NCBI GenBank assembly: GCA_029204225.1
Contig: CM055104.1
Coordinates: forward strand, 40,289,846 to 40,353,845
Direction of reading: 5' to 3'
DNA: 64,000 nt
DNA from: Diphasiastrum complanatum
Lineage: Eukaryota > Streptophyta > Lycopodiopsida > Lycopodiales > Lycopodiaceae
The notes beneath the pieces were generated by a model, which saw only the letters and a list, made by a program, of their open reading frames with translations, was not told the origin of the DNA and did not search any database. Numbering within the stretch: position 1 is the first letter of the stretch; the number at the start of each line of letters is the position of its first letter. Below are positions 1 to 64,000 of the stretch, in pieces. The translations under genes and the position numbers were made by a program.

Positions 1-876
<876 letters not shown>

Positions 877-1164
877 CCATCGCTGGACAGTTAGCCATTA
901 ACCCTTATAAATTCTCAAAGGATACGAGAAAGAAGCTCCTCCTATCCATCGCTGGACATCATGGTAAATACAAAGTATGATGGTGAATAAACTTGCCTCC
1001 AAATAGGGACATATAGACCATCGCTGGTCAGGATCATACACTATGCATTTACAACAATTTGCATTGAGAAAGGAGGCCGACTGTCCATTGCTGGATAGCG
1101 GCTAGCTTCATGAAAAAGGAGTAAGCAATAGGCAAGAAAATAGAGTGTCCCTCCATCGCTGGCC
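877..1164 (+). repeat. Array of five mini-hairpin motifs, about 69-bp period
   Basis: The 12-mer CCATCGCTGGAC or a close variant occurs at 877, 946, 1018, 1085 and 1153, that is, at intervals of 69, 72, 67 and 68 bp. Most copies sit in a short inverted repeat of the form GTCCA-TCGC-TGGAC. At 1018 both arms have changed together (GACCA and TGGTC), keeping the pairing. The roughly 55-bp spacers do not resemble one another. This is unlike an ordinary tandem satellite, where the whole unit would be conserved. Function unknown. Confidence 0.75.
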
Positions 1165-1911
1165 AAGTAAGCAAGATTGAGTAGTTATGTATTGGGATAG
1201 GTGGTCAGTATGCCATCCTTATCGATTGAACTCACAAATGTGAAAAATTGCCTACATTGGCAAATCTAGCCATGTAGAATATTGTACATTTTGTCAATAT
1301 TGTTTGTTGGTTACTTGAATGGCCAAAGTGCCACTTGTACATACACACCTAAAGTAGGTTACCACGAGTCAAGAGGAGTGGCTGTGTCTATTTGGTAGTG
1401 ATCCCTACTTTGTAGGATCTAGACCATGATTTATGATGAGATTTGTACCTACCATGCACCTACCAAGCATGACTCTTGGATCTAGGCTAGGGTTTTCACA
1501 TTAGGGCAAAAAAGTGGAGTCTACTTCCTTATTACATGCTGGATTCTCACCTAACTTTGCAAAGGAACTGTGTTTTACTATGTATTCCCATTCTCCATAG
1601 TGAGAAGATAGAAACTTTTTGGAGCCTCAAGGAGAAACTCGAGTTTCCTCTCATTGTATGGTGATTACTCTTGATTTCCAATGAAACCCAGCTTTGGCAC
1701 TTTGTAAACACTGTCTACAGGCCGTACTACAGCCTTATTTCCACACGTGTGGAGTTGGATTATACTATTTGATCAATGCTTTGATTGTCTCTACTTGTTT
1801 CCTATCAAGCTGCTAAACTAGATCTTGTTTTCTGATGACTAGTTTCTGATAGATTGTTTAACAAGCATACAATCACCTTGTGGATCATTCAAAGATCCAT
1901 TTATGGTCCTT
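1165..1911. other. Noncoding DNA, possibly degraded LTR or leader
   Basis: No open frame of note. A palindrome CACACGTGTG lies at 1742-1751, a motif that recurs in the recognisable copia LTRs of this window, so this stretch may be the worn LTR or leader of the gag fragment that follows. No LTR boundary or primer-binding site is visible. Confidence 0.35.
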
Positions 1912-3252
1912 AGTACTGTTGGAAAGTGAGGATGGAGTCACTAATGGTGCTCCAGGATCTTTATGAGTTTATAATAGATGATGAAGATGAACCTCTAGGT
2001 GCACAGGAATTAGTGAGATACAAGAAGAGGTCTAGGCTTGCACTTCACTGTATTAAGATGAATGTAAGCAATGATCTTTTAAGGGAAGTATCATCATGTA
2101 AGAGTGCTGAAGAGGCTTGGGAATCTTTAAAATCTATCTATGAGTCTAGTAACACTTCGAGGGTTCTCATGCTTAGGAATCAGATTCTACAAAGCATGAA
2201 GAGGAGTGATGAGAGTGCACAAGATTATGTGCTAAGAATCAAGTCTCTCAATAGGGAGTTAGCTTCCATTGGAGAGAAGATTTGAAGATAGTGAGCTTGT
2301 TCAGATTGTCCTCAATGGTCTAGGGAGTGGCTTTACAAATTTGGTCCAAAGGTTTGCAATCCAAGACACTTTGCCTACTATAGAAAAGCTACACAGTGTA
2401 TTAGTAGCTGAAGAGTGTAGGATGTTGCATACCAATGCAAGAATGAATGCTATTTCTCTACAGGATGGTGATGAGAAAGCTAATTTCTCATTCAAAAGCA
2501 AGAAAAAGACCAATGGCAAGAAGAAGCACTTCAAGGAGACCAAGGAGGAGGATGAGGCTTCAAGCTCAAAGGGCAAGATCAAAGACAAGTCCAAGTACAA
2601 ATGTTTTCTATGTGGAAAGAAAGGACATTTTGCATCAGAATGTCTCAAGAAGAAGAAGGTACAAGAGAGCAAACAAAGCAAAATTGCACATCAAGAGGAG
2701 GAGGAGGATGAAGAGTCATCCTTGATGGTTTCCAACAAACCACCATCGTCCAAGAGCAACACCAATGATTCTTGGTGGATTGATAGTGGGGCAAATTCCC
2801 ACATGACATATCAAAAGGACATATTCTCCACCTTACTTTCTTACAATGACTTACATAGATCAATCTATACTGCAAGTAGTCAAGAATGTAAGATAAGTGG
2901 AATAGGAACAATTCCCTTGTATGTGGGATCATCCAAAAGGATGAATCTTGATAATGTTCTTTATGTTTTTAAGTTAACCAAAAATTTGCTTAGTGTTGGC
3001 CAGTTAATGGATAATGGCCTAGATGTACAATTTAAGCATGGAGTTTGTTCCATCCTTAGAAATGATGAATGTATAGCCAAAGGCTTTAAGCAAGGTAGAT
3101 TGTTTAAGCTTGATGCTAATATTGCAGTGGAGAGTGTTAACTTGGCAAAGGTGGAGTTATCAAAGGTGAAACTGTGGCACAAAAGGTTGGGCCACCCCAA
3201 CTACAAAGCCATGGAATCTATGGTTGCAAAGGAGCTTGCAGTTGGACCCTAT
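1912..3252 (+). pseudogene. Ty1/copia gag-protease-GAG-pre-integrase fragment
   Basis: Relic of a copia polyprotein. It begins inside gag at a WKVRMES motif shared with the other copies, runs through the UBN2-like gag domain (EAWESLKSIYESS region), a CCHC zinc knuckle (CFLCGKKGHFASEC) at about 2608-2649, and the retropepsin active site WWIDSGANSHM near 2775. It ends in the GAG-pre-integrase domain at LWHKRLGHPNYKAM. A frameshift lies at about 2269-2285, where the reading frame changes. Integrase catalytic core, RT and RNase H are absent. The end at about 3250 falls where segment A of a local duplication begins. The protease aspartate is intact, but the fragment has no LTR and cannot be active. 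Confidence 0.9.
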
Positions 3253-4672
<1,420 letters not shown>

Positions 4673-4775
4673 GCGATGGACTTGCTTCATTCACTATTTG
4701 TTTTGATGAAGTTTGCTGTAACTTACATTCTGAAGTGCGATGGACCTGCTCTATGCATTTTTGTGGAGATGTTTG
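4673..4775. repeat. Half-motif array, left part, interrupted by the copia insertion
   Basis: GCGATGGAC, the reverse complement of the core of the 877-1164 motif, occurs at 4673 and 4737. The next copy is at 10646, right of the retrotransposon. Subtracting the element and one target duplication puts that copy 62 bp after 4737, matching the 64-bp spacing of the first two. The copia element therefore inserted into a pre-existing periodic array. Confidence 0.65.
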
Positions 4776-5424
4776 TGTGAAAGATTCAACTAGTTTCATC
4801 ACATTTTGCAATATTTCCATATTTGGCATATTGAGGCCAAAACTTGTTTTAGACTTAGAGGTTGACTTTTCAAAGTTCATTAGTCTAAATTTCATTTGAA
4901 TAAACACTTTTTGAAAGTGTCAGAAAGTTAGAATGCGAGTTTGAGTAGATTCAACTTGAATAGTTGGGTACATTGAATCTAGACCCAACATTAGTAGGGT
5001 TAGCATTTGGGTGGGAAAGCCAAGTGGCCAAATAGGGTTTGTCCCTGCTATAAAAGGATGTAACTCTTGGAGAGAGCAATCTTCTCTCTTCTCTATCTCA
5101 TTTTGTGCTTATACATGGTTCTCTTGGGTTCTACTATCCATTGGTGCACTATCTTGGTGATTGCTTGCAATTCTATGTGTAAAATGATCTATATTTGTTA
5201 TTTTTGGATCCACACGTGTGAAATACATTAGCTTGCTGGTTTGGTATGGACAACAATAGCACATAATCATTTCATTCAAGTTTGATCAAGTTCTATTGGT
5301 GTTTGCATCTCAATTTGTGTGTAGATGCTGATTTTTCTACATTGGTGAGATTGGTAGTGTATTTCTCTTTCTAACCAAAGATCATTCAAGTAGATTGGAT
5401 CTTAAGGATCTACAATCTTTCACA
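4776..5424 (+). repeat. 5' LTR of the 4776-10617 copia element
   Basis: Starts TGTGAAAG and ends CTTTCACA. A likely core promoter TATAAAAGG lies at about 5050. A palindrome CACACGTGTG sits at 5211-5220; its counterpart in the 3' LTR has become CACACATGTG at 10404-10413. Confidence 0.96.
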
Positions 5425-5436
5425 TGGTATCAGAGC
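5425..5436 (+). promoter_or_regulatory. Primer-binding site, initiator tRNA-Met
   Basis: TGGTATCAGAGC directly abuts the 5' LTR. It is complementary to the 3' end of plant initiator methionine tRNA, the usual primer for copia minus-strand synthesis. Confidence 0.95.
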
Positions 5437-6023
5437 TTGTTTTTCAGGTTATGAAGGAGGAAATCAGATCTATCAATGATTTGGTGAAGATATCAAGTCT
5501 AGAGCATGCTAGAGAGGATTCTACACCAAAATCGGATTTTTTCTTTTGTAGATTGGATCTTTTGTAGATCAAAACACTAAATAGGTCAATATACTTGTTC
5601 AATTCCGATTTTTTAATTCACATACTGGATTTGGCCGATTTTTGGATCATTGGATCAACCTAAGTGGTGGCTTATAGATTGCATATCAAATTTTCAGCAT
5701 TTGCATGTAGATTTGGAATAGTCAATTTTTTGTGATTTTATCAAAACCCTAATTTTGATTGGATCTCTAGATAGTGAGGTTGCTGGACTTAATTTGAGTG
5801 TGTTTCAATTTTAGGAAGTGGCAAAAGTCATTAGATTGAGGATAGATCATAGGTTGATCAAGATTCCATGATTCTATGTGTTGATTTGCTTGGATAAGTG
5901 CTAGAAGAGAATTTGTGAGATAGTTTCAAATCTTGGTGATTTCTTTTGAAAGCATTTGTTGTTGTTCAAAGGAGTGCTTTGTGCATTGAAGCAGGTTGAA
6001 AGAGAAGATCTAGTCATTGCTAC
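5437..6023 (+). other. Untranslated leader of the copia element
   Basis: About 590 bp between the PBS and the gag start codon at 6024. No open frame. This is where copia genomic RNA carries its leader. Confidence 0.7.
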
Positions 6024-7705
6024 ATGGCAACTGACAAAATTTTCAGAATTCACACATGTGGGGAATGACCACAAGTATGATGGATCTAATTAAGCTTTGT
6101 GATTAGCACAATAACCTAATTCTAGATTGATTAGAAAATCTAGTTCAGAAGAAATGGCTTAACCACAATCCAGCATGCTAAGCAACTGAATATGATAGCA
6201 ATGAATCAATAATGAACAAAAGTACAAGATATCAGTGTATAAGCATTAGCTTCAACACGAGTTAGAGAGAGAAAGATAGAGAGATAACAAGCAAAATAGT
6301 TTAGATCCAAAATGGCATGAGGTAGCTACAAAACTTTGGTTCTTCGTCATTGATTGTGAGGAGAGCTACACATATTTATGGAGTTTGAGGTAGCTCGAGG
6401 TAGAACTACATCCATTAATTCCAAAATGACATCTAGAGTCTATGTGACATTTGTCACTTGCCATGCATGAAATTCTACCAACTTTTTACAAGTGTGCTAG
6501 TTCTAACTAACAAAGTACAAATCATCATGCATGTGTCCATTACACTTTGTGCATGCCTTGCATGTCACTATGGATCACTTACAATCAATGCATGTGAATT
6601 GCCACAAGTTTCTACAAGCATGACTTTGCTAATTCTATGTCTACATACTATATGCAAGTTGTATTCTTCAATCTAGACATTACATAACCATGTAGCTCGA
6701 GTTCTATGTAGGCCAAACTTGGCATTTTGCATTTATGAGCTACATACTTGCATGGTACAACATTTGTAGCAAGCCAAGAAATCAATATGGATTGTTTTTT
6801 CAATTTTAACAACAACCTCAATTGGAGTCATGTTGGAAACCAATGATAGGCTTACCTCAAGTAGCTATTCATTGTGGAAAGTGAGGATGGAGTCACTTCT
6901 TGAGATGAATGATGTTTTGGATATTGTTGTAGGTTTGCAGGAGAGACCACCAACACAACAAGTTCAATTGAGGTATGACAAGAGGGCCAAGAAGGCTCTA
7001 CACATGATAAAGATGAATGTTACCAATGAACTTCCCAAGGAAGTTGGTAAGTGCACATCATCTTTGGAAGCTTGGAATTCATTGAAGAAGCTTTATGAAT
7101 CCATGTCTACTTCTAGAGTGTTGACTCTAAGAAGGCAAATCTTTTCTTGTTTACAAAAGAATGAAGAAAGTCCAAGTACTTTCGTTTTGAGAATGAAAGC
7201 ATTGAATGATGAGTTAGCTTGCATAGATGAAAACATTAAGGAAGGAGAGCTTATTCAAGTGATTCTTAATGGCTTGTTGGATGCTCATGCTAACATTGTT
7301 CAAAGTATTGCTATTCAAAAGACTTTGCCAAGTTTGATGGATCTTCAAGAGATCTTGATCAATGAGGAATATAGGCTTCAAGCAAGAGGTGGATCTACAT
7401 CGACACTTCAAGAGGATGCTATGTTCACAAAGGGCAAAATCAAGGGCAAAACCAAAATTAAGTGGTCTAAAGGGCAAGATCAAGTGGATGCTTGTTCAAG
7501 TGGCAAAAAGAAGGATAGATCAAAGCTCAAGTGCTTCTATTGTGGCATCAAAGGACACTTTGCAAGTGAGTGCTACAAGAAGAAGAGAGATCAAGGAGAC
7601 AAGCAAGGTAATCTTACTCTTAATGAGGATGGTTTGGATGTTCAAGATGCAAATGATGATGCTTTTGTGATGTCTTCATGTATGCTTGCTATGATGGAGA
7701 TCTAG
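6024..7705 (+). pseudogene. Copia gag, split by a solo LTR
   Basis: The structural gag gene. The start codon is ATG at 6024-6026; five bases later the frame is interrupted by an antisense LTR (6032-6811) and resumes at about 6817. Downstream the frame is open to 7705: the UBN2-type gag domain (YSLWKVRMES, then EAWNSLKKLYES and LNDELACIDE), a basic linker, and a CCHC zinc knuckle (CFYCGIKGHFASEC) for nucleic-acid binding. Another copia copy (28183) begins gag with a similar Met-Ala-Ser stretch, which supports the start choice. The frame stops at 7703-7705, one frame away from the protease remnant. Confidence 0.9.
6032..6811 (-). mobile_element. Antisense solo LTR nested in gag
   Basis: About 780 bp that begins TGACAAAATTTTC and ends TTTTAACA on the plus strand, so on the minus strand it reads TGTTAAAA to TTTTGTCA. 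It matches, in reverse, the LTR at 44574-45347 along its length. It is flanked by GCAAC (6027-6031) and ACAAC (6812-6816), a target duplication with one mismatch. No internal region or second LTR is present, so it is a solo LTR left by LTR-LTR recombination. CACACATGTG lies at 6051-6060. Confidence 0.92.
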
Positions 7706-8453
7706 ATCCTTGGTGGATTAATAGTGGAGCAAGTTCACACATGACCTTTCACAAAGAGTACTTCACTTCTTTCCAAGTTCCTTAAGTAATGTCAAGCATG
7801 TTTGTGAGTCTTGTGCTTTGTCTAACTCACATAGGCTACCTTATACTAGATCTATTTCTAGATCTACAAATATTCATGGATTTACTACAATTAGCAATAG
7901 TGGAGCTAAGATGTCTGTAACATTCATTGATGATTTTAGTAGATTTTGCTGGATCTATCTACTAAAGAGCAAGGATGAAGTGTATGATGTCTTTGTCAAG
8001 TTCAAGAATGCAAGGGAGAACCAATTTTCCACAAAGATCAAGTGCTTAAGAGGTGACAATGGTGGTGAGTACATATCTAACAAGTTCATGACTTTTTGTG
8101 ATGAGCATGAGATCAAGAGGGAGTATACAACATCAAGGACCCCACAACCAAATGGAGTGGCTGAAAGGAAGAATAGGACTTTATGTGAAAGTGATAAAAC
8201 TATGAGGTTAAGTGCTAATCTTGACAAACCATTTTGGGATCAAGCTTTGTTGTGTGCCAATTTCTTGTGGAATAGGTGGCCGAGTGCTATTTTGGATGGA
8301 AGGACACCTTTTGAGATGCTATTCAAAAGGAGGCCGAGTGTCAACTTTCTAAGAACCTTTGGATGCACATGCTATGTCAGCATTACTCTTGATGATAGGA
8401 CCAGGAGGATCCATCTTCAAGAAGAGGTATTTTTGTTGGATATAGTGAGGTGA
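7706..8453 (+). pseudogene. Copia protease stub and integrase relic
   Basis: A protease remnant shows WWINSGASSHM at about 7711. The catalytic Asp of the DSG triad is replaced by Asn (AAT at 7720-7722). After FTSFQVP the frame stops and a deletion removes most of the protease to GAG-pre segment. Integrase resumes near 7790 (CESCALSNSHR zinc-binding remnant) and its core keeps all three acidic residues: Asp in FIDDFSR, Asp in RGDNGGEYIS, Glu in PNGVAERKNR. The frame closes at 8453 by a frameshift into the RT frame. Confidence 0.88.
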
Positions 8454-9328
8454 GTAAAGCCTATAAGGTTTACATTCCTTCTACTAACAAAGTGATTGTT
8501 GGTAGAGATGTTATTTTTGATGAGGGAAACATTTCAAAGGTGTCTTCAAGCATGATTGATGGTAGAGTGGATGGATCTAACATTCTTGATGTTGATGAGA
8601 AGGATCTTACTTTGGATGGTGGTGATGATGGACCTTCATTAAGTCAAAAGCCAAGGAGAACATCAAGAGAAAGACAAGTACCTTCAAGGCTCACATTTGA
8701 TCAAAAGGATAAGCAAGTAGTTTCTAGAAATTATGTTGCTTTCCTAACCTCTTTGGACAAGCCTACAAGTGTAGATCAAGCAAGGAAAGAAGAGGAGTGG
8801 ATCCAAGCAATGGTTCTTGAGTATGAAGCTCTTATGAAGAATGGAACATGGATTTTGGTGGAGTTGCCTAAGGACATGAAAGCTATTGGATGCAAATGGA
8901 TCTTCAAGGTGAAGGCAAACCAAGATGGATCTATCAACAAGTACAAGGCAAGGTTAGTGGCAAAAGGATATGCTCAACAACAAGGAATTGACTATGATGA
9001 GACCTTTGCACCCGTGGCAAAGATGGTAATCATTCGAGTCATCATTTCACTTGCTACACTATATGGATGGGATCTATGGCAAATGGACATTTCAAATGCA
9101 TTCTTGAATGATGATCTTGAGGAGGAAGTGTACATGGAGCAACCCGAGAGCTACATTTCATCAACAAAGCTAAATCATGTGTGTCTTCTACAAAAGAGTT
9201 TGTATGGCGTTAAGCAAACACCAAGGAGTTGGTATGCTAAGCTTAACACTGTTTTACTCTCTCAAGGCTTTATTATGAGTGAGTATGATCATTCACTTTA
9301 TTATAGGTATCTATCTAATCATTACTAG
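8450..9328 (+). pseudogene. Copia reverse transcriptase, YVDD segment deleted
   Basis: Integrase tail followed by RT. Visible RT landmarks are CKWIFKVK, YKARLVAKGYAQ, ETFAPVAKM, the motif-A stretch QMDISNAFLN with its Asp, and LYGVKQTPRSWY. The frame stops after DHSLYY. The next open frame already shows the post-RT ITRPDLSY motif, so the catalytic YVDD box and surrounding palm residues have been deleted. The copy cannot code for a working polymerase. Confidence 0.9.
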
Positions 9329-9974
9329 ACCTGATCTAAGCTATTGTGTTGGAAGATTGAGTCAATTCATGCAAGATCCTAGTGAGGAGCATTGGAAGCT
9401 AGGAAAGCGAGTTTTGAGGTACATCATTGGAACTCAAGGTTTTGGCATATTGTATGAGGGATCATCACCTAATCTTTTTGGATTTTCAGATTCGGACTAT
9501 GCTGGAAATGTGATGGATAGGAAATCCATTAGTGCTTATTGTATTTTCATAGGTGATGGAGCTATATCATGGATGTCAAAGAAACAAGCCACTATCTCAT
9601 TATCATCTAGTGAGGCCGAGTACAAAGCTCTTACACATTGCACAAAGGAGATGGTATGGATCAAGAGGATGATCAAGGATCTTCACTTGCTGGATTTTTC
9701 AGAGAGCCCAATCATCTTTTGTGACAATCAATCAGCCCAAAGAATGGCATCCAATCCTATCTTTCATGCTAGGAGCAAGCATATTGAGATACAATATCAT
9801 TTTGTGAGGGAGCAAGTCATTGCAAAGGAGGTGGAGCTTCAACATGTGTCTTCAAGGGAATGTGTAGCTGATATTTTCACCAAAGCATTGGTAAAAGACT
9901 TGTTTTTGAAGCATAGGACTTCACTTGAAGTTTTATCAAAGTCTATGCTAAAACTAGTTGAAGAGGGAGTGTGA
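9279..9974 (+). pseudogene. Copia RNase H domain
   Basis: Begins after the RT deletion at about 9325 with ITRPDLSYCVGRLSQF. RNase H landmarks in order: SDSDYAG (Asp), SSSEAEYKAL (Glu), FCDNQSAQ (Asp), then ARSKHIEI and VADIFTKAL. All acidic residues are present. The frame ends at the polypurine tract. This is the best-preserved domain of the element. Confidence 0.92.
9960..9969 (+). promoter_or_regulatory. Polypurine tract
   Basis: GAAGAGGGAG immediately before the 3' LTR, the expected plus-strand primer site. Confidence 0.9.
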
Positions 9975-10617
9975 AAGATTCAACTAGTTTCATCACATTT
10001 TGCAATATTTCTATATTTGGCATATTGAGGCCAAAACTTGTTTTAGACTTAGAGGTTGACTTTTCAAAGTTCATTAGTCTAAATTTCATTTGAATAGACA
10101 CTTTTTAAACTGTGGGAAAGTTAGAATGCGAGTTTGAGTAGATTCAATTTGAATAGTTGGGTACATTGAATCTAGACCCAAAATTAGTAGGGTTAGCATT
10201 TGGGTGGAAAAGCCAAGTGGCCAAATAGGGTTTGGACCTGATATAAAAGGATGTAACTCATGGAGAGAGCAATCTTCTCTCTTCTCTATCTCATTTCATG
10301 CTTATACATGGTTCTCTTGGGTTCTACTATCCATAGGTGCACTATCTTGGCGATTGCTTGCAATTCTATGTGTAGAATGATCTATATTTGCTATTTTTGG
10401 ACCCACACATGTGAAATACATTAACTTGTTGGTTTTGTACGAACAGCAACAGTACATAATCATTTCATTCAAGTTTGATCAAGTTCTATTGGTGTTTGCA
10501 TCTCAATTTGTGTGTAGATGCTGATGTTTCTACATTGGTGAGATTGGTAGTGTATTTCTCTTTCTAACCAAAGATCATTCAAGTAGATTGGATCTTAAGG
10601 ATCTGAAATCTTTCACA
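9970..10617 (+). repeat. 3' LTR of the 4776-10617 copia element
   Basis: Starts TGTGAAAGATTC and ends TTTCACA, followed by GTTTG, the right target duplication. TATAAAAGG lies at about 10238. Confidence 0.96.
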
Positions 10618-11131
10618 GTTTGCATAAATTATAGCTACCAAAAGTGCGATGGACTTCCATCGCTGTCCACAGATTTTTATGATGATGAAAGCATTGATAA
10701 TAACTTTGCTTGTCTCTATGAATACACTTCGTAGTAGGTCACCCTTAGTGATTATGCTCATATCCCGACGTGATGAGGATTATTATAACACAAGATGTAT
10801 GTGCTCAGTTAGATGAATGATAAGCATGAAGGTTGCTGATGTCTAAAAACTAGCTTATATGTAAAGCACAAATGGTTATGATTGTTGATAACTATAGTGA
10901 TTTGAATGAAAGAGAAATGCGTACACCTTACTACTTTCTACATTCAAGTAAAAGTCGGTTCTGAAGTTTATTACTCCATTATCTCGTGACGCACGAATAC
11001 TGGCTGACAATTCAATTTTACTTACTTTTGAGTTAAACACTGCTGCAAGATAATGCCATAAAATAAAGATTACACTACCATTAATCAGTCACTTTCGGTG
11101 TTGAATCAATAGTACAAAAATAGGATTTTGC
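10618..11131. repeat. Right part of the interrupted motif array and flank
   Basis: Contains GCGATGGA-CT-TCCATCGC at 10646-10663, a perfect 8-bp inverted repeat that joins the two orientations of the motif seen at 4673 and 877. No gene seen in the remainder. Confidence 0.55.
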
Positions 11132-11427
11132 TTGAAACATTGGAAGATGGGTAGCCCACAAGAAATCACCTCACCCCGCATTCAGGAGTTCTATGATGCT
11201 ATATGGAAAGGTAGTATCACTCCATACTACTATCTTGGGAACGACACTTTCTACGTAAATGGTTTTTTGAAGTTATCAGCTGAAAAAATAATTACTTTTT
11301 ATACTGAAATTATTTATAATTATAGTTATTTAATCCTTGGAAAGTTGTTTTGGTTAATAGTAAAAGTGCAGCCTATATAAGTAAGCCGTGGATGTTTTCA
11401 GAGTTTGATTTTGACGAGCTTGAATAG
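11132..11427 (+). other. Short open frame and possible terminal exon
   Basis: An 82-codon frame (11132-11380) with no recognised domain. At 11395-11401 there is GTTTTCAG followed by 26 bases ending in TAG, which could be the last exon of a lost gene. Support is weak. Confidence 0.2.
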
Positions 11428-12012
11428 CATGGATTTTCCTAGGCCTTCAAGTGTTCGGACTCCCCAATAAGTTACATGGGATGTTCGTGGGACTAGCATG
11501 GCACAGATCTGTCCTAGTACTCGACGCTGTGGTCAAAATCACGTCTTTGTACTTGTGCATGGATAAATAGCCTCTTACGTGTTTATACTATTTTGTGAGC
11601 TGAATACATTCTTTTTGATCTTGCACTGATCAGTATGGCATTTGCCCTAATACAGTTTTTTGATTCAAGGGCAGAATGTATTGCTAGTTATAAGATGCAT
11701 GATTGGGAAGACTGGACGAATGTTTTGTTATTGTATTCAAGCTGATAAAGTAGTGAATCTTGTTTCGGACATGGATAACAACTAATGTTCAGTTCTGACA
11801 CCTGCCCTCACTTAACTAACTCGTGTGGTTTGGTTTTGTGGAATGGTGGGAGGCAACAGTTGGGTGTCCTAAAACTTGCTTCACTTTTTGGTACTATGTA
11901 TTGTAAGACTTTATACAGCTATATTTTAACCTGTTATGCTATAAATTGAAGGGTTCAAAGGGTTTGGTCTTGACTTGTCAAGAGGGACTATGTGATGTTC
12001 TGTTACTCTCTC
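11428..12012. repeat. Duplicated noncoding segment, copy B
   Basis: Diverged copy of segment A (alignment clear from 11628). It ends in CTCTCTC at 12006-12012, exactly where copy A has a 101-bp CT tract. Confidence 0.75.
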
Positions 12013-12015
12013 AAA

Positions 12016-12060
12016 GCATCTTTTAAAGATGCCAACCCGACTACCTTTTGGCCAAGGTAG
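12016..12060. other. Two adjacent perfect hairpins
   Basis: GCATCTTT-T-AAAGATGC (12016-12032) is followed by CTACCTT-TTGGCC-AAGGTAG (12041-12060). Both stems are perfect. They lie just after the duplicated segment. Confidence 0.7.
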
Positions 12061-12124
12061 TACCAAACCTTTACCTTTACTTGTATTTTATGGCTAATAA
12101 GGTGTGTTTTATGATGTAGTCCAC

Positions 12125-12990
12125 AAGCTGGTTTCACGATGCTATTTCTCTTGGTTATGGGGAGCCCCTTCCTCCTCCCAACCCTTTTGTTCAGACTATC
12201 ATTTGTTGCATGAAGAAAGTTGTTGATGTTACGAACTTATTACTTCTTATGATAAAGCTACTTGTGATGCTATTGGACCTAATGATAAGATCTTTTGTCT
12301 TGTTGACTTGATGACTACTGTGGATTGGATCTAAATATATATGGATTTCATAAAAAAGAAGGAAACATTAAGCATGGTTGAAAAAGTCTTTATGGATCTC
12401 TCTAACTATGTTGAACGTATTGTTGTTGAAGAAAAATTTTGCAATTTACATATACGAAAGATATTTGCCTGTTTGGAAAAAGAAAATGGTGACCTTTTCG
12501 TTGATACCCCTACCCCTACCTCACCTCATACTTTAATTTTTACTGAAGATCTTGATGATGATAGTTCATCTCAGCTGAAATCTTTCTCTCAAGAAATCTG
12601 CGAAGTAGACAACCAGTTTGCCTTTGAATTCTGCCAATCCAAAAGTTGCCAAGTACCTTTGGTACCTAGTCGTACAATTGAATTTAAATCTGCCAAGTCT
12701 GCGTATAAGCTTTGGAGAGCCTTTCTTTTGATAATGTTTTGGCACCCATTTCTGTTGAACTCTGGATTGCTCTTACACATCTTACTAAAGCTGAAGTTCA
12801 GTTCTGCAAGCTTGATTCTTTGCATAAGAAACCCTCCTTTGATACACCTATTGCATTTGATACTGTCATCAAGATAAGTAGATTTGAACCTACTAGATAT
12901 CCTTCTGAGCAAACCTGGGCAAGAATCAGAGGCCACTTTGAGACTGGCTTCAATATGATGAACCTACATCAAGCTAGAATATGGAACTAA
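12125..12990 (+). pseudogene. Unrecognised coding relic with frameshifts
   Basis: Codon-like sequence continues across several frames. One frame at about 12130-12230 reads FHDAISLGYGEPLPPPNPF; another runs 12230-12333; a third is 12341-12715 (acidic, Ser-rich, with FTEDLDDDSSS); the last is 12712-12990 (LAPISVELWIALTHLTKAE, then PTRYPSEQTWARIRGHFET). The way each frame picks up where the previous stops suggests one ancient gene with indels. I do not recognise the family. A further frame at 13078-13230 may belong to it; the CT tract follows. Confidence 0.4.
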
Positions 12991-13227
12991 AAAAGGCCCT
13001 TTTTTAAGTGTAGATGTGGCAACAAATGTAAAAACAATTCTTCTATCATTTGATTTGATCATGCTATCTGGTATATCATGAAAAACCTTGTCAAATTCTT
13101 CCCTGATGCTTCTATAAAGAACCAATTCAATGCCTTCTTTCTTTGGCTTCATAAGCCTGTTAGAGATGTTGTCAAATCCCACCTTGCCTTTATGTACATC
13201 AGACAACATACGATTCAAGCCGCCATT

Positions 13228-13379
<152 letters not shown>

Positions 13380-13456
13380 CGCAATCCATTCGTATCTAGG
13401 GGTGTGCGGTGCTATTGTTCCCAAACGATTGCAGCAACATGAGGTATGATAGAGCT

Positions 13457-14009
13457 TCACCATCTTTTTACCACATGAGACAAACCCAGGGTCTGATGGC
13501 AGAATCCTCCCTTCATCGTCTGCCCTGGTAGCAATTTATGTGTCGGGTGCTCAAAGCATTGCCAGATTGTGTCATCCATATTGTTCAGCAAAACTAGTTT
13601 TCTTGATTCTTGCAGGTCAATTGCTGCAACTGGATCAGGTGACAACCATATTGAAGATCCTTGGGGATCAAGGAGGCTCACTTGTCCTTGATCTGTGATT
13701 GCAATACTAGAATTTTCAAAAACTGGTGTGTTTCTGTTCACGCTCTACACGACAACTCCAGCTTCAGATGCATTCCTATATTTTGTACCCATACTTACCA
13801 GAAAAAGATATTGGCTTGCGCCATTGATGTTGAAGAATCCCAGCCCAAAAGTATCATTGTCACTCATTTCTACAAGATGGTACGATCCAAGAGTTATGCT
13901 TCCTGCAGCCTGAAAAGCCGGCAAGCTGCTGTTATTTACCACACTCCAACCTTTTGGAAAATTAATCTTCTTTGCATCTACTGCTCCATTCCGGTACGCA
14001 CTTAAAGCA
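13457..14009 (-). pseudogene. G-type (bulb) lectin domain of a receptor-like kinase, truncated
   Basis: Minus-strand exon relic. A splice acceptor (TTATTTACAG) precedes base 14009. The frame shows the B_lectin (D-mannose-binding lectin) pattern: ITLGSYHLVEMSDNDTFGLGFF, then GVVV-stop-SVNRNTPVF, ITDQGQVSLLDPQGSSIWLS, LVLLNNMDDTIWQCFEHP and LLPGQTM. Known family members have Trp at the stop position (VVWxANRxxPV), so TAG at 13747-13745 replaces a conserved Trp codon. Such domains form the extracellular part of S-domain receptor kinases. The S-locus, PAN, transmembrane and kinase parts are absent; the frame ends near a CT tract. Single point stop plus truncation make it a pseudogene fragment. 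Confidence 0.85.
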
Positions 14010-15094
<1,085 letters not shown>

Positions 15095-15189
15095 CGACCC
15101 ATTCTTAACCCTAGGCCCCCTCTCTCCCTACACCTACCATCTCCCGTGCGCCTACCTCGTCACCTGTCACCTACCCATCTCTCACAACA

Positions 15190-15440
15190 ACAAAACCCCC
15201 CACTAGGGCTTTAGAGCACGGGCCGCGCGTAGGAGGGGTTTGGCCCCAGTGCCCCCCAACATGTGACGCGTGGCCCGTGCTCGGGTGCCCGCCAAAATTA
15301 GGGCGCAGGCGAATTTTGGCGGGCGACTCCGGGGCGCGGTCCCGGGCAGCGGGGTGGCGTTGGGTAGGCAACGCAACAGCAGGGGTCCCGGGCAACAGGG
15401 GTGGCACCGGGTAGCCGGCGCCGGGCACCAGGCTCACACA
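15190..15440. other. GC-rich island with a 13-bp inverted repeat
   Basis: A strongly GC-rich block in AT-rich surroundings. GCCCGCCAAAATT (15287-15299) and AATTTTGGCGGGC (15312-15324) are perfectly complementary around a 12-nt loop. Two CCCGGGCA-type repeats follow. No gene recognised; it could be part of a transposable-element end. Confidence 0.6.
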
Positions 15441-16441
15441 CACACACATGCAAGGAACTGGATGGGTTTCTCTATATATCCCCTCCCAGTTCCCTTGCAA
15501 AATTTCTTATGGGATTAAAACTGGCTGCTTGGACACGTGGCGTCCGAGCATCAAGTTTTTTTTAGAAAAAGAAAAAGAAAAGAAAAGTGGTCAGGAGGGC
15601 ACCGGGACCAAAGGAAAACCGTGCTCGCAAGATGCGACCCCCCCCCCCCTCCCCTCCTTGCGTTTCTCGCCCCCTCCTGCCTGCGTTTCCCCGCCCTCTC
15701 TCTCTCTCGGAACCTGCGTGCCTTGGCCCTACGAATATTCCGCGTAAATATTCTTTGAGAATATTCCCTTTCCAAAAATATTTGCTGCTTCTTTCCAACA
15801 TTCTTTACGGTTACTAAGATCTTCTAAGAGCACCCAAATGCACCATAGAAGTAGCCGTAAATTTTATTTTGGCCATAAATCTTCAAAATTTCCTACGGTT
15901 TCTGCAATTTCTCCCTAGCACTCAAATGTTTCATGGAATCCAAAGAATTATGTATTTCAGTTTGTAATTTTTTTTTAAATACCCCCCTTCTAAGTTGTAT
16001 ATAACCAATTTTACTAGTTTTTCTTTAAACTTCTGTAACTTCATTGTCTGAGCTCGGATTTTAGTGGAGTAAAAACGAAAAGTGATCACAATGACGAGCT
16101 TGACACTAAGAAGTTATTAAAATTTTGTAATTATTACTTTCCATTTTTTTGTTTAAAGAACCTCTTTCTTGAGTTAGATTTGACGTGTTTTCATTAGTTA
16201 TTTTCGAAGCTCCGTAATTTTTCCGTTTGAGCTCGAAATTTGACACTGTAAAAAACAAAAATTGTCGTGGTGACAAATTGAGCACAGCTGCTACTTCATT
16301 TTAATTTCTTACACTTTCCATTCACAACCACTTTATTTTTTGAGGACTTGGAATTTTTAAGTGGGTGGAGAAGAGCATTTTACCAGCTTGTAAATTACCA
16401 TTCTGAATAAATTTCAATCGGCGAATCCATCTATTGGCGAA
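15441..16441. other. Noncoding DNA upstream of a gypsy gag fragment
   Basis: Includes a short CA run at about 15434-15447 and a C-rich patch near 15640. It may be the LTR and leader of the gag fragment at 16442, but no LTR boundary or PBS is visible. Confidence 0.35.
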
Positions 16442-16702
16442 ATGCAATCGAAAATCGCACTTTATGGCTTTGCATTTGATGAACAACCAAGTTCAATCAG
16501 CATTGATGACTGGTTGACTAGATTAGAAGCTTATTTTCGTCATCGCCATTATTCTAAAGAGGATAAAATCTATTTTGCTTCATTGTGCTCTCAAGGACAA
16601 GTTCGAGCATGGTGGGATACTCAAGCACATCCAATCAGAAAGCTTTGGAGTAATTTCAAAATTGCTTACATTGATAGTTTTACAAGATATACTTCACCAT
16701 AA
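16442..16702 (+). pseudogene. Ty3/gypsy-type gag N-terminal fragment
   Basis: The 86-residue frame carries the retrotransposon gag pattern: DDWLTRLEAYFRH, KIYFASLCSQGQVRAWWDTQ, and WSNFKIAYIDSF. This W/LE.YF to ASL..G.A..WW spacing is typical of plant gypsy capsid regions. It stops at 16702, about 55 bp before the oppositely oriented copia fragment, so it is truncated to roughly the first third of capsid. Confidence 0.75.
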
Positions 16703-16756
16703 TCAAATAATGGAACCATTTGTTGGAATTCTTGATTGTACTCAGCAACTATAGTT

Positions 16757-17465
16757 ATTCAATTCAAAGAAGGTCATCAATAAAAGTGATGAAATATAAA
16801 GCCTGACCCAGAGAGGGCACGCTCATAGGACCACATAAATCACTATGGATTAATTCTATAATAGACTTAGCTCTTTTGGCTTGTCCTTTTGGAAATCTTA
16901 TTCTAGGTTGTTTTCCTAGTAAGCACATTTCACAAAGAGTCTGATTTCTACTAGAGACAACATTAATACTCATGTCCTTGACCATACTATTATGATGCAT
17001 ATACAAGATAAATCTTATGTTTGAATGACCTAATATTTGATGCCATACATAAGCCTCTGAGGTACTCACAAAAAGTGCATAATTGTGACTCAAGATATAT
17101 AAATTTTTTTCTCTGTGTGTAGAGAGGACTTCATTTGAATTCCTATCAAGAATGGTACATTGACTAGCAATAAACAAAGCTCTATAGCCTTGATCAACAA
17201 TCTTGCTTATAGACAATAAATTCTTTGTTAATTTGGATACATAGAGTACACCTTCTAACTGTCTAGTGATATCATCTGGGAATTGAAGTCGAATGGAGCC
17301 TTGGTCTTTGACTCTGTGTGAGCTTGAGTCTCCGAAGAATATGTACTTTGATTCAATTGTTGTGAGATTCGAGAATAGGTTCTTACATGGAGTCATGTGT
17401 TGAGAAGCACCTGAATCTAGATACCATTCATAGGCATCTCTGCTTGATTGATTTTGTACCATCAA
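16757..17465 (-). pseudogene. Copia protease, GAG-pre-integrase and integrase start
   Basis: Reads WYLDSGASQHMTP (retropepsin Asp present), GVLYVSKLTKNLLSISK, a GAG-pre domain with VWHQILGHSNI and CEMCLLGKQPR (zinc-binding Cys pair), then IHSDLCGPM and FITFIDDLL with the first integrase Asp. A stop and the truncation follow. Confidence 0.88.
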
Positions 17466-18300
17466 CGTCTTTTGTTCTTCATGGGAATTTCTGACAGAGT
17501 CAGAGCCTCCTTTTTGGTGCTATCGCATCTTCTTCCTCGCTTCATTGTGCTTGAGTATCTGACAATCTTTGATGTCGGGATTGGATCTCTTGCAGTATCT
17601 GCAAAAAAGTTTTGTCTTGGCAAGTTGTTGTTGTCGACTATGATGTTGTTGTAGTTTCATTGAATCTATATGCTCATCAACCTTTTCTTCTTATCCTTGA
17701 AGTTTTTCTTCTTGGAATGTTGCTTATTAGAGTACAAGGCCATTGTCTTGTTACTCGTTGTAGATAGGCTCTTTCTCCTTACTTCTTCCTACAATAGACT
17801 TGTTGTCAGCTTCTGGAGTGATAGCGTAGGAGTATTGCAAGCACCACTAGATTATTAGGAGGGTGGAAGACTAGCAAGAAAGGACATTGTAGAGTCTTCT
17901 TTTGAAATAGGAAAAAATAAAATAACCAATTGACTCAGCAATTGTTTGAACTCATTTAGATGATCACTTACTGAGGTACCTTCGCTCATTTTGAGGGTAA
18001 AGACCAGAAAGAGACGAGTCGATATATCTAAAATTTCATAAATATTTGTCAATATATCCCATGCTTCTTTTGAAGTGGTACTATTTGATACATGAGCTAT
18101 TTGAATATCTTTCGAATTTAAGGATACAATGGCAAGAGCTTTGCCATCCTTTGCTTCCCATGCTGGTAGTAGTTTTGGTTCCACCGGTCTGGCCTCTGAG
18201 CCATTAATGTATTCCCATAGCTCCTTTTCGATCAGTATCATCCTCATTTTGAATTGAGCCCATTTGGTTATTTTAATCTCAAGACTCTAGTAAATAAAAA
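17466..18300 (-). pseudogene. Copia gag with degraded zinc knuckle
   Basis: The N-terminal frame (18247-17855) has ELWEYINGSEARP, a SKEAWDILTNIYE gag-domain stretch and SEGTSVSDHLNEFK. Downstream, frames are broken. At about 17600-17560 a knuckle-like CRYCKRSNPDIKDC has Pro where the CCHC His should be. The gag stop and frame changes are inactivating. Confidence 0.8.
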
Positions 18301-18305
18301 ACCAT

Positions 18306-18317
18306 GCTCTGATACCA
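18306..18317 (-). promoter_or_regulatory. Primer-binding site, minus strand
   Basis: The plus strand reads GCTCTGATACCA, the reverse of the initiator-tRNA-Met PBS, three bases from the LTR end at 18321. Confidence 0.92.
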
Positions 18318-18320
18318 ATA

Positions 18321-18946
18321 TGTTGGGGATATGGTATGATACGCTGATACCACTCTGATGGAATGGACACAAGTTTCTAAGGCCGCAGTGAAAATGAAGG
18401 TCGTTATCCCAATAGATACAATAATATGATGTAATAGGATCTTGGATAACTTAGAGAATGGAATGATAGAGCAATTTTGATATGTGGTGAACGTCAATAT
18501 AGGCGTTGCAAGGAACCATAAAGAGAGAATGTAAAATAATTAGGTGCTTGGGATAGCTATGCAGTTCTCTAATACTGATATCTTGAACATAAAAAAATGT
18601 GAAACAATTAGGCATCTATGATAGCCATACATTTCTTCATTACTGAAGTACTTGTGATAGTAACGAAAGAAGAATGAGAGCTAATAAACATTCAACACAA
18701 ATGCAATGAGATAGAAGAATAACGATTCTGTAAATTCAATGTTGTAATAACAACTATCAGATCACAAGACAATCGTGCTGATAAGCACGTGATCCTACTT
18801 ATAGAAATGGATCAATCGCTATAGTTTCGAATACTTTTACTCTCTCTATATGATCTCTAACTCTAAGGAGTCAGATACTGTGAAGACCAATTTTGGTCGT
18901 TTTTATCTATGTCAAGGATACTGATCTCGATGTTCTTCTTCTAACA
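18321..18946 (-). repeat. 5' LTR of the minus-strand copia element
   Basis: The plus strand begins TGTTGGGGAT and ends TCTAACA, so the LTR reads TGTTAGA to ATCCCCAACA on the minus strand, the common plant copia LTR termini. About 626 bp. No second LTR in the window. Confidence 0.8.
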
Positions 18947-19425
18947 CTCATTTGCTTATATAATTGTCAGATGATCATGTATTATTATAATCTTATAGTT
19001 TAAAAGATCATTAACAATTTTAAGAGTAGATTCATAGATCGGTTATTGGCGGAGTGTGAGGACGTGAACATGTACTGACAAGAAATATCCTTCATACGCG
19101 AGCAGGAGCATGATATTGCAGTGTGATCATAGCCGCATGTTGACCGCAATCGTTGACTTGCGATATCCTTCGATTCTGTTGTGGTTTCATCCACTTCGCA
19201 TTGTAATCGCAGGCTAGACTCGGACGGTGCCTTGGCGGGTGGTCCCTCAGCAGTATCCTACAGTGCCTTTGGCGGTGTGTGATGCCTTTTGGAACTTTGC
19301 ATGTATTTCTGCAGACAGCTTTGAGAGAATGATTTTCTTATAGTGAAGCGAAGGGCGATTAGGATGCGTAGGAGTAAGATTAACTCCAACAACATGCGTG
19401 TGTTTATGGAGTGTGTGTGTGTGTG
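18947..19425. other. Unassigned DNA
   Basis: No gene or element end recognised. A short GT run lies at 19411-19428. Confidence 0.4.
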
Positions 19426-19612
19426 TGTTAGGCTTTAGACATTAATCATTAGGATTAGGCTTTAGAAATTAGACATAAGACATTAGTCTTTAGGAATTAG
19501 GCATTAGGGTTAGGATGTAGATATTAATCATTAGAGTTAGGCTTTAGGCATTAGGCATTAGGCATTCGGTTTAGGCTTTAGACATTATGCTTTAGGGTTA
19601 GGCTTTAGGCAT
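19426..19612. repeat. Degenerate telomere-like array, TTTAGGN
   Basis: Alternating heptamers such as CTTTAGG and CATTAGG with several exact GGGTTAGG steps, clearly related to the plant telomere TTTAGGG unit but worn. Confidence 0.75.
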
Positions 19613-19645
19613 GTGTTTGTGTGTATGTGCGTTAGGCATATGTCT

Positions 19646-19812
19646 GTGGTAAGTGATCAGCCGAATATCTGTGGTTAGTGATCAGTCGAATTTTTGTGGT
19701 GAGTGATTAGCCGGATATATGTGGTAGTGATCAGCCGAATGTTTGAGGTAAGTGATCAGCCAAATGTTTGAGGTAAGTGATCAATCAAATGTCCGTGGTA
19801 AGTGATGATTTG
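19646..19812. repeat. 25-bp minisatellite, about seven copies
   Basis: The unit GTGGTAAGTGATCAGCCGAAT plus four bases starts at 19646, 19671, 19696, about 19721, 19746, 19771 and 19795. Confidence 0.88.
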
Positions 19813-19923
19813 TTGCATGTAGCTTTAGTTATAGTGTCGGAGGATCTTGATTCAATAACTCGTGGATGTAACTCGTGGATGTAACTTGTCGAATGTGATT
19901 CAATAACTCGTCGGATGTGTGTC

Positions 19924-20001
19924 AGGTGAAAGGTGAGTCGAGTGATAGGTGAGTCGACTGACAAGGAGTCGACTAACAGGTGGTCGGTTGACAGGTGAGT
20001 A
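19924..20001. repeat. Short imperfect tandem repeat, 15-16-bp unit
   Basis: Variants of AGGTGAGTCGACTGAC repeat four to five times. Confidence 0.7.
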
Positions 20002-20370
20002 TGTAAAGTCTTTGATTTCTATAGAAAACAATTGTTGATCTTATTCAACCATAGTCATTATAGGAAACAATTATCTCCCTGTTCAATCTAATATAAGCCA
20101 CAATCATTCTTGTATCCTAGCCTCTTGTATGTTCATCTATGAATGAAACACGAGAACGGAGAGCGCCAAAGAGATGGACAAAGCCGCAAGAATAAAGTTC
20201 CAAAAATGTGCCATCGCTGCAGTTCCAAGCCATTCGCAACATGAGAGAAGCCGCTAGTGCACCTCCTTCTACCCCCATTGTTGGCCTGAAAAGCATTAAG
20301 GATGTATGGGTGCCCACCCCATATATCCTCACCCCCCATACACATGCATGTGTCCAAAACCATAAAACTT
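20002..20370. other. Unassigned DNA
   Basis: No supported gene; the frames here run into simple repeats. Confidence 0.4.

Positions 20371-20432
<62 letters not shown>
20371..20432. repeat. (TG)n-(CG)n-(CA)n quasi-palindrome
   Basis: Sixty-two bases of strictly alternating purine and pyrimidine: a TG arm, a GCACGCGCGCGC centre and a CA arm complementary to the first. Such DNA can form Z-DNA or a cruciform. Confidence 0.9.
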
Positions 20433-20441
20433 ATTGGAAAA

Positions 20442-20458
20442 GCCCGTCATTGATGGGC
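20442..20458. repeat. GCCCGTCAtTGATGGGC hairpin
   Basis: One of several copies of a hairpin family. Others, often preceded by GTGGGTAAG, are near 20828, at 22377 and at 62707. Confidence 0.65.
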
Positions 20459-20610
20459 GGTCGGACGTTCATTGCAGATGGTTTGCGATCTGGTCGGACG
20501 TCGATTGCGGATGGTTTGTGTTTTGGACAGGAGGGAATTTTGGGTGGCGAGCAATGCTTTTGACAATGGCAAGAGGCTAATTGTGGATTGTTTTCTCATG
20601 CGGCTGAATG

Positions 20611-22194
<1,584 letters not shown>

Positions 22195-22319
22195 TCTTAA
22201 AATTAAAATCTAATAGACATATATACTAAATATAAACATTAACCAAAGGCTAATATAAACTAAATATATCATTTACTAATGTAGGTATTTTGTGTGCATC
22301 CCAATCAGCCAAATAAGGC

Positions 22320-22392
22320 TGCTGTAGGCTTTAGGCTTTTGGCATTAGGGTTTAGGGTTTAGGCATTAGTGGGTAAGCCCGTCATTGACGGG
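22320..22392. repeat. Telomere-like patch followed by a hairpin
   Basis: TTAGGGTTTAGGGTTTAGG at about 22345-22363 contains exact plant telomere units. The hairpin GCCCGTCATTGACGGGT follows at 22377-22392, preceded by GTGGGTAA. Confidence 0.8.
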
Positions 22393-22460
22393 TGATTTAG
22401 GCATCAATTTAGAAATCAAAGATTTACACAACAATATCCAAACTCGGATTTATACAAAAT

Positions 22461-22755
22461 TCAAAATACAAAGTCATTCTTAAGTACCAATGTGTACACC
22501 CGGTCCATCAAATCCAACATTGTCTGTACTTTACTCAGTCTCACAATTGACATATCCTTCAAATATAACTTCATATTACTAACAAATTCATCTACATTTA
22601 TCACTAAAAATCTCTCTCGAGGAAGAAAATATCCGCAAAGTTGCTGATAGTACAAAATTTGGGTGAATTGCTCTATCACCCAGATAGTACGGCATGGATA
22701 AACATCAAATAGCTCTATTATCTCTCGCACAAATGTCCTATAGTTCACAACCTGT
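22461..22755 (-). CDS. Unrecognised minus-strand exon
   Basis: About 97 codons open from a plausible splice acceptor (ATGGTACAG before 22755) to a stop at 22461. It reads VVNYRTFVREIIELFD, CGYFLPRERFLVINVDEF and DRVYTLVLKNDFVF. Composition is protein-like and not simple repeat, but the family is unknown. Upstream sequence becomes a CA/GT repeat, so the rest of the gene is not found. It could be a captured gene fragment within a transposon. Confidence 0.35.
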
Positions 22756-23043
22756 ACCATCTGCACAAACATACATATACACACCCTCAATCCCATAGAC
22801 ACACACACACACATATTTTTATCGTATTGCTCATATACACATGAAGACACACACATGCACACACATACATATACACATCAAAAACACATATCACACATAC
22901 CAATTTGATACAAGCCACCCAAATGTGCAGTCAATACATTTAGTGGAAGTAATTATTTTGTTTGCAACCACTCTAATGTGTACGACCATGTTTTTGTGTG
23001 AAACCATTCCTTGTCGACAACCATGTTTTTGTGGGTAGCAGCA

Positions 23044-23312
23044 ATTTGTGTGTCCTAACTCCAATCCTAAACCCTAATGTAACCCTAACCTTGGTCTATC
23101 TATTAGATAATGCCACTCTAAACCCTAACTCTAATGTAACTCTAACTCTGTTCTATCTAACACTAACCTTGATGTAACCTAATCCTAACACGTAATGCCA
23201 ATGTAAACCCTAACCAGAACCCCAAACCTAATCTACCTCTAACTATACTCTAACTCTAACCCTAGATCTGATGTAACTCTAACCCTAACACTAACCCTTA
23301 CTCCAAAACAAA
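23044..23312. repeat. Degenerate CCCTAA-type telomere-like array
   Basis: Many copies of CCCTAA, CTCTAA and TGTAAC in loose tandem order, in the opposite orientation to the TTTAGG arrays at 19426 and 23590. Confidence 0.75.
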
Positions 23313-23589
23313 TACTACAACACTTCACAATATACAATAGAAATGGCTTGTCAAATTACAATAGAAATCATCAGGTTTATTATACAATATTAACAAAATG
23401 ATCAAATTCTACCTAACAAACAGATAAAAATAAAAACACAAACATAAATTATTTATCTTTAATGTTAATGTTACACGACATTATGTTGACCATTTCAAAA
23501 TACACAATGAGAAACAAAACATTAGCATTAGGTTTTACGATGCGTGTGTGTATTATAGGGTGTGTATGTCTAGGGTGTGTGTGTTATAG

Positions 23590-23760
23590 GTGAGTGTGTC
23601 TATGGTTTTAGGCTTTAGACATTAGGCTTTAGGCATTAGGCTTTAGACATTAGGTTTTAGGCGTTAGGCTTTACGATTTACACCTTACGTTGTAGGCATT
23701 ACGATTAGACTTTAGGCAATAGGCATTGGGCATTAGGATAGGCATTACAAAAGTCAAGAT
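23590..23760. repeat. Degenerate telomere-like array, TTTAGGC/ATTAGGC
   Basis: Alternating TTTAGGC and ATTAGGC heptamers. Confidence 0.75.
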
Positions 23761-24362
23761 TTAGATCAGGATGTGAAGATAATGGAACATCCTTTTGAGT
23801 TTCATTTCAACCATCAAAGTTCGGAACTTGACCTACATCAATGCCTTAATCTAGTCAATGAACAAGCAACTATGGATTGTCAAATTGAGAATATTGCTAT
23901 GTTCAAACTTTCAGATTGAGGACTATATGGCATCGACATTCCATGCTTGGAATTGAGTGGCTATTATAGGGATCCGATCTACGAACCATTTCAAATTGAT
24001 TTGGGAGCTTTTGAGAATATTTTCTTGTTGGTTCGAAACCTATAATTCTTCCATTTTTCAATAGGGCTCAACTATCCATTGAACAATAGTAATGATGAAC
24101 CACAATGGGTATGAGGAGTGGCACAATAACTATTTTGTTGATCTCCAGGAGAGTTATTGGAAGTGATATTTTGTATGCAACGTTGCACGGGAGATGAAGA
24201 TTGTTCAAGTTGGCACATAGAACTCATGTACCACAGTGCATGCTCACCACCTTGTGAATTGCGATGATGTTTTGATTGTTGTGAATATAGCTCATCATCA
24301 TTGTCACTACTATAAAAACCGCCATCAATATTAGATTGATTCGACTAGTTCATGGTTTTTAT
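23761..24362. other. Unassigned DNA with a possible minus-strand relic
   Basis: On the minus strand, about 24345-24080 is open apart from an early TAG, with an acidic Ser/Gln/Asn-rich reading (FYSSDNDDELYSQQSKHHR). It may be a degraded coding N-terminus, in the style of the acidic frame at 27365-27607. Family unknown. Confidence 0.25.
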
Positions 24363-25160
24363 TGTTAAAAATGTCACTTCAAACTTGTTATAATTGGTGT
24401 GTCTTGAGATATGAGATCATGATAGGATCTCACATGTGTGGAGTCCGTTCCCACGTGTGAAAAGATGTACATAACTTGTTTTTATGAAGTTAGATTGATT
24501 TTAGATGGATCTATGTGTGAAATTGACCTTATGTGAATGAATAAATGCTCTCACATGTCAAGATGCCATTCACACGTGTGGATAAGATTGTAGATGATAA
24601 GATACAGAGATCCCATTAGATCCTATTTTATAGGAATAAATGTGGAAGACTAGCTTTTTGTTTTCTAGCTAATGAGAATAGTCGACTTTGGAAAATGAGC
24701 ACATATGGCTCCCATTGGTGGATCTGGATGACTAGGCACTCTTCACATGTGTGAAGGCTTGCTGGACAGTACGCAACTCATGGATGTACTTGATCTATAA
24801 AGGGATCAACCAAATCAATGAGAAGTTGATGTGATATTGGCAACTTCTAGTTTTCTTTGTATTTTTCACATTTGTCATGAGTTTTGATGAGTGGAATGCT
24901 TTTCTATGCTTGAGTACTTTAACCTCTGTTTAATGTTCGAACACGTACTGTCCTCCACACGTGTGAGGCCACTCTACTAAGTTATTAGTCATTCAATCCA
25001 TTGCTCTTGCTTAAATCATAGTGTAATGCATCTAGATCAAGATCTAACACTTAGAACTTGATAGATCATTAAATTAAGCAATCAATAACTCTTAGTGATT
25101 ATTTTGTACAATTTTATTGGTCTTTTTTTTTTTTTTTTTTTTCTTTTCTGAAAATTGACA
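24363..25160 (+). repeat. 5' LTR of the 24363-27388 copia element
   Basis: The end, AAAATTGACA, is fixed by the adjacent PBS; the start TGTTAAAAATG is the best TG candidate and less certain. Likely TATA box CTATAAAGG at about 24795. Contains CACATGTGTG (24431), CACACGTGTG (24571) and CACACGTGTG (24956), plus a poly-T run at about 25120-25142. Confidence 0.75.
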
Positions 25161-25172
25161 TGGTATCAGAGC
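25161..25172 (+). promoter_or_regulatory. Primer-binding site
   Basis: TGGTATCAGAGC immediately after the LTR, matching initiator tRNA-Met. Confidence 0.95.
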
Positions 25173-25248
25173 CAAGTCTAAGAATGATCTAATGATTAAT
25201 GAATCTTGTGAAATCATTGACAATGAGTTGTTTTTGAGCTTTACTTGA

Positions 25249-26215
25249 GAGGGCAAGTTCAAGGAGAGAGGTACTATTCAAGACCAACTTCCTTCAATTG
25301 ATAAGTTGCATAATGTTTTTGTGGTCGAGGAGAGTAGGATTCTACACCTCAAAACAAGAATGGGGTCTTTGTCACTACATAATGGTGATGAGAAAGCAAA
25401 CTTCACATCAAAAGGCAAGAAGAAGAATCATCCATTCAAGAAGTTTCAAGGCAAGGAGGCCGAGGCAAAGGATGGAGGATCTACCTCCAAAGGGAAGCAA
25501 AAGAACAAAGCCAAGCTAATGTGTTTCTTTTGTGGGAAGAAAGGACACTTTGCTTTCGAATGTTATAAGAAGAAGAATGCACAAGGGAGTGAAGATCAAG
25601 GTAATCTTGCACAATTGGAGGAGGAAAAGGATGGCTTCAACACATCCTTGATGGTAGCATCTACACCAAGATCAAGCCAAGAAACATGGATCGATAGTGG
25701 GGCTAGCTCCCACATGTCATTCAACAAGCACTATTTTTCTACTCTACTTTCTTGTAATGATTCTAAGAAGTCAATCTACACTGCTAGTGATCAAGAATGT
25801 AAGATAGATGGCATAGGATCTATTCCATTATGCTTAGGATCATCTAAGAGGATAGATCTTGATAATGTTTTGTATGCTCCAACCATTACGAAGAACTTGC
25901 TTAGTGTTGTTCAACTAATGGACAATGGACTAAATGTACATTTCAAGAATGGAGTGTGTTCCATCTTGAAAAGTGATAAGTGCATAGCTAGTGGCATTAA
26001 GCAAGGGAGGCTTTTAAGTGTGGTGACCATTGAAAGTGTAAATATGGTTAGGGAGGAGTTGGCTCAAGTCGAGCTTTGGTACAAAAGATTAGGCCATCCT
26101 AATCTTCAAGCAATGGAATCCATGGCATCAAAGGATCTAGCTCTCGGCCTACCAAAATCTTCAAGAAGTGTGGCAAAGTGTGTAGGCATGTGGCCTTGCA
26201 AAATCACACAAGACT
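25249..26215 (+). pseudogene. Copia gag C-terminus, protease and GAG-pre-integrase
   Basis: Most of the gag N-terminal domain is deleted; the frame opens after a TGA at about 25246. In order: TIQDQLPSIDKL gag end, basic linker, CCHC knuckle CFFCGKKGHFAFEC, retropepsin WIDSGASSHMS with its Asp, NVLYAPTITKNLLSV, and GAG-pre LWYKRLGHPNLQAM. A frameshift near 26180 moves the CEAC/AKSHK part of GAG-pre into another frame. Confidence 0.9.
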
Positions 26216-27215
26216 TCCTACAAGAGATCTCTGACAAGATCTACCTCACCTTTGGATCTTATTCATTCAAATGTACATGTTTTTTCTCATGAAAGTAGTG
26301 GAGATGCCTTAATGTATGTGACTTTCATAGATGATTGTACTAGATTCACTTGGATTGAATTATTGTCTAAGAAAAGCCTTGTATATGAAGCTTTTGTAAA
26401 GTTTAAGTCTCTAATGGAAAAGCAGCTTAGTTCTTGCATTAAATTTCTAAGATGTGATAATGGAGGAGAATATATCTCCAACAAGATGAGAGACTTTTGT
26501 GAGATCAATGGCATTAAGCGAGAGCTCACTTGTTTCTACACCTTCCAAAAAAAATAGGAGACTTTGTGAATGTGCAAAGACTTTAAGACTTGATGCATCT
26601 CTACACATCTCTTTTTGGGGGGAGGCCATATCTTGTGCAAATTACTTATGTAATAGGCTTCCTAGTAGTACTATTGGTGGGATCTCATCATTTCAACTTT
26701 TTTTTGGCAATAAGCCCAATGTAAAAGATTTTAAAGTGTTTGGATGTATATGTTATGTCCACATTCCTTTGGAAACTAGAAGGAAAGAATATGCAACTTC
26801 CTTCAAAGGAATATTTGTAGGCTATAGTGAAAATAGCAAAGGATATAGGATATTTGATCCTATTTCAAGCAAAGTAAAAGCTAGCAAGGATGTCTTGTTT
26901 AATGAATCTCAAAGTTACAAGATGTCTCTAAATGCATCTTATCTTTTAGGTGATGAAGATCTTGCAAAACCCGAGGAGGAGCTTCTTGAAAATGATCTTT
27001 TGGAAGATCAAGATCAAGCACCAAAGGGGCCAAGAAGATCCCCAAGGAGCAAGGCCGAGCCTTCAAGGCTCACATACTTTGAGAAAGGGAAGCAAAGGGA
27101 AGACACAACTCCTTCTACCTCTTACTCTTTTCTAACCACAATGCTTGAAGAGCCATCATGTTATGAAGATGCAATGCAAGTAGAGTTTGATACTTTGATA
27201 GATAATCAAACTTAG
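26180..27215 (+). pseudogene. Copia integrase, catalytic Glu lost
   Basis: FIDDCTRFTWIELL and LRCDNGGEYIS keep the two Asp residues. The following STPSKKNRRLCE lacks the expected Gln-Asn-Gly-Val-Val-Glu block, so the third catalytic acid is deleted. The integrase C-terminal part (FWGEAISCANYLCNRLP, FGCICYVHIP) and the RT linker (SPRSKAEPSRLTY) follow. The frame ends at 27215 just after EVEFDTLIDNQT-like RT-start sequence, where the RT deletion lies. Confidence 0.88.
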
Positions 27216-27218
27216 CAA

Positions 27219-27355
27219 TTTCTCTTTCCTCTTGTGAAGCCGAGTACAAGGCATTGACTTCAACAACCAAAGAACTCCTATGGCTAAGAAGACTTTTGGT
27301 GGAGCTTCAAGTGCTAAAGGCCAAGGAGATCCCTTGCATCTATTGTGGCAATTGT
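27219..27355 (+). pseudogene. Copia RNase H stub
   Basis: ISLSSCEAEYKALTSTTKELLW is readable here, with the catalytic Glu. The fragment begins abruptly after the deletion and ends near 27355. Confidence 0.85.
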
Positions 27356-27364
27356 TTCGTACAC

Positions 27365-27607
27365 TCATACTTTTTCTGAAAATTGACATTTATTTTGGTC
27401 AAAATAGCTTTCACCATAACCCAAATAGTCTCCATGTGAGTCGTGTTGCTCATATTGATCTGAATTACTGTCATTGTGCTCCTCATACTGATAATATTGA
27501 CTTGAATTATTGTCATTGTGCTCCTCATACTGATAATCACAATATGGTTGGTCATCACATTCAGATTGATTATCAAATTCCACCTCATCATCAGAATCAG
27601 AATCCAT
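27365..27607 (-). other. Acidic, Tyr/Asn-rich open frame with internal repeats
   Basis: The 80-codon minus-strand frame starts with ATG at 27607 and reads MDSDSDDEVEF. It contains two direct copies of YQYEEHND followed by NS.QY. It overlaps the LTR-like end of the preceding copia element, so its last residues are probably not genuine. It may be the N-terminus of an unknown protein or a low-complexity chance frame. No downstream coding sequence was found. Confidence 0.3.
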
Positions 27608-28182
27608 TTTGACAAATTAAGGGAGAATATGAGTTTGAAAATCTATAAGGACCCTTATAAAAAAATTGTGAAGTTTAATTTGGCCCACTAGAAAGCTAGA
27701 AATGTGTAGAATCTGATGCAAGTTGAATCATGACAGTTGGATAAGCCAATCAAAATTTATAAGCTTTTGAATAGGTGTAGGTAGGGCGCCTAGACCTGTG
27801 GCAAATCTTGAGTACATGTCATTTATTGCTTGAATGATCACAAAAATCACCCAGAAGTTGACCAATCTCATTTATATGTGATTTAGGCAAAATTTAGAGG
27901 ATCCAGACAAATTGTTTCATACAAATAGATTGTATTTGAGTCAATTTGACATTTTTGGAGTATTTCACACGTGTGAAATTTAGAGAACCATAACTTTTGC
28001 CATACTTCATCTTTTTTGATGATTCAAATCTTGTTTTACAGAGATTGTCAAATTAGTGAGATCTATCTCACAATTTTTTGGTTAGTCTTACATAGGATTT
28101 GGTTTTTTGCCCTTGATTGGTTCCTATAGTGAGAAGATAAGCAATTTTTTCATCCATCTTTTTTGATTTCTAACATTCTTTA
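27608..28182. other. Noncoding DNA, probable copia leader
   Basis: Lies directly before a gag start at 28183, and carries CACACGTGTG at 27966-27975. No PBS or LTR edge is visible. Confidence 0.45.
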
Positions 28183-28977
28183 TGGCTTCAATGGGTGCCT
28201 TTCTACTAGAAGCAAGTGAAAGATTGTCAACCTCCAATTACTCAATTTGGAAGGAAGGTTAGGATGGAATCTGTCTTAATTCTACAAGATGTGATGGATA
28301 TTGTACTTGGTATTGAAGAAGAACCACATGCTTATTTTGTTTCTCATGAGGAGCCCAAAGATGTCCAAGAAGCCCTCAATACCAAGGAGTGGTATGAGGC
28401 CATAAAAATTGAATATGATGCCTTGATCACCAACCACACATGGGAGCTAGTGGATCCACCACCTAACATGCACATCATTGGATGCAAGTGGGTGTTCAAG
28501 ATCAAGTACAATCATGATGGCTCCATCAACAAGTACAAGGCAAGATTATGTGCTAAAGGCTTTGCACAAATATATGGCCTTGACTATGAAGAAACCTTTG
28601 CTCATGTAGCAAAGATGGTGACAATAAGAATCATAATCTCTCTTGCTTTATTTCTTAAGTGGAAATTGTATCAACTTGATGTCTCCAACACTTTTTTGAA
28701 TGGCTATCTTGAGGAGGAGATATACATGGAACAACCTCAAGGATTCATCAAGGATAAATCTAAGGTGTGTTTGCTATTTAGAAGTCTTTATGGCTTGAAG
28801 CAAGCACCTAGATCATGGTATTCAAGACTAAACAACTTTCTACTTTCATTAGGATTTGTGCTTAGTGACTATGATCCTTCTATGTACTTAAAGTTTGATG
28901 GTAGTAATATTGTCATTCTTCTAATCTATGTAGATGACATTATTCTTATTGGAAGTTGTTTGATGCTAGTTCAATAA
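28183..28977 (+). pseudogene. Gag-RT deletion fusion
   Basis: Starts with ATG at 28183 (MASMGAFLLEASER). After SIWK a 4-bp GAAG duplication shifts the frame; the rest is open from about 28216. Gag sequence (VRMESVLILQDVMDIV) passes without a break at about 28325 into the pre-RT sequence AYFVSHEEPKDVQEAL, showing a large deletion that happened to keep frame. RT landmarks: CKWVFKIKYNHDGSINKYKARL, QLDVSNTFLNG (motif-A Asp), LYGLKQAPRSWY and VILLIYVDDIILIG (catalytic YVDD intact). A TAA at about 28975 interrupts before the RT thumb. Confidence 0.9.
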
Positions 28978-29007
28978 ACTAAGGATGCATTAGGAGGAGA
29001 ATTTAGA

Positions 29008-29937
29008 ATGCAAGATCTAGGAGAGATCCATTACATTTTAGACCTTGAGATTGATTTTCATGAAGAGTATGCTTTTATTTGTCAATCTAGATATGTCTTT
29101 TCTATGTTGAGAAAATTCAATATGCAAAATTGTAAAGGCATAGATACTCTCATGGAGCAACATGTAAAAGACCCTATTAAAGGTGATGAAAGATCCTTCG
29201 AGGACATCACACTTTGTAGGAGTCTTATAGGCTCCTTAATTTGGCTTACTATCACTAGACCCGATTTGAGCTATTATGTGCACAAATTAAGTCAATTTAT
29301 GCAAGATCCTAAGATCCAACATTGGAAGATGGCCAAGAGAGTTCTAAGATATGTATCTTCTACTCAAGATTATGGTTTATTGTACAAGAATGAAGATCTA
29401 CCCATTGTTGGCTATTTGGATTCCGATTTTGCAAGTCTTAAATTGGATCAAAAGTCCATTAATGCATATACTATCTTTCTTGGAGGCAATCTTGTGTCTT
29501 GGCTTTCAAAGAAGCAAGATACCATATCCCTATCTTCTTGTGAGGCCGAGTACAAAGCACTCACTACAACAACTAAAGAGGTGCTTTGGATCAAGAGATT
29601 AATCATGGAGATAAAGTGCATCAAAGAGGATGATCTTCTCTTGATCAAGTGTGACAACATATCGGCTCAAGCTCTTGCAAACAATCCTATTTTTCATGCA
29701 AGAAGCAAGCATATAGAAGTGGCACACCATTTTGTAAGGGAAAAGCTCATTGGAGGTGAAATCAACTTGGAACATGTCAACACATCTTCATGTATTGCTG
29801 ATCTTCTCACGAAGCCACTTTGCAAAAGTGCTTTCTCAAGCATAGATCTAATCTTGGTCTTATCTCAAGATCGATGCTTGATCCAGATTAGATACATTTT
29901 TAGGAGTAGTGTTGAAATATTGGGAAAATCTATCTAA
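29008..29937 (+). pseudogene. Copia RT C-terminus and RNase H
   Basis: GEIHYILDLEIDF, then SLIGSLIWLTITRPDLSY, and RNase H LDSDFAS, SSCEAEYKAL, KCDNISAQAL, ARSKHIEVAHHFVREKL, CIADLLTKPL. All RNase H acids present. The natural stop is lost: the frame runs into the 3' LTR at 29910 and ends at 29937. Confidence 0.9.
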
Positions 29938-30587
29938 TGTTGTAAGTAGGGGTCCTAAAAATGCCAAAGTTGAATTGAGCTCTTTTGGCTTAGTAAAGAC
30001 TCATCTTAGAATAAAATATTCAAGGTAGGTAGAAGTAGAAATTCGAGCTACCATAGGAATTGCCATTTGTACTTTGCCTGCCACATTTAATGCATGAAAA
30101 TACTAGGTGGCACAATTAGACATATTGAGGTGGCTTGAATAAGTCTAGATAGCTTGAGTATTGGATTCATAGCTCCAATTCAACTCAAAGTAGGAGGAGA
30201 GTCCATGGATCTATATATATGTGATGTACTCTCATTGAGAAGATGATGATTTTTGTATGTAATGCAAATTTGGAGACTAAGCTCTTTGTGCCCTCTCTAT
30301 CTCCTCGAGTTTTGTACATTCATATTCTCTCTCTAGCCGAGTTGAGGCCTTTATTGCTTAGTTTCATATTTTGTTGATAGATCTTGCTTGTAAACACAAT
30401 AATATTTCTTGTATGATCAGCTTTCCTATTGTCAATCAATGCTAGTTTGATCTCTATGGTATTATTGGGCTTAGGAGATCAAAAGTACATGTGTAGGGCA
30501 TCCCACGCGTGTGAATTGTACACAGTTGATATCCAAGTTAGGTTCATCAATGAAAAAGTGATCGGCGTGTCCAAAGTGCGATCAAGT
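29910..30587 (+). repeat. 3' LTR (right edge approximate)
   Basis: Starts TGTTGAAATATTGG after a weak polypurine tract AGGAGTAG (29902-29909). Likely TATA box CTATATATATG at about 30211. CACGCGTGTG at 30504-30513. The end is not fixed because there is no second LTR to compare. Confidence 0.7.
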
Positions 30588-30614
30588 AAATTTTTTTTGT
30601 TCAATTCAAATTGA

Positions 30615-31290
30615 CTATTGATACATACAACCTACTATACAATCCACTATTGCAAGAGCTTGATTCCAATTGACAGTGTCAGTTTGAGAGTCATAATGGA
30701 CTCCCAGAGTCTTCACTTGTTGATCACAAGTATGATCTGTTGGTGATGAATCATCATCCCCTCTTTGGACTACTGGCTTGATAGTCCAAGTGATTGGATC
30801 TACTTTGACTGCATGTTCACGATTCTCAAAAGTAATTTTGTCGGTGTCCCAGTTATGAATTAGTTGTGCAACTCGTAACCATGGATGTCCCGATAAAACT
30901 CGATATACATTTGGTGCATCAGGTAAGTCCATTACTACAAAAGTAATGATAAACTGTACTCTAGCTATTTTGACAGGTACGTCTTCAACCATTCCTCTCA
31001 GATGGACTGTTTGTTTGATCAGCTAGCTTAATGGCAAAAGTGGCAGGCTTCAGCTTGGTAAGTCCCTATTTTGCACATAGCTTGGTTGAAATCAAATTAA
31101 CTCCTGAACCTCCATCAATCATGGCTGCTTCTTTACTAAACTGTGTATGTTGTATCGACAGGGTGATGTTTTTCTGCTCACTTTCTCAGGCTGCTCCCAC
31201 ATTGAGTACTTCGTTCAATTCTTTGACTATGTCTATCAATTGCGAACAAGGTTGTTGCGGTAATCGTCACGTTCAAATCTTCTAGTGACT
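30615..31290 (-). pseudogene. Ty3/gypsy retropepsin relic
   Basis: On the minus strand a gypsy-type aspartic protease: the active-site stretch AAMIDGGSGVNLIST at about 31125-31080, then KLKPATFAIKLAD, a frameshift and TGA, then VHLRGMVEDVPVKIA, FIITFVVMDLP and YRVLSGHPWLRVAQLIHNWD. The DGGS loop and the YRVL(L)G.PWL block are characteristic of plant gypsy protease domains. An in-frame TAG follows LCAK. The frame closes at 30615. No RT or integrase is attached. Confidence 0.85.
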
Positions 31291-32404
31291 ACTTTAAAAT
31301 CATTAGAACTAGAAAGTGATTTTGTAGACACACAATTACAGAGTGGAAATGGTGTATAGAATATTGTAGTATCAAATTATTCAACAGTTCGACTCAACTG
31401 GACTTGATTCGACTACTCGATACATTCAACAATTTAGACTAAATAGTAAGAGATTTATCAGATACAGATAACTATAGAGAGGCATGCATACATTCTGACA
31501 TAATGCTGATCACAATAAGAAAGTATGATTGATTCAATAAGTAGCATGTACAAATCAGATGATGCGAGTACAAAACAATAGCAGATGTAGTCCTGTACTC
31601 TAAACTATCTCTAAGTAACTGATAATTTAGTCTAATGCACTTCTACTAATAAGAAGTAAGCGCTATTAACAATTTTCAAAGTAGAATCATTATTATTATT
31701 AACATCACTTGAAAAATCTACTAAAGATTAGCTATTTATACTAATAAAAAATGTTGTCTAGGCTCATCTAGTTAGGGTAGCTAATTAGGTCATAGGTCGC
31801 AATTAATATTTAGCCACAATGCATTGTCACTTATCCAATTAGGTCTTCCCAAAAATTTACTTGCTAAAGTTAGGGCAAGTTGTTAACTTCAAAACAAGTG
31901 ATAGCATAAACTGTTAGCCTTCGACAATCCTTCGATAGTTAGAACTGTCGAAGCCACCTGTTGTGCGATTTCCATGTATTTTTGGAGATGGTGTAGAAAC
32001 ATGAATAAAACTACTAGATAGATGAATGGATGTAAATTAAAGATTTATTTCTGGATGAGTCACTCTTTGATAATAGAATGATCCAACATCTCCATCATCC
32101 AATAGATCTAGTAAATGAATGCAAATAAAAAATACAACATCTTCTGATTTCTAAAGTGACACTCTTCAATTTGATCTAGATCCAAGCCAATCCAAGCGGA
32201 TCCCTGTCGAATTAAAAGTGTTTCCAAGAAAGAGATATGGTTTTCCACCTCTTCCTAGGTTGTGTGTAGTAGGGGGAGCTGGCTCAAGCCTTGGGAATAC
32301 TTATGTTAACAAGATGTCCAAAAATCTATCCCTTCATTTACATTCTTTCAAAAACATAACAAAAAAGTAACTCACTCAACAAAAACTCAAACATGCACAC
32401 TCAG

Positions 32405-32406
<2 letters not shown>
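31291..32406. other. Noncoding DNA
   Basis: AT-rich, with scattered TTCGACT-type short repeats near 31385-31425. No gene seen. Confidence 0.4.

Positions 32407-32488
<82 letters not shown>
32407..32488. repeat. (CT)n microsatellite left of the LARD-like element
   Basis: Pure TC run of about 82 bp that touches the LTR start. Confidence 0.98.
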
Positions 32489-32490
<2 letters not shown>

Positions 32491-32965
32491 GGCCATATTC
32501 GGTTAAGGACCTGGAATAGTCCTAATATGGTAAACCGGCCCTCCGGTATTCGAGATTGTTGGTCACGCCCTGATTTAATTCCATGTCAAGGCCAGTTTAT
32601 GACTAATAACCTTGAGAGTACCCAGACACTCTAATTGAGACATATGGAGTATTGCATGTCTATGTGACGGATATAGGCAGGAGGACTGCATGAAGAGATG
32701 CGATTTATTTATAGTTGACCTGCATGGGGGTTGCATGGGTTCATGCACAAGACTCTATTCTCTATATAATGAGGTAGGAATTCTCCCGTCGACATATTGG
32801 GTTTAGGTTACCAGATTCTCTCTCTTCTCCTCTTGCTTCACATGGCATGGCTTGGGGGCTAGATCCAGTTTTGATCTAGGATTGGTTGGGCAGTTTGGCT
32901 CCATTGTCTCTCCTATTGTGTTCTCCTATCCTCATCTTAGGGGTTATCCCTTTAGGGTCTTTACT
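32485..32965 (+). repeat. 5' LTR of the LARD-like element
   Basis: Other copies start TGTCATGGCC or TGTTATGGCC; here the start is TCTCATGGCC, continuous with the CT tract. TATA-like CTATATAAT at about 32762. The end is set by the PBS and comparison with 42573. Confidence 0.88.
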
Positions 32966-32978
32966 TTGGTATCAGAGC
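32966..32978 (+). promoter_or_regulatory. Primer-binding site of the LARD-like element
   Basis: TTGGTATCAGAGC directly after the LTR; initiator tRNA-Met type. Confidence 0.93.
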
Positions 32979-35900
32979 CAACCTAAGATGCGGTCTTGGA
33001 TAGGAGTGGAGGCAAGCTCTAAATTGATTTGGAAGTTGAAGCGCTTGGATTTACATCCTGATTAGACTGTTGTTTTATCTCAAGGGAATTATGAAGTTGG
33101 ATTCACAAATTCCGGATAAGTACCATACTTCTCAAAATTATAATAGAGTGCACTTCTACATGGGTTTTTTGTATTGATGCTGCAAATTTGTAAGAATCTT
33201 GATGCAATTTCACGATTTCTTGGGGAAGCTTTCAAATGGTGTTGAGTGATCTGCAATGGTTGATTTAGTTACTTATTTCATTGCTGGATTTCGCTCAGCT
33301 AATGTTGTAAATAGCATGCATCAAATCACAATGTTCTGAATCAGCTTGTTTTGTTCAAGTTCATAGATAATTGATTGTAAATCAAGATGTCCAGGTTGTA
33401 TGGACTGTTAGGAACATAAGAGCATGATTCCAGTTATAACATGCTAAGAATAAAGAATCTTGTTCCAAATCCTCCTGTAAAAAGCATGTTAGGAACATAA
33501 GGGAGAGTTGCAGTTGTTTATACTTTAATTTTGAGTGGAAACTTAAGCTATGAAGGTAAGTAGAGACCAATCCCCTCCCTCGAATTGCTGTTCCCTGCAA
33601 GATCTTGATCTCCTCTTCTTTGTATAAACCTGGAAATTTATAGGAGGAAGAGTCTGTGTAAGAGTTGAGATTAAGAGTGTGTAACCTTGAAATCCGTGTT
33701 CTGCTGTCTGTATTTTTTCTCATTGTGAGAAAGTGGAAGAGATCGGAGTTTAACCTCGTTAAACTCTAGACCATTCTGTACTTCAGTCCACAGAGGTAGC
33801 AAAGCACAATAAATTTTGTCTTAACAGCTATTGAACTGATGGGCAGTCACTTTTCTTGCTTGCTGAGGGTTGGAAGACAACCTTGATGGCTGTTCCGGTT
33901 CACTCTTGCTTTTCATATATGAGGTCTTTCATTTTGGAAGGCCTGTGGAGCAAAGTGAATGAACCAGTAAGGATGAAACTTTTCTTCATCGAGATGTTTT
34001 GCATGAAAGAGCGCGATCCTATTACCTTTCTATTTGAGCATAGAACAGTACTGATGGGGATGATGAAAGATCATTTAACGTTGCCATCCATTGCTGCCTG
34101 GAATTTTGGTATTCCCAGTAAAAGACGCAACTGAGTGATTGGATAGGAAAAGTATTTTTGAAACCCCTATTTGGCAGTCTCAATCATGTATTATCATCTG
34201 AGCTTTGGAACGGTGGATGTTTGAAGGATCAATCATGAGCTTGAGCTTGATTAGTGAAGACGTGTTGATGAAGCTGGTGTAGCGTTTCTCCTTGACATTG
34301 AGGGTGGGTCTGGTGGCTGTAGCGAGCCTGAGGATGGAAGGGGGGGTGTGCAGTATGGCGGCTGTGGGATAGGGATTGTGCCCTATTGTTATTTTTTTTA
34401 GGGCTTGTATTGCTTTGATTAAGGTGTATGCTTTTGCCTTTGCATGGGTTTTTTGGAAAAGAAAGTTTTTTTTTGGTAATGCATGGCTGTATGGTGGTTT
34501 ACTGGTTATGCATACGGTCAAGTTGGGTTTAGTTTTTTTGCATGTGAGGGGAACCATTTGTACGTGAAGGGATTTTTTGTCATTTGGCTACTCTTCCAAT
34601 ATTTGCATGAAAAGCGGCTTGACCTAAAATGAGTAACCAAGGGTGAAACCTACAGAGGAGAATAGAATTACGGATTCTCCGGTGCATAACTAAGAAAATT
34701 GGGTGAAGAGATATTTTGCTATCCTAGCAAATAGTCTATGAGTTTGGTTCATAAATTTAGGATTGATGGCAAATTATTGGTTCTTCATGGGTTTTCTTTT
34801 TTCCAACCAGTACCCGGTTCGAGAAAAATCTAAGTTTTTTGGTATTGTGCTTGGTGGTAATAAATTTTGAAAGCTAAGTTCTTCCCAGATTAAAAGTTAA
34901 ATTTGAATTTTTTTTCTTTTCTATTGAATTCCGAACTTGGGTTAAAGTTTGAAATTTGTTACTTGTCCGGGATATTTCTAATTGATATTGATCGTTGGAA
35001 ATGGGTCAAGTGAACGTTTGTGCAAAATACTCGTCAAAATTAAATTTAAATTCGTCAAATAATATGAAATGACCAGATAAAATGAGTGATGATAAGACTC
35101 TTTATCCGATCAATGGAATCTTGTTTGGATACAGTTTAAGAGTTTTTGAAATCTTATTGGTAGGATTTCCATTCATGTAATTTTGTATTTTAAGTTTGGA
35201 TAGTTTTGTTAATATTGGAGTAATGCCAAACCAGTCAATGGAAAGGAAAAACAGTCCAATTTTGTTTGAAATTGGTAATTGTTAGGGACTGATCAAAAGT
35301 TAAAACTAATTTCATTTCCAGTTAAAATCCTATGGTGGATTCTATATCGGTAATTCAGCCCAGGTATAGGATAGAAATGAAATTGTCCCAGACTTTTTTT
35401 CCTACAATAATTAATTTTAAACATTTACTAATGTCGTAGCATCTTCTTAGTACCTTAGCTGAAATAGATTTTCAGGGAACTGAAAATTCTAAGGAGGGAA
35501 GAAGAGTGGACATCATAGGTAGTAAGTGTGATCGAGAAATGTATTTCGCAGTTAGGATTTTGTGTAAATCCCGGTAAATAATTGTTTGATACTGGTTACT
35601 AATTTCTTGGATAGAATTCATGTAGTTGAATTCATAACTGATATCTTTGTAACCATTGAGTTATTCGCAATTTGGATGTCAATTGTGATGTTAGAAGTAG
35701 AATTTGATATATGGATTACATTGGATCTGTTAATTGATAGAAGCTTGTCCCAAGAGTTAATGCTCTTGGATCCAGAGGGATTCGAAGCTTATCATTAATC
35801 AGAAAGGATCTGAATGTAATATTGATCAAGTAGCTCAACCAAGTCCCATGTTTTGTTCTTCGATATAGCCTCCATTTTGTAGATCACAAGATCAAGTGTG

Positions 35901-36299
35901 GATTGTGGTATCCATCTCATAGGCATACCAGTCATCCAAATAAATGGATTCTCCAGTTTTGGGAACAAGATAGAAATTTCCTATATGGATTATAGGACAG
36001 CTAGATGATCAATGGATCTCTAAAATATCAGATAAGGTGGTTAAGAGTTTTCTCGAAGGAAAAGCTGATGGTATGAGACATCAGTATTTTTGGAAAGGGA
36101 ATTCTAGGACTGTAAAGATCTGATGATCAATGGTGTGTTTTAGTACCTAGTCGCGATATGGGAAAAAAAAGCCGTTTGATCTCTACTTTTTTATTAATCC
36201 TTTACTTCATAGTAATTTCTTAAATATAAGACATCAGACTAGTTTATATGAATTCTTTCCAGCATGAAGTTATTCTTCTGAAAGACTATTATGTCATAA
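32979..36299 (+). other. LARD internal region, left part
   Basis: Noncoding. A 92-codon frame at 33856-34134 has no recognised domain and no homologue in the second copy that I could see. From about 35345 to 36299 the sequence is matched, antisense, by 51690 down to about 50690. Confidence 0.6.
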
Positions 36300-39200
36300 T
36301 GTTAGGGATTTTTCCGATAGGGGGTTAGTCTCGCCAGAAAGCCCCAGCAAGAAAAAGGGCCCACATTGCCCTTACATAAATGACTAGGGTCAATTACCGC
36401 TTCCAACCCTGGAGGTCATTCTAGTCACCCCGTACTCCCCAATTAATGAGAGTTTTCAAGCTCTTACAAGTATGATTGCAGACAGAGATTGCTATCTTCA
36501 CTTGGTTTCTAGGTACAGACTCTGGTTCCTAGATCGTCCTTACTTGCATATGGGGGCTAGTAATAGAATCATTAGCAAGATTTTCACTGGGAGTTCCTAG
36601 AACCAACTCAAGGTGTTGAAACCATGCTCATCTAGGATCATTCACTAGATTTTCGCTATCACTGTTAGATGCTATAGATGAGTGTACTGGTGGCTCAAAG
36701 ATTGGGGTTTGTGTAAGGGATTGTGTTATTTATGCGTATCGAGTGGAGGTGGCATCTGTCAAGTGCCAATACCCATCAATCACAAGCTCGTATACCTCTA
36801 GATAACTATGTTCTCCACAGTGCTGGACCCTAATCAAACTATTACCGGGAAGTAGGTTATGATGGAATTTTTGGGGTGTAGAAGTGGTATTGTAATATTC
36901 CTCTACTATACATTTGGCAAACATTTCCGAGTGATGGCAGGAGTTGATACTTAACTCAACTCATATGTTACTGTCCATTTTTGTTTTCTGTGGTTTTTAC
37001 CGCTCTGTTTGATGAGCGGTGGTATTTTGCCATCTGTTAGCTCTAGGTATTTCGCTAGACATTTCCAACAGTGGGTGTGACTAGTGAGACTTAACCAACG
37101 TGGCATATTTTGGCCACATTTGGTGAACTGCCCGCTCTTGTGTTTCAAAGAGGTCAGGTCTAGTTGTAAATTTAGCAACTTCATATAACACAATAATGAC
37201 ATGCTTACTCAATCTTGCTTTTCATTATAATAACCATTAATAACACCCAAGAACTGAGTAGCATCAACTAGTTGCTTATTAACAATTTCTTTTTAAAACT
37301 CATAACAAGTACAATAATACCAGTGATATAGCTAGCAGGCTAAGAATAATGTGATCCAAACTTCCAACATGCATATCATCACGTTCTATCCAAACCGTAG
37401 ATCACGTTTTCCCATGCATACCGTGTCATAAAAAAAAATACTCATAATAACGTGAGCCAACATTTCACATATTTATCATAGTGATACTGAGATAAGTTTC
37501 GAAAAATACCTTAGTGCTGAGCTAGTTAACTAGTTTGTCATGAGGTGTGGAGAGCTTCTCGTGTATCACTGTCAAAGACCGTTGTCGAAACCCTTCATAG
37601 CCAATTGTTTGATTGGAACCATTTGGCTATCCTTCCAAAGCAACTTTGAAGTGCGATTTAGTGTTACCATATAAGTCTAGTGGGGTATTGCAAGAGTATG
37701 CTTTTCGTTGGTAGCGTCAACAAGGATCATCTGCCTCAGAAATCATCGATGGAGAGTGTAAAACCTTTTTCACATTGCCAATGGTGATTGCATGCAAGTG
37801 TTTAGTCAATGACACTCAATAGGTTCGCTTACTTTGATTTGTGGGTTTCTTAGTTGGCAATGGTGCTCATAGTAATAGCTCATTACTTCATGACTTCCAC
37901 AGGAGTATTACTAACAAAAAGTGATGTTCCACGAGATAGTAGTATCAATCATCTGGAAAATGCGATGGCTTAGAAACTTTTGATCAAAATCAGGTATGAC
38001 TAGCTATTGGCTATTGTTCTGACAAAATGATGATAAGAGAGAGTATGCGCTCATACTGAAGCGTCCGGATCTGTAGTCAATCAAGGCATTATGATTGTCA
38101 ATGTTCTGTCAGCTCTTAAATGGTAGTCAACAAAGATAAGCTATGTTCTTAGGTAATGAAATTCCTCATGACTCATATGAAGCAAGAAAATAACTCTATT
38201 CACATGGTTCTCCATCATGACAATACTTTTCATTACTCAACTATTGAAATATTTCACATGCTCCAACTATTCAACTATTTGACTATGCAACTATTCAATC
38301 ATTCGACTCTTCGACTGTCTTCCATTATTCGACTATTATATTTTTGATACAAAGAGTGGACTCTCTTATATAGCCAATCCCAAAGGGTTGCCCTTCAATA
38401 TGACAGTTTTTCAATTGTCATGCATTTCATACCTTCTTTGCCATATGTCCCTCCCCTATTAGGCTTCACCTATTTTAGTAGATTCTCCCACTTGCTCCCC
38501 TCCTCCAAATACGGTGCTTTTTGGGTTTTGGAGCTCAACAACCTTGAATTATATCTTTTCACGCTTCTCAAGTTTGTCTTTTCGTTGCTTTCCCCAAGTG
38601 GTTCTTCCCTTAGATTGCCTTTTGCCAAAATAGTATGTGCTTAGAGCAAGGAACCTTTTTGCCTTATCCTTGTTAACCAACCTAGTAGCTACTAGTCAAC
38701 CCCTATGGGTGTAGCTATTCCATCATTTTCTTTGCGTTGGTTTTTCAGATTATCAGTTTCCTATGTTGACGGCTTTCCCATACGTTCGTACTGCTTGGCC
38801 CGTTGGTTTGTCTGTGCTCAAAATTATCTTGACCTTGCCGTTAGGATTTCCATGGTATTTTGAGCCTGTTATAATATTTTTATTGACGAAATTTTCACAG
38901 TATTTTTTCTTTGCTGGTTATTTTCTTGAAATTGGCTTCTACAACATTCATGACTAGAGCTCTTCCGACAAACTGGTTTTTCTGCAAATACACTAGGTAA
39001 AATATTTTAGCAAAACAGCTTTGTACGTGGTGAAATTTTAGCACGGCTATGCCGGCTATTTTTGCAACTGGCTAAAAAGTTGCAAAACATTTTTGCAGAC
39101 TATTTCTAAGGCCGCAAAATTTTTCTCTATTCTCATTAAGGGCGGACTGGGACCCACTTCTAAGTGGACCGACACTTGTCGCTCGGCTTTACATATATTA

Positions 39201-39404
39201 AATATTTTTACGATTCTTGAGACCATCACAAAACTACTATAACTTGTCTAGCCAATTTAGGAGTAGGCTGGGACCCTTTTACAAAGGCAACTATGTGCCG
39301 ATTTTTTTTTCTAGTAACCGGGTTTTAACTACCGATTTTTTACAGTTTTGAAAAAAGAAAGCCCAATATTAGTCCGATTTTCCATGCGAAAATATCGGCT
39401 AACA
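36300..39404. mobile_element. 3.1-kb nested insertion, TGTTAG...CTAACA, TSD CATAA
   Basis: The LARD sequence is interrupted precisely: CATAA (36295-36299), then 3105 bp starting TGTTAG and ending CTAACA, then CATAA (39405-39409). The antisense LARD copy shows the uninterrupted site at about 50685-50695. The ends form a loose inverted repeat (TGTTAG..GATTTTTC and TGTTAGCCGATATTTTC). No LTR pair, PBS or recognisable protein is present inside, so it is either a very long solo LTR or an undescribed noncoding element. Its last 190 bp recur at 61728-61919. Confidence 0.85.
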
Positions 39405-42084
39405 CATAAAAATTACTACTTGTGTGAATAGACTTGGAATTCAGATAAATTTTATGGTCAAAGTGTTTCAATTTCTTAAACCTAAGATATCTCTGTTGCA
39501 TAAATAGATTCCAATAGAATGATTGCATTGTCACTTGGGTTTGAAAATATTTAAAGGAAAAGTCGTGGTTGTAATAAAGTGAATCCTAGGGGAAGCACTT
39601 CTTACTGACTTTCTTGGATTTGGATATTTTCATATATCATCTTTCCAATTAACTTTTATCGAAATTGATAATCTCTTTAAAAGGAGGGGTGAAGTGATGG
39701 GATAAAATTCTATTTGAGAATATGTGGATTGCATAGTTTTTGGAAGAGAACCAAGTGTGGTATAGAAATGAGATTTGTTCTGGAAGTAATTTCAGATAAA
39801 TTCAGAGTAAGATATCTAATTGAAACTTTTCGAATAAGAGGAATTATCTAGAGATTGTGTGGACAATCTGAAACTAGAACAAGTTTGAAATTTGAATCAT
39901 TATCTAAAAGTAGTACAATAAAAGGTCAAAGGTTATTAATTCCATTTTGATTGAAATAGAAGTAAGTTTGATTAGAATTTAAGTCTGAGAGTTCTGTATT
40001 AGATCAATCTAATTTTAGTTTGAGTACTAGAATCAGAGAGGGGTTGATTGAGTGGAAGAAATTATGTAATTAGAAGGTAAGTTGGATTGGAAAACTCTTG
40101 AGAGTGAATGTTATTCATCTCAGAGACTTTCTAGATATGTTATTTACTCATGAGAAATAGAAAATCTTTTGTAGCTGAGTTACAAGATCTCAGTGAGATA
40201 TGTGAATAACATATGTGGGTTCTGGAGGAATCTGCCAGATAAAAATGTGTTTATGTACTAGGCCATAGTGAGATTATTCACATATGTGAACGATTAATCT
40301 TGTATGAATCTACTGTGTGTATTCCTGGTTACTAGGGTTATTTGGTGCACTTAACCTAGTCGGTGAACATAAGCATATGATCAAGTATTGTTTTGACAGA
40401 TACTTGCAGAGTTAACAAATTTTTGTGTGGAAGATTTATGAGTTAACTAATAAATGATTTGGATGTGGATCTAAATGTGGTGTCATACTTGTATAACTGA
40501 ATTCTTCACCTAGACATTTAAGATTTTTGAATCATTGGCAATTAACTTGAGTAGTTGATTACTCTAGGATGAAGTTAATTGGTAAAACGATCAATGTGAT
40601 GTGGATTCACCAAGAACTAATGGTTTTGAATAATATTGCTTGTAAGACACATGAATAGTGAATCATTTTGGTTCATCAGTTAAAATTATGTGCATTGGAT
40701 ATACAGTATTCTTGGGATAGAGTATTTCTCAGTTAAGGAATAGACTTAGCTCATTAGTGATTGTATCCCAAAGCGCTCAATTGGATAACAAATATAATGA
40801 GCCCAAGAATCATATCTAAATTGATATTCAGCAGGACTTTGGGTATCTAGATTTGATTCTAGATTGTAATCTATAGTTCTTGTAGTTGAAGATGATTGTC
40901 ATTTTTGGTATGCATTCAGTCTTTAATTACTAGTGGTTAATAGACCTTGAATCTTGCACTTTAGTTAAAGAATCTTGTTTGAAGAATATTCTTAAATCCA
41001 ATATTTTCTTAGTGGAAAGATTTTGGAATGATTCTTACTTTTCCTGAGTTATGTTGGACATATATTCCAGTATCATGTAATTGATTAAGTATGATTTTGG
41101 ATTCCAGAAAATTATGATTGATGAATCATATGAATCTAAATATTTATGATTAACGAATCATAAATATATACTTAATTATTGTTAGAGGATTTAAAGAAAT
41201 GGTGATGATTCTTAAGTGTGCTAATTAATTCTTGATCTATCATTTGAGTAAGAATTCAGATCAGTGTTTTGAATCTCCCTACTCCAGTATCTTATTGAGA
41301 GCCTATGGATCTCACAGATATTCTCACAAGATAAGTTATCTTATTTGTGGAGAATTTAATTAGTCTAGTGGATGTTATTCTACTACAGTTTATGGTCTAC
41401 AGATGCTTGAATACAGTTCGTGTAATATGTTTTTATCCCAAGAGGAAAAATTTTCATCTATCAAAACCATTACAAAAAAGTACTTTGGATCTCCAATTAT
41501 CTTAGGATACAGACAAATCTATTAAGATGAATGATTGCTAATATTTCTTGCATATGATGCTAGAAACAGGAGCGTTTAACTCAAAAGAGTATATGGGATA
41601 CTCAGCGTTGAGTTTTAATCATTCGATATCTTAATGATTCTCCTAGAGATTCTAGTTAAATGAATTATCATATCTTAGGATTGGATTCTAAGGATAGTTG
41701 TACTTGAAAGCTTTTTACCTAATTGTCTGCCAGAGTTTGTCGATAATTTCAGATTGTAATTATTATTATTTTCCTTTAACTTTAATCTCCTAAGTAGGGA
41801 ATATTTCACTCAGTGGTTCATATAAGTGTTTTACATAAAGGTGATGTTACTAACTTGTGTTGAGTGTAACCTAGTTGAGAAATTTACTGCTTAGTGTACT
41901 TTTCAAACTTGAGTCGTACTTCAGAACATAGATTAACGATTGGAAATAGGTTTATCTCTGAGTACTTGTTTGATATGGATGTTAGACTAAGAATAATGAT
42001 TTTCTCGGTTAATATTGAAAGTTAAAGGAACTCTTCCTATAATTCTTTCCTGTCTTGAGGAGCTTCTAAGGATAGAAGCAGTTT
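39405..42084 (+). other. LARD internal region, right part
   Basis: AT-rich noncoding DNA, no open frame above about 65 codons. Aligns antisense with 48063 to about 50690. Confidence 0.65.
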
Positions 42085-42097
42085 AAGGAGGGAAGAA
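42085..42097 (+). promoter_or_regulatory. Polypurine tract of the LARD-like element
   Basis: AAGGAGGGAAGAA immediately before the 3' LTR; conserved in the antisense copy as a pyrimidine run at 48050-48062. Confidence 0.9.
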
Positions 42098-42573
42098 TGT
42101 TATGGCCATATTCGGTTAAGGACCTAGAATAGTCCTGATATGGTAGACTGGCCCTCCAATATTCGAGATTGTTGGTCACGCCCTGATTTAATTCCATGTC
42201 AAGGCCAGTTGATGACTAATAACCTTGAGAGGACCCAGACACTCTAATTAAGACATATGGAGTATTGCATGTCTGCGTGACGGATATAGGCAGGAGGACT
42301 GCATGAAGAGATGTGATCTATTTATAGTTGACCTGCATGGGAGTTGCATGGGTTCATGCACAAGACTCTACTCTCTATATAATAAGGTAGGGATTCTCCC
42401 GTCGACATATTGGGTTTAGGTTACCAGGTTCTCTCTCCTCTTGCTTCACATGGCATGACTTGGGGGCTAGATCCAGTTTTGATCTAGGATTGGTTGGGCG
42501 GTTTGGCTCCATTGTCTCTCCTATTGTGTTCTCCTATCTTCATCTTAGGGGTTATCTCTTTTGGGTCTTTACA
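42098..42573 (+). repeat. 3' LTR of the LARD-like element
   Basis: Starts TGTTATGGCC and ends GGGTCTTTACA. TATA-like CTATATAAT at about 42376. Confidence 0.95.
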
Positions 42574-43508
<935 letters not shown>

Positions 43509-43712
43509 CATGCATGAGAAGTGACAAATGTCACTAATACTTTAGTTTTCACTTATAGATGTGGATGGAAGTTGGATGGATGTAGTTCTTCCTCGAGGTA
43601 CCTCAAACTCCATAAATATGTGTAGACTTTCTCATAATTTTTGATGAAGAACCAAGATTTGAAGCTATTCCATGCCATTTTGGATCTACACTATCATTTG
43701 CTTGAATATTGC

Positions 43713-43908
43713 AATTAAAATTATTGCTTGTTTTTTCAAATGGCAAGCTTTTCAACTAGATGCATCAAATGCATTTTTAAATAGATATCTAGAAGAAGAG
43801 ATTTATATGGATCAACCCCTTGGGTTCATCCAAGACAAAACCAAAGTTTGCTTGCTCTTCAAGAGTCTCTATGGACTAAATCAAGCTCCAAGATCTTTGG
43901 CTCACTAA
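43713..43908 (+). pseudogene. Copia RT fragment joined to LTR sequence
   Basis: Reads [23 protein letters not shown] (motif-A Asp present), [13 protein letters not shown] and [16 protein letters not shown]. It is cut before the YVDD box. The upstream frame is LTR-derived. Confidence 0.88.
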
Positions 43909-44549
43909 AATTAGGCCTGATGTAAGTTTTAGTGTTCATAAGTTGAGCCAAGCTATGCAAAATCCTACTATTTATCATTGGAAAATGGCCAAAAGAGTAC
44001 TTAGGTACATATCTTCAACCTATATTTATGGTTTGTTATATAAAAGTGAAGATCTTTCCATGGTTGGCTCTTCTGACTCGGATTTTGCAAGTGATAAAGC
44101 AAATAGGAAATCTACAAGTGGATATGTCATATATCTTGGAGGAAATTTGATACCTTGGATTTCCAAAAAGCAAGATACTATATCACTCTCATCTTGTGAA
44201 GCTAAATATAAGACACTTACTACTACAACAAAAGAAGTGCTTTGGATCAAGAGGTTGCTAGTGGAGCTAAAGATAATCAAGGAAGATGAATCTACCTTTG
44301 ATCATGTGTGACAATATTTTAGCACAAGCCCTTGCCAATAATCCAATGTTTCATGCAAGGAGCAAACACATCGAGGTTGCACATCACTTCGTGAGAGAGA
44401 AGCTCATTGGAGGGGACATCTACCTGGAGCACATCGACATATCATCTTGTATTGCAGATGTGCTCACCAAACCTTTGAGGAAAAATTCCTTCATCAAGCA
44501 TAGAGCCAATCTTGGAATAATACCAAGATCCATGTTCAAGTCAACATAG
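43907..44549 (+). pseudogene. Copia RNase H
   Basis: After a deletion, RPDVSFSVHKLSQAM, then DSDFASDKANRKST, SSCEAKYKTL, CDNILAQAL, ARSKHIEVAHHFVREKL, CIADVLTKPL. A frameshift at about 44290 splits it into two frames. The stop at 44547 is close to the original end of pol. Confidence 0.9.
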
Positions 44550-44573
44550 ATTATTTTTAGGAGTGTTGAGAAA

Positions 44574-45347
44574 TGAAAAATCATCTATCTTGACTTTAGG
44601 CTTGTCAGAAAGTTTTTTCTATGTGAGTTTGTTGTTTCATATTGTAAATGCCAAATTTGGCCTAGAAGGAACTTGAGCTACATGGATTCTTCAAGTCTAG
44701 TTGGTCGTATACAACTTGCATATAGATTGTAGACTTAGAAATGTCATTAATAGGCTTGTAGAAACTTGTGGCATATCACATGAAATGGTTGTAAGTGATC
44801 CATAGTGACATGCAAGGCATGCACAAAGTGAAATGGACACATGCATGATGATTTGTACAATTCTAGCTGAAAATATGACACTTGGTAAAAGTAGGTAGAA
44901 ATGCATGCATGAGAAGTGACAAATGTCACTAATACTTTAGTTTTTACTTATAGATGTGGATGGAAGTGGTTCTACCTCGAACTACCTCAAACTCCATAAA
45001 TATGTGTAGACATTCTCATAATCTTTGATGAAGAACCGCTTTGAAGCTATTCCATGCCATTTTGGATCTACACTATCATTTGCTTGAATATTGCTCTCTC
45101 TTTCTCTCTCTACCTCAAGTTGAGGCTTATGCTAATGCATTAAATTCTTGCACTTTTTCTCTCTTGTTTATCAAAGCTATCATTCTTTGATTCATAGCAT
45201 TCTAGATTGTGATTAAGCCGTTAAATTATGTACTAGATCTTGGTATTCAATCTAGAATCAGTTTGTGTGCTAATCATAAAACTTATTAAGATCATTCACA
45301 CTTGAGAATCATTTCCCACATGTGTGAACTTGCTAGAAATTTTGTCA
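44574..45347 (+). repeat. 3' LTR, copia remnant
   Basis: Starts TGTTGAGAAATG and ends GAAATTTTGTCA, about 774 bp. Both ends are confirmed by the solo LTR at 6032-6811. CACATGTGTG lies at 45317-45326. Confidence 0.9.
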
Positions 45348-45379
45348 CTCTATAGAGTCTAGGGCTTCTTAAAAACATG

Positions 45380-46020
45380 TTTGATGCTCTTGATTGCTTG
45401 GCCCTGGCCCGCATCCATGCTTGTTGCTTTGTCGTGCGAGAGGGTTTCTTGGAATGAGCTTGCTCCAAATGGTTCACCCTCGGGCATATTCAGCTGCTCA
45501 AATGTGGAGGTTGTATCAGACCCCAAGGGAGCTAGATTTTATGCTTGTGTGCTTGCTAGTGCAGATGTTGCCCCTTGGGATGTTGTCAATGGCCCTAGGC
45601 TTGTAGTGGTTGGCTACATTTGTTCTGGAATTTCTGCTACCAAAGCCTCAGCCTACTAATGCTTCAACTCATCATTTTGCTTTCTCAATTCAATGATGAG
45701 TTGATGATGGGATCTACGCAATTTTGCTACTTGACCTCAAAATCTTGGAGTAGCTTCTTCTGTGCTTGTAGTGAGGATCACTGGCTCTTGACGCTCAGTC
45801 TTTTTCTCTTCTGTTTTGATCCTGGTTTGCAAGGCTTGATGTTGTCTTTGTGTAAGTGGTACCATGACCTAACAGGATCTGATATTGGCCTGCCTGGCAT
45901 CATATCTAACTGCAGCTTGGCCATCTTGGGCTTTCTGAGAAGACTTAGGTGGCCTCTGTGAATGCTTTGGAGATGCTTGGGAATGTTGGAAAGTTTTTTG
46001 GAAATTTTGACAACATCTCT
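45380..46020 (-). pseudogene. Gag-like Gln-rich relic, minus strand
   Basis: One minus-strand frame stays protein-like for about 200 codons but holds five stops. It reads SPKHSQRPPKSSQKAQDGQ, VPLTQRQHQALQTRIKTEEK, VAKLRRSHHQLIIELRKQND and ALVAEIPEQM. A Pro/Gln-rich start followed by a short coiled-coil-like helix is common at the N-terminus of plant gypsy gag proteins, but no capsid motif is seen, so the call is tentative. The stops (TAG, TGA, TAG, TAG, TAG) sit where Gln or Arg would suit the context. Confidence 0.45.
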
Positions 46021-47575
46021 TTAGTTCAGTCCCACCCCTGTTTATAAACCCCCCCCCCGCCCTTCTTCAAATTTGGAAAACACAGATGTTGGGTATCTTA
46101 CTAAAAAGCACATTCTAAGACCAATGGTGATAGTGGCAAACTCAGATGGGGTCATTTACACATGTGGGGAGCTCAAACATGGTGGAAATGGCCTAAAAAC
46201 TCAGTTCAACTCAAAAAATCACTTAAACTCAAAATTTGGGAGTTTGGCTGAGGATCTAGGTTCGCCATTTTGACAATAGATTTGGCATTTTAAGATGCAC
46301 AATATATAAAGGAGGCGAACCTAGATTCTCAAATCCACATGTGTGGGGAGCCTATTTAGTGATTTTTTGAAATGAGGTTCGCCAGAAAAATTAATAGGAA
46401 TCTGGGTTCGCCTACTTCACTAATGAAAGAGCATGTCTAACTTGAAGAGGGCGAACCTAGATTGCAAATCTACAAGCCTGTAGAGTGGTTTAAGTGTGTT
46501 TTGCTCTATGGGGCCCATAGGATTGGAATTTAGGATTCTGGATTTGCCTAACTCAATTAGACTCATCATGATGTGCTAAACAAGCAAACCTAGAAAGCAA
46601 AAATTGAGAGAGAGAGATTAGGAGCCTTCAACTAGCCATCCCCAACATCGAAACCCCCAAGAAGAATTCAACATGGCTGCCAAAAATCCAAATCTAGAAT
46701 CTAGTACAACCTGAGGCACTAGGAGCACAAAGGATCTCCACACCGCTAGCTTATGTTGTACCCATACAAAGAGGAATTTTTCATAACCACTGAACCCACA
46801 CCAGAATTGTAGTGGATTTATTTCCTAGCCTATTCTCAACCCAAGATCCAGGCACTCAAGCATCAAGGGGATGAAGTTAGTTGTCACGCGTAGGTTCGAT
46901 CCCGTGAGAGCGATAACATATCTCAGAATTTAGCATGTATGGAAGATCCACATCTAACTCTAACATCCATTAACACTACACAATTAACACTACATCCATT
47001 AACTCTACGATCCACAATGAGATAGATACTTGCTTCTCTCTCTCTCTCTTCCTTTTTCTTTCACAAAAAACAGAAGAACATACAATTCCAATAACATTTA
47101 GATCTAACAATTAACAAGTAAAACAAAAGCATGAGAGAAAGATGAATAAAGTTAGAGAGCATTCCATAAGAAACCAATCTGCTTGTATTGAAATGAAAAT
47201 TTGAACATGAGGAGCAACTCAAATTTGCTCCTATTTATAGTGGAGAGGAGGGCCTTGGCCTCAAAATCCTATTGGCCCATTTCTACCTCCCTAGATATTC
47301 AAACTTAAAAAAGAGTGGGAACTCATTCAATAATTGGAGGGAACCAATTTGAATTTGAATTTGAACCAATTTTGGTGGGAGTCCCAACTTTATTCACTAA
47401 CTTGACATTTAGGCTTGCGACGTTACCGCAAAAAGGCCTAAAGTCCTTTTATTGACTTTCTAATTAATCAAATAACTATGTGATCATCGGGTTGGACTTA
47501 CACACGCAGGGTGCCAAATCCCTCTCACTTATTAACTAGGGTTAGGGTTGTCTTGGGATCCGCAAACCCTCCAAA
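46021..47575. other. Noncoding DNA with repeated GGCGAACCTAG motif
   Basis: Between about 46250 and 46460 the motif GGCGAACCTAG or its reverse occurs five times in mixed orientation. CACATGTG motifs lie at 46159 and 46336. No gene seen. A short CT run lies at about 47034-47049. Confidence 0.5.
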
Positions 47576-48049
47576 TGTAAAGACACTAAAGGATTGCCCC
47601 TAAGATGAGGATAGGAAAACACAATAGAAGAGACTATGGAGCCAAACTGCCCAACCAATCCTAGATCAAACCTGGATCTAACACCCAAGCCATGCCATGT
47701 GAAGCAAGAGGAAAAGAGAGAAACTGGTAACCTAAACCCAATATGTCGTAGGGAGAATCCTTATCTCATTATATAGAGAGTAGAGTCTTGTGCATGAAAT
47801 CATGCAACCCCCATGCAAGTCAACTATAAACAGATCACATCTCTTCATGCAGTCCTCCTACCTATATCTGTCACATAGACATACAATAATCCATATGTCT
47901 CAATTAGAGTGTCTGGGTCCTCTCAAGGTAATTAGTTACAAACTGGCCTTGACATGAAATTAAATCATGGCGTGATCAACAATCTCAAATACTGGAGGGA
48001 CGGTCTACCATATTAGGTTCCAGGTCCTTAACCGAATATGGCCATGACA
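47576..48049 (-). repeat. 3' LTR of the second LARD-like copy
   Basis: The plus strand runs TGTAAAGACA to GGCCATGACA, so on the minus strand it starts TGTCATGGCC and ends TCTTTACA. Confidence 0.93.
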
Positions 48050-50096
48050 TTCTTCTCTCCTTAAATTGCTTCTATAAGCTCGTCAAAACAGGAAAGAATT
48101 ATAGGAACAGTTCCTTTAACTTTCAATATTAGCCGAGAAAATCATTATCCTTAGTTTAACTTTCATATCAAACAAGTGCCTATTTCCAATTGCGAGTCTC
48201 TGTTCTGGAGTACAACTCAAGTTTGAAAAGTACACTAAGCGATAAATTCCTCAACTAGGTTAAACATCAACACAAGTTAGTAACATCACCTTCATGTAAA
48301 ACACTTACATGAACTCTGAGTGAAATATTACCTAGCTTAGGATATTAGAGTTAAAGAAAAAATAGTAATAATTACAGTCTGAAATCATCCACAAACTCTG
48401 GCAGACAATTCAATAAAAAGCTTCCAAGTATAACTATCCTTAAAATCCAATTCTAAGATATAATAATTCATTTATCTAGACTCTCTAGGAGAATCATTAA
48501 GGTATAGAATGATTAAAACTCAACTTTGAGTATCCCAGATACTCTTTTGAGTTAAATGCTCCTGTTTCTAGCACCAAATACAAGAAAATAACATTCATTC
48601 ATCTTAATGGACTTGTCTGTCTCCTAAGATTATTGGAGATCCAATCAATTGAAGAACTGTAATCCAAGAATCATCACCATTCCTTTGAATCCATTGGCAA
48701 TAATTAAGTATCTATTTATGATTAATCAATCATAAATATTTAGATGCATATGATTCGTCACTCACAATTTTCTGGAATCCAAAATCATACTTAATTATTT
48801 ACAGGATATTGGAGTATATGTCCAACATAACTCAGGAAAAGTAAAAATCATTCCAAAACCTTTTACACTAGAAAAATACTGGATTTAGGAATATTCTTCA
48901 AAGTGCAAGATTCAAGTTCTATAAATCACTGGTAATTAAAAACTGAACGTATACCAAAATGACAATCATCTTCAACTACAAAAACTTTAGATTACAATCT
49001 AGAATCAAATCTAGATACCCAAAGTCCTGCTGAATATCAATTCAAATATTATTGTTGGATTCATTATGATTTGTTATCCAATTGAGCACTTTGTAATACA
49101 ATCACTAATGAGCTGAGTTGCTTCCTTAACTAAGGAATACTCTATCCCAAGAATATTGTATATCCGATGCACACAATTTTAACTGATGAACCCAAATGAT
49201 TAACTAATCATGCGTCTTACAAGCAATGTAATCAAAACTATCAGTTCCTGGTGAATCCACATCACAGTGATCATTTTACCAATTAACTTCATCCTAGAGT
49301 AGTCAACTACTCAAGCTAATTGCCAATGATTCAGAAATCTCAAATGTCTAGGTGCAGATCTTAATTGTACCATACAACACCACATTTAGATCCATATCCA
49401 AATCATTTATAAGCTAATCCATAAATCTTCCATACAAAGATTTGTTAACTCTGCAAGTATCTATCAAAACAATACTTGATCATATGTTCATGTTCACCGA
49501 CTAGGTTAAGTGCACCAAATAACCCTAGTAACCAAGAATACACAATAGATTCATACAAAATTAATCGTGCACATATGTGAATAATCTCACTATGACCCAG
49601 TACATAAACACATTTTTATTTGGCAGATTCCTCCAGAACCCACATATGTTACTCACGTATCTCACTGAGATCTTGTAACTCAGCTACAAAATATTTTCTA
49701 TTTCTCATGAGTAAATAACATATTCGGGAAATCTCTAAGACGAATAAAATTTTCTCTCAACAGTTTTCCAATACCATTTACCTCTAATTACATAATTTCT
49801 CACACTTGATTAACCCCTCTTTGATCCTAGTACTTAAACTAAGATTAGATTGATCTAATATAGAACTATCAGACTTAAATTCTGATCAAACTTACTTCTA
49901 TTTCAATCAAAATGGAATTAGTAACTTTCGACCTTTTACTGTACTACTTATAGATAATGATTCAAATTCCAAACTTGTTCCAGATTGTCCACACAATCCC
50001 TAGAGAATTCCTCATATTTGAAAAGTTCCAATTAGGCATCTTACTCTAAGTCTATCCGAAATTCCTTTCAGATCCAATCTCATTTCTATATATTTT

Positions 50097-50508
50097 GGAT
50101 ATTGTTGTAGGTTTGGAGAAGAGGCCAACAACACAACAAGAACAATTGAGGTATGACAAGAGAGCTAAAGAGCTATACACATGATAAAGATGAATCTTAC
50201 CAATGAACTTCTCAAGGAAGTTGGTAAGAGTACTTCATCAAAGGATGCTTGGGATTCATTAAAAAAGCTTTATGAATCCAAGTCTACATTTAGAGTTTTG
50301 ACTCTAAGAAGACAAATCTTTGAAAGTTTGAAAAAGAATGAAGAGAGTCCAAATATTTTTGTTATGAGAGTGAAGGCTTTGAATGATGAGTTAGCTTGCA
50401 TTGATGAGAGTATTAAGGAAGGAGAGCTTGTTCAAGTTATTCTTAATGGTTTGTTGGATGCTCATGCCAACATTGTACAAATTCTTGCCATTCAAAGAAC
50501 TTTTCCAT
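50097..50508 (+). pseudogene. Copia gag fragment inside the LARD copy
   Basis: From TTTTGGATATTGTTGTAGG onward the sequence matches 6914-7327 of the copia gag at 6024, including AWDSLKKLYESKS, LTLRRQIFESLKK, LNDELACIDES and ILNGLLDAHANIV. There is a frameshift at about 50170. At the same place the first LARD copy has about 110 bp of its own sequence (near 39655-39765), which the fragment appears to replace. Confidence 0.88.
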
Positions 50509-51751
50509 AAAAGTTAACTGGAAAGATAATATATGAAAATATCTAAATCCTAGAAAAGTTAATAATAAGTGCTTCCACTAAAGGATTCACCCTCCACAGA
50601 GATATTCCATGGTTTAAGAAATTAAAACATTTTAACCTTAGAATTTATCTGAATTCCAAGTCTATTCACACAAGTAGTAATTTATATGACATAACAGTCT
50701 TTTAGAAGAATAACTTCATGCTGGAAAGAATCATGTAAATCAGTCTGATATCCTATATTCGACAAATTACTAAGAAGTAAAGGATTAATTAAGAAAGCGA
50801 GAAATAGATTTGAGGGCCTCTGATTTTGTAAATAATGAGATACCACATTGGGATCTAGATTAAACCTCAAAATTTTCCAAAATACCCCACATTTGATCGA
50901 ATGGTTTTCTTCTTTCCCATATCACGACTAGGTCCTAAACACACCATTGATCATCAGATCTTCACAGTCCTAGAATTTTCTTTCCAAAATTACTGATGTC
51001 CCATACCATCAGCTTTTCCTTCCAGAAAACTCTTAATCGTCTTATCTGATATTCTAGAGATGCATTGATCATCTAGCTGTCCTACAATCACTATAGGAAT
51101 TATCTTTTGTCCCCAAGCATTGGAGAATCCTTTTATTTGGATGACTGGCATGCCTATCAGATGGATACCCAAAATCCACATCTGATTATGTGACTTAGAC
51201 AGAAGAATTAACATGGTTCAATATTACATCCTGATCTTTTTTGGTTAATAAGTAAGCTTCAAATCCCCTACTGATGCATCAAATCTAGGGACAAGCTTCT
51301 TTAACAGATCCAATGTACTCCATGTATCAGACTCTACTTCTAAAATCACAATTGACACCCAAAACTGTGGATAACTCAATGGTTACAAAGATATAAGCTA
51401 TGAATTCAACTAAATGAATTCTATCCAGAAAATTAATAACTGGTATTAAGCAATTATTGACTAAGATTATCAAAATCCTAATTGCGAAATACATTTCCCA
51501 ATCACACTTACTACCTCTGATGTCCACTCTTCTTCCCTCAGAATTTTCAGTTTTCTGAAAATCTATTTCAGCTAAGGTACTAAGAAGACGTTACAACATT
51601 AGTAAATGTTTAAAATTAATTACTGTAGGAAAAAATCTGAAACAATTTCATTTCTATCCTATACCTGGGTTGAATAACTGATATACCAAAAAACATCTAC
51701 TAGTATGAAAAAACACTACTAGTCTAATCTTTTGAATATAATTCACTATAG

Positions 51752-52080
51752 GACATGTGCATGTTTGCACTCTTCATGCAGAAGTTAGATTAATAGAAAA
51801 GATCATTTATCTTCATATAGTTTTTGCTTGGATTACTAAGCCAGCATCATTAGCAAAGGAAGCTATCTCTCGATTAGAAGATGTTTTATCAAAAGAAGGA
51901 CTCCATAAAGGACTTGTCAAAATTCAAAAAGATGAAACGCTTCTAGGAAAGAATGGGAACATGCCAACTAAGCCAATCATAGGAGGAGCAAAAGCACGTC
52001 GTTTTCTATCAAATCATACTGGTAAGGCTTCTAATATTCAACACTCAATCTGGACAGATATTATAAGTGGAATACAATGA
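51752..52080 (+). CDS. Unrecognised exon, possibly upstream part of a C48-peptidase gene
   Basis: About 109 codons open from a possible acceptor (TTCACTATAG before 51752) to TGA at 52080. The reading is well composed and not repetitive: CTLHAEVRLIEKIIYLHIVF, SLAKEAISRLEDVL, LLGKNGNMPTKPIIGGAKAR and FLSNHTGKASNIQHS. I do not recognise the family. It lies on the same strand and 0.6 kb upstream of the C48 peptidase exons, so both may belong to one gene or element. Its last 36 bp overlap, antisense, the end of the minus-strand gene at 52045-52607. Confidence 0.45.
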
Positions 52081-52607
52081 ATAATGGGAGCTCCTTAAAG
52101 GAACATTCCCATCAGTAAAGCCTAAAATGTTCAAAACATAAGATCTTTTGACAAAAATGATCTTATTTGTCTTAACAAATTTATGTCCTCCTAAATAAAA
52201 TGATAAAGCTTTAACTGCCATTATAAGACTCTCCCCGACTGGGCTCAGCTTGGAATGAGCAATACAGATCTCACTCTTCAAGAAATGCCGAAGATAGTGG
52301 CCCAGTCCACTGTCCCTCTGGAACGAGAATGCGTGTTGTCTGAAACCACCTCGTCTCGCAGCAAAATCATCTATTATGAGAGCATCCTGCAATAGGAAAT
52401 ATGTTAGCAAAAACACATTCAGTGATTGAAAACATTCAAATGCAAGGAAGATTAAACACTTACACATTCTTCATCATCAGCAGCAACCAGATCGGGATGA
52501 TCAATATAATGACCACGTACTGAAGTGGAATCATTAGTGAAATGCATTAATGATGGACGAGGGAAGCCCATCCAGCTTGGAGGTAAACTCTTCTTTCTTA
52601 ATAACAT
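52045..52607 (-). CDS. Two-exon gene of unknown function
   Basis: Minus strand. Exon 1 (52607-52464) starts at ATG and ends at a consensus donor (TGT|GTAAGT); exon 2 (52386-52045) follows an acceptor TTCCTATTGCAG. Joined, they give 161 codons without a stop and with matching phase 0. The product includes PPSWMGFPRPSLMHF, GHYIDHPDLVAADDEEC, FAARRGGFRQHAFSFQRD, GLGHYLRHFLKSEICIAHSK and VKRSYVLNILGFTDG. No signal peptide, membrane segment or known motif. An upstream AG at 52621 would extend the frame further, so ATG may be internal to a longer gene. Its intron is typical in size (77 bp). Confidence 0.55.
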
Positions 52608-52693
52608 TTTGAAATCAATATTCTAATGAAATATTTTCAATCTAATTCATTTTGTTTCATAATTGATTTCTTGTGTGCTGAATTATTTTGCAG

Positions 52694-53035
52694 TCACCCC
52701 AGCAAAATGATTCATTCAGTTGTGGGTGGTACACATTGTACAATGCCAAGCTGTTTTTTGAATGGTTCATCCTTCAACAAGATGTTGATATTTCTAAGGT
52801 AATAAATTCTGTTTATTCTTATTTTGGAATCATGATTAGTTTTCTATTCTGGTGATGTTATTGGCCATTACTAATACATGAATGTTCTATTTTGCAGTTT
52901 ACACTTCCTGAGTACACATCAAGCCAGGTGTACAGATTTAGACAAGAAATTATCCTGAGTATACTGGCTCGGGCAAGGCTTCAGCCTCCCGTTATTGATG
53001 ATGGTGCAAAGGATAATGTAGTTGTACTAAATTAA
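52694..53035 (+). CDS. Ulp1/C48-type cysteine peptidase C-terminus, two exons
   Basis: Exon 52694-52798 begins after TTATTTTGCAG and ends at AAG|GTAATA; exon 52898-53035 begins after TCTATTTTGCAG and ends at TAA. The joined frame is open. It reads SPQQNDSFSCGWYTLYNAK, which holds the catalytic Gln and Cys of C48 (SUMO/ubiquitin-like-protein) peptidases in the usual Q-x5-C spacing with C-G after, followed by the Arg-rich C-terminal helix (VYRFRQEIILSILARAR). The catalytic His and Asp would lie in upstream exons that I could not find. C48 domains occur in host genes and also in plant DNA transposons. Confidence 0.7.
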
Positions 53036-53403
53036 GATCAGAAAAAATATAGATAGCATAGAACAAAAATACATGTATAGACTTCATAGCAAAATATACT
53101 TGATATATCAAATGCTGTTCCAGTTTATGAATTTGGGAGCACAAAATACATGTATAGATGCCCAACTTGGGCTTTCATTTATTGAATGAAAGGGTGTATA
53201 CACAGATTTTTACTAAAGTTTATTTGAGACTATTGTTCTCCCACAATCGTGATTGTTGTAGCTAGATCTTTGTAGCATGTTATCAGCTCCTGTCTTTTTC
53301 ACATCTGTGACATGGCAAATATTAGTGAATGTGCAATTGTAAATGATGACATTTTCTATTATTTTGTTCTATTTTGAAATGGCAATAAGCATAAAGTACT
53401 TAC
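53036..53403. other. Intergenic or intron sequence
   Basis: No coding frame. The right edge is the splice donor of the minus-strand exon ending at 53404. Confidence 0.4.
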
Positions 53404-54171
53404 AAGTCTTCCGTTGATGATAAATCTGAAATATGTTGGTAGATTGGTTTGTAATAGCATGAGCTCTGTTCTGATAAAATCAGGCTTCCAGTGCTCTTCC
53501 ACCTCAACCATAGATTGTAGATAATGCTTATCTCCATTCGGTTTGTGTGACCATTTAGTTCAAAGTCTTGATCTAGTGGTAGCCATGTACCTTCAATTTT
53601 CTTGTATCTCTGGTAGCTAAATGTGAGACTGAGCATTTGCCTTTCGATATGATAACAAAAGATCATTGAGGACTTTTTAATCCTGCATTCTATGTCATTA
53701 TTTGTTTTACTATCCCAGCCTTGATCCATGAGATTTGACAAAGTCTCATCTGATAAATCCTTGCAAACAAATAAAGTTGGTGTCCTACGAACACTAGCAC
53801 TCGAGAAAAAATCAACAAATGTATGCAATGAGATAAACCAACTTAGGTAAACAATTTTTGTGCCTGTGCTTATCTTCATAGCATTTTTAATATCAATGAG
53901 TAGCTTGCATCTCAAGGATTCAGAAACAATGCTGTCAGGAGTAGGCCACTCATCACTTTGAAAACTAGGCAATGGAATTGCTTCGAGCTTGCCAAAACCT
54001 CCATCTGTTTGTGGCGTATATAAAGATTCATAAAAATAGATACCACAATCTACAAGTTCCTTTGGACTTCTTCTTTTGTATTGTATCTTTTCAACATCAG
54101 AGTGAATCACGTCTAATATTTCTGCAAGTGATTTCGCTGGCTCCCATCACTTATGCATGATGGATATAAAT
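53404..54171 (-). pseudogene. Unrecognised minus-strand exon with one early stop
   Basis: The exon is bounded by an acceptor (TTTTTTTCTTTCAG before 54171) and a donor (GACTT|GTAAGT at 53403). After an in-frame TGA at 54149-54147 it is open for about 248 codons: WEPAKSLAEILDVIHSDVEK, RSPKELVDCGIYFYESLY, RTPTLFVCKDLSDETLSNL, IFCYHIERQMLSLTFSYQR and GTWLPLDQDFELNG. I do not recognise the family. It lies on the same strand as the genes on both sides, so it may be part of the same transcription unit or element. Confidence 0.5.
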
Positions 54172-54539
54172 CTGAAAGAAAAAAACAATGTTGAAGCATT
54201 TAAATCATAATCTGAAGAGCATCAATAAAGGAAATCACCAATGGCAGCTGACAGTGTTCAAGATCAATTGCCACTTGCCAAAGTATACTATCGTGATGCG
54301 ATGTTGGCAGATAGTGGGAATCAAGATTTATGGCATGGACCACTTCAAAATGGATTGTCAGGACGAATAAGTGCTTCCTACTGCACAAGAAAGACTTCAA
54401 CATGGCGCGTCTGGAGTTCATAAAGAAGGTGCAGTACCATCTTATAAAAGTACGATGAGAGGCCACTCAAAGCCCCAAGTGAATAAATCTCGCGAGGTGT
54501 CGTGGGATTGCCACCAGTTTTGGTGGTGGATATTGTTGG
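54172..54539. other. Unassigned DNA
   Basis: Contains overlapping frames of about 60-90 codons on both strands, none with a motif. The block ends where LARD LTR sequence begins. Confidence 0.35.
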
Positions 54540-54808
54540 TGTCATGGCCATATTCGGTTAAGGACCTGGAATAGTCCTAATATGGTAGACCGACCCTCCA
54601 ATATTCGAGATTTTGTTGATCACACCATGATTTAAATCCATGTCAAGGCCAGTTTGTGACTAATTACCTTGAGAGGACCCAGACACTCTAATTGAGATAT
54701 ATGGAGTACTGCATGTCTGTGTGACGGATATTGTTATAGCCATATTCAGTTAAGGACCTGGAATAGTCCTAATATGGTAGATCGGCCCTCCAGTACTCGA
54801 TATTATTG
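54540..54808 (+). repeat. Two LARD LTR 5' ends in tandem
   Basis: TGTCATGGCC at 54540 starts an LTR piece of about 192 bp ending GTGACGGATAT; TGTTATAGCC at 54732 starts a second piece of about 77 bp. Both are the first part of the LARD LTR, in the same orientation. Confidence 0.85.
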
Positions 54809-56399
54809 TTAACAACTCTCTAATGGTATGCTAGGACAGAGACTTAATGTTTGGAGAATTCTCTTCCCTGTTGGTGGCTATGGTGTGTGATTAAAAGATT
54901 GTTGCAACCTATCACAAAATCATTCTTCTTACTCTTGACACAAATTCCAGTCTGGGTAGAGAGGGATTGATCTCTGGATTTTCCTCTGTTTTAGAATTAT
55001 TGTTGAGATTATGAGAATGGTTGGACAGATCTCATCTCTTGGAAACTTGAATGCTGTGAAATCAGATGAGTAAGGCAATAACTTTTTGCCGCTGTTAAAC
55101 TCGTTGATATGCGCCCTTGTTTACTTCTTTTGATTGCAGATCGATCTCATACAAGGGCTATGGAGATCGTTGGCAACTTGTTTGTTGCTTAACAGTTCCA
55201 TCGATTGGTCGTGCCATGAGAAACTGGAGGCTGCAAAGAAGGAGGTTCAAGATCTGTGGAGGTGCCCGAACAGTCATTGTGTGTTTGCTTTTGCTCTTTC
55301 TTGAGGAAAGTTGCGGCCAGAAGCCTTTTTGGAGAGGCGGCCGTTTTGGTTTCGGGGTTACCTTATGCATATTAGGGTATGGAGACCTAGGGTGTATGCA
55401 TAATCTTGATGGTCTTTATATCTTGATGGTATGTTGCCTTGGGCATGCAAGTTTTGCATGTGAAGGTGGAGTGACCAGGAGGCTCGACCCTCATGCAAGC
55501 GCCTTCAAAATTTAGCAGTTTTGGGAATTGCGAATCAGTCGTAAGGATTTTTAATACATGCCAGATGACCATCAGTGTATCAAATTTTTTGACAAGTTGT
55601 AACTTTGATGAGGTTCGATACGAGATTTTCGAACTCAAGTTACTTGCACCCTATCAGTGGAATTTTGGATTCCTGATGCTTAGTTTTCAAACATTAATCC
55701 TAGTTTTGATATTGTTTCCCGAAATAGGGATTTTCCTAGGAACAATATGCATGTATTAAGGCCTTATTTGCTGATTAGTTGGCTTATTATGACATCTGCC
55801 GGTAAGCCCAGAATTGGTGTGGAACTTAGTACCATTGTATTTGTGGTCAGGCAGCAATATTAATCGATTTCAGGTAGAAATTTTGTCGAAACCGATTTTG
55901 ATGGAATGAAAGAGTGGTACGGTTCTTAGGAATATACCCAGTTTAGGAATTCGATTCCTTGGTATGATGCTATTTAAACCATTTAACTCTAGAGGATGAG
56001 TACTCCCAGTAAATGGAGTTAAATTGTATTTTTTCGATTTTCTCCTTTTCAAATTAGTGGAACATCGATCAGTTGGTTATTGTGGTTTTGATGATTGTGG
56101 TCATTAAAATTTAACAAACCAAAGCTTTTGAGATACTTGTTAAATAAGTAATGGTGGAAAATTCATAGTATTTGGAGGTATTTCTTTATTCAACAATATT
56201 ATTTTGGGGGAATACAGTGTGGAAATATCCAAATCCAAATGTTATTTCCCATTAATTACATATAATTTTAATGAAGTAATTCTTAGGGCAGTAAGTTGAA
56301 AAGGGCGAACGGTCCAACTTTATTGGAAAAATTGTAATAATAGGAATTATAGCTGATTTCATTTCGCTGGATCTATGATATATATATAATATATATCTA

Positions 56400-56401
<2 letters not shown>
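54809..56401. other. Unassigned DNA
   Basis: The longest frame, 55117-55515 on the plus strand, follows TTGATTGCAG but has no recognised domain. The region could be the internal part of a LARD-related element, as it follows LARD LTR pieces, but I could not align it. Confidence 0.3.

Positions 56402-56490
<89 letters not shown>
56402..56490. repeat. (AT)n microsatellite, about 44 units
   Basis: Pure TA run of 89 bp. Confidence 0.98.
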
Positions 56491-56495
<5 letters not shown>

Positions 56496-56700
56496 CCGGG
56501 CTGGACGCGGGCAATCCGCGTCCGCGTCCGCATCCGGCCCTAGACGCGTCCAACCTCTGGACACGGGGTCGAACGCGTCCATTTTATTTTTTATTTTTTT
56601 TTTAGTTTTTTAAGCCTGAATACACTAAAGAAAAAAAAATTAATAAAAAGCGGACGCGTCCGGACCCCCGGACGCACCCCTGGCACGTCCACGTCCACTA
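56491..56700. repeat. GC-rich block with GGACGCG/CGCGTCC palindromes
   Basis: A sharp switch from AT repeat to GC-rich sequence. Many copies of GCGTCC or GGACGC in both orientations, including the perfect palindrome CGGACGCGTCCG at 56651-56662. This arrangement suggests a small nonautonomous element, but no clear terminal repeat or target duplication was found. Confidence 0.5.
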
Positions 56701-56777
56701 ATTTCTTGCATGAAAATTTATGTATTAGTTTCATCGGTTTCAAATGATAACTATGCGAGAGATTAGTTTATGCACGT

Positions 56778-58458
56778 CTACTCACTAAATTGGAGACTCC
56801 TAACACAAAAATAGATAGCACCAGTCAATGAGTCAACTCCCTCACTTGAATATAACATGTATTCGGAATCACTCCCCAGAAGCTGTAATCTACTGCTTAC
56901 AGTGTTATGAACCCACACCACCATTTTCATGTAGTACAAACAAGGGTGTTTTGATGTAGCACCGTGAGAGACATTATACATACATTTCAATGTTTTCAAA
57001 TCACCTGGTAAGTGCCATTCAACATTGAAGTCTCCAACTCCTGGAACATTGAGAAATCCTCCATCCATATGGTCCTTGATGATCCTAGGATAAGATGTCC
57101 TTGAGAATATCCATGATAATATATCATGATCCTCTTTCAGCACCTGTCCAAAGAATTAATCATACTTAGTTTACAATGTATTAATACTATTCAATGAATG
57201 TAATGTAATAATGAGGCTAGTTACCTGAAACGTTGCCAAACACCATATATCATTTTCTGACTGGGCACTGAATTTGAAATCTTCTTGGTTCTCTGTTTGG
57301 GATAGAGCACCATTCATGAGAGTTATACTAACTCTTTCCATCTTCTGCCCTTTCACAATTTCTGACTCATCTAACTTAAGTACTATGATTATTTTGCCAT
57401 TCACCTTTTCATAGGTTATATCATAGAATGTGACGATGTATGTCAGCAAGTAATTTAGATCAACAAATAAATTGTTTGATGAATTATAGAATATCGATCT
57501 TCCATCAGTTTCATACACCTCCTCAATATGAAATGGAGTTCCAGTGATCTTACGCATACCTATGTTTAATGTATCCCTTTCTTTCTTTAAGTGGTATGTC
57601 CTAGGGATTGGGACTTTTCTAATTTGAACTTGCTTAAAGGCTTCTCTAATTAGTTTAAATATTGTTGCATATGCTTCCCTACTAATACCTGCAAAATCAC
57701 AAGCACCCTGAACTATAGTCTTATCTAAAATATTTTGAATGTCCACCATCAAAGACTCTGCTATTTTACACTTTACATTTGAAATCCTATTGTTCATCAT
57801 GATACGCTCAGTGGATTTGCAAGTCAATATTGTGCCCAATGACATTCCTAGTGAAGCATTGTCTTTAATATTCCGAGGAGCTACTAATGCAGATCTGCAA
57901 AAAAAAAAGATAGCTAACAAAATATCACCATAGCTGAAATTAAATCCAAATGTCATTGAAAAACTTACAAAATTTAGGATATGCTTACTTGAATGCACAG
58001 ATCCTTCTATTTTGATAACCTCCTTTTGAAAGCGTTTGAATATCCTTGCAACTTTGTCACTTTCGCTTCTTACTTTCAGCCTTCTTCTTTACCAAATCCA
58101 CATCCTTCAGTAATTGTAAGTTTTCAATATGAATAGACTGTAAGACTGATTGCATTTGCTCTAGTTCTGATTTGATATTGATTGCTATCTTCTGTAATGA
58201 TTCATTATTTTTTTGAAGTTGTTCTTCTAACGTCTTTTGGAGATGACAATCTCTATTCTGACAATAAGAGGATATCCGAATTAACTCACCTTCTAAAAAG
58301 TGAACTTTATTTATATAAAGTTGTTTTCCATGGTTTTGCAATCTTTCACAATATCCTAGTAATCCACTATGCCTATTGCATATCCATGTAACTAAATGAG
58401 TTGTCCTGTAACGAGAACGATCTTCAGCAGATATTTGAACTCCTTTGCCTCCTCTTCT
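56778..58458 (-). pseudogene. Three-exon gene, possible transposon protein, one internal stop
   Basis: Minus strand. Exons 58458-57989, 57894-57225 and 57143-56778 have good splice signals (acceptors ACCTTTGCAG, TTTTTTTTTGCAG, TTTGGACAG; donors AA|GTAAGC, CAG|GTAACT) and fully matching phases, about 500 codons. One TGA (58059-58057) interrupts exon 1. The first exon holds a coiled-coil-like stretch (LQKTLEEQLQKNNESLQKIA, then ELEQMQSVLQSI). The second has IIIVLKLDESEIV; the third has GGFLNVPGVGDFNVEWHL-PGDLKTLKCMY and HGATSKHPCLYY. From memory, a similar KL.(G)D, then EW.L.GD.K, then G..SK..C pattern occurs in uncharacterised eukaryotic transposon-linked proteins; the Asp residues could belong to a DDE-type site. 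This is inference. The 5' exons are missing upstream. Confidence 0.5.
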
Positions 58459-59032
58459 CTGCAAAGGTGCCAAATCAACAGAGATATCCACATGTAGATG
58501 ATATAATGTTATCATAAAAAAAATAATAGAGTAATCAGTTGCATCAAAGTACTATGACCAGATTCTATGAAGCAAAACAAAATACTCATCTTTGATTATA
58601 TTATATACTATGTACGATCAATCCAATCTCCATGCTTGTATGCTTGATTCAAATTTGGAAATGCCGCTCATTTTTTCATTCTAATAGGTAGTTGGCGCTC
58701 ATATTTCCATTCTCGTGGAAGGAATGCATATGTAAACATTTTGCAATTTTTCCTGATTCGAATTTGGGGATGGCGGTCATATTCTAGATCCAGTGAAAAT
58801 ATTGCCCTTTTCGTAACCAATGGAGGGAATATTTTTGAATTTAGTCAAGTTATACTGTGAACAGTTAACAGTTCTTAACTGTGACTATAGACACTGTGGT
58901 TAGATCATTGGGAGTTGGGGAGGCCTTGGGAGTGATGTGGGCAAGCAAATAAACAATATTGTTTTATTTATTTTGATATGTTTGTATATCCTACATGGCA
59001 TTCCTTAAAGGGTCTTTTTGATATTGAGAGCT
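58459..59032. other. Noncoding DNA with a diverged direct repeat
   Basis: TTGATTCAAATTTGGAAATG (about 58646) recurs as CTGATTCGAATTTGGGGATG (about 58752), each followed by GCSGTCAT-like sequence. No exon found for the gene to the left. Confidence 0.45.
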
Positions 59033-60015
59033 CCTCTAATGGTGAGCGCCTTGTACTCAGCTTCACATGATGAGAGTGATACAGTATCTTGCTTTTTGGA
59101 AAGCCAAAATATCAAGTTTCCTCCAAGATATATGACATAAGCACTTGTAGATTTTCGATCTGCTCTATCACTTGCAAAATCCGAGTCAGAATAACCAATA
59201 ATAGAAAGATCTTCACTTTTATACAATAAACCAAAATCAAAAGTTGAAGATATATATCTAAGCACTCTCTTGGCCATTTTCCAATGATAAACTGAAGGAT
59301 TTTGCATAGCCTGACTCAACTTATGAACACTAAATCTTATGTCAGGTCTAGTTATTGTGAGCCAAATTAAGGAGCCTATAGGTTCCTTGAAGGATTTCAT
59401 CCCTTTACATTTTGCTCCATAGGTGTTTTTATACTCTTACAATTCAACATATTGAACTTTTTTAACATTGAAAGAGCATACTTAGATTAACATACAAAAG
59501 CTTTATCTTTAAGAAAGTCAATCTCTAATCCTAGAATATAGTGAATTTTTTCAAGATTTTGCATCTTGAACTCTTTTCCAAGTGCAATCTTGGTTTCCTC
59601 AATTAACTTAATATAGCTTCCTGTCAGAATGATATCATCAACATAAATAAGAAGGATGACAATATCTTTATCAAAAAACTTGACATATAAGGAAGGATCA
59701 TAGTTACTAAGATTAAATCCTAGTGACTCAAGAAAGGTGTTAAGTCGAGAATACGATGACCTTGGAGCTTGCTTTAATCCATATAAACTTTTGAAGAGCA
59801 AGCAAACTTTTCCTTCATCATGGATGAACCCAATAGGTTGATCCATATAGATCTCTTCAAATGCATTAGAAACTTCTAGTTGAAGAATTTGCCAATTGAA
59901 AAAACAAGCAAGAGAAATTATGATTCTAATTGACACCATCTTTGCAAATGGGACAAAGGTCTCCTCATAATCATGTCCATATACTTGAGCAAAGCCTTTA
60001 GCACAAAGCCTAGCC
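59033..60015 (-). pseudogene. Copia RT and RNase H start
   Basis: KARLCAKGFAQVYGHDYEETF, IIISLACFFNWQILQLEVSNAF, where the motif-A Asp is replaced by Glu and six codons (LNGYLE) are missing, then LYGLKQAPRSSYSRL, VILLIYVDDIILTG with the YVDD box, IHYILGLEIDF, TAA at about 59496, a short deletion near 59400, then GSLIWLTITRPDIRF, SDSDFASDRADRKST and SSCEAEYKAL, where it ends. The Asp-to-Glu change in motif A alone would probably impair polymerase activity. Confidence 0.9.
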
Positions 60016-60017
60016 TT

Positions 60018-61615
60018 TTACTTGTTGATTGTGCCATCTTGATTATACTTGACTCGAAAAACCCATTTGCAACCAGTGGTATGTTTGTTGGATGGAAGAT
60101 CCACAAGGTCCCATGTATTATTGGCCATCAAGGCATCATATTCCTCCTTCATGGCAAGGTACCATTCCTTTGAGTTGATAGCATCATATACATCCTTCGG
60201 CTCCACATGAGAAATAAAATAGGCACAATTAGTGGAGTTGATTTCCACTTGCTTTCCTCTATCTTCATAGGTAAGCCTTCTAGGCTCGGATCTTTCTCTT
60301 TGAGATCTCCTTGGTGAAAAAATTCGAGGTGAATCCTCCTCAAATCTCGGCCCCATCTCTCCATGATGGTCTTCAAGGGTGATGATTGGAGTATCTTTGT
60401 GAGAATTTTTGAACTCGGCCTTCTCAAGAATGTATTTTTGATCTTCATGGAATATAACATTTCTACTCTCAATTGTAGTTGAGGTAGAGGGAACATAGAT
60501 TCTGTAAGCTTTCTTGTTGGATGCATATCCAACCACGATCCCTTTAACATAATTAGGATCATCTCTTTTCCTTGTTTTCAAGGGCATATTAACAAAGCAA
60601 GTACAACCAAAAACTCTAAGGTGATCTTCCTTAGGTTTCTTCTGAAACAAGACTTCAAAAGGTGTTTTTCCAACAAGAGCATTGTGAGGTAATCTATTGC
60701 ACAAATAGTTTGCACAATTTATAGCTTCACCCCAATATTCAATAGGCAAAGAAGCTGCTACTCGAATTGCTTTAGCACATTCACATAAAGATCTGTTTTT
60801 CCTCTCAACTACTCCATTTTGGGATGGAGAATAGGCACAAGAAAATTCTCTCTTTATTCCTTCACCTTCCCAATAATTATGAAACTTGTTGGAGATATAT
60901 TCACCTCCTCCATCACAACTTAAAGCTTTAACTTTGCAAGAAAACTATTTTTCTACATAAGCTTTGAAGATAAGGAAGTGATAAAAAACCATAGCCTCTG
61001 AAGAAAGTAGATACAACCAAGTGTATCTAGTAAAGTCATCAATAAAGATGACAAAACATGTTGCACCACCAATACTTTTAGAAGAGGAAAAATGTACATC
61101 TGAATGTATGAGTTGCAATGGATAAGTAGTCTTTATAAAAGACTTCTGATATGGCTTTCTGTGTGACTTTGCAATTGCACAAGCTTCACAAAGCTTGAAA
61201 TCTTTAGGAAGAGATTTTGGAAGACCAATAGCCTTCTCCTTCTTAACCATAGAAGACATAGATGTAAAGTTAGGATGTCCCAACCTTCTATGCCACAACT
61301 CCTCCTTAGATAACAAAACAACTTCACAAAGGTTTGCATTCTCATAAGAATTTAACTTAAAAATTCCACCACATCTTGATCCATCAACAAGGATCTCATC
61401 ATTTTTCTTGATAAAACAAGTATTGGAGTTGAACTTTACATCACATCCATTATCAAGCAACTTTCCCACACTAATTAAGCTCTTTGTAAGTTTTGGAATG
61501 AAAAGAACATTAGAAAGTGCAAGAACTTTTGAAGAAGCAAGTTTCAATGGAATGTTGCCAATTCCTTCTATTGGGCACTCATGATCATTAGCTGTGTAAA
61601 TAGATCTCTTGAGTC
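60018..61615 (-). pseudogene. Copia GAG-pre-integrase and integrase, two stops
   Basis: Starts with RSIYTANDHECPIEGIGNIP (upstream TGA at about 61613). Then FIPKLTKSLISVGKLL, GAG-pre LWHRRLGHPNFTSM and CEACAIAKSHRKPY, integrase FIDDFTRYTWLYLL (Asp), a TAG at about 60944-60942, SCDGGGEYISNKF (Asp), PSQNGVVERKNRSL (Glu), FGCTCFVNMPLKTR and RT start CKWVFRVKYNQDGTINK, ending at TAA (60018-60016). All three integrase acids are present. Sister copies have Gln (CAG at 26423 region) and Tyr at the two stop positions. Confidence 0.92.
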
Positions 61616-61620
61616 ATTTG

Positions 61621-62706
61621 AAAGGTAAGATTGAGTCAACATAATGTCGGTTTGAAAACTAGATAGTAAGACAAAATGCTGAGTGATGTGGTGGATGAAT
61701 TACACATACCATTTAGTTTACAAAATGGTAGCGTTCTCCCATCTTTTAGTTTTAGAAGGCCACAAAATTTTCTCTAGCCGCATATAGAGTGGGCTGAGAC
61801 CCACTTCTACAGGCAATTTTATGCCAATTTTTTTCTCTAATAGCTAGTCGGTTTTTACAGTTTTGCAAAAATAGACTTCAATATTAGCACAATTTTTTGT
61901 GTCAAAATATCGGCTAACAAGAATCTTGAGGTGCTTCTCCTTATAATGAGCATTTATGACAACCATTGTTTGTTTTCTATTTTTGGTTCTTTTCAACATA
62001 GATGTGATGGTTGTCTTTATTTCTTGGCTTGCTTGGCTTTAATTGAGAGGCTTGGCACATGAAATAAATGACAAAGTAGATTTTCAAGAGTAAAGGAGAT
62101 ATGGAAGACTAGGTGAATTTTTTATGGAGTTGTTACATTAGCAAATACCATGAAAAAAGAGACAAATTAGTTGGTGCCATGGTAGTTGTGCCAAAGAATG
62201 ATGGTTAAATAAAGTTATGAAATTTATTGTGGTTAACTGTAATCTAGAGACATAAAACTCAATTTAAGAGACATGTTAGCTAAGATTAGCTTATAAAAGC
62301 TTATCACTTAATCAGACTCAAATATGGTGATTGAAACTTAAAGACAACTATGAAACAGAGCATGTATCTATGAGGGACAACTTAGGAGTTAAAATAGGTC
62401 CTAACCACAATGTACATTTAATCACTTCCCAAATGCATTCAATAAAATTCAATAGAAAATTTGTGAGAGTGCTCTTTTCCTTATTGATGTGTATGATGTG
62501 AATTTTTCCATACTATTTTTTAATCTACATAGTATAAAACTATTTTAGAGAGAGAGTGTGTGAGGTGTTCGTTGAAAATGTCACGCTTTGTCGGCAAAAA
62601 ATGTCACCCATTTGCAAAAGGAAAAGCTAAATAGGTTTTAAAAAAATGGTGAAAAAAACACAGCCTCCAAAAATATATAAACACTTTTTGTGGGTAAGTG
62701 TCCATT
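61621..62706. other. Noncoding DNA
   Basis: Holds the repeat piece at 61728-61919 and otherwise AT-rich DNA without genes. Confidence 0.45.
61728..61919. repeat. 3' end of the TGTTAG...CTAACA element
   Basis: Matches the last part of the nested element at 36300-39404 (shared GGCCACAAAATTTTCTCT-like, TGGG..GAGACCCACTTCTA-like and TTTTACAGTTTTG stretches) and ends exactly in AATATCGGCTAACA. Confidence 0.8.
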
Positions 62707-62734
62707 GCCCGTCATCGACGGGCACAAGCAACTA

Positions 62735-62735
<1 letters not shown>
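62707..62735 (+). mobile_element. Helitron-like 3' terminus
   Basis: A 7-bp hairpin GCCCGTC-ATC-GACGGGC (62707-62723), an 8-nt spacer and CTAG (62732-62735), followed by T. Helitrons end in a hairpin about 10 nt before CTRR and insert between A and T. The 5' TC end and any RepHel gene were not found, so the element length is unknown. Related hairpins at 20442, 20828 and 22377 suggest a dispersed family. Confidence 0.55.

Positions 62736-62781
<46 letters not shown>
62736..62781. repeat. (AT)n microsatellite
   Basis: Pure TA run of 46 bp starting at the first base after CTAG. Confidence 0.97.
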
Positions 62782-62782
<1 letters not shown>

Positions 62783-63618
62783 GAAAACCCGATCCATCTT
62801 TGAAGGCATAAAACATTAACAAAAATGTTGTAGCCTTTTTTGGGAACACGTTGAGTCAGCTTTGATCGCAATACCTCTACTGTCTACAAGGCAAGGCCAA
62901 AAAAGAAACGATTGTTTAGGAAGGAGTTCAAATTTGTCGAAATTGGGATTTCTAAAAAAATAGAAGTTCAAATATTGCTAAACTTTTTCTCTACATTAGT
63001 TTCAAACAAAAACTTATCAAGACCGACATGTTGAGTTTGGTAAGAGTGTCGCTTTAGCCACATGCTCGAATCATCATTGCTCTGTTGTTGACATCTTGGA
63101 GCCTTGAGCTCCATGTTTGGGCTCAATCTATAAGTACTTCACGTAAAGTGTAGGCATGTTTGAATTAAGGGTTGGTTCCCACCTAAGGGCCTAAGAGCCT
63201 TTCTTGTTATGAGGTCTGGAGGGTGTTTGATAATGAGGAAGGCATGATCGGGGCCATCCCTGTTGAATTTCAATGCTTAAATTCATTAATTAATGAGCAT
63301 CCTGAAAGATGTACAGAAGATCAAAAAAATATGTTATGCTCGAATTTTCCGACCCCATCAAAAAAGGATTTTCCGAACGTGTTCGGCAGTTCGGATCGGT
63401 TCTAAATTTTCCGACCCTGGTTCAATTTGTGAAAAGAATCCGAACCAATGTAAATTTCGATATTGTCGATCTAAAAGCCGACCCGACGACTTCACGTTGA
63501 CAATCCGCCTACTATGTGCATGCACTAACTGTATGAGGCGATTGGAATAATTGAAGCAAAAAGGTTAGTTGTAGATATTTTGTAGCATATCTATTCTAGA
63601 ATCTTAATCAGAAGACCT
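62782..63618. other. Noncoding DNA
   Basis: No gene recognised; short frames at 63223-63550 overlap each other without a motif. TTTTCCGA repeats occur near 63345-63410. The left edge of the LTR that ends at 63986 may lie in this stretch. Confidence 0.4.
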
Positions 63619-63846
63619 CTTCTGATAATTGTAATCTATCAATCAGATTAATCTGTATCAGCGTTATGACACACAACAAGCTGAAGTAATAACTTCATGC
63701 AATTGTACTCATCTGTTGATAATAATCAGAGTCTTCTGATAATTGTAATCTATCCATCAGATTAATCTATATCAGCGTTATGACACACAACAAGCTGAAG
63801 TAATAACTTCATGCAATTGTACTCATCTGTTGATAATAATCAGAGT
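63619..63846. repeat. 114-bp tandem duplication
   Basis: CTTCTGATAATTGTAATC starts units at 63619 and 63733. The two units differ by only a few bases and both end AATCAGAGT. They lie within the probable LTR upstream of the PBS at 63987. Confidence 0.92.
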
Positions 63847-64000
63847 GCGATTTGTTCTACAGTTGTTATTGGCAATTGCGCATTTGTTTGATCCATCGTT
63901 TGGACTATCCTACTGCTAACTCTTGCGTTTCCGATCCATTCATCTAGCTCGCTCCCAACTTCCGCACAATCCACTGATTTCCGACATGGTATCAGAGTGG
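63847..64000 (+). mobile_element. End of a copia 5' LTR and its primer-binding site
   Basis: The LTR end GATTTCCGACA is followed at 63987-64000 by TGGTATCAGAGTGG, an initiator-tRNA-Met PBS (GC changed to GT after the core). The element continues beyond the window; the LTR start is not fixed. Confidence 0.8.

Follow-up and report, generated by a model that had tools for sequence, protein, structure and literature searches.

The block identified in the window (the whole analysed stretch of 64,000 nucleotides of Diphasiastrum complanatum DNA) belongs to a high-copy family and is a damaged member of it: this copy is truncated, has lost 3 kb in a deletion and is internally inverted. The cut-and-paste transposon from which it derives was probably autonomous at first and measured about 8-10 kb, with ends of 35 bp and four spliced genes, named A to D. 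The ends, the repeated family, the gene order, the splice structure, and the domain identities of gene C were observed directly. Gene C (copy C7) encodes a 470-aa fusion, a histone H3 followed by a Ulp1/C48 domain, in one spliced frame over four exons. These results bear out the first-pass annotation, which had suggested that 51.7-58.5 kb may be a decaying DNA transposon with several spliced genes, as the probes repeat genome-wide and the inverted ends are common to the copies. Neither of the outcomes that would have spoken against it, single-copy host genes or the lack of a repeated block, occurred.

The damaged copy in the window

The pieces in the window are the remains of four genes, arranged as follows.

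59007..59041, minus strand: left 35-bp terminal inverted repeat, one mismatch to the family end (0 expected, 100 shuffles)
57989..58515, minus strand: gene A exon 1, basic, coiled-coil-like N-terminus
57225..57894, minus strand: gene A exon 2, first candidate catalytic Asp (KLDES)
56922..57143, minus strand: first part of gene A exon 3, carrying the C(2)C site and a second candidate Asp (GDLKTL)
51753..56365, no strand: segment in reversed orientation when compared with contig C132 and with the order seen in other copies
51755..52064, plus strand: gene A exon 3, second part, inverted, H(4)H site (HVCTLH)
52062..52386, minus strand: gene B exon 2, 5' part, remainder deleted
52464..52572, minus strand: gene B exon 1, 3' end, remainder gone in the 3-kb deletion
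52573..52582, plus strand: gene C exon 2, last bases
52694..52798, plus strand: gene C exon 3, C48 segment PQQND..SCGW with catalytic Gln and Cys
52898..53035, plus strand: gene C exon 4, through the stop codon
53230..53304, minus strand: gene D last exon, stop at the second codon in this copy
53404..54171, minus strand: gene D main exon (orphan), frameshift near the 3' end in this copy
54244..56365, no strand: foreign stretch, not part of the element, holding a repeat also found at about 32.5, 42.1, and 47.7 kb

The extent first proposed, 51740..58460, had to be revised. The start of the element is at 59041; its left end adjoins there a Copia frame at the RNaseH-like end of the latter (59005-59436; Copia named by eye). 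Two stretches within the block are foreign to the element copies: 54244-56365 had no match in nine independent copies, an (AT)n run excepted, and 56366-56921 had none in the four element copies compared and none over 150 bp in contig C132. Gene A is split by the inversion into 56922-58515 (minus strand) and 51755-52064 (plus strand), and the 3-kb deletion removed the H3 part, the linker, and the first half of the C48 domain of gene C. The internal inversion, the deletion, and the fusion of H3 to C48 in fuller copies are invisible from the window alone.

Four spliced coding units on both strands had been proposed. Their frames stood, as did the phases of the C48 exons (joins 52573-52582 / 52694-52798 / 52898-53035, phases 0 and 0) and of gene A exons 2 and 3 (splice sites 57225 and 57143, phase 0), but not gene A intron 1, the phases of which match in the window copy only in the frame interrupted by an in-frame TGA at 58057-58059 of exon 1. 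The two long frames measured 305 aa (57171-58088, minus strand) and 248 aa (53400-54146, minus strand), compared with a longest chance frame of 175 aa and a mean of per-shuffle maxima of 109 aa in 200 dinucleotide shuffles of the segments 51740-56366 and 56922-59041.

Genes B and D are both orphans. Exon 1 of gene D is absent from the window copy, lost with the right end. A TnsA-like match of this exon (E 0.011, below the cut-off) was gone with the whole protein and was dropped. Structure prediction, suggested as a check on the spliced products, was run on two window exons and gave AlphaFold models with mean pLDDT of 35.7 and 30.1, which were unusable, including the gene A fold model (window exon, without relatives).

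The transposon family and its transposase-like protein

The element family is high-copy in the host genome of 1.74 Gb. Matches were found at all 40 scored places with the probes for gene A (915 bp; 97-100% identity; drawn from 2801 unscored candidates), gene D (95-100%; 2249), the gene A/B piece (74 matches; 89-100%; 2675), and the H3 exon from copy C5 (95-100%; 1950); with 40 places scored per probe, copy number is bounded solely by the unscored candidates. The search for a repeated block, which the first-pass annotation had proposed, was thereby answered by its first three probes (40/40 each, 89-100%). The C48 piece occurred, whole or partial, in 10 of 10 fetched copies, and the order of the pieces was the same across them as far as each copy was preserved. 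Better-kept copies carry the four spliced genes, with B and D on the other strand.

Among nine independent copies, five had both ends, three had one end, and one had neither. Those with both measure 7.8-9.7 kb from one 35-bp inverted repeat to the other (CATTAG...CTAATG), so that the shared inverted ends proposed as a check on the block were recovered. Three of the five are identical to the family end, and C5 and C20 have one mismatch at one end; CA..TG termini are present, although in C20 the last base on the right is an A. Dispersed copies with the same inverted repeat identify the family as a terminal-inverted-repeat DNA transposon. The target duplications, likewise proposed as a check, failed to appear: an exact duplication of at least 3 bp flanked none of the five copies with both ends, and a 2-bp match was found in one.

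Pairwise identity over the shared element parts was 94.5-96.5% in all 36 pairs of the nine copies, and C-to-T decay amounted to about 0.33 per CG or CHG site versus 0.10 at CHH, an excess that fits host methylation. The family looks large and young, and the identity and decay values indicate that it probably burst once and was methylated.

The transposon-like motif pattern with acidic residues noted earlier lies in gene A, where D-D-E, C(2)C, and H(4)H can be recognized by eye. Pieced together from several copies, again by eye, the spacing is D-96-D-20-CxxC-37-HxxxxH-194-E, and CLYC and HVCTLH fall between GDLKTL and GMEKSH. The C(2)C site reads CLYY in the window copy and C8b, and CLYC in C5 and C3. 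In the window copy, about 90 bp of exon 1 are missing at 58402, and a deletion has removed the end of exon 3 together with exon 4, which would carry the candidate Glu; none of the five copies containing exon 1 in full has it open. No Pfam transposase model matched exons 2-4 at E up to 10. This includes the Mutator, KDZ, and hAT transposase or dimerisation models, all of which are represented in Pfam. A PDB sequence search with window exons 2-3 of gene A gave no match, and exons 3-4 had no relative in genome_contigs, which is bacterial and archaeal, so this result says little.

The CMCT clade comprises EnSpm/CACTA, Mirage, Chapaev, Transib, Plavaka, ESTA, and Lanisha, the last compared here solely through its citation in the available text of PMC12730594. 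According to the same text, its elements combine a D-D-E set and the motifs C(2)C and H(3-4)H with termini of the CA..TG type and a 2-5 bp target duplication. The motif pattern of gene A and the CA..TG ends resemble this clade, whereas the duplication was unseen bar the single 2-bp match, no Pfam match was obtained, and the cargo is H3-C48 (compared with the available part of PMC12730594). The element looks like a CMCT transposon in its working, yet we did not file it as a member because the 2-5 bp target duplication was not found as the clade demands.

The histone H3-C48 fusion of gene C

The H3 part of gene C (copy C7) matched the Pfam Histone model at 1e-27, with 97.3 bits against a cut-off of 26.4, and is a core histone H3. 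Among the best 60 of 175 PDB matches, 59 were named H3 or H3-like, two of these being the centromeric Cnp1 of S. pombe, and one was a 'Histone domain-containing protein'. Compared with a plant H3.1 sequence, 48 of 88 core residues are identical, and identity across the aligned region is about 52%. The residues R40, R69, R83, K115, R116, T118, H113, D123, L126, and R129 are kept. Both open copies differ at R49, R63, C110, and A114, and there are further changes at R72 in C7 and at K122 in C5. In the tail, K4 is retained and K9 is lost. Loop 1 is one residue longer than that of H3.1 and, together with LLIPxAPF, recalls CENH3; the tail has KQT as in H3. A tree of nine rows, two of them from copies and seven others, did not show an origin from CENH3; the element H3 formed its own long branch in it. 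The H3 segment is open in three of nine copies and the whole gene C frame in two of nine.

The C48 segment reported at the end of one unit was confirmed. The spliced window exons matched the Pfam model at E 5.6e-4 (20.2 bits, just short of the cut-off of 20.7), and the spliced gene C of copy C7, which has the whole domain, matched at E 1.1e-10 (42.2 bits versus 20.7). By sequence, gene C is a C48 member, and its nearest PDB chains in this part are Ulp1/SENP. His, Gln, and Cys align with the presumed catalytic residues of Ulp1/SENP, and no Asp stands opposite the catalytic Asp. Judging from this alignment, the protease may be weak or inactive, because the Asp of the triad has no counterpart.

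Changes shared between copies were compared with singletons for signs of selection. N/S was 0.70 for shared changes versus 0.97 for singletons over all genes (p = 0.10, underpowered) and 0.77 versus 0.82 for gene C (p = 0.86, underpowered). Gene B showed the sole nominal difference (0.48 versus 1.00, p = 0.047, uncorrected for four genes).

Possible roles of the fusion, rival explanations, and known relatives

In the proposed transposon, the gene A protein with its CMCT-clade motifs would bind and cut the CA..TG ends, and genes B and D would be orphan accessory proteins. The H3 part of gene C may pair with H4 and enter or dock on chromatin, and its tail, with K4 and without K9, would be unable to bear the silencing mark H3K9. 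Nearby silencing or transposition proteins could be stripped of SUMO or a SUMO-like modifier by the C48 part, and both parts might jointly sustain the activity of the element or direct where it inserts. An anti-silencing role of the fusion is a tentative proposal. We regard as speculative a further-reaching version, in which the element H3 and its SUMO protease would be built into nucleosomes, on the element or, if the histone is of the CENH3 type, on centromere-like targets, giving K9-less, hard-to-silence chromatin and insertion without target duplication; in that case, the element would carry its own nucleosome.

It is unlikely that H3 and C48 are idle passengers, that is, captured fragments (transduplication) carried without use. 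Such capture is common in plant transposons (available text of PMC13317346), one hAT element of a fungus has an H3-like gene whose use is unproved (available text of PMC3538342), and a within-family selection signal for gene C is absent. However, in two copies gene C is a single open 470-aa frame whose four exons match in phase, and its H3, although only about 52% identical to plant H3.1 over the aligned region, has kept much of the histone fold. An idle recent capture is disfavoured because such an H3 would be near-identical to that of the host or broken. The CMCT motifs and CA..TG ends would also suit a CACTA (EnSpm) element whose accessory genes are ordinary ones and in which H3-C48 would be the second, end-binding protein and would not act on chromatin; this appears improbable, since a Pfam match to CACTA transposases is absent and target duplications of at least 3 bp were found in 0 of 5 copies. 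The histone fold is not known as an end-binding module in CACTA elements.

Viral histones are known (available text of PMC9145170), and the block could in principle be the remains of an endogenous DNA virus or a Polinton-like element. This is very improbable: no polymerase, capsid, or packaging family reached the Pfam cut-off in the scanned pieces, weak viral matches lying far below, and two window exons and gene C had no relative in viral_contigs, a viral set in which scans need near-exact short peptides, so that this absence, too, tells little. The viral reading was dropped; the 35-bp ends and acidic motif pattern fit a cut-and-paste transposon. A cluster of host genes beside repeats, made up of a SUMO protease and an H3 of centromeric or variant type, would account for spliced genes with recognisable host-type domains, but its probability is close to nil, being refuted by a repeated block with ends, in dispersed copies 94.5-96.5% identical between shared inverted termini.

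Transposons with chromatin-modifying genes and one fungal transposon with an H3-like gene are already known, and through the joining of an H3 to a SUMO-type protease an element would have a new, directly testable route of interference with silencing. Should the fusion enter nucleosomes, it would amount to a tethered histone made by nature and a probe of whether the loss of K9 on a transposon's own chromatin protects it. As the family looks large and young, the fusion could be tested without engineering, through host maps of expression, methylation, and nucleosomes. We did not find an H3-protease fusion in the available texts on transposons with H3 or Ulp1/C48, its absence from print being unproven.

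For transposon-borne H3, the available literature yielded one fungal precedent. The hAT of Pyrenophora tritici-repentis with H3L has a long form of about 5.6 kb, a separate H3 gene, and 26 H3L genes (available text of PMC3538342). It is likewise a DNA transposon with inverted ends and an H3-like gene amplified along with it, whereas the present element shows CMCT-like motifs, measures about 8-10 kb, has its H3 joined to C48, and is represented by at least 40 matching H3 exons. Kaonashi/KIU and VANC, Ulp1-carrying non-TIR Mutator elements of plants, some tied to anti-silencing, share the Ulp1/C48 domain in a plant DNA transposon; they are MULEs, with no histone named in the available part of PMC13317346, whereas our element has inverted ends and no match to Mutator models. 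Cryptons with a C48 peptidase, another case of this domain as transposon cargo, are tyrosine recombinase elements, CryptonS having 5-6 bp terminal direct repeats (available text of PMC3212892), and no recombinase family was found by Pfam in the element pieces scanned here. Fungal TET/JBP DNA transposons also carry a chromatin-related gene as cargo, theirs being a DNA dioxygenase (available text of PMC12730594) and that of the present element a histone with a SUMO protease.

A repeated four-gene element

The stretch at 51740-58460 was identified as a damaged, partly inverted copy of a multi-gene DNA transposon. The block, for which the first-pass annotation had proposed a search for repeated copies, proved to recur in the 1.74-Gb assembly of 5176 contigs, in which the window occupies positions 40289846-40353845 of contig C13. 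There, each of four probes matched at all 40 places scored for it: a gene A probe (915 bp) at 97-100%, a gene D probe at 95-100%, a gene A/B piece at 89-100% (74 matches), and the histone H3 exon of element copy C5 at 95-100%. The first-look candidates (2801, 2249, 2675, and 1950, respectively) were otherwise unscored and are not copy counts. Ten 20-kb places were compared, of which C132 was set aside as a version of the window locus and the other nine were treated as independent copies.

Element boundaries were taken from copy-to-copy comparison. The element terminates in inverted repeats of 35 bp, with CATTAGAGGAGTTCTCAATATCAAAAAGACCCTTT at one end and the complement at the other. Both of these shared ends, which the first-pass annotation had proposed to search for, are kept in five of the nine independent copies, exactly in C13, C3, and C7 and with one mismatch at one end in each of C5 and C20. 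C8a, C8b, and C16 keep a single end, and C9 neither. The element is 9245 bp long in C5, 9731 bp in C13, 8681 bp in C7, 9366 bp in C20 (first boundary estimate), and about 7.8 kb in C3 (judged by its ends). As to target duplications, also proposed as a check, none of the five copies that keep both ends is flanked by an exact duplication of at least 3 bp; the flanks of C13 show a 2-bp match.

The following gene structure was read from the element copies:

Gene A, plus strand: four exons, N-terminus basic and coiled
Gene B, minus strand: CPYCNKKC site and several acidic stretches in a product of about 480 aa
Gene C, plus strand: 470 aa encoded by four exons
Gene D, minus strand: about 390 aa

In the gene A protein, pieced together from several copies, the acidic-residue region runs in the order KLDES, GDLKTL, CLYC, HVCTLH, and GMEKSH with spacings of 96, 20, 37, and 194. 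A Pfam search at E up to 10 returned nothing above cut-off for gene A exons 2-4, B, or D; B and D are orphans. Among copies holding a given exon segment in full, the open segments were 0/5, 4/8, 1/7, and 4/9 in gene A; 5/9, 2/8, and 5/8 in gene B; 5/6 and 3/5 in gene D; and, in gene C, 3/9 for the H3 part, 7/9 for the linker, and 5/9, 8/9, 7/8, and 6/7 for the C48 part. Pattern-based splicing of gene C was possible in 5 of 7 elements, two of them open, and the gene is open from start to end only in C5 and C7.

The histone H3-C48 fusion of gene C

The spliced gene C product of C7 contains Pfam Histone (1e-27, residues 27-123) and Peptidase_C48 (1.1e-10, residues 316-442) domains. The nearest PDB chains are H3s for the C5 H3 exon (best E 7.6e-21) and Ulp1/SENP enzymes for the protease part (best E 0.001). 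Compared with plant H3.1, the C7 core (44-131) is identical at 48 of 88 residues, loop 1 is one residue longer, and the tail retains R2, K4, Q5, T6, and R8, with Asp (C7) or Asn (C5) at K9 and no lysine at 14, 18, 23, or 27. Of the contact residues examined, C5 and C7 both retain R40, R69, R83, K115, R116, T118, H113, D123, L126, and R129; R49, R63, C110, and A114 are altered in both, and Arg replaces K64. C7 in addition lacks R72, and C5 lacks K122. The motif LLIPxAPF is reminiscent of plant CENH3, but the element H3 formed its own long branch in a nine-row tree. In the protease part, the His, Gln, and Cys have aligned counterparts in Ulp1/SENP, and no Asp aligns with the catalytic Asp of these enzymes; protease activity is therefore doubtful.

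PMC3538342 describes an H3-like gene carried by a fungal hAT transposon, and C48 cargo is described in plant MULEs (PMC13317346) and in Cryptons (PMC3212892). Searches of an open-access library turned up no H3-C48 fusion.

Probable silencing and putative working

Each of the 36 pairs among the nine copies falls within 94.5-96.5% identity, in a star-like pattern. C to T or G to A accounted for 576 of 1098 singleton changes, and C-to-T decay per site was 0.33 at CG, 0.34 at CHG, and 0.10 at CHH, about threefold commoner in the first two contexts. This is the trace expected from CG and CHG methylation, and the family therefore appears to have expanded in a single burst, with silencing afterwards. 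The N/S ratio, counted without C132, was 0.97 for singleton changes, which look neutral, and 0.70 for shared changes, which look slightly constrained, a difference short of significance (p = 0.10). Among the individual genes, a nominal difference was confined to B (p = 0.047, uncorrected; gene C, p = 0.86).

We infer that the gene A protein would catalyse cleavage and joining of the CA..TG ends in the manner of a transposase of the CMCT clade, which includes EnSpm/CACTA and Transib. PMC12730594 describes this clade with a motif pattern and CA..TG ends like those of the element, but also with a 2-5 bp target duplication that the element does not show, and the element is thus not assigned as a member. 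Gene C may act on chromatin: the H3 part would bind chromatin or H4, and SUMO or a relative would be stripped from neighbours by the C48 part. Transposons carrying anti-silencing or chromatin-modifying genes, such as Vandal VANC, HarbingerS SET, and TET/JBP, are described in PMC12730594 and PMC13317346.

The damaged copy in the window

The window is AT-rich and contains frames judged by eye to be of Copia type, which makes it plant-like. Long frames (305 and 248 aa) occur on both strands in the interval 51.7-59.0 kb; when the region was dinucleotide-shuffled 200 times, the longest frame was 175 aa. The reported spliced units with matched phases held for the C48 exons and for gene A exons 2-3, which are connected by consensus introns. 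The C48 segment was a single borderline Pfam match (E 5.6e-4, with 20.2 bits against a cut-off of 20.7) in the plus-strand exons after splicing, and its identification is upheld by the C7 product; the remaining window frames matched Pfam only far below cut-off. This copy is arranged as follows:

51753-56365: segment inverted when compared with C132 and with the order seen in the other copies
52062-52064: further missing pieces
52572/52573: deletion, about 3 kb missing
Right of 54243: everything missing (right part)
58402: deletion, about 90 bp missing
59007-59041, minus strand: left end, adjoining a Copia-like RNaseH frame

Because of these deletions, the copy retains neither the H3 part nor exon 4 of gene A, and its right end is gone. 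C132, a separate 126-kb contig, matches the locus at 99.3-99.7% with 51753-56365 in the opposite orientation, and the inversion may be a haplotype structural variant or may stem from misassembly around the (AT)n run at 56378-56491.

Copia-type frames, named by eye, lie on both sides of the element (59005-61613 and 50169-50510), and the RNaseH-like frame borders its left end at 59041. A repeat at 54540-54804 recurs at about 32.5, 42.1, and 47.7 kb, in one place as two 73-bp copies lying close together in direct orientation. Degenerate TTAGGCA-like heptamer arrays, resembling the telomere type, lie inside the chromosome at 19428-19612 and 23608-23747. The window also contains long (CT)n/(GA)n runs without any interruption at eight places (325-431, 3873-3973, 13231-13377, 14977-15092, 20614-20803, 21964-22096, 32407-32488, and 42576-42692) and a tandem repeat of two 114-bp copies with 98% identity at 63618-63846.
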